In this document: positions 1 through 32,941 of the stretch, in pieces
How the letters are laid out: every line of letters starts with the position of its first letter
Position numbering within the stretch: position 1 is the stretch's first letter
DNA from: a bacterium
GTDB taxonomy: Bacteria > Krumholzibacteriota > Krumholzibacteriia > LZORAL124-64-63
Assembly (NCBI GenBank): GCA_014730255.1
Contig: WJIQ01000150.1
Coordinates: 1 to 32,941 of the forward strand
Direction: 5' to 3'
Length of the DNA: 32,941 nucleotides
Program-made: the position numbers and the translations under genes
The notes under the pieces: generated by a model
The model's input: the letters and a program-made list of their open reading frames with translations, nothing else
The model's database searches: none
Told to the model about the DNA's origin: nothing

Positions 1-3
1 CCG

Positions 4-29
4 GGCGACGGACGCTTGCATCCGTCGCC
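4..29. terminator. Hairpin at the left window edge
   Basis: A perfect 9-bp inverted repeat (GGCGACGGA at 4-12, TCCGTCGCC at 21-29) encloses an 8-nt loop. No T-run follows on either strand, so it is not a textbook intrinsic terminator. It could be the end signal of a gene lying left of the window. The rest of 1-129 shows no other gene. Confidence 0.35.
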
Positions 30-129
30 GGGGGCGACCATCCTCGGCCGACGACCCCGCCCGCCCGCGGACCATCGAGACCAGGACCGGCAGCGCCTGC
101 CCGGTCCGCCAGCACGCGTGGAGAACGAC

Positions 130-642
130 ATGCCCGAACCGACCCGCCATCCGATCCAGGACCTCTACCCGGACGACGTCGCGCACTGCTACGGTTGCGG
201 TCACCTCAACGAGCGAGGCCACCGGATCAAGAGCGACATCGAGGGGGACGAGACGGTCACCCGCTTCACACCGCAGCCGCATCACACCGCGATCCCCGGG
301 TACGTCTACGGCGGCCTCATCGCCTCGCTGATCGATTGCCACGGGACCGGTACGGCGGCCGCGTCCGGTGCGGCGCGCGCCGTCGCCGCCGATCCCGACG
401 GCGCCCCCCTGCTGGACGAGTCCGTGCTCGATGGTTCGGTCGCCATGCCGAGATACGTCACGGGCAAGCTCGAGGTCTCCTACCGCAGGCCGACCCCGCT
501 CGGTCCGGAGCTCGAGCTGCGAGGCCGGGTCCGGGAGCGCCGGGGGCGCAAGGTCGTCGTGGACATCACGCTGTCGGCCGAGGGGGTCGTGACGGCCGAG
601 GGCACGGTGGTGGCGGTGGAGATGCCCGAGTCGCTGGGCTGA
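130..642 (+). CDS. PaaI-type hotdog-fold thioesterase
   Basis: A 170-residue single-domain protein of the PaaI/YigI acyl-CoA thioesterase type, expected to be cytoplasmic. It opens with a Cys-x-x-Cys segment (CYGCGHLNERGHRIK). The hallmark hotdog helix follows (PGYVYGGLIASLIDCHGTGTA), and a strand typical of the fold, KLEVSYRRPTPLG, lies in the second half. Family members hydrolyse acyl-CoA or aryl-CoA thioesters, but the substrate cannot be read from the sequence. The frame is open from 16, but I chose ATG 130 because GGAGA lies just upstream and the conserved part starts soon after. It is 130 bp ahead of the glycosyltransferase pair on the same strand, with no obvious functional link. Confidence 0.85.
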   Translation: MPEPTRHPIQDLYPDDVAHCYGCGHLNERGHRIKSDIEGDETVTRFTPQPHHTAIPGYVYGGLIASLIDCHGTGTAAASGAARAVAADPDGAPLLDESVLDGSVAMPRYVTGKLEVSYRRPTPLGPELELRGRVRERRGRKVVVDITLSAEGVVTAEGTVVAVEMPESLG

Positions 643-774
643 GACCAGTCGGGCATGCCCACCGGACGGTAGCCGACGGTTGCCAGGATGGGGTCCAGGC
701 TGTTCCTTTGGCGGGTCGCCGCCCCGACCCGGTCGGCGACGGCGATGCCCGAGCGCGACGGCGAGAGGATGGCC

Positions 775-2019
775 GTGAGCCCCATCGACCCGCGACCCGC
801 AGCGACGGCGCCGTTGTCCGGACGACACGGCGCCGTGGTCGTCTACTCGTACTTCCCGGAGGACCCCCGGCCGCTGCGCGAGGCGCGGGCGCTCGTCCAG
901 GCGGGCATGACCCTCGACTACGTCTGCCTGACCCAGGACCCCGCCCTGCCGCGGCGCGAGCACGTGGACGGGATCGACGTGATCCGCATCCCGCTGCGAC
1001 GCCGCCGTCGCGGCAAGCTGACCTATCTCTGGCAGTACCTGGCCTTCCTGCTCGGCGCCGGCGCCGTGATCAGCCGGCGGGCCCTGCGCCGACCCTACGA
1101 CCTGGTCCACGTGCACAACATGCCCGACGTGCTGGTCTTCACCGCGCTCGTGGCCCGATGGCGGGGCGCGCGCGTTCTGCTGGATCTGCACGATCCGATG
1201 CCCGAGCTCATGGAGACCATCTTCGGGCTCGACCCCGATAGCCGGTTCGTCCGGTTCCTGCGCTGGTCCGAGCGCCTGAGCCTGCGCTTCGCCGACCACG
1301 CCATCACCGCCAACGAGGCCTTCCGGCGGCTCTTCGTCGCCCGCAGCTGCCCGGAACGGAAGATGTCCGTGGTCGTGAACACGCCCGAGGAGTCGGTCTT
1401 CGTGCCCGACCCGGGGGCGGTGGAGCTGGCGCGGCCGCCAGATCGGTTCGAGCTGATGTACCACGGGTCGCTGGTCGAGAGGCACGGCCTCTTGACCGCG
1501 CTGGAGGCCGTCGCCCGGCTCGTACCGACGATGCCCGAGCTGCGCTTCTCCATCTACGGCCACCCGACGCCCTTCGTCGAGACCATCGAGACCCGCATCG
1601 CCGAGCTCGGCCTCGGCGGTGTCGTCTCCTACAGGGGCGCGCGGGATCTGTCCGGCATCGCCGCCGCGGTCGCGGCCTGCGACCTCGGGCTGGTGCCGAA
1701 CGAGCGGACGTCGTTCACGGAGATCAACCTGCCCACGCGCCTGTTCGAGTACCTGGCCCTCGGCAAGCCGGTCATCGCCCCGGACACGCGGGGAATCCGG
1801 GATTACTTCGGCGACGAGGACATGGTTTACTTCCAGCCGGGAAAGGCCGAAGATCTCGCGCGGACGATCGTCTGGGTGAGGGAGCACCCTGACGAGGTCG
1901 CCGGGCGCGTCGCGTCCGGCCAGCGGGTCTATCAGGCGCATCGCTGGACCGACGAGCGGCGGATCTTACTCGGCGTGGTGGACGACCTCCTGTCCTCGCG
2001 GAGCGGGCATGAGCGCTGA
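775..2019 (+). CDS. GT4-family glycosyltransferase
   Basis: A GT-B fold glycosyltransferase, about 414 residues from the GTG at 775. That start has GAGAGG six bases ahead of it; in-frame ATGs at 688, 745 and 769 have weaker or badly spaced signals. The N-terminal half has the acceptor-side Rossmann pattern (VVVYSYFPEDPRPLREAR) and the segment DLVHVHNMPDVLVF. The C-terminal half carries LMYHGSLVERHGLLTALEAV and the nucleotide-sugar-binding region TEINLPTRLFEYLALGKP. This class transfers sugars from nucleotide-sugar donors onto growing glycans at the cytoplasmic side of the membrane. The gene overlaps the next glycosyltransferase by 11 bp, so the two are surely co-translated and probably act on the same polysaccharide or lipid-linked glycan. 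Donor and acceptor are unknown. Confidence 0.88.
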   Translation: MSPIDPRPAATAPLSGRHGAVVVYSYFPEDPRPLREARALVQAGMTLDYVCLTQDPALPRREHVDGIDVIRIPLRRRRRGKLTYLWQYLAFLLGAGAVISRRALRRPYDLVHVHNMPDVLVFTALVARWRGARVLLDLHDPMPELMETIFGLDPDSRFVRFLRWSERLSLRFADHAITANEAFRRLFVARSCPERKMSVVVNTPEESVFVPDPGAVELARPPDRFELMYHGSLVERHGLLTALEAVARLVPTMPELRFSIYGHPTPFVETIETRIAELGLGGVVSYRGARDLSGIAAAVAACDLGLVPNERTSFTEINLPTRLFEYLALGKPVIAPDTRGIRDYFGDEDMVYFQPGKAEDLARTIVWVREHPDEVAGRVASGQRVYQAHRWTDERRILLGVVDDLLSSRSGHER

Positions 2020-2890
2020 GCAGCCGACCTACGTGGTGATCTCGCCGGTGCGCAACGAGGCGGCGCACCTCGGAGAGCTGGCCGAATGCATGGCGCGGCA
2101 GACCGTGCGCGCGGCGCGCTGGATCGTGGTCGACGACGGGTCGAACGACGGCACGGCCGAGGTCCTGGCCGGCTTGGCCCGGGAGCACGACTGGCTGGAG
2201 GTCGTCGTGCGCGCCGATCGGGGATTCCGCAAGTCGGGCACCGGCGTGATGGAGGCCTTCGCCGAGGGGCTGGCCCGCCTGACGGACGTCGGCTGGGACT
2301 ACCTGGTCAAGCTGGACGGCGACGTGAGCTTCGCGGAGGATTACTTCGCGCGCTGCTTCGCTCACTTCGATGGGGATCCGGAGCTGGGCATCGCCGGCGG
2401 CAGCGTCTGCGTCCGGCGCAACGGCCAGCTGGTGCCCGAGTACACGACCGACCCGCCGTTCCACGTGCGGGGCGCGACCAAGATCTACCGCCGTGCGTGC
2501 TGGGAGGCGATCGGCGGTCTGATCGGTACGACCGGCTGGGACACCTGGGACGAGGTCAAGGCGAACCGGCTCGGCTGGCGGACCCGCACGCTGCAGGAAA
2601 TCCCGATCGCGCATCACCGTCACACCGGCGGGGCGGACGGCGATCTACGCAACCTCTTCAAGAACGGTCGGGCCAACCACATCTGCGGCTACCACCCGCT
2701 GTTCATGCTGGCCAAGATGGTGCGTCGACTCAAGAACCGACCGCTGGTGATCGGGGGCATCACGCTGTGGCTGGGGTACGCGACCGGCGCCTGGCGGCGC
2801 ATCCCGCGCGTCGACGATCCCGAGACCATCTCCTACCTGCGCGATCAGCAGATCCGGCGGCTGGCGGGGCGGTCGTCGCTGTGGGGTTGA
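2009..2890 (+). CDS. GT2-family (GT-A) glycosyltransferase
   Basis: A 293-residue GT-A fold transferase. It shows the N-terminal nucleotide-binding strand YVVISPVRNEAAHL, the DDGSNDGT motif at about residues 42-49, and the metal-binding D-x-D as KLDGDVSF (DGD near 103-105). A later WDEVKANRLGWRTRTL segment fits the acceptor-side D/E-D region of the family. No membrane span is evident, so it probably works at the inner face of the cytoplasmic membrane. Its ATG lies inside the end of the upstream GT4 gene, an overlap typical of translational coupling. The next gene (purK) converges on it from 2926 with no strong hairpin between them. The exact sugar is not predictable. Confidence 0.88.
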   Translation: MSAEQPTYVVISPVRNEAAHLGELAECMARQTVRAARWIVVDDGSNDGTAEVLAGLAREHDWLEVVVRADRGFRKSGTGVMEAFAEGLARLTDVGWDYLVKLDGDVSFAEDYFARCFAHFDGDPELGIAGGSVCVRRNGQLVPEYTTDPPFHVRGATKIYRRACWEAIGGLIGTTGWDTWDEVKANRLGWRTRTLQEIPIAHHRHTGGADGDLRNLFKNGRANHICGYHPLFMLAKMVRRLKNRPLVIGGITLWLGYATGAWRRIPRVDDPETISYLRDQQIRRLAGRSSLWG

Positions 2891-2925
2891 GGGGGCGAGG
2901 TTCCTCCGTGATGACCGCTGGCCGC

Positions 2926-4065
2926 TCAATCCCGCCGCAACGCCTCCCGCGCCGCGGCTGCGGTCTGGGCTGCAGCGCCGCCGCACGTCCCGAGCGCCGT
3001 CAGATGGCCCATCTTGCGGCCGGGCCGCGCCTCGGCCTTGCCGTAGAGATGCAGCTTGATGCCGGGCAGCGCGCAGGCGGACGCCCAGTCCGGCTCGCCG
3101 TCCTGCCAGAGATCGCCCAGCAGGTTGGCCATCGCCGCCGGTGAGATGGCGACCGCCGAGCCCAGCGGCAGGCCGCAGACCGCGCGCACCTGCTGCTCGA
3201 ACTGGCTACAGGTGTGCGCGTCGATGGTCAGATGCCCGGAATTGTGCGGCCGCGGGGCGACCTCGTTGACCAGCAGCTCGCCGTCACCGAGCAGGAACAT
3301 TTCCACGCACAGGACGCCGACCACGTCCCAGGCCGCGAGCAGGGTCCGCGTGATGTCGACCGCCCGGTCGCGCACCTGCGGGGGCAGGTCGGCGGGGCAG
3401 ACCGAGAGGTCGAGGATGTGGTCGGCGTGGTGATTGGCGATGGGCTCGTAGATGGCCATGCCGCCGTCGAGTCCGCGTGCGCCGACCACGGAGATCTCGC
3501 GCTCGAACGCCGCGACGGCCTCGACCACGACCGGCGGCTCGCCGAGCTCCTTCCAGGCCGCGGCGGCCTGCTCGGCGCGGTCGACGCGCCGCTGCCCCTT
3601 GCCGTCGTAGCCCCAGGCGATGGTCTTCAGGATGGCCGGGGTGCCGACCTCCGTGATGGCGGTCTCGAGCTGCGCGGCGGTCTCGGCGCAGGCGAACCGG
3701 ACCGTCGGCACGCCGGCCGCCCGGAGCGCCTCCTTCTCGCGACGGCGCTGCTGCGTGGTGTGCAGCAGCGAGCCGGCCGGCCGGACCGGGGCCATCTCGG
3801 CGGCGGCCGCCGCCGTCGCCGCCGGCACGTTCTCGAACTCGAAGGTCACCACGGCGACCTCGCGCGCGAACGCCCGGACGGCGTCGAGGTCCTCGTACGG
3901 GGCGCGGACCTCGCGAAAGGCGATCTGGCCGGCCGGGGTGTCATCGTCGGGCGCGAAGACGGTCACGCGGTAGCCCATGCGCCGGGCGACCATGGTGAAC
4001 ATGCGGCCGAGCTGGCCGCCGCCGAGGACGCCCAGCGTCGCGCCGGGCAGGATCGGGTCGCTCAT
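2926..4065 (-). CDS. purK: 5-(carboxyamino)imidazole ribonucleotide synthase PurK
   Basis: A 379-residue ATP-grasp enzyme that converts AIR, bicarbonate and ATP to N5-CAIR in purine biosynthesis. Visible landmarks are the start [20 protein letters not shown], the acidic segment TFEFENVP, the ATP-grasp glycine loop GYDGKGQ, and the C-terminal metal/ATP site [20 protein letters not shown] followed by HNSGH. The start is the ATG at 4065, which overlaps the end of purE as ATGA (4062-4065), so the pair forms a coupled purEK unit. Length and all key motifs are normal for the family. Confidence 0.96.
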
Positions 4066-4559
4066 GTCAGCTCCGACGCGCGCACCTTCGCGGACTGCGC
4101 CTCGCGGAAGTCTTGCAGGCGGGAGCGGAGCTCCGCGTCGCCGGTGCCCAGCATGCCGACGGCGAGCAGGGCGGCGTTCTTCGCACCCGCCTCGCCGATG
4201 GCGAGCGTGCCGACGGGCACGCCCGCGGGCATCTGTACGATCGACAGCAGCGAGTCGACGCCGCGCAGGACTCGGCTCTCGATGGGCACGCCGAGGACCG
4301 GAACGGTGGTCTGGGCGGCGACCATTCCCGGCAGGTGCGCGGCCCCGCCGGCGCCGGCGATGATCACGCGCAGGCCACGCGACTCGGCGGTCTGCGCGTA
4401 CTCGCGCATCACCTCGGGCGTGCGGTGGGCGGACACGACCCGCGACTCGTGCGGGACGTCGAACTCGGCGAGCACGTCGGCGGCGTGCTTCAGCGTGGGC
4501 CAGTCCGAGGTGCTGCCCATGATGATACCGACGAGGGGGGAATCGGTGGTGGTGGCCAT
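4062..4559 (-). CDS. purE: N5-carboxyaminoimidazole ribonucleotide mutase PurE (class I)
   Basis: A 165-residue class I PurE that moves the carboxyl group of N5-CAIR to give CAIR, directly downstream of PurK in the pathway. The motifs are canonical: [21 protein letters not shown] with the catalytic His, [17 protein letters not shown], and [13 protein letters not shown] followed by GAKNAALLA. The frame is open up to 4613, but ATG 4559 is preferred because AAGGAG lies 11 bases before it and the conserved region begins soon after. It is first in the purE-purK pair. Pairing with PurK supports the bacterial N5-CAIR route rather than the class II route. Confidence 0.96.
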
Positions 4560-4612
4560 CGGTCGCAGGACTCCTTGTTCGGGACACGGCGAATCCGGCA
4601 GACAAGGAAACA

Positions 4613-4642
4613 ACGCCGCCGCGTGTTGGCACGCGGCGGCGT
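4613..4642 (-). terminator. Intrinsic terminator after the beta-propeller gene
   Basis: A perfect 13-bp stem (ACGCCGCCGCGTG / CACGCGGCGGCGT) with a TTGG loop lies 21 bp past the stop at 4663. On the minus strand it is followed by TGTTTCCTTGTC, a modest T-rich tail. It separates the propeller gene from purE. Confidence 0.7.
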
Positions 4643-4662
4643 CCTCCGGTGGCGTCTGCGGG

Positions 4663-7302
4663 TCAGCGCACGCGGGCGATCTTGCGGGTCATGCGCCAGT
4701 CGCCGACCCGTAGCTCGATCAGATACGTCCCGGCCGGAAGCAGGCGACCACGATCGTCGCGGCCATCCCAGTGCAGCCGACTCAGCCCCGCCGGGAACCT
4801 GGCCTGCGTCAACCGCGCGATCCGACGACCGGCGAGGTCATAGACCGAGACCGTCGCCTCGGCCTCGTGAACGAGCCGGAAGGCGATCTGCGCGTTCGCG
4901 CCGCCGGGGTTCGGTCCCGGGGCGAGCAGGAATCCGGGGCCGGCCGTCGTGTCGACCGTCCGCGGCGTCGACGTCACGTCGGCGCCGTACACGACGACGT
5001 GGTCGGGGCCCGGCATGACCACGGCGGCCGCCTCGCGGCCATCGTCGAGGGCGAAGAACGACGGTGCGGCTGGTAGCTCGCTGGCGGTGCCGCCGACGTG
5101 GAAGTGCGCCACGCCGTCTCCGTCGGCCGCGGTCAACGCGTAGGGGCGCCCGCTCGCGTCGAAGTCGGCCTGGATGAGGTTGCCGAAGTCGCCATAGTTC
5201 TCCACGCCCACGAGCGCGCCGGTGCGCGGGTCGCGCAGCTGCAGGACGTTGGTGTAGTAGTGGGCGACGCCCATCAGGTCGTTGAACGGATCGTAGGCCA
5301 GGCGGATCGGGCCGTCGCTGGTCGGTACGGTCGTCTCGACGGTCGAGGCCGCCCCGGCCAGTCGCAGGATCGAGATCGAGTCGCCGAACCAGTTGGTCAC
5401 CGTGGCGTACTCGCCGGTGTCGTCGAAGGCGATCTGCAGCGGGAAGTCGCCGACCGTGAGCGATGCGACGATGGTGTTCGTGGCCGTGTCGATCACCTTG
5501 ATCTGGTCGTCGAACGACGCGGCGACCAGGCAGTGCGCGCCGTCGGGACTGACGGCCACTGCGCTGGAGATGCCGTACGCGGCGTAGGAGACGCCGATGA
5601 TGCCGCAGGGCAGCTCGGCCACCTCGCTGCTGTCCGCCCCGTCCAGCTCGATCACGGAGACGGTGTTGCCCTGGATGTTGCCGACATAGGCATGGCTGCC
5701 GTCCGGCGCGATCGCGACCACGCCGGGCCGCTGGCCGGTCGGCACCACGGCGGCCACCTCGCCGAGCTCCAGGTCGATCACCGAGACCGAGCCGGCGTCC
5801 ATGCCGCAGGCCACCGCCCAGCGCGAGTCCGGGGTGATGGCGACGTTCTGCGTGCGGGCGCCCGTGGGCAGGATCGCCGACACCTGACCGGTCGCGAGGT
5901 CGACCAGGGAGACGTTGCCCGAGAGCACGTTGGCGACCACGGCGATGCTCCCGTCCGGGGTGATGGCCACGCGCCGCGGCGCGTCGCCCTCGGGGGGCAG
6001 GCCGCTGACGCAGTCGCCCAGCCACTGCGGGCTCGCGGGCGTGGCGTAGTCGTAGAAATTCAGGGCCTCGCTGCGCAGTGGGTCGACCGCCACGGCCGTC
6101 GCGCCGACCGGCGAGACGGCGCCCACGCTGGTGCTGATGCCCTGCCACTGGCCGGTCAGCTGCTCGCGGTCGAAATCGAGCACCGAGAAGCGGTACTGCA
6201 TGCCGATGGCGTACGCGTGGTCGGGCGAGACGCCGATGGCGAACGGCGTGTAGGTGCCGGTCAGGACGCGGAAGCTGCCGGCGGTGAAGTTCACGAAGGC
6301 GCTGCTGTTGTTGTTCACGCCCAGGAAAGCCTTGGTGCCGTCCTGGTTCACGGCCACCTGATGGGTCGACAGGCCGTATCCGGTCACCGCGACCGAGCCG
6401 TCGAGCGCCGGACCGGCGAGGTCGATCCGGTAGGCCGTCGCGGGGTCGGTGGCGCTCAGGGCGACCAGCGTCGAGCCGTCGCCCGAGAGTCCGACCGTCG
6501 TGCAGTCGGGTATGCCGCCGACGGTGTGGGCGAGCGCCCCGGTGCCGGCGTCGAAGAAGCGGACGGCCTGGCCACGGTCGCCGGCCACGACGTGCTGGCC
6601 GTCGGGGGTGACCTCGAAGCCGGTGAAGCGCACGCCGTTGCGCCCGTTCTCCGAGCCCCAGGAGAAGCTCAGCAGCGAGATGGGAAAGCCCGTGATCTGG
6701 CCGACCGGCGCGAGGGTCTCCAGGTCGATGATCTCACAGACGTCGGGGATGTCGCAGGCCACGTAGGCGCGCGTCTGGTCGGGGTTCAGGCGTACGACCC
6801 AGGGCTGCTCGGCGGTCGGGATCACGGCGGCGACGGAGAAGTCGGCCAGGTCGATGATCCAGGCCTCGTCGCTGAACGCGCAGGCTACGACGGCGTACTG
6901 GTCGCCGACCGCGACGCCCGCCGGATAGCTGCCGACGTCGACGTTGGCCACGACGGTGCGCGTCGTGACGTCGAAGACGGTCACGTTGTCGGTCGCCCGG
7001 TTGGCCATCAGGACGGTCTGACCGTCGGGCGTGAAGACGGGCCAGGCGAGGTAATCGCCCTCCGGGGCGACGCCCGGATCGAGGTCGTTGCCCGCGCCTC
7101 GAGGCGGGCGGACCATCGCCTCGGTCAGATGGTCACGCGTCGGCGCGACGGTCGGTCGAGGCGCTCCGTCCGGGTCGACGAGGTCGGCGACCCGCGCGTC
7201 GAGATCGGCCGTCGCCGGGGTGGCGACGATCGCAGCGAGCAGGATGAGCACGGGAGCGGCGTGGCGGCGGATTCCGGCGAGAAGGCGGTACCGACGTTGC
7301 AT
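4663..7302 (-). CDS. Exported YncE/YVTN-type beta-propeller with FlgD-like C-terminal domain
   Basis: An 879-residue secreted protein. A signal peptide ([20 protein letters not shown]..., Ala-rich end at about 32) is followed by roughly 700 residues of repeated propeller blades with the YncE/YVTN pattern: [56 protein letters not shown]. The last 85 or so residues are a FlgD-like Ig/T9SS-type sorting domain ([42 protein letters not shown]). Such propellers are usually surface binding proteins; the ligand is unknown. The frame is open further upstream, but ATG 7302 is chosen because GGAGG lies 8 bases ahead and the signal peptide starts there. The sorting-domain start reads PNPGGAN rather than PNPFNP. 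It is transcribed divergently from the POT transporter. Confidence 0.88.
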
Positions 7303-7341
7303 GGGGAGGACCTCCGGCAGGGGTGTCGAGCGTCGGACGCG

Positions 7342-7350
7342 ATCATAGCA
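7342..7350 (-). promoter_or_regulatory. Extended -10 promoter of the beta-propeller gene
   Basis: On the minus strand the sequence reads TGC-TATGAT, an extended -10 (TGn plus 5 of 6 matches to TATAAT) about 40 bp before ATG 7302. There is no good -35, as usual for extended -10 promoters. It is the only AT-rich patch in the 160-bp divergent region. Confidence 0.5.
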
Positions 7351-7462
7351 CAGACGATCGGCGGATTGGAGCCGCCGCGCGGGTGCGGCCCCGCCGGACT
7401 CCCAGTATGTTGGTCGGATTCGTGCGTCGTCACCCCATCGGCCAGCCAGGAGTACCCATCCC

Positions 7463-8833
<1,371 letters not shown>

Positions 8834-8865
8834 GACGGCCAGCGGTGATCCCGGCAGGCCACCGA

Positions 8866-10263
8866 TCAGCGGACCAGCATCAGGGACCGCGTTCCGGCCC
8901 GCGACCCGGCCCGGACGCGGGCGAGGTAGGATCCGGACGGCACCGCGTGCCCACGGTCGTCGCGGCCGTCCCAGGAGACGACGGCGACCCCGGCCGGGCG
9001 TGGTCCGCGCGTCAGCCGACGCACCAGCCGTCCGCGCGCGTCGTGGATCCGGATCTCCAGCGGTCCGGGGGTCGTCACGCTCACGCGCAGCGTGGTGCGC
9101 GGATTGAACGGGTTGGGGGCCGCCGAGACGTCCAGCGCGGCGTCCAGCGACGGGACGGCCGTGCCGGTCTCGCGCTCGTGCTCCACCCGCAGGATGTTGA
9201 ACTCCGCCGGGGCGAGCATCGCGAAGCCGACGAGGATGACCGTGCGTCCGGCGTCGAGATCGTCGGCCGTGTGCGTGCTGGCGTCGCACCTGACGAAGAA
9301 CGCCTCGTCGGGCTGCGCCCCGACGAACCAGCCCGCGAGCCACAGCCCGTACAGGAAGTCGGCGACCGCGACCTCGAGCTGCTGCCAGAGCGCCGGATCA
9401 TTGGGCTCGAGGACCGCCCACTCCGTCCCGTCGTGGATCGACTCCTCCAGGAACATCGCGGTCCGCCGCACCGTCACGTACCGCCACTCCGGGTCGCTGC
9501 TCAGGGTCCGAGCCCCCCAGACCCGGATGCCCTGCGGTCCGAAGTCGCGGATCGGGTTGATGCCCAGCCCGTTGAGTTGGTCCGCCTCGTCCGTGGTCAG
9601 CGGATCGGTGACCCCGGTCGCGGTCGCGACCACGCCGATCGGTGAGGCGTCCGCGCGGCTGGCGGCATACAGGCCGGCCACGAAGCCACTCGGGGGCAGC
9701 TCGCGCTCCTGGCCATCGGGCGCGGCCACGATCCACGGGTAGTACAGCGCGGCGTGACCTCCGGTGGCCACCAGCGCAGCGCGCTGGGCCTGCACGGCGA
9801 CGACGTCGTCGCGCGCGGCCGGGTCGAGGATGCCGATCCGGTCGCCGTGCGCCTCGCAGTGTGCGATCACCGCGGTCTGCACGGCGAGGTCGGTCACGCC
9901 GGGGATGGCGACGATCGCCACCGCGTCGACCGTGCCGAGGGCGCCGAGGCCCTCGCTGCCGGTCAGTTCGAGGGGATCGGCGCCCGGCGCCCGCACGACC
10001 CGGAGCGACTGGCCGCCGCCGAGGAAGAAGGCCGCCACCGCCGGTCCGAGATACGGGTGCTCGAGAGATCCGGTGAGGCCAAAGATGCTCACGAACTCCT
10101 CGTAGCTGGTCACCGGGACCGGTTGCCCGACCGGTCCCTGGGCGGCCATCCCGACGAAGCCGGCGACGTCGGTGGACACGCCGTCGAAGGCCGCGGCGGA
10201 GGTCGCGAGCAGGATGACCGCGCAGGGAGCGAGGGCGACCAGGACGGAGCGACGAGGCAGCAC
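8866..10263 (-). CDS. Exported contractile tail-sheath protein fused to a FlgD-like C-terminal domain
   Basis: A 465-residue protein with three parts. Residues 1-25 are a signal peptide (MLPRRSVLVALAPCAVILLA then TSAAA). Residues about 27-363 are a contractile phage/eCIS tail-sheath core. It starts at FDGVSTDVAGFVGMAAQGPV, continues with TSYEEFVSIFG and AAFFLGGGQSLRVVRA, then ILDPAA, YYPWIVAAPDG, PPSGFVAGLYA, GINPIRDFGPQGIRVWGART, SSDPEWRYVTVRR, FLEESIHDGTEWAVLEPNDP, EAFFVRCDASTHT and APAEFNILRV. Residues about 378-465 are a FlgD-like sorting domain ([35 protein letters not shown]). The GTG start has GGGAGG 5 bases ahead. Normal sheaths are cytoplasmic, lack a signal peptide and have an extra N-terminal strand (PGVYVEE type) before GVST; here that arm is absent. 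No other tail gene is nearby. The fold assignment is firm, while an extracellular role is inference. Confidence 0.9.
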   Translation of the reverse strand: MLPRRSVLVALAPCAVILLATSAAAFDGVSTDVAGFVGMAAQGPVGQPVPVTSYEEFVSIFGLTGSLEHPYLGPAVAAFFLGGGQSLRVVRAPGADPLELTGSEGLGALGTVDAVAIVAIPGVTDLAVQTAVIAHCEAHGDRIGILDPAARDDVVAVQAQRAALVATGGHAALYYPWIVAAPDGQERELPPSGFVAGLYAASRADASPIGVVATATGVTDPLTTDEADQLNGLGINPIRDFGPQGIRVWGARTLSSDPEWRYVTVRRTAMFLEESIHDGTEWAVLEPNDPALWQQLEVAVADFLYGLWLAGWFVGAQPDEAFFVRCDASTHTADDLDAGRTVILVGFAMLAPAEFNILRVEHERETGTAVPSLDAALDVSAAPNPFNPRTTLRVSVTTPGPLEIRIHDARGRLVRRLTRGPRPAGVAVVSWDGRDDRGHAVPSGSYLARVRAGSRAGTRSLMLVR

Positions 10264-10299
10264 GAGGACCTCCCGGGACGTTCACGGAACTCGTTGAAT

Positions 10300-10308
10300 A
10301 TTCTACCA
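10300..10308 (-). promoter_or_regulatory. Extended -10 promoter of the exported sheath gene
   Basis: On the minus strand TGG-TAGAAT is an extended -10 about 37 bp before the GTG start at 10263. It overlaps the 8-bp palindrome GAATATTC (10296-10303). No good -35 is visible. The region between the sheath gene and the divergent sensor kinase is only 149 bp, so regulators bound here could affect both. Confidence 0.5.
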
Positions 10309-10412
10309 CATCGCGAGGTCGGCGCGGGCGGCGACATTCCTCAAGTCCCGTCGCTCGCCTGCCGAAGACGACCATGGAAGCCGTATGTCTTTACCGCGAG
10401 GACCTCATCGTC

Positions 10413-12557
<2,145 letters not shown>

Positions 12558-12584
12558 CCGAGCGTCGCCGCCAGAGAACAATAT

Positions 12585-12660
12585 GCGGTAACAGTGTTGT
12601 GATTACGGCGATATGTCGGCCATAGAGTCAATGTGGCTAATTTAAACTGGACATCGCGCT
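12585..12660. promoter_or_regulatory. AT-rich island upstream of the Lrp/AsnC-met-thr cluster
   Basis: This stretch between the kinase and the Lrp/AsnC gene is strikingly AT-rich for the window (ATATGCGGTAA, GTTGTGATTACGG, GGCTAATTTAAACTGG). It is the natural place for the operon promoter and for binding by an autoregulating Lrp-type protein. No clear -35/-10 pair or Lrp box can be fixed by eye. Confidence 0.45.
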
Positions 12661-12701
12661 GATATCCTGGCACCATGGGTCTCCCGACCTGGAGGAGACG
12701 C

Positions 12702-13175
12702 ATGGACGCCATCGATCGCCGGATCCTCGACACCCTGCAGCGCCACGGCCGGACGACCAACGTCGAGCTCGCGCGCGCCAACGATCTGGCGCCGTCGTCG
12801 ATGCTCGACCGCGTGCGCCGTCTGGAGGACCGCGGCGTGATCCAGGGCTACCGCGCGGTCCTGGACCCCGAGAAGCTCGGCTACCACGTGGCTGCCATGG
12901 TGATGATCAACCTCGATCGCCACCAGACCAAGGGCATCGACACGTTCGAGGCGGGCGTGGCCGCGATTCCCGAGGTCAAGGCCTGCTATCACGTGACCGG
13001 CCAGTACGACTACATCCTGCATCTGGCCGCGCGCGACATCGATCACCTGAGCGAGCTGGTGAAGCATCGCCTCGGTGCGCTCGGCGGCGTGGAGAAGCAG
13101 GAGACCTTCCTGGTCCTGTCGACGGTCAAGGAGGACCGGGGCTACGCGCTCGAACCGCTCGACCCCCAACGCTAG
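12702..13175 (+). CDS. Lrp/AsnC-family transcriptional regulator
   Basis: A 157-residue feast/famine regulator. The N-terminal winged helix-turn-helix is MDAIDRRILDTLQRHGRTTN, continuing through ELARANDLAPSSMLDRVRRL and GVIQGYRAVLDPEKLG. The C-terminal RAM ligand-binding domain shows KACYHVTGQYDYILHLAARD. These proteins form octamer-like assemblies and bind amino acids. The start is ATG 12702 with GGAGGAG six bases before it; the open frame from 12675 lacks such a signal. It leads a same-strand run of homoserine-branch genes, so it probably senses an amino acid such as methionine or threonine and controls this cluster. That role is inferred from context only. Confidence 0.92.
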   Translation: MDAIDRRILDTLQRHGRTTNVELARANDLAPSSMLDRVRRLEDRGVIQGYRAVLDPEKLGYHVAAMVMINLDRHQTKGIDTFEAGVAAIPEVKACYHVTGQYDYILHLAARDIDHLSELVKHRLGALGGVEKQETFLVLSTVKEDRGYALEPLDPQR

Positions 13176-13181
13176 ATCCGC

Positions 13182-13215
13182 GTCGCCGGCGGCCGGACGT
13201 GCGCCGACCGGCGAC
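13182..13215 (+). promoter_or_regulatory. Strong leader hairpin before the Cys/Met PLP gene
   Basis: A 12-bp stem (GTCGCCGGCGGC at 13182-13193; GCCG-A-CCGGCGAC at 13203-13215) has one bulged A and a 9-nt loop. It fills the 57-bp gap between the Lrp gene and the PLP gene and ends a few bases before the GAAAGG ribosome-binding site. No T-run follows. It may be an mRNA-processing or attenuation element, or partly insulate the regulator gene from the enzymes. Confidence 0.4.
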
Positions 13216-13232
13216 CAACGAAAGGCTCGATC

Positions 13233-14702
13233 ATGTCCAACGGTGTGGAACGATACGTGGAACTGGCGGCGCGGGCCGCCGAGCGCCGGGCCGCCGACCT
13301 GGCCGCCATCCGGAAGTGCCGGTTCGATACCATCGCCGTGCACGGCCTGTACTCGATGAACGAGGCCCTCAACTTCAACCAGGGATCGATCATCGAGCCG
13401 ATGTACATGTCGTCGTCGCAGGCCTACCGCGACTCGGACGAGATGGAGGCGGCCCTCGGCTACCAGATCCCGACCTGGTGCTACTCGCGGATCGGCAATC
13501 CGAGCATGTACTACTTCGAGCAGACCCTGGCCCTGCTCGAGGCCTACGGCGGAGACATCGAGACCTCGTGCTGTGCGACCAGCAGCGGCATGGCCGCCAT
13601 CGCCAGCGCCACTGATCCCTTCCTGGCGATCGACCCGGGCAACCCCGACCAGCCGATCAACTTCGTCTCCACCTGCCAGGTCTACGGCGGCACGTTCCAG
13701 CAGTTCGCCGAGCGCAAGATGAAGGAGCGCGGCATCGAGTGCCGCTGGATCCTCGACAGCGCCGATCTCGCCGAGTGGGAGGAGAAGATCGACCGGAACA
13801 CGCGCTTCGTGTACGGTGAGCTCCCCTCGAACCCGGGGCAGGCGTTCTTCGACCTCGACCGCGTCATCGAGCTCGCCCACGCGCAGCAGGTCCCGGTGAT
13901 CATCGACAACACGGTGGGCACGCCGGCGCTGATGCGACCCCTGGTGCGCGGCGCGGACGTCGTGGTCCAGTCGGTCACCAAGACGCTCACCTCGTCGGGC
14001 TTCGGCATCTCCGGCGCCGTCATCGCGCGGAAGAACCTCATCAGCCGGTTCGGCCCGGACGAGATGAAGGCCGACTTCGCGATGTACCTCAAGACCCTGC
14101 CCAACCGCGACAACGGCCAGAACCTCTCGCCGATGAACTGCATCCTCTCGCTCAACGACATGCGCACCCTGCGCTCGAAGGTCGACCTCTTCAGCCGCAA
14201 CACCATGGCCGTGGCCAGCTTCCTCGAGGGGCACCCCAGGGTCGAGAAGGTGAGCTACCTGGGCTTGCCGGGCCATCCGCTGCACGAGCTGGCGAGCCGC
14301 TATCTGCAGCTGGTGGACAGCGAGCACGAGCGTCCGGACGGCCAGCCGGACAACCGCTACGGCCACCTCATGTCGTTCAACGTCGAGGGCGGCGCGGCGG
14401 CCGCGCGCACCATGTTCGACGGCCTGCAGCGCATCTGGCGCGCGACCGATCTGGGCCGCGTCAAGTCGGTGGCGACGATCCCGGCCATCAGCACCCACTC
14501 GCAGCAGGGCGAGGAGGGCCGGGCCATGGCCGACATCCCGCCCAACCTGGTCCGCCTGTGCGTCGGCGGGGAGCACCCCGACGACGTGATCGCCGACCTC
14601 GACCAGGCGCTGGCGGCGATCGACGGCAAGGTCTCGGTGCAGGTGCCGTACGAGTACTCCACCGGTGGCGCCTCGAGCGCCACGACCGCGCGCGGGGAGT
14701 GA
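13233..14702 (+). CDS. Cys/Met-metabolism PLP-dependent enzyme (cystathionine gamma-synthase / O-acylhomoserine sulfhydrylase type)
   Basis: A 489-residue fold-type I PLP enzyme. Features are FDTIAVHGLYSMNEALNFNQ, the region PTWCYSRIGNPSMYYFEQTL with the cofactor-phosphate-binding Tyr/Arg, CATSSGMAAIAS, VPVIIDNTVGTPALMRPL, and the Schiff-base Lys near 250 in VQSVTKTLTSSGFGISGAVI. The end reads PPNLVRLCVGGEHPDDVIAD, as in this family. The protein is longer than classic MetB (about 380) because of inserts. The family converts activated homoserine with cysteine or sulfide into cystathionine or homocysteine, or cleaves sulfur amino acids; sequence alone does not choose. GAAAGG lies 9 bases before the ATG. 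The stop overlaps the thrC start region, placing it at the homoserine branch point. Confidence 0.88.
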   Translation: MSNGVERYVELAARAAERRAADLAAIRKCRFDTIAVHGLYSMNEALNFNQGSIIEPMYMSSSQAYRDSDEMEAALGYQIPTWCYSRIGNPSMYYFEQTLALLEAYGGDIETSCCATSSGMAAIASATDPFLAIDPGNPDQPINFVSTCQVYGGTFQQFAERKMKERGIECRWILDSADLAEWEEKIDRNTRFVYGELPSNPGQAFFDLDRVIELAHAQQVPVIIDNTVGTPALMRPLVRGADVVVQSVTKTLTSSGFGISGAVIARKNLISRFGPDEMKADFAMYLKTLPNRDNGQNLSPMNCILSLNDMRTLRSKVDLFSRNTMAVASFLEGHPRVEKVSYLGLPGHPLHELASRYLQLVDSEHERPDGQPDNRYGHLMSFNVEGGAAAARTMFDGLQRIWRATDLGRVKSVATIPAISTHSQQGEEGRAMADIPPNLVRLCVGGEHPDDVIADLDQALAAIDGKVSVQVPYEYSTGGASSATTARGE

Positions 14703-14707
14703 TGGCC

Positions 14708-16063
14708 ATGCGCTACCACAGTACCAACGGCCGTGCGCTGGAGGTCGATCTGGCGGGCGCGCTCCTGGCCGGCCAGGCGCCCGACCGCGGCCTCTACCTG
14801 CCGACGGAGATCCCGCGCCTCGATGCGGGGCTGCTCGCCCGGGCGCGCGACCTGCCGTACCCCGACCTCGCGATCGAGATGCTGGCGCCGTACGCCGCGG
14901 GCGTCTTCACACGCGACGAGCTGGGCGAGATCTGCCACGACGCGTACGACTTCGCCGTGCCCCTCGAGCACGTCACCGGACGGGCGCACGTGATGCGCCT
15001 GGACCAGGGGCCGACCGCGTCGTTCAAGGACTTCGCGGCCCGCTTCATGGGCCGGGCGCTGGGCAAGCTGGTGCGCGACCGGGGCCAGCGCCTGCTGATC
15101 CTGACCGCGACCTCCGGCGATACCGGATCGGCGGTGGCGCACGCGTTCCTCGGGGTCGAGGGCATCGAGGTGCTCGTGCTCTTCCCGCGCGAGGAGATCT
15201 CCGACCGCCAGCGCCGGCAGATGACCACGCTCGGCGACAACGTGGCCACCATGGCGGTCGACGGGAAATTCGATGACTGCCAGGCGATGGTCAAGCGGGC
15301 GTTCGCCGACCCCGACCTGACCGACCTGCATCTGTCGAGCGCCAACTCCATCAACATCGGCCGCCTGCTGCCGCAGTCGGTCTACTACGTGTACGCGGCC
15401 GCTCGGCTGGCCGACGTGGCCGGCGGCGAGCAGGTCGTGTTCGCCGTGCCGTCGGGCAATTTCGGCGATCTGATGGGCGGGGTCCTGGCCATGCACGGCG
15501 GGCTGCCCGTGGCGCGATTCGTCGTGGCCACCAACGCCAACGACGAGGTGCCACGGTACCTCGAGACAGGCGAGTACGCGAAGATCGAGCCGTCGCGGGT
15601 GTGCATCTCCAACGCCATGAACGTCGGCCATCCGTCGAACCTGGCCCGGCTGGTGGCGCTGTACGGCGGCCAGATGGACGAGACGGGCCAGATCGCCGAT
15701 GCGCCCGACCTGGACGCGATGCGCCGCGATTTCCATGCCACCAGCGTCGACGACGACGAGACCCGCGCGACCATCGGCCGCGTGCACCGCGATCATGGCG
15801 TCGTCCTCGAGCCGCACGGCGCGGTGGGCTGGTGCGGACTCGAACGCTTCCTCGCCGCCGAGCCCGATCACGCCGACCTGGTCGCGATCTCGCTCGAGAC
15901 CGCCCACCCGGCCAAGTTCCCCGAGGCCGTGCGCGAGATCACGGGGCACGATCCCGACCTGCCGCCCAGCCTGGAGGGCCTCGATCAGCGCGACGAGCTC
16001 TACGGGGCCCTCGAGGTCGACTACGCCGCGTTCAAGGACCACCTGCAGGGAGAATACCGCTGA
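14708..16063 (+). CDS. thrC: Threonine synthase
   Basis: A 451-residue fold-type II PLP enzyme that makes threonine from O-phosphohomoserine. The N terminus MRYHSTNGRALEVDLAGALL with GQAPDRGLYLPTEIP is typical of bacterial ThrC. The PLP Lys is near residue 107 in GPTASFKDFAARFMG, and the phosphate-binding loop is TATSGDTGSAVAHAF. Later blocks are SANSINIGRLLPQSVYYVYA and VPSGNFGDLMGGVLA. Two ATGs are possible: 14702, which overlaps the upstream stop as TGATG, and 14708, which has GGGGAG at an 8-base spacing and gives the usual N terminus. The gene is translationally coupled on both sides. Confidence 0.95.
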   Translation: MRYHSTNGRALEVDLAGALLAGQAPDRGLYLPTEIPRLDAGLLARARDLPYPDLAIEMLAPYAAGVFTRDELGEICHDAYDFAVPLEHVTGRAHVMRLDQGPTASFKDFAARFMGRALGKLVRDRGQRLLILTATSGDTGSAVAHAFLGVEGIEVLVLFPREEISDRQRRQMTTLGDNVATMAVDGKFDDCQAMVKRAFADPDLTDLHLSSANSINIGRLLPQSVYYVYAAARLADVAGGEQVVFAVPSGNFGDLMGGVLAMHGGLPVARFVVATNANDEVPRYLETGEYAKIEPSRVCISNAMNVGHPSNLARLVALYGGQMDETGQIADAPDLDAMRRDFHATSVDDDETRATIGRVHRDHGVVLEPHGAVGWCGLERFLAAEPDHADLVAISLETAHPAKFPEAVREITGHDPDLPPSLEGLDQRDELYGALEVDYAAFKDHLQGEYR

Positions 16064-17286
16064 TGAAGAGCCTGATCATCCTCGGCGACGGCATGTCCGA
16101 CCATCCGGTGACCGCGCTGGGCGGCAAGACGCCGCTGCAGGTGGCCGAGAAGCCGCACATCGATCGCATCGCGCGCGAGGGCGTCTGTGGCCGGTTCGCC
16201 ACCATCCCGCCCGGCCAGCCCAATGGTTCGGCCGTGGCCAACCTCTCGGTCCTGGGCTACGACCCGGCGGTCTGCTTCTCGGGCCGCGGTACCCTCGAGG
16301 CGGCGAGCATCGGGGTGGACCTGGCACCGGACGACGTCGCCCTGCGCTGCAACCTGATGTGCATCGACGATCAGGGGAGGATCAGGAACCACTCGGCCGG
16401 CCACATCCCCACCGACGAGTCCCGGGTGCTGATCCGCGACCTGCAGGCCGAGCTGGGCGGCCGGGGCGACCAGCCCATCGCGTTCCACACGGGCGTGAGC
16501 TTCCGGCACCTGATGGTGCTCGAGGGCGGCTGGGCCTCCGACCAGGTCGCGTGCGCTCCGCCGCACGATCACGTGGGCGATCGCGAGGCGGACCTGCTTC
16601 CGCGGGCGAAGAGCGACGAGGCGGAGGCGACGGCCGCGCGCCTGCGCGAGGTGCATCAGGCGGCGCGCGCGCTGCTCGCCGAGCACCCGGTCAACCGCGA
16701 TCGCATCGGGCGCGGCCTCGACCCGGCCAACTCGATCTGGGTCTGGTCGCCGGGCAAGCGGCCGACCATGCAGACCTTCGACCAGCTCCACGGCAAGAGC
16801 GGCGCGGTGATCTCGGCCGTGGACCTGATCCAGGGTCTGGGCATCTACGCCGGACTCGAGAAGATCGTCGTGCCGGGCGCCACCGGGCTCCATGACACCA
16901 ATTACGAGGGCAAGGCCGAGCACGCGCTCGACGCCCTCGAGCGTCACGATTTCGTGTACGTCCACGTCGAGGCCACCGACGAGGCCGGCCACGAACGGGA
17001 CCTCGACCTGAAGATCCGGTGCATCGAGTACCTCGACCGACGCCTGACGCGCATCATCCTCGAGGGGATCGAGGCGCGGGGCATCGAGGCCACCGTGGCC
17101 GTCCTGCCCGACCACCCCACGCCGGTGGAGACCGGCGCGCACGCCAGCGACCCCGTGCCGGTGGCCATCTGGCGGCCGGGCGAGGCGCCCGACGCGGTGG
17201 AGGTCTACGACGAGGACGCGGTGACCGGCGGCGCACTCGGGCTGCTCCGGGGCGACCAGTTCATCCGGCGCGTGCTCGGGGTCTGA
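16063..17286 (+). CDS. ApgM-like phosphomutase-superfamily protein, probable alternative homoserine kinase
   Basis: A 407-residue alkaline-phosphatase-superfamily protein related to archaeal-type cofactor-independent phosphoglycerate mutase. The metal-site start is SLIILGDGMSDHPVTALGG. The nucleophile region reads PPGQPNGSAVANLSVLGYDP. The C-terminal metal-site blocks are VHVEATDEAGHERDLDLK and LPDHPTPVETGAHASDPVPV. From memory, true ApgM proteins read GSDVAN at the nucleophile, whereas this one reads GSAVAN. ATG 16063 overlaps the thrC stop as TGATG, so it is the last gene of a met/thr operon. No GHMP-type homoserine kinase (ThrB) is in the window. Relatives in such operons have been proposed to phosphorylate homoserine, which would supply ThrC. 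A glycolytic phosphoglycerate mutase is the alternative. Confidence 0.82.
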   Translation: MKSLIILGDGMSDHPVTALGGKTPLQVAEKPHIDRIAREGVCGRFATIPPGQPNGSAVANLSVLGYDPAVCFSGRGTLEAASIGVDLAPDDVALRCNLMCIDDQGRIRNHSAGHIPTDESRVLIRDLQAELGGRGDQPIAFHTGVSFRHLMVLEGGWASDQVACAPPHDHVGDREADLLPRAKSDEAEATAARLREVHQAARALLAEHPVNRDRIGRGLDPANSIWVWSPGKRPTMQTFDQLHGKSGAVISAVDLIQGLGIYAGLEKIVVPGATGLHDTNYEGKAEHALDALERHDFVYVHVEATDEAGHERDLDLKIRCIEYLDRRLTRIILEGIEARGIEATVAVLPDHPTPVETGAHASDPVPVAIWRPGEAPDAVEVYDEDAVTGGALGLLRGDQFIRRVLGV

Positions 17287-17297
17287 CGCCGAGGCCT

Positions 17298-17918
17298 TCA
17301 GGGGCAGGCGGTGCCGTATACGCTGACGAAGATGACGATGTCGGCCAGGTCGATCTGCCCATCGACATTGAAGTCGGCGCGCGGGTCGATCGGCCAGCTC
17401 TGGAGCGCCTGGACCACCGGGACGAGGTCGGCGAGCGTGACCGCGAGGTCGCCGTTGACGTCTGGACTGTTGATGCTCAGGGGCAGGTCGGCGATCACGG
17501 GCGAACCACCGATCATCACCTGGGGCTGATGGTCGCCCAGGATCTGGCCGCCGGCCCGCGGTGGCTGGGAGAACGTGGTCCGCCCCTCGGCATCGGTCGG
17601 AGCGTCGGCGACCGTACCCGCCGCACAGTAGGCGAACGTCGCGATCCCGTCGCACTGGTACCACATGTCCTCGGCCGGATAGCCGACGATCGGATCCTCG
17701 GACCAGGTCCGCAGCTCGAGATGGATCGTCGCGTCGGCCTCGCCCGGCCAGCCGACCGCGTACGCCTCCGAGAGCGAGGGGCCCGTTCCGCCGGGGCTGA
17801 CCCAGACATGGCCGGGTTCGACCATCCAGACCGTGGCATTCGGGCCGGGAGGGATGTCGGCCAGCGCTGCGGAGGCCGGCATGGTGACGGCGATCATGAC
17901 CATGAGAGCGGCGCGCAT
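17298..17918 (-). CDS. Exported protein with C-terminal dockerin type I domain
   Basis: A 206-residue secreted protein of unknown function. A signal peptide (MRAALMVMIAVTMPASAALA) is followed by about 120 residues resembling an Ig-like/beta-sandwich module (AYAVGWPGEADATIHLELRT, YAVG, AEGRTTFSQPPRAGGQ). The end is a dockerin with two calcium-binding repeats, DVNGDLAVTLADLVPVVQAL and DFNVDGQIDLADIVIFVSVY. Start ATG 17918 has GAGGAGGG about 5 bases ahead; the frame is open to 18317 but that part overlaps the nitroreductase. In cellulosomal bacteria dockerins bind cohesins. In FCB-type and planctomycete-like genomes they are common at protein ends with no known cohesin. It follows the nitroreductase on the same strand by 94 bp and converges with the ApgM-like gene, 11 bp away. 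Confidence 0.82.
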   Translation of the reverse strand: MRAALMVMIAVTMPASAALADIPPGPNATVWMVEPGHVWVSPGGTGPSLSEAYAVGWPGEADATIHLELRTWSEDPIVGYPAEDMWYQCDGIATFAYCAAGTVADAPTDAEGRTTFSQPPRAGGQILGDHQPQVMIGGSPVIADLPLSINSPDVNGDLAVTLADLVPVVQALQSWPIDPRADFNVDGQIDLADIVIFVSVYGTACP

Positions 17919-18012
17919 GGTGGCCCTCCTCGAGCGAGTCGGTGGCGAAGCCGGCGACCGGGCTTCCTGCATGACGATACAGAACCAGCGCGTGGCCCGG
18001 TAGCCTGACCGC

Positions 18013-18615
18013 TCAATCGAGCTCCGCCGGCTGCTCCCAGGACCCGCCGAAGACGAAGTCGCGCTGCGGCCGGCGCACGCGCTCGGCCATCTCCCGCCGT
18101 CGCAACTCCTCGGAAAGGCTCTCGGCTGTCGCGGCGAATCCGATGGCCAGGCCGGTGACGGGTTCGAATCCCTCGGGGATGCCGTAGAGCTCACGGATGC
18201 GGTCGGGAACGATGCCGCCCATGGGGTGCACCGCGAGGCCGCGGCTGACGGCCTCGATGGTGAGCTGACCGGTGGCGAGACCGAGGTCGTGGCGAGCCAT
18301 CGCATTCGGCTTGCCATCGCGCGTGAAACCGAGGCGAGTGACCGAGAGCACGAGCGCCGAGGCGTTCTGCGCCCAGGCCTGGTTGACCTCGACCAGGCAG
18401 GACAGCATCCGGGCGAACTCGTCCTCCTGGTCGCGGGCGGCCACCAGGAAATGCCAGGGCTGCTCGTTGAAGCTCGACGCGGCCCAGCGCGCCGCCTCGA
18501 ACAGGCTGCGCAGCTCGCCGGGCGGCAGGGGCCGCGGCTCGAACGCGAACGTGCTCCAGCGCTGGCGCAGGTGGTCGAGGATGGGATGGTCGGTGGGGGC
18601 GGGGCGGGACGTCAT
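18013..18615 (-). CDS. Nitroreductase-family flavoprotein
   Basis: A 200-residue FMN-dependent nitroreductase-fold protein. The family pattern is clear: an FMN-binding Arg-Trp-Ser N-terminal stretch (ILDHLRQRWSTFAFEPRPL), then LFEAARWAASSFNEQPWHFL, then LGLATGQLTIEAVSRGLAVH and PMGGIVPDRIRELYGIPEG. Members reduce nitro compounds, quinones or enones with NAD(P)H in the cytoplasm; the natural substrate is unknown. The ATG follows CGGAGG at a 6-base spacing. An AT-rich upstream stretch with a TGTTGCAACA palindrome suggests its own regulated promoter. The dockerin gene lies downstream on the same strand. Confidence 0.92.
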   Translation of the reverse strand: MTSRPAPTDHPILDHLRQRWSTFAFEPRPLPPGELRSLFEAARWAASSFNEQPWHFLVAARDQEDEFARMLSCLVEVNQAWAQNASALVLSVTRLGFTRDGKPNAMARHDLGLATGQLTIEAVSRGLAVHPMGGIVPDRIRELYGIPEGFEPVTGLAIGFAATAESLSEELRRREMAERVRRPQRDFVFGGSWEQPAELD

Positions 18616-18674
18616 GGCGACCTCCGGGGCTTCGGGACCTTCGTGTCCGAGACAACCAAGTCGTGGTTTTTAAT

Positions 18675-18684
18675 TGTTGCAACA
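18675..18684. promoter_or_regulatory. Palindromic operator candidate in the nitroreductase promoter region
   Basis: TGTTGCAACA is a perfect 10-bp palindrome inside the only AT-rich patch (about 18664-18692) between the nitroreductase and the ferritin-like gene. On the minus strand it overlaps TTGCAA, a possible -35, but no convincing -10 follows. It could be a repressor site. Confidence 0.35.
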
Positions 18685-18712
18685 GATAAATTCGTCGCCG
18701 ACCCCGGACACG

Positions 18713-18741
18713 CGAGAGGCCGGCACCGGGCCGGCCTCTCG
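18713..18741. terminator. Hairpin after the ferritin-like gene
   Basis: A perfect 12-bp stem (CGAGAGGCCGGC / GCCGGCCTCTCG) with an ACCGG loop lies 27 bp past the stop at 18768. No T-run follows immediately on the minus strand, so termination may need Rho or the hairpin may serve as a 3'-end stabiliser. Confidence 0.55.
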
Positions 18742-18767
18742 GCTTCGGGTCTCCCAGGGGCGTCGCG

Positions 18768-19250
18768 CTAGAGCATCGGCCGCTCCTCCGGCGGCGCATC
18801 GGCGCCGATCCGGGCCTCGGTCAGCGAGTCGTAGTGGCGCTGCTCCTCGTCGGCGAGCTCCTGGCAGAGGGCCTTCAGCTCGTCGGTCTCGACGCGGGTC
18901 TTCAGGTGGAGATACGTGTCCCGGGCCTTCTCCTCCATGCCGATGGCGAAGTCGATGACCGGTCGCATCTCCTTGTCCTGGAGCAGCTTCACCTGATCGT
19001 CGTCGAGCGTCTCGTCGACGTCGGCCTCGAGCCTGGCGAGGAAGTCCTGCGCGTCGACGCCGGCCTCGCCGAGCAGGCCGCCGAATCCGTCGACCAGGCG
19101 GCGAGCGTGCTCGTCCTCCATCTCGATCAGCTCGATGAAGACCATCTGCGCCTCGCCGTCGCTGGCCAGGTCGGCCGCGCGGCCGTAGAAGGTCTTGGCG
19201 CGCACCTCGTTGGTGATCGCGATCTTGATGACGTCGACCATGCTGTCCAT
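18768..19250 (-). CDS. Ferritin-like (rubrerythrin-type) diiron domain protein
   Basis: A 160-residue four-helix-bundle protein. It has two helix pairs with carboxylate/His metal ligands: AITNEVRAKTFYGRAADLAS and FIELIEMEDEHARRLVDGFG in the first half, IDFAIGMEEKARDTYLHLKT and CQELADEEQRHYDSLTEAR in the second. That E...E-x-x-H repeated twice is the diiron site of rubrerythrin-like ferritins. No rubredoxin domain is attached, so it is the short erythrin/ferritin-like form. Likely roles are peroxide or oxygen defence or iron handling in the cytoplasm. ATG 19250 has AAGGAG five bases ahead. It is divergent from the TauE/SafE permease, across about 180 bp. Confidence 0.88.
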   Translation of the reverse strand: MDSMVDVIKIAITNEVRAKTFYGRAADLASDGEAQMVFIELIEMEDEHARRLVDGFGGLLGEAGVDAQDFLARLEADVDETLDDDQVKLLQDKEMRPVIDFAIGMEEKARDTYLHLKTRVETDELKALCQELADEEQRHYDSLTEARIGADAPPEERPML

Positions 19251-19433
19251 GGGGGCTCCTTTGCAGGGACCGGGGCTGGCTGTGGCCGCCGGCCCGGGCC
19301 GGCGGCTCGTCGTTCCCGCCGAAGATAGTATCGTGCCCGGCGGATCAACAAGGACGAGCCGCGGCGGGGGGTCTCGTGGTATCTTCTGCGCCGTCCCGGA
19401 TCCGCGACCCGAGCCGTGATGGAGCCGCCGACC

Positions 19434-20468
19434 GTGAGCCAGAAACCCGACAAGCGCATGGGGTGGGAGGTCGCCCACGACCTCGAGCGCGAGAAGGCCA
19501 GCATCCTGCAGCGCATCGTGCCGGAGTGGCGCCAGGTCAAGGCTGCCGTCGGCGCGATGAGCGTGTTCTTCGTCGTCTTCCTGCTCGGCTGCTGGCTGGC
19601 GGCCAATTCGGTGCGCACCCCGGACAACCAGGTCATGATCGACCTGGGCTGGGCGGGCACGCAGGAGTGGGGGTTGATCTGGAGCGTGCTGCTGCTCGCC
19701 CTGGTGTTCGAGTTCATGGACGCCACGGCGGGCATGGGGTTCGGCACGGCGCTGACGCCGATCCTGCTGGTCATGGGCTTCGACCCCTTGCAGATCGTGC
19801 CCGTGGTCCTGATCCAGCAGACCGTCGCCGGCCTGGTGGGCGCCTTCCTCCACCGCGAGTTCCAGAACGTGGAGTGGTCGTTCAAGCCGCTCTCGGAGAC
19901 GGTGCGCCTGTGCATGATCATCGCCATCGCGGGCTCGGTCCTCACGCTCGCCGCCACCATCGGCATCTACGCCGTCTTCGACGTGCCGGTCCTGTGGATC
20001 AAGCTCTACGTGGCGCTGCTGTTGCTGGGCATGGGGGCGGTCTCCCTCGTGCAGGCCCGACGCGAGCGACCCTACCGGCCGAACCTGCTGATCCTCTTCG
20101 GCGGCGTCGCGGGATTCAACAAGGGTGTCGGTGGCGGCGGCTACGGTCCGGTGGTGACCATCGGTGGCCTGCTGGCCGGCGTGCCGGTCAAGAGCATGCT
20201 CGCGGTGACCGCGCTCTCCGAGGGCGTGGTCTGCCTCGTCGCTGTGCTGGCGTGGTTCGCCATGGCGGCCTCGGGCATCGCGGTCGACTACGTGCTCCTG
20301 CCCAGCGTGATGCTCGCCTCGATGGTCTCGGCCGTGCTCGCGCCGTACCTGACCCGCGTGTTCCCCGAGCGTCTCTGGCAGATCGTCGTGCCGGCCTACT
20401 GCCTGGTCGTGGTCGGGATCACCTTCTGGAAGATGTGGCCGGAGCTGTCGACGGTGTTCGGGGGCTGA
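19434..20468 (+). CDS. TauE/SafE-family membrane transporter
   Basis: A polytopic membrane protein of about 344 residues in the TauE/SafE family, whose members are thought to move sulfite, sulfoacetate or related anions. The family repeat pattern is visible: EFMDATAGMGFGTALTPILL in the first half and GFNKGVGGGGYGPVVTIGGL in the second, each within hydrophobic helices. A charged segment of about 35 residues precedes the first span. I prefer the GTG at 19434, which has TGGAG 9 bases ahead; GTG 19416 and ATG 19419 are in frame and possible. The last hydrophobic span ends close to the C terminus. It shares its upstream region with the ferritin-like gene. Substrate is not predictable. Confidence 0.9.
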   Translation: MSQKPDKRMGWEVAHDLEREKASILQRIVPEWRQVKAAVGAMSVFFVVFLLGCWLAANSVRTPDNQVMIDLGWAGTQEWGLIWSVLLLALVFEFMDATAGMGFGTALTPILLVMGFDPLQIVPVVLIQQTVAGLVGAFLHREFQNVEWSFKPLSETVRLCMIIAIAGSVLTLAATIGIYAVFDVPVLWIKLYVALLLLGMGAVSLVQARRERPYRPNLLILFGGVAGFNKGVGGGGYGPVVTIGGLLAGVPVKSMLAVTALSEGVVCLVAVLAWFAMAASGIAVDYVLLPSVMLASMVSAVLAPYLTRVFPERLWQIVVPAYCLVVVGITFWKMWPELSTVFGG

Positions 20469-20489
20469 GGCCGGTCCTGGTCATGGCCG

Positions 20490-20515
20490 CGGAGGGTCCC
20501 CCGGGGGACCCTCCG
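20490..20515. terminator. Bidirectional hairpin between convergent genes
   Basis: CGGAGGGTCCCCC joined to GGGGGACCCTCCG makes a perfect 26-bp palindrome midway between the TauE stop (20468) and the C69 dipeptidase stop (20529). It can fold on either transcript. T-runs are absent, so it may be a Rho-assisted or blocking structure. Confidence 0.6.
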
Positions 20516-20528
20516 TGGATGATCCGGC

Positions 20529-22157
20529 CTAGTAGTCCGTCGGCTCGGTCAGCTCGTGCTCGTCCTCGGGCAGGAGGAACTGCTCCGGCCGCTCCTTCAC
20601 GACGTGCCGCAACCACTGTTCGGGGTATCCCGCCTCCTGTGGCCGGCCGTCCTCGTCCTTGACGTAGCCGTCGTTGTAGCGCGTGAGCAGGTGCTCGCCC
20701 AGGGCCCGCCAGCGGCGGACGACGTCCTCGGCCTGGGTCACGCTGTGCGCGGTGAGGTAGCGCACGGCCAGGGCCGGATCGTCCTCGCAGAGGCGCGCCG
20801 CGGTGGCCTCGACCGCGGGCTGCAGGGCGCGCAGGTAGCCCTCGAGATCCTGCTGCACCACGCGCACGTCCTCGATCATCGCGCTGTACTTCAGGAGCGC
20901 ATAGTTGGAGACGAACTGGAAGGTCCACCAGGCCGAGTCCCAGGAGAACTCGCGTAGCGAGCCGCGCGTCCAGCTGGGCGGCAGCTCGGTGATCTGGCAG
21001 TAGATGGGCACGTAGCAGGTGAAGTCGGTGTCGTCCATCCCGAACCAGGTGAGCCCGCCGACGGGGTCGGGCAGCCAGGCGCGCGACTGGGTGACCATGG
21101 AGAAGCCGGTCTGCTGGGTGGAGATCGGGCGTTCCCAGGTGTAGTCGCGACCGTCGACCTCGAAGCCCATGGGGCGCCAGCGGGTGGGGTTGCCGAAGGG
21201 GCCGGCGTCGACGCCGCGGGTCATGTCCCAGTCGGTGCCCTCGTAGTGGTCGCGCATCAGGGCGAAGACGTCCTCGACGGTGAGCTTCTCGTCCGGCTCG
21301 ATGAAGAGCGGGTACGGGTCGGCGCCCTCGACGCCGCGATGGTAGTCGGGCGGGAATTCCCGGGACGGCGCCGCGCGGCGGAAGATGCTCCAGACGCGGG
21401 TGGCGGTGTAGCGCAGCTTCTGCGCGGACATGGGGTGGAAGGCCTCGCGCCAGTTGAACGGTCCCTGGGCGGGGTCGTACCAGCCGTTCGCGATGGCGAA
21501 CTCGACCATGCCCTCGGAATACAGGCAGTTCTCCGGATCGTCGGTCGGGAAGGTGCCGATGCGGCCGCCGTTGGCGAAGGCGGAGATGTGGCCGTCGGGC
21601 ACGCGCAGCGCGACCCAGTGCGCGCCCTCGCCGCCAGGGCCGGGCCCGACCATCTCCATGATCCAGGCCTCGTCGGGGTCGCCGATGCAGAACGACTCGC
21701 CGGAGCTGCGGTAGCCGTACTCGGCGACCAGCGCGCCCATCACCTCGACCATCTCCCGCGCGGTGCTCGCGCGCTGCAGCGCCAGGCGCTGCAGCTGCCA
21801 GTAGTGGAGCATGCCGTCGGGGTCGATCAGCTCCTCGCGGCCGCCGGTGGTGGTCTCGGCGATGGTCACCTGCCGGTCGTTCATCAGGTTGACCACGCCG
21901 TGCGTGTGGGCGGGGTAGGGGATCTCGCCCATGAGCTCCCCGGTCCAGTGCCGGACCTCCTGCATCGCGCCCGGCTCGTGCTCACCGGCGGGGATGCGGC
22001 GCAACGTGGCGTGGAACTCGCCGTCGCAGGTGTAGGTGACGATGGTCGAGCCGTCGGCCGTGGCCGAGGGGCTGCAGACCAGGTTGGTGCAGGCCAGGGC
22101 GGCCGGTGCGAGAACGGCAGCCAGCGCCAGGATGAGGAGCGGGGAGATCGCGCGCAT
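20529..22157 (-). CDS. Secreted peptidase family C69 dipeptidase
   Basis: A 542-residue Ntn-hydrolase of the C69 (PepD-like) family that cleaves dipeptides. A 22-residue signal peptide (MRAISPLLILALAAVLAPAA then LA) ends exactly before Cys23 in CTNLVCSPSATADGSTIVTY. That Cys is the expected N-terminal nucleophile, so signal-peptidase cleavage would itself expose the active site. Further family blocks are VNLMNDRQVTIAETTTGGRE, YGYRSSGESFCIGDPDEAWI, MEMVGPGPGGEGAHWVALRV and SYNALLKYS-like (VSNYALLKYSAMIEDV). Start ATG 22157 has AAAGGA 7 bases before it; the frame is open to 22199. It probably acts in the periplasm, making amino acids from peptides released by exoproteases such as the subtilase at 29135. 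Confidence 0.92.
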   Translation of the reverse strand: MRAISPLLILALAAVLAPAALACTNLVCSPSATADGSTIVTYTCDGEFHATLRRIPAGEHEPGAMQEVRHWTGELMGEIPYPAHTHGVVNLMNDRQVTIAETTTGGREELIDPDGMLHYWQLQRLALQRASTAREMVEVMGALVAEYGYRSSGESFCIGDPDEAWIMEMVGPGPGGEGAHWVALRVPDGHISAFANGGRIGTFPTDDPENCLYSEGMVEFAIANGWYDPAQGPFNWREAFHPMSAQKLRYTATRVWSIFRRAAPSREFPPDYHRGVEGADPYPLFIEPDEKLTVEDVFALMRDHYEGTDWDMTRGVDAGPFGNPTRWRPMGFEVDGRDYTWERPISTQQTGFSMVTQSRAWLPDPVGGLTWFGMDDTDFTCYVPIYCQITELPPSWTRGSLREFSWDSAWWTFQFVSNYALLKYSAMIEDVRVVQQDLEGYLRALQPAVEATAARLCEDDPALAVRYLTAHSVTQAEDVVRRWRALGEHLLTRYNDGYVKDEDGRPQEAGYPEQWLRHVVKERPEQFLLPEDEHELTEPTDY

Positions 22158-22243
22158 GCTCGGTCCTTTCCCGGGTGGGGTGATCAGGGGACCGTGCAAA
22201 TCTAGGACGCGGGGAGGCGCCGGACCAGCGCGGGGGTGAACGA

Positions 22244-22273
22244 GGGCGGCGGCCCCCGTGGAAGCCGCCGCCC
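22244..22273. terminator. Hairpin after the large exported protein gene
   Basis: A 10-bp perfect stem (GGGCGGCGGC / GCCGCCGCCC) with a 10-nt loop lies 22 bp past the stop at 22296. No T-run follows on the minus strand. Its position supports a 3'-end role. Confidence 0.5.
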
Positions 22274-22295
22274 CGTGAGCGATGGTTCGCGAAGG

Positions 22296-25200
22296 TCACT
22301 TCACGAGGGCCATCTTGTCGATGGTCACCTCCCCGTTCGCGCGGGTCTCGTGGAAGTAGATGCCCGAGGCGGCCTGCCGACCGGTGTCGGAGCGGCCGTC
22401 CCAGACGACCTGGTGCTCGCCGGCGGCCATCTCGCCGTCGACCAGGGTGCGCACCAGCTCGCCACGCACGTTGAAGATCTTCAGGCTGACCTCGCCCGCC
22501 CGGGGCAGGATCAGCTCGATGGTGGTCGCGGGGTTGAACGGGTTCGGGTAGCAGCTGACCTGCAGACGGGCGGCCGGCGGGTCGGCGCCGATGATGGGCG
22601 ACGTGCCGTCGTGGCCGAAGATGTCGAGGATGTCGCGCAGGATCAGGGTCCGGGCCGGGATGCCCGGGGCCACGCCGCCAGGCGGGGTCCAGCCGGGCGC
22701 GTTGTAGATGTAGATGAAGTCGTAGGGCAGGTAGACGATGTCCGCGGTCTCCGGGCCGTACTGGTTGTAGATGCCTGCCGCGTAGGTGTACTGCCCGGGA
22801 TTGCCGTTGGCGTCACAGAACTCGGCGATGCGCTCGGAGGTGCCGACCGGCTCCACCGCGTCGAAGGCATTGATGACGTTGCAGCCGCCGTAGGCGATCC
22901 ACTCGTCGACCGTGGTCAGGATGCTGTTGCCGCTGATCGGCCTGGCCAGGGGCGCGGTCTGGTTGTCGATCAGGGGACCGACGTTGTTCTGGGTGAAGTT
23001 GACCGACAGGTAGGTGTTGACGAACGCCGCCCCCGTGGCACCGGCATCGAGCATGCCGCGGACGAACTCGTCGCCGGTGAACAGCGCGTTCTTGTCGCCC
23101 TGGGCGAACCAGTTGCTCACCACGGTGATGTCGTTGGACGGGTCGTTGTTGAAGTCGCCGTTGGCCATCAGGTTCACGCTCAGGTCGCCGGCGGTGTAGA
23201 GCATGGTCTGGTAACCGGCGAGCAGCGCGCTGGTCGCGCGGCCGCCGAGGCCGTTGCCGACCCCGGAGCTCGGACCGTTGGTGGCGTACATGTCGTAGTC
23301 GATGCCGAGCTCGTAGCCCAGCTGGTTCAGGGCGAAGAGCCACTCGTTGTCGCCGCCCCGGCCCACGAAGTCGTTCCAGAAGAGGATCCTCGGCTGGTCG
23401 CCGGGCGCGTCGGAGAAGAGCGTGGGCAGGGCGCGAACGACGTAGTCCACGGGATACTGCAGGTCGTAGGTGAAGCTCGCGTAGCCCGCGGTGTCGGCCG
23501 GCAGCAGCGAGACGCCGATGTCGCCGGCGACGTTGTCCTCGCCCCAGATGTACCACTTCAGCACGTCGCCCGGGAAGAAGAAGCCCTCATCGGGCAGCGA
23601 GACGTTCCAGCGGTTCTCCACCAGGGTCGGCGGGTCGGTCTGCTGGAAGGTCGAGTCGGCCTCGACGTAGCCCTCGATGAGGGTCCAGCCGTCCTCGAAG
23701 AAGTCCGGGACCTGGTTGAGGTCCTCGAGCTCGCCGACGTTGGTCCGGTACGGGTCGAAGAGCGGATTGGCGCGCATCCGGACGTAGAGGCGCGGTGTGG
23801 AGTTCAGCACCGCGCCGCCGCGGACCGGGCTCACGTCGAACCACATCGAGTCGCCGGGGTAGTTCACGAGATCGTCGGCCTGGGCGATGTTCTGGGCCGC
23901 ATCGAGGGGAACCGAGTTGTTCCCGAGGTCGACGAGGTCGAGGTCGCCGCGGGCGGGGAAGTTGTCCTGCAGCCAGTCGATCGCGCGACCGGAGATGCCC
24001 GGGCCGGCGAACGGATAGGCCGTCAGGCGGATGTTGTCGAAGTAGGGAGCCGGCGTGCCGTCGGTGCCCACCCAGCCCCAGACGTACCCGTACTCGATGC
24101 ACCGCATGCCGACCTGCACGTGCGTGCGGCCGTTGGTGAGCAGATCGGTGATGACGAAGCCGGTCGAGAGGTAGTCCGGGCCGCCGTAGTAGACGAAGTT
24201 ACGGTCCTCCCAGGAGGCGCCCTCGAGGTCGGCGGGATCGCCCGTGTTCACCGAGCGGATGTGCCACTGGTAGAAGATGCCCGGCCAGGTGCCGAACGCG
24301 CCCAGTTCCTCGTGGCGGAAGACGTTGAAGTTGATCGCGCAGCCGTCGGTGCCGGCCGGCCATTCGATCGCGGGGCTGATGATCAGGTTGTTGATGTAGA
24401 AGTCCGGGCCGGCGGGGCCGCCCTGGTTGTTGACGATGTAGCCGCCGGGGCCGTAGCGCCAGGTCTGACCCGCCTGGAACTCCTCCACGAAGCCGTCGGG
24501 GCCGACCTCGGGCGTGTCCGGGAACGCCACCTGGGGGCCGAAGTTGCTGTTGCAGGGGTCCTCGTCCTGCAGGTTGACGTAGATCTCGGCGTAGTCGCCG
24601 ACGCCCGGCAGGAGGTCCGGTACCCAGTCGTCGGCCACCTGGTCCTCGAAGTCCTCGAAGAACGTCTCGCCGGCGACGGTCACGGTGACGTCGTCGACCT
24701 GGCAGGCGCCGTCGGTCTCCCAGAGGTCGTCCTCGTCCGACCAGGCGCCGTCCGAGGCGAAGCGGAAGCGCAGCTGGATCTCGTCGGCGCCGCTGCCGAC
24801 GTAGTCGCCGGGATTGTAGGTGAAGGTGTGGCTCTCGTTGAACGTGCGGTCCCCGTCCATCTGGACGAGCACGTTCCAGATGCCGTCCTGATTCCACTCC
24901 ATGTAGGTGTAGTCGTAGCCCGGCTCGGTGTCGTTCTGGATCGTGGCGCTCCAGTTCACCGTGTTCGAGACGGCGTTGTCGGGCACCTGATAGCGGAACA
25001 GCACGACCTGGTTCCAGTCGTTGCCGTAGCCGAGGTCACCGTCGGCGAACTCGGTCCCGCACCAGTACGAGTAGTCACCGTTGACGGCGTTGAAGTCGCT
25101 GACCTGCCAGTAGCTCTCGTCCGAGAACGTGGCGTCCTCGCTGGTCCAGCCGTTCCAGCTGGGGATGCCGAACTGGTCCTCGAACGTGCCGTTCTCGACC

Positions 25201-25406
25201 GGGCCGATGCCCTGGTCGTCGATCTGATCGGGATTCTGCGGATTGCCGATGAGGTAGATGGTGTCGCCGGACGTCTTGGCCAGGGTGATGGATCGGCCCG
25301 TGTGGACGCCGTGGTGGCCACGGACCTTCTGCGGTGGGTCGTCCGCCACGGCGATCGCGACGAGCACGATCAGGGCGAGCGTGACGAACAAGGGCGAGCG
25401 GATCAT
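22296..25406 (-). CDS. Large exported protein of unknown function with FlgD-like C-terminal domain
   Basis: A 1036-residue secreted protein. A signal peptide (MIRSPLFVTLALIVLVAIAV then A) is followed by beta-rich sequence heavy in Trp, Tyr, Asp and Asn. Near 70-240 there is a likely jelly-roll or immune-inhibitor-A-like sandwich (FEDQFGIPSWNGWTSEDATF, DDLWETDGACQVDDVTVTV). A second similar module follows at about 310-450 (HIRSVNTGDPADLEGASW, YFDNIRLTAYPF). A later region (ILFWNDFVGRGGDNEWLFAL, LGYELGIDYDMYATNGPSSG) looks like an alpha/beta domain. The last 85 or so residues are a sorting domain (CYPNPFNPATTIELILP, VWDGRSDTGRQAASGIYF). I see no protease active site. ATG 25406 is chosen because the signal peptide starts there. 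The function is unknown. Confidence 0.85.
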   Translation of the reverse strand: MIRSPLFVTLALIVLVAIAVADDPPQKVRGHHGVHTGRSITLAKTSGDTIYLIGNPQNPDQIDDQGIGPVENGTFEDQFGIPSWNGWTSEDATFSDESYWQVSDFNAVNGDYSYWCGTEFADGDLGYGNDWNQVVLFRYQVPDNAVSNTVNWSATIQNDTEPGYDYTYMEWNQDGIWNVLVQMDGDRTFNESHTFTYNPGDYVGSGADEIQLRFRFASDGAWSDEDDLWETDGACQVDDVTVTVAGETFFEDFEDQVADDWVPDLLPGVGDYAEIYVNLQDEDPCNSNFGPQVAFPDTPEVGPDGFVEEFQAGQTWRYGPGGYIVNNQGGPAGPDFYINNLIISPAIEWPAGTDGCAINFNVFRHEELGAFGTWPGIFYQWHIRSVNTGDPADLEGASWEDRNFVYYGGPDYLSTGFVITDLLTNGRTHVQVGMRCIEYGYVWGWVGTDGTPAPYFDNIRLTAYPFAGPGISGRAIDWLQDNFPARGDLDLVDLGNNSVPLDAAQNIAQADDLVNYPGDSMWFDVSPVRGGAVLNSTPRLYVRMRANPLFDPYRTNVGELEDLNQVPDFFEDGWTLIEGYVEADSTFQQTDPPTLVENRWNVSLPDEGFFFPGDVLKWYIWGEDNVAGDIGVSLLPADTAGYASFTYDLQYPVDYVVRALPTLFSDAPGDQPRILFWNDFVGRGGDNEWLFALNQLGYELGIDYDMYATNGPSSGVGNGLGGRATSALLAGYQTMLYTAGDLSVNLMANGDFNNDPSNDITVVSNWFAQGDKNALFTGDEFVRGMLDAGATGAAFVNTYLSVNFTQNNVGPLIDNQTAPLARPISGNSILTTVDEWIAYGGCNVINAFDAVEPVGTSERIAEFCDANGNPGQYTYAAGIYNQYGPETADIVYLPYDFIYIYNAPGWTPPGGVAPGIPARTLILRDILDIFGHDGTSPIIGADPPAARLQVSCYPNPFNPATTIELILPRAGEVSLKIFNVRGELVRTLVDGEMAAGEHQVVWDGRSDTGRQAASGIYFHETRANGEVTIDKMALVK

Positions 25407-25713
25407 GTGTGGTACCCCCAATCTCCCTCGAGACTCTCGGGCCTCGCATCGGGACCAGCGATCGGACGTTCACGCCGGGTCCGGCGCGCGATCGCTCTCG
25501 CCGGACCGTTCTCCCTGGAGGGCGGCGGCCAGGCTCGCGAGGCGACGCAGGCGACGCGCCGCTGCGACCCCGGCGGCGATGCTGGGGCGGTCGTGGGTCC
25601 TCCTTCGGTGGAGTATGACAGGCTCAAGATAGCGACCGCGAAAACGCCATGTCAATACGCGGAAACCTCTGTGCCGTTGCAGTTTATGGCGAAAGGGCGG
25701 CCCGCTACCGGGG
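25407..25713. other. Long upstream region of the large exported protein
   Basis: This 307-bp stretch has no convincing gene. It holds the promoter at 25626-25655 and then an implied 5' untranslated leader of about 210 nt, which is GC-rich and could fold, before ATG 25406. I see no known riboswitch in it. The cyclase gene ends at its right border. Confidence 0.5.
25626..25655 (-). promoter_or_regulatory. Sigma70-type promoter of the large exported protein gene
   Basis: On the minus strand a perfect -35 TTGACA (25655-25650) is followed after 18 bp by TATCTT (25631-25626). Transcription would start near 25619, leaving a long leader before ATG 25406. Confidence 0.55.
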
Positions 25714-26349
25714 CTACGTGAAGGCCGCAGCCCGCACCGGCGATCCGTCGCCACCGGCGATCTTCAGCGGCAAGGCGACGAACAGGAACGGGTCCCGCGG
25801 CAAGACATCGAGGCCGGTCAGGTTCTCGATGATGATCGCGCCCCGGTCCAGCAACGCGTGATGGACGGCGAGGGGGTCGGCAGCCATGGGGTCGACCGAG
25901 ATCGTGTCGACGCCGAGGCCGCGCACGCCCCGGTCGACGAGCCACCGGGCGGCCGCCTCGTCGAGGCAGGGGAAGCCCTCGAGGTAGCCCGGCGTGCCCC
26001 AGCGCGCCGACCAGCCGGTCCACAGGAGCACGATGTCCACGTCGACGAGCCTCGTGCGCTCGGCCGCGATCCGGTCCTGGGTGATGCGTCCGTCGCTCGC
26101 TGAGCGTGCGTCCACGACGATGGCCCGGCCGGCGAAGCGCTCCAGGGCGACCCCGTCGAGCGTGTCACCGTCCTCCAGGAGGTGCGCGGGGGCATCGACG
26201 TGCGTGCCGACGTGGGTGTGCAGCGCGATGGCGTGCTCGAGATGGCCGTCTTCGCGGACCGTGCGGGCCGGGGCGACCGATGGTGCGGGTGTGCCGGGAT
26301 AGACCGGCATCGAGGGTGCGATGGTGTGGCTGAGGTCGATGACAGGCAT
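25714..26349 (-). CDS. Cyclase-family metal hydrolase, kynurenine formamidase-like
   Basis: A 211-residue cyclase-superfamily hydrolase. It opens with IDLSHTIAPSMPVYPGTPAP and carries the signature H-x-G-T-H-x-D-x-P-x-H as LHTHVGTHVDAPAHLLEDGD, which binds the catalytic metal. VDIVLLWTGWSARWGTPGYL and LGVDTISVDPMAADPLAVHH are further family blocks. Length matches KynB-type N-formylkynurenine formamidase (about 210), and tryptophan 2,3-dioxygenase lies at the right end of the window, so a tryptophan-degradation role is plausible. Other cyclase members act on different substrates, so no symbol is given. ATG 26349 has GAGGGG about 6 bases ahead. It is 89 bp downstream of the helicase on the same strand. 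Confidence 0.87.
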   Translation of the reverse strand: MPVIDLSHTIAPSMPVYPGTPAPSVAPARTVREDGHLEHAIALHTHVGTHVDAPAHLLEDGDTLDGVALERFAGRAIVVDARSASDGRITQDRIAAERTRLVDVDIVLLWTGWSARWGTPGYLEGFPCLDEAAARWLVDRGVRGLGVDTISVDPMAADPLAVHHALLDRGAIIIENLTGLDVLPRDPFLFVALPLKIAGGDGSPVRAAAFT

Positions 26350-26438
26350 GACGAGCCCCTCGCGGCTGGGTGGTCGGGTGGACGGAACGTCTCCATGGTA
26401 GTCGAGGTCCGCGCGTCCGCCCGCGATCCCGCCGGCGG

Positions 26439-28271
26439 TCACCACGTGCGCAGGCCGGCCTCGTCGACGAAGCGACTCTCGCGGCCCCGCGTGCAGATGA
26501 TGTCCAGCCGCTCGCGGGCGCGGGTGAGCGCGACGTAGAAGAGGCGGCGCTCGTCCTCGAGGCCCGCGTCGTCGACGGCGGCCCGGGCGTGGGGGAACCG
26601 TCCGGCGTCGGCGCCGTGGATGACCACGTGGTCCCACTCGCGCCCCTTGGCCGCGTGGACCGTGGCCAGCGCCGGCTGGTCGGCGGCCGTCGCCCGCGCC
26701 TCCGCCGCGACCTCCGCGAGGAGGCTGCTCGTCCGTGCCAGCACGACCCCTGCCTCCGGTGGTGATCCGTGCAGGAGTCTGGCCGCCAGCGCGCCCCCCT
26801 CCCGCCGGTCGCGGACCCGGTGAACGACGATCCGGCCGCGATGTCGCGCGCCCGCGCGAAGCGGCTTGCGGAAGCGCTGCCGGTTGTGCCGGATCAGGCG
26901 GCGCGATGCCGTGGTGATGCGCCTTCCGCAGCGATAGTTGCGGATCAAGGGGTAGCGCTGCAGGCCGGGGTAGACCTGATCGAGCTCGATCACCCGCTGG
27001 ACCGCCGCGCGGCGCCAGGCGTAGATGCACTGGTCCTCGTCGCCGACGCAGAAGAGCGAATCCTGCGGTGCGGCGAGGAGGCCGACCAGGCGGGCCTGGG
27101 CCGGTTCGATGTCCTGGTACTCGTCGACCAGCACGCGCGAGAACCGGTCTTGCCAGCGCCGGCGCACGTCGCGGTCGCTCCGCAGCAGACCGACGGCCAC
27201 GGCGACGAGGTCGTCGAAGTCGTGGCGCCGGATCCGGGCGAGATGACGCTCGTAGGCGCCGTAGAGCCGGGCTCGCCACCGCTGGCCATCGGTCGCGGCC
27301 GCCGCGAGCGCCTCGTCCGGGGTGATCATCACCGCCAGCTTGTAGTCGGTGATCACCTCGCGGGCCGCCGCGACGTCGAGGTCGGTCTCGCCGGAGGTGT
27401 TGGCCGGCGATCTCGCGAGCAGCCTGGCCCAGGCCGCCTCGTCCAGCTCGCCGATGGTGGGACGGAGCCGGCCCTCCTCGCGCAGGATCCGGTGGCCGAG
27501 CCCGTGGAAGCTCCGCACCTCGACGCCGACGATGCCGGCCCGCGCGAGCCGGGCGGCGATCTCGACCCGTGCGTCCCGGTTGAACGTGGTGCAGAGGATC
27601 TCACCGGCCGGGGTGCCGCGACGCAGCAGCTCGCCCACGCGCGCGACGAGCACGGTCGTCTTGCCGCTGCCGGCCGGGGCGATCACCTGGACGACCCCGT
27701 CGCCGGCCCGTACGGCGGCCGCCTGCTGCGGGTCCAGGCGCGAGCCGCTGGCCGGGGCACCGTCGCCACGCGGCGACAGGACGGCCAACCAACGTCGCCA
27801 CCGGGGGCAGGGCGGCGGCACGGTGATCCAGGTCGCGTCGTGGTAGCGCGCGAGCCGGTGGGCCAGCCGTTCGGCGACCCACGGGTGGCCCCAGCCGGGG
27901 TCTGGTGCGGTTGCCCTCGCCAGGAACGCATCCTCGTCGAGGTCGGCTGCGATCATCAGCGTACAGGCACGGCGGTAGGCCGGCTCGATCACGTATCCCA
28001 GCAGACGGGCGGCCACGTCCGGAGCGTCGCCGGGAACGCCGATCACGGCCAGCCTGTGGTGTCGCTCGAATTCCCGGAGCAGCCGGGCGGCGGGGTTGGC
28101 GAGCGACGACCGGGCCGCCGTCGCCGAGCGCGAGCGCGCGATGGTTCGCTCGACCTGGTCCCATGACAGCACCCGGAACCCGTCGCGACGCAGCTGCGAG
28201 CGAGGCGGTGGATCGGTGGTCCAGACCAGGACACGCTGGCGCTGAAGGGCAGGCGTTCGCGTCGCGGGCAC
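26439..28271 (-). CDS. UvrD/Rep-like superfamily 1 DNA helicase with unusual N-terminal region
   Basis: A 610-residue SF1A helicase. From about residue 186 all helicase motifs are present: Q-motif LDPQQAAAVRAG, Walker A APAGSGKTTVLVARV with Lys near 204, FNRDARVEIAARL, Walker B VDEYQDIEPAQ, GDEDQCIYAWRRA, YPLIRNYRCGRRI, ATVHAAKGREWDHVVI and VALTRARERLDII. It should translocate 3'-5' on single-stranded DNA, in repair or replication restart. The first 185 or so residues are not a known helicase part to my eye (VLVWTTDPPPRSQLRRDGFR, RHHRLAVIGVPGDAPDVAAR). The 2B insertion is short, so total length is below UvrD's 720. The start is GTG 28271, with a GGGGCGGGG stretch just ahead. It is 37 bp after the O-methyltransferase stop. 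Confidence 0.9.
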   Translation of the reverse strand: MPATRTPALQRQRVLVWTTDPPPRSQLRRDGFRVLSWDQVERTIARSRSATAARSSLANPAARLLREFERHHRLAVIGVPGDAPDVAARLLGYVIEPAYRRACTLMIAADLDEDAFLARATAPDPGWGHPWVAERLAHRLARYHDATWITVPPPCPRWRRWLAVLSPRGDGAPASGSRLDPQQAAAVRAGDGVVQVIAPAGSGKTTVLVARVGELLRRGTPAGEILCTTFNRDARVEIAARLARAGIVGVEVRSFHGLGHRILREEGRLRPTIGELDEAAWARLLARSPANTSGETDLDVAAAREVITDYKLAVMITPDEALAAAATDGQRWRARLYGAYERHLARIRRHDFDDLVAVAVGLLRSDRDVRRRWQDRFSRVLVDEYQDIEPAQARLVGLLAAPQDSLFCVGDEDQCIYAWRRAAVQRVIELDQVYPGLQRYPLIRNYRCGRRITTASRRLIRHNRQRFRKPLRAGARHRGRIVVHRVRDRREGGALAARLLHGSPPEAGVVLARTSSLLAEVAAEARATAADQPALATVHAAKGREWDHVVIHGADAGRFPHARAAVDDAGLEDERRLFYVALTRARERLDIICTRGRESRFVDEAGLRTW

Positions 28272-28308
28272 CCCCGCCCCGGCGCAAGGGCCGTGCCCGC
28301 CGGGCCGG

Positions 28309-28974
28309 TCAGCGCTTGCGCGCGACCAGCAGGCCGTCGCTCACCGCGATCAGGGTGGCGTCGACCCGGCGGTCGCGATGGACCTTCTCGTTGAGCATCC
28401 TCGCGTCGCGGCCCTCCGGATCGTCGGTGTCCGCCGCGAACACGGTCCCGTCGGCGAACGTGTTGTCGATGGCGACGAGGCCGCCGGGGCGCAGGAGATC
28501 GAGGCACAGCTCGTAGTACCGTTCGTTGTTCTCCTTGTCGGCATCGATGAACGCGAGGTCGTAACGGTCGGTCTCGCCCGCCTCGACCATGGCCATCAGC
28601 GTGTCGACCGCCGGTCCGAGCCGCAGGTCGATCCGGTCGTCGACGCCGGCCTCCTGCCAGAAGGGCCGGGCGATGTCGGTGTACTCGCGCGAGACGTCGC
28701 AGGCCACGAGGCGGCCGTCGTCGGCCAGCCGCTCGGCCATGCAGAGCGCGCTGTATCCGGTGAAGACGCCGATCTCCAGGATCCGGCGGGCAGCCAGCAT
28801 CTGCACCAGCATCCCCAGCAGGCGGCCCTGTTCCGGCGAGATCTGCATGTTGGCGTCGGGCAATTGCGAGGTGCGCGAACGGAGCCTCGCGTGCACCTCC
28901 GGTTCGTCGATCGTCGCCAGGTGGTTGAGGTAGGCGGCTCCGGCGGGGCCGAGCAGCTCGGTCTTGCGCGACAT
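28309..28974 (-). CDS. Class I SAM-dependent O-methyltransferase (Methyltransf_3 / CCoAOMT-like)
   Basis: A 221-residue methyltransferase of the caffeoyl-CoA/catechol O-methyltransferase-like family found in many bacteria. Visible parts are the helical entry PDANMQISPEQGRLLGMLVQ, the SAM-binding motif RILEIGVFTGYSALCMAERL, the acidic end of the second strand VACDVSREY, the metal-site region DLAFIDADKENNERYYELCL and LLRPGGLVAIDNTFADGTV. The usual acceptors are catechol-like or acyl-CoA compounds; the substrate here is unknown. ATG 28974 has GAGAGGA ahead; the frame is open to 29091 without a better start. It is first in an apparent minus-strand run with the helicase and the cyclase. Confidence 0.93.
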   Translation of the reverse strand: MSRKTELLGPAGAAYLNHLATIDEPEVHARLRSRTSQLPDANMQISPEQGRLLGMLVQMLAARRILEIGVFTGYSALCMAERLADDGRLVACDVSREYTDIARPFWQEAGVDDRIDLRLGPAVDTLMAMVEAGETDRYDLAFIDADKENNERYYELCLDLLRPGGLVAIDNTFADGTVFAADTDDPEGRDARMLNEKVHRDRRVDATLIAVSDGLLVARKR

Positions 28975-29106
28975 GGGCGGATCCTCTCGTCGGGGTCCTC
29001 GCGGCATGACCCAAGGTAGGGTGCCGGCCCCCGATCGGCTCGTACCCGGAACACGGCGAGCTCCGATCCGAGGACCGGAGCTCGCGTTCATGGGAGCGCT
29101 GGTGAC

Positions 29107-29129
29107 GGCCGGAGGGGGCGCCTCCGGCC
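29107..29129. terminator. Hairpin after the subtilase gene
   Basis: A 9-bp perfect stem (GGCCGGAGG / CCTCCGGCC) with a GGGCG loop begins 5 bp past the subtilase stop at 29135. As with most hairpins in this window, no T-run follows on the minus strand. Confidence 0.5.
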
Positions 29130-29134
29130 ACGGC

Positions 29135-32026
29135 TCACTTGATCAGCACCATCCGGCGCACCTGGACCTGGTCGTCGGCGACCAGGCGATAGAAATACGC
29201 GCCGGAGGCCATGCGGCGGCCGCCGTCGTCGCGGCCGTGCCAGATCACCTGGTGCTGGCCGGCGGGCAGGTCCTGATCGACCAGGGTGCGTACCCGGCGC
29301 CCGTCGACGGTGTAGACGGCCAGGTCGACCGCGCCCGCGCCCGGCAGCGCGAACTGGATCGTGGTGGCCGGGTTGAACGGGTTGGGATGGTTCTGGTGCA
29401 GGACCAGCGCCGCGGGCGCTGCGTCGGGCGTGTCCTCGACCGGGGTGACGTCAGCCATGAAGGTGGCCACCTCGAAGTCGTCGATTGCCGCCTCGACGAG
29501 GCCGCCGGTGTTTTCGTCGCAGGCCAGGAAGCGCAGCTGCACCTGATCGGTCAGCGCGAACGCGCCGCCGGCGAGGCTGCCGAGATCCACCGAGACGCGC
29601 TGCCAGGAGTTGGCGTTCTCGGGCACGCGTTCGAACTCGATCCAGCTGACCCCGTCGTTGGTGATCTCGACCACGAAATCGTCGTCGATGCTGAAGCCGC
29701 CCTCGCCGTACCAGCGCCAGTAGCTGACGAAGGCCCGCTCGGCCAGCGACAGGTCGAACACGGGGGTGACGAGCGTCGTGCAGCCGTCGTCCACGTCCTG
29801 GTCGCCGGCCTCGCCGCCGGGGGCGGTGTTGCCGGTCACGTAGCAGGCGACGCCCGGATCCTCGGTATGGTCGTCCTCGGGCTGGACGTTCAGGCCCTGA
29901 TAGTCCGTGCCGACCGGGTCGGCCCGCACCCAGAGGCCCGTGGTCGCCTGGTCGCCGGGCACGCCCAGCTGCCAGGCCGGATCGCCCGGATCCTCGGCCG
30001 CCGTCGCGTAGACCGACTCGCCGACGAGCAGGGTGTACTCGGTCGAGCTGTTGCTCAGGCCCGCCCCGTCGCGGGCGGTGATGTCGAAGGTGATCGTCGT
30101 GTTGGCGGGCTGGCCGGCGATCTCGGCGCTGTAGGTGTCACCCTCGACGTGGACCATGGAGATGGCGTCCGGGGTGCCGCCGTTGATGCGCACGGTCATG
30201 ACCGCGCTGGTGACGGTGCTCGCGTCGTAGATGTCGGCCGTGATCACGTAGGGCCCCACCGTGTCGGTGGTGAAGACCTGGTCGGTGACCTCGGTGATGG
30301 CCGGACCGGCATCGTCGACCAGCGAGAAGTCCTGCATGGTCAGGCCGTCCTCCTCGATGGTGACCGTCGCCTCGACGGGCGCGAAGCCGTCGAGCGTGCA
30401 GGTGACCACGTGCTCGCCCGGGGCGACCATGCCGCTGTAGCTGCCGTCGCTGCCGGAGACCAGGAACTGCGCCGAGGCGTTGAACTCGATGCGCGCGCCG
30501 GCGAGTGGCGCCTCGTCGTAGGAGGCGTTGGTGACCGTGCCTTCGAGCGTCCCGAAGCCGTTCATGGCCGCCATCACCGCCTCGTAGGCGTTCAGGAAGC
30601 CCCAGCCGTAGGTGTTGTCCTCGCCGGCCGAGCCGAGGTCCACCGCGGTGTCCATCAGCACCTGCTTGATGACGTCGACCTCGAGGTCGGGGTTGGCCGA
30701 GCGCATCAGCGCGACGACGCCGGCCACGTGGGGACCGGCCATGGAGGTGCCGCTCTTGTAGCCGTAGTTGCCATTGGGGGTCGCGCTGTAGATGTCGCTT
30801 CCGGGCGCGGCGATCTCGGGCTTGGTCAGGTACGCCGGGTCGAAGACGCCGGTGCACGTGCTCGGGCCGCGGCTCGAGAAGCCACTGATCTGATACGGGG
30901 CGTAGTACTGGGTCGAGCCCACGGAGAAGCTGTCGTAGAAATTGCTGGCGCGATCGGCGGGCGAGCGCAGGCTGCCCGAGCCCGGTCCCTCGTTGCCGGC
31001 CGACCAGGTCACGACGACGCCGGCGTCCTCGCAGTTGTCGATCACCGCCCACCAGCGGTCGTCGCAGTCGTTGTAGCCGGAGAAGTTCTCGTTCACGCCC
31101 CAGGAGTTCTGCACGACGTCCGGCACGTCGTCGACCGTGGCGGGGTTGCCGTCGGGGTCGGCGAACCACTGGAAGGCCTCGATGATGTCGTTGTCGAAGC
31201 CGGGGTTGGCGCCCTGGTCGATGGCGTTGCAGGCGATCCATTGCGCGCCCGGGGCGACGCCGATGGTGTCGTCCGGGGCCAGGCCGCACATGGTGCCCAC
31301 GGTGTGGGTCCCGTGGCTGTTGTAGTCGGTCGGGAAGCTGGCGCCGCTGCCGATCACGTCGAGCCAGCACTCGCTGGCGGGCTCGGAGATGCCACGCCAG
31401 CGCGTGGCCAGCGACGGGTGGTTGCCGTCGACGCCGGTGTCCAGCGAGCCGATGAGCGCACCGGTGCCGTCGATGCCCAGCTGGTTCCAGACCTCCGGGG
31501 CGCGCACGGCCTCGATGCCGGGCGCGAGGCCGATGCCACGGCTGTCGAGCTCCGTGCCGTCCCTGGTCGCGTCGGCGCTCATGACCGGCTCGATGAGCGA
31601 GACCGTGAAGTTGGGCTCGATCCAGGCGATGTCCGACCGGTCGACGAGATCGCGGATCACGTCCTCGGTGGCCTGGACGACCACGATGTTGGCGATCCAG
31701 TAGCTGGTGAAGCCGGCCACGCTGCCGCGTCCCTGCGCGACGCTCAGGTCGTCGAGCAGCGGCGGCTGGGTGCGGTCGGCGGTCTCCCTCAGCGCGCGCA
31801 CGACCTCGGTGTTGCGCTGCTGGCGGGTGGCCTGGCGGGTAGAGAGGTCGGCGGATATGGCGTCGACGGGCGCCTGCTCGCGCAGGTGGACGATCACGCT
31901 GATCATCTCGCCGTCGGCGGCGCGGTTGAGCTGGTCCTGAACGGCGGGGTCGAGGACGTCGGCCGACGCGGGCAGGGCGCCGGCGAGCACGACCGTGGCG
32001 AGGGCGATGACGAGAGCCTTGCGCAC
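29135..32026 (-). CDS. Exported subtilisin-like serine protease (S8) with FlgD-like C-terminal domain
   Basis: A 963-residue secreted subtilase. The signal peptide (VRKALVIALATVVLAGALPA then SA) is read from GTG 32026, which has AAGGAG at 6-8 bases; the longer open frame to 32122 is Pro/Arg-rich and unlikely. An I9-like propeptide follows (MISVIVHLREQAPVDAISAD). The S8 triad is Asp near 196 (IGSLDTGVDGNHP), His near 238 (NSHGTHTVGTMCG) and Ser near 428 (SGTSMAGPHVAGVV); the oxyanion Asn is in SAGNEGP. Then come a carboxypeptidase-regulatory-like module (LEGTVTNASYDEAPLAGARI), beta-sandwich and jelly-roll modules, and the sorting domain (HPNPFNPATTIQFALP, WHGRDDGGRRMASGAYFYRL). It degrades extracellular protein, feeding the dipeptidase and POT transporter. 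Confidence 0.94.
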   Translation of the reverse strand: MRKALVIALATVVLAGALPASADVLDPAVQDQLNRAADGEMISVIVHLREQAPVDAISADLSTRQATRQQRNTEVVRALRETADRTQPPLLDDLSVAQGRGSVAGFTSYWIANIVVVQATEDVIRDLVDRSDIAWIEPNFTVSLIEPVMSADATRDGTELDSRGIGLAPGIEAVRAPEVWNQLGIDGTGALIGSLDTGVDGNHPSLATRWRGISEPASECWLDVIGSGASFPTDYNSHGTHTVGTMCGLAPDDTIGVAPGAQWIACNAIDQGANPGFDNDIIEAFQWFADPDGNPATVDDVPDVVQNSWGVNENFSGYNDCDDRWWAVIDNCEDAGVVVTWSAGNEGPGSGSLRSPADRASNFYDSFSVGSTQYYAPYQISGFSSRGPSTCTGVFDPAYLTKPEIAAPGSDIYSATPNGNYGYKSGTSMAGPHVAGVVALMRSANPDLEVDVIKQVLMDTAVDLGSAGEDNTYGWGFLNAYEAVMAAMNGFGTLEGTVTNASYDEAPLAGARIEFNASAQFLVSGSDGSYSGMVAPGEHVVTCTLDGFAPVEATVTIEEDGLTMQDFSLVDDAGPAITEVTDQVFTTDTVGPYVITADIYDASTVTSAVMTVRINGGTPDAISMVHVEGDTYSAEIAGQPANTTITFDITARDGAGLSNSSTEYTLLVGESVYATAAEDPGDPAWQLGVPGDQATTGLWVRADPVGTDYQGLNVQPEDDHTEDPGVACYVTGNTAPGGEAGDQDVDDGCTTLVTPVFDLSLAERAFVSYWRWYGEGGFSIDDDFVVEITNDGVSWIEFERVPENANSWQRVSVDLGSLAGGAFALTDQVQLRFLACDENTGGLVEAAIDDFEVATFMADVTPVEDTPDAAPAALVLHQNHPNPFNPATTIQFALPGAGAVDLAVYTVDGRRVRTLVDQDLPAGQHQVIWHGRDDGGRRMASGAYFYRLVADDQVQVRRMVLIK

Positions 32027-32150
32027 GGGGATCTCCTTCCAGAGCGGGACGGAACGGCAGCGAACGGACGGCTCCCGGCGCGACGCGGGGTGCGGGCGCG
32101 GTGGATGGGCGCGGGGAACCATCGGGAATCACGCGAAGTTTTGAGGTTCG

Positions 32151-32159
32151 ATTATACCA
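32151..32159 (-). promoter_or_regulatory. Extended -10 promoter of the subtilase gene
   Basis: On the minus strand TGG-TATAAT is a perfect extended -10, about 125 bp before GTG 32026. No good -35 is seen. Transcription would start near 32144, giving a leader of about 118 nt. Confidence 0.6.
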
Positions 32160-32220
32160 TACCGGAACGAGAGGACGAGCCCCAATTTGATCGGGCCTTC
32201 ATGGCCGCTATGGGATCTCC

Positions 32221-32941
32221 TTACATGCGCGCGCGGACCGCCCAGAGATCCGGGAACAGGGGCCGGAAGAGGGTCGACCGCAGGTAGTCCGCGCCAGCGG
32301 AACCGCCGGTGCCGGTCTTGGACCCGATGGTGCGCTCGACCATCTTCACGTGCCGGTACCGCCACTCCTGCAGCCCCTCGTCCAGGTCGACGAGGCGCTC
32401 GCACAGATCGGCGAGCTCGGGCTGGTCACGGTAGATCCCCAGCAGGATCGCCTGGACCGCGTCCGAGGGCTCGAGCGGGCCGGTCACGTCGCGCGTGAGC
32501 AACGCCTCGGGCACGGGCTCGCCCCGGGCGGCGAGGAAGGCCAGGAAGCGGTCCCAGAGGCTCGGCGCGTGCCAGCGGTCCAGGAGGCGCCGGTGCTCGG
32601 ACGCGTCGGCGGGGAACCGGTCGACGACGCCCTCGCGCTTGGCGCCGAGCACGAACTCGAGCTCGCGGAACTGCGCCGACTGGAACCCGCTGGCCGACTC
32701 GAGCCGCTCCCGGAAGGACTCGAACTCGAGCGGCGTCATGGTCTCCAGGACGTCGACCTGGGCGACGGCGATCTTCAGGATGGTCAGGATCCTCTTGAGG
32801 GTGTGCAGGCTCCGGGGCAGGTCGTCGTGATCGAGCAGGTGGCCGAGGTAGTCGACCTCGTGCAGCAGCTGCTTGAACCACAGCTCGTAGACCTGATGGA
32901 TGACGATGAAGAGCATCTCGTCGTGCTCCTCGCCGCCGGAG
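32221..32941 (-). CDS. kynA: Tryptophan 2,3-dioxygenase (5' part outside the window)
   Basis: The C-terminal 239 or so residues of a heme tryptophan 2,3-dioxygenase, which opens the indole ring of L-tryptophan to N-formylkynurenine. The reading frame runs on to the window edge (EEHDEMLFIVIHQVYELWFK), so ATG 32916 is internal, not the start. The His in EEHDE matches the active-site His of the family. SGFQSAQFRELEFVLGAKRE, EWRYRHVKMVERTIGSKTGT with the proximal heme His in RYRH, and GTGGSAGADYLRS are diagnostic. Roughly 40-50 N-terminal residues are missing. With the cyclase at 25714 it would supply the first two steps of the kynurenine pathway. Nothing resembling a strong terminator separates it from the subtilase promoter downstream. 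Confidence 0.96.
   Translation of the reverse strand, partial: SGGEEHDEMLFIVIHQVYELWFKQLLHEVDYLGHLLDHDDLPRSLHTLKRILTILKIAVAQVDVLETMTPLEFESFRERLESASGFQSAQFRELEFVLGAKREGVVDRFPADASEHRRLLDRWHAPSLWDRFLAFLAARGEPVPEALLTRDVTGPLEPSDAVQAILLGIYRDQPELADLCERLVDLDEGLQEWRYRHVKMVERTIGSKTGTGGSAGADYLRSTLFRPLFPDLWAVRARM

Follow-up and report, generated by a model that had tools for sequence, protein, structure and literature searches.

The sheath genes of PVC, Afp and the pyocins cluster with tube, baseplate and cap genes. In the sheath structure of phage E217, a four-stranded sheet is built from elements of adjacent subunits, namely the N-terminal arm (residues 1-23), the C-terminal beta-turn and the C-terminal arm; in the extended state these elements alone hold subunits together, and bodies come into lateral contact in the contracted sheath (PMC10329688). 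Arms likewise mediate subunit movement in phage Mu (PMC11915804). The CIS particle of Streptomyces is cytoplasmic (PMC10066040). In a large survey of CIS, candidates were retained only if they had tube, baseplate and sheath-initiator genes (PMC12210884), so that exported sheaths of the kind described here would have been missed. The sequence-only reading of the DNA studied here knew of no described system with an exported sheath; in agreement with this, our search of the literature (subscription content being outside its scope) gave nothing relevant and found no secreted or T9SS-tagged sheath.

Here, we analyzed a window of 32,941 nucleotides (the whole stretch of DNA under study), in which a gene for a putative exported sheath-body protein of 465 aa was located (8866..10263, minus strand). 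It starts with GTG, and a GGGAGG motif lies 5 bases ahead of this codon in the Shine-Dalgarno region (10264..10278, minus strand). The G+C content of its three codon positions (0.75/0.53/0.92) shows the same coding pattern as that of neighbouring genes, and none of the tested overlapping ORFs in other frames had a coding-type distribution. The plan of a signal peptide plus a C-terminal domain is shared with T9SS type A cargo (carrying FlgD_ig or Por_Secre_tail), and SprA and PorV are encoded in the same genome. In contrast to such cargo, the passenger is a sheath body, and we found no description of a passenger of this kind.

Sheath body and missing N-terminal arm

The window protein begins with a predicted signal peptide (residues 1-25, 10189..10263, minus strand; VLPRRSVLVALAPCAVILLATSAAA), which occupies the slot of the canonical N-terminal arm. 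The maximum 12-residue hydropathy of this N terminus was 2.9, whereas the median for 146 ordinary sheaths was 1.08; this difference bears out the earlier assignment of residues 1-25, and the Sec-type call is a prediction drawing on composition, start site and recurrence. It is followed, on the same strand, by the sheath body (residues 26-366, 9166..10188), with Phage_sheath_1 at residues 114-254 and Phage_sheath_1C at 255-361, a linker of low confidence in the model (residues 367-378, 9130..9165) and a FlgD-like Ig / T9SS type A-like C-terminal sorting domain (residues 379-465, 8869..9129) recognized by FlgD_ig and TIGR04183.

Both domains that mark the fold of contractile tail and CIS sheaths were detected by Pfam (Phage_sheath_1, 9e-15; Phage_sheath_1C, 1e-7), together with a weak match to Gp18_domIII_N (2e-4, below its cut-off). 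A phmmer search against PDB retrieved sheath proteins down to 2e-67. Structure prediction, which had been proposed as a check, also gave a sheath fold: the AlphaFold model based on 22 sequences had a mean pLDDT of 82, and its best Foldseek match was the S. coelicolor CIS sheath (E 2.8e-27). The latter (PDB 8bky, 8bl4, 9gts, 9gtp) was the best match in both sequence and fold, the body being aligned over almost its full length with about 38-40% identity; unlike it, the window protein has no N-terminal arm and carries a signal peptide and a sorting domain. PVC, Afp and pyocin sheaths have the same fold (Foldseek 1e-18 to 1e-13) but possess arms and lack export signals. For a second exported protein, from a planctomycete (L018, see below), the model likewise showed a body of high confidence and a signal peptide in helical form.

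Conservation of the body was examined at 60 canonical columns, defined by a conservation of at least 90% across 75 CIS-type sheaths. Fifty-four of them were kept in at least four of the five full-length exported proteins, and only 2 of the 60 were lost in most of these proteins. The strand-accepting C-terminal beta-turn of contractile sheaths is also present: a beta-hairpin (about residues 341-362, minus strand) is retained, with strands at 341-348 and 355-362 in the model and an invariant PAEF motif. In addition, all five share G210, at a position that is mostly N in ordinary sheaths.

Related ordinary sheaths start with 'MPEYLAPGVYVEE...' or a close variant of it, and the ordinary sheaths that were inspected, those of the same phylum among them, had an N-terminal arm. 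The 146 ordinary-sheath ORFs with the arm motif are a set selected by that motif; inspected cellular loci that lacked it by eye were partial, divergent or unresolved ORFs (e.g. L113, L114, L116 and L142). The 'MPEYLAPGVYVEE' arm was absent in all six exported proteins (6/6), in which the signal peptide stands at this position and leads straight into the body. Thus, on the evidence of Pfam, PDB and the model, the sheath core is complete, as described earlier, with respect to the body but not to the N-terminal arm. Because the lattice-forming arm is absent in all six proteins, a normal contractile sheath is unlikely. The loss of the arm together with the conservation of the body suggests that the exported proteins use the folded sheath body without a contractile lattice. 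On the other hand, the hairpin has been retained without its N-terminal donor, and some strand exchange is therefore possible.

Distribution and origin of the predicted exported form

Three relatives of the same phylum, belonging to three genera and two families, encode proteins with the layout of the window protein, from signal peptide through sheath body to FlgD_ig: L010 in genome G041 (same genus as the window), L012 in G052 (same family) and L011 in G009 (a different family). A further locus (L014, genome G049) encodes the signal peptide and the first residues and then reaches the contig end. With this truncated copy counted, the exported form is rare, occurring in 5 of 80 genomes of the phylum. 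Outside the phylum, the planctomycete MAG G080 (JACQVW010000755.1) contains L018, in which the signal peptide and body are followed by a dockerin-like C-terminal domain and which is flanked by planctomycete-type PSCyt2/PSD1 genes. It was the only exported sheath among the best-hit loci inspected in 392 Planctomycetota, G080 included, and none was observed among those inspected in 284 genomes of the phylum of G084 and 82 of that of G081. The exported form was not seen among the viral-contig matches listed either, which had an arm-like start or were partial or second sheath-like ORFs; where the body was complete, no long extension followed at the C terminus.

The phylogenetic tree placed the four full-length members of the window's phylum in one clade (SH-aLRT 99; 100/99 in the careful tree), which L018 adjoins. 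The careful tree favours two origins, but a single origin for all five proteins is statistically allowed (p-AU 0.27), and all of them share G210.

C-terminal tags, predicted export route and gene context

The sequence-only reading had also proposed a FlgD-like/T9SS-type C-terminal domain, of the same type as in the neighbouring protease and propeller. Both points were borne out. FlgD_ig matched the C terminus with 3e-12 (Pfam), and the T9SS type A sorting domain TIGR04183 (NCBIfam) scored 24.2 bits, narrowly above its cut-off of 23, which was passed by the window protein alone among the four FlgD_ig-tagged exported proteins. FlgD_ig was also found on the S8 protease (29135-32122), the propeller (4663-7464) and a third window protein (22296-25421). 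The FlgD-like domain is very abundant in the window genome, since almost all of the 150 scored matches of a whole-protein search fell in this region; likewise, the dockerin-like tag of L018 had 150 scored matches of 685 candidates in its own genome. Since each tag is common in its own host genome, the body has been joined to a host-abundant C-terminal domain in two lineages.

Two T9SS components, SprA and PorV, were searched for. SprA was present in the window genome (9.7e-15) and in 39 of 43 relatives, and PorV in the window genome G000 (1.1e-11), G009, G041 and G052, whereas PorV was not found in the planctomycete genome of L018. We take the window's phylum to be a T9SS-bearing, FCB-like lineage. 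The tested sequence features of T9SS type A cargo are thus found for the window protein (a predicted Sec signal peptide, a type A C-terminal domain and translocon genes), and the distribution fits export by T9SS in this phylum and by another route in the planctomycete.

The neighbours of the gene in the window encode a POT transporter and a sensor kinase, followed by PurK, threonine synthase, phosphoglycerate mutase, UvrD and others. No conserved operon partner was identified, as the neighbourhoods of the exported copies share only FlgD_ig domains. Tube (PF06841), baseplate J (PF04865) and second-sheath genes were not found in G000 (94% complete) or G009 (99% complete), while G041 and G052 additionally encode separate ordinary CIS genes. 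With its cellular neighbours, and with these results for G000 and G009, the gene is not co-encoded with tube and baseplate. The window protein therefore lacks two tested features of contractile sheaths, the arm and the machine genes.

Several other loci were observed in these genomes. Ordinary CIS genes occur in the window's phylum (L015, L017 and L016), and ordinary CIS sheath and tube genes were found on short contigs of two hosts of exported sheaths (L103 in G052:C164 and L102 in G041:C17). A CIS tube gene (L181:8607-9170, G042:C2; PF06841 8e-41) is present in another member of the window's genus, G042, in which neither sheath nor baseplate J was found. Just upstream of the exported sheath gene of G041, an endolysin-like amidase with a peptidoglycan-binding domain (L098:3434-5743, G041:C822, minus strand) is accompanied by three small genes without PHROG match, possibly a phage remnant. 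In the window's family, a divergent phage-type sheath (L013:1492-3738, G044:C157, minus strand; 749 aa ORF) precedes smaller ORFs of the same orientation, and this region is a possible prophage. The sole tube-domain match in the planctomycete genome of L018 sits within an RHS/YD-repeat protein of at least 1739 aa (L180:3-5222, G080:C226, plus strand), whose C-terminal part is a CIS inner-tube domain (PF06841 1e-28; TIGR02241 1.4e-24; CIS5 family 1e-17). The C-terminal part of RHS proteins often carries a toxin.

Possible role of the exported sheath body

Sequences and models show the fold, layout, recurrence, loss of the arm, orphan context and presence of SprA and PorV, and it is likely that a sheath body has been exapted as an exported, non-contractile surface protein. 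The sequence-only reading had already suggested that a sheath fold was recruited as a secreted or surface-anchored protein; the recurrence of the layout, the different tag in the planctomycete and the presence of SprA and PorV support it, secretion itself being predicted from sequence. During evolution, the gene for a CIS sheath subunit may have been captured by itself; a Sec signal peptide would have taken the place of the N-terminal assembly arm, and the C terminus would have gained a sorting domain that is common in the host lineage. The protein would then be made alone, cross the inner membrane by Sec and fold in the periplasm as a soluble subunit, which the absence of the arm may help. 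In the window's phylum, the FlgD-like domain would pass it through the SprA/PorV type IX channel to the surface or the outside; all these steps build on the sequence and on established T9SS biology. Without the arm, a normal lattice of sheath subunits would not form, and no tube gene was found in G000 and G009, the cleanest of the host genomes. Most likely it would be a non-contractile monomer or small oligomer, presumably serving as a binding or structural module on the cell surface, built on the rigid sheath body. This final molecular role is the weakest step and a guess.

It is rather unlikely that the sheath subunit is instead an extracellular building block used outside an injection machine, as a new surface polymer or as a decoy against contractile weapons. 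If it were a secreted polymer, mature subunits would assemble at the cell surface or beyond it into a tube or lattice resembling a sheath, held by contacts between bodies or by a new donor strand; the highly conserved body, the retained C-terminal hairpin and the lateral body contacts of contracted sheaths (PMC10329688) could be cited in its favour. However, every exported copy (6/6) is missing the arm by which subunits are linked in solved sheaths, and the polymer considered possible in the sequence-only reading is therefore disfavoured; G000 and G009 also lack a tube template and baseplate J, and a bulky FlgD domain comes after the hairpin, so that we judge such assembly unlikely. A surface decoy or inhibitor would disrupt incoming contractile tails by occupying their sheath strands. 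Although an acceptor hairpin kept without its own donor arm and a predicted extracellular location are compatible with this, strands are already paired in assembled sheaths and no link to defence genes was seen among the window neighbours, making a decoy highly improbable.

Very unlikely, too, is a cytoplasmic accessory of a CIS encoded elsewhere, whose hydrophobic N terminus would be a membrane anchor: CIS genes do exist in G041 and G052, but tube, baseplate J and a second sheath are missing in G000 and G009, and the FlgD-like tag is of a sorting type. The least probable explanation is a prophage or CIS remnant, or an assembly artefact, in which an ordinary sheath gene acquired a signal peptide and a FlgD domain through a chance junction. 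The sequence does come from a MAG, and the phylum does contain ordinary CIS genes. Nevertheless, the caveat of an assembly error in the sequence-only reading was checked and the same joins were found in several independent MAGs; because the layout recurs in independent genomes, an assembly error is ruled out, and it is mainly this recurrence that refutes the explanation. Furthermore, the ORFs are intact, body residues are conserved, neighbours are cellular, and 146 ordinary sheaths carry the arm motif. A prophage origin was also rejected, as the window neighbours are housekeeping or secreted-protein genes and the body is closer to CIS than to phage sheaths on the tree; among the matches listed, identity of phage sheaths to the window protein was at most 37%.

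Exaptation as an exported surface protein would have several implications. Sheaths are otherwise known as parts of machines, and a conserved, exported, arm-less orphan body would cleanly exemplify their reuse as a free surface protein. The N-terminal arm is in effect deleted by nature in such a body, which allows the role of the arm to be tested. Finally, caution is needed in genome annotation, since the label 'tail sheath' need not mean a phage or a CIS.
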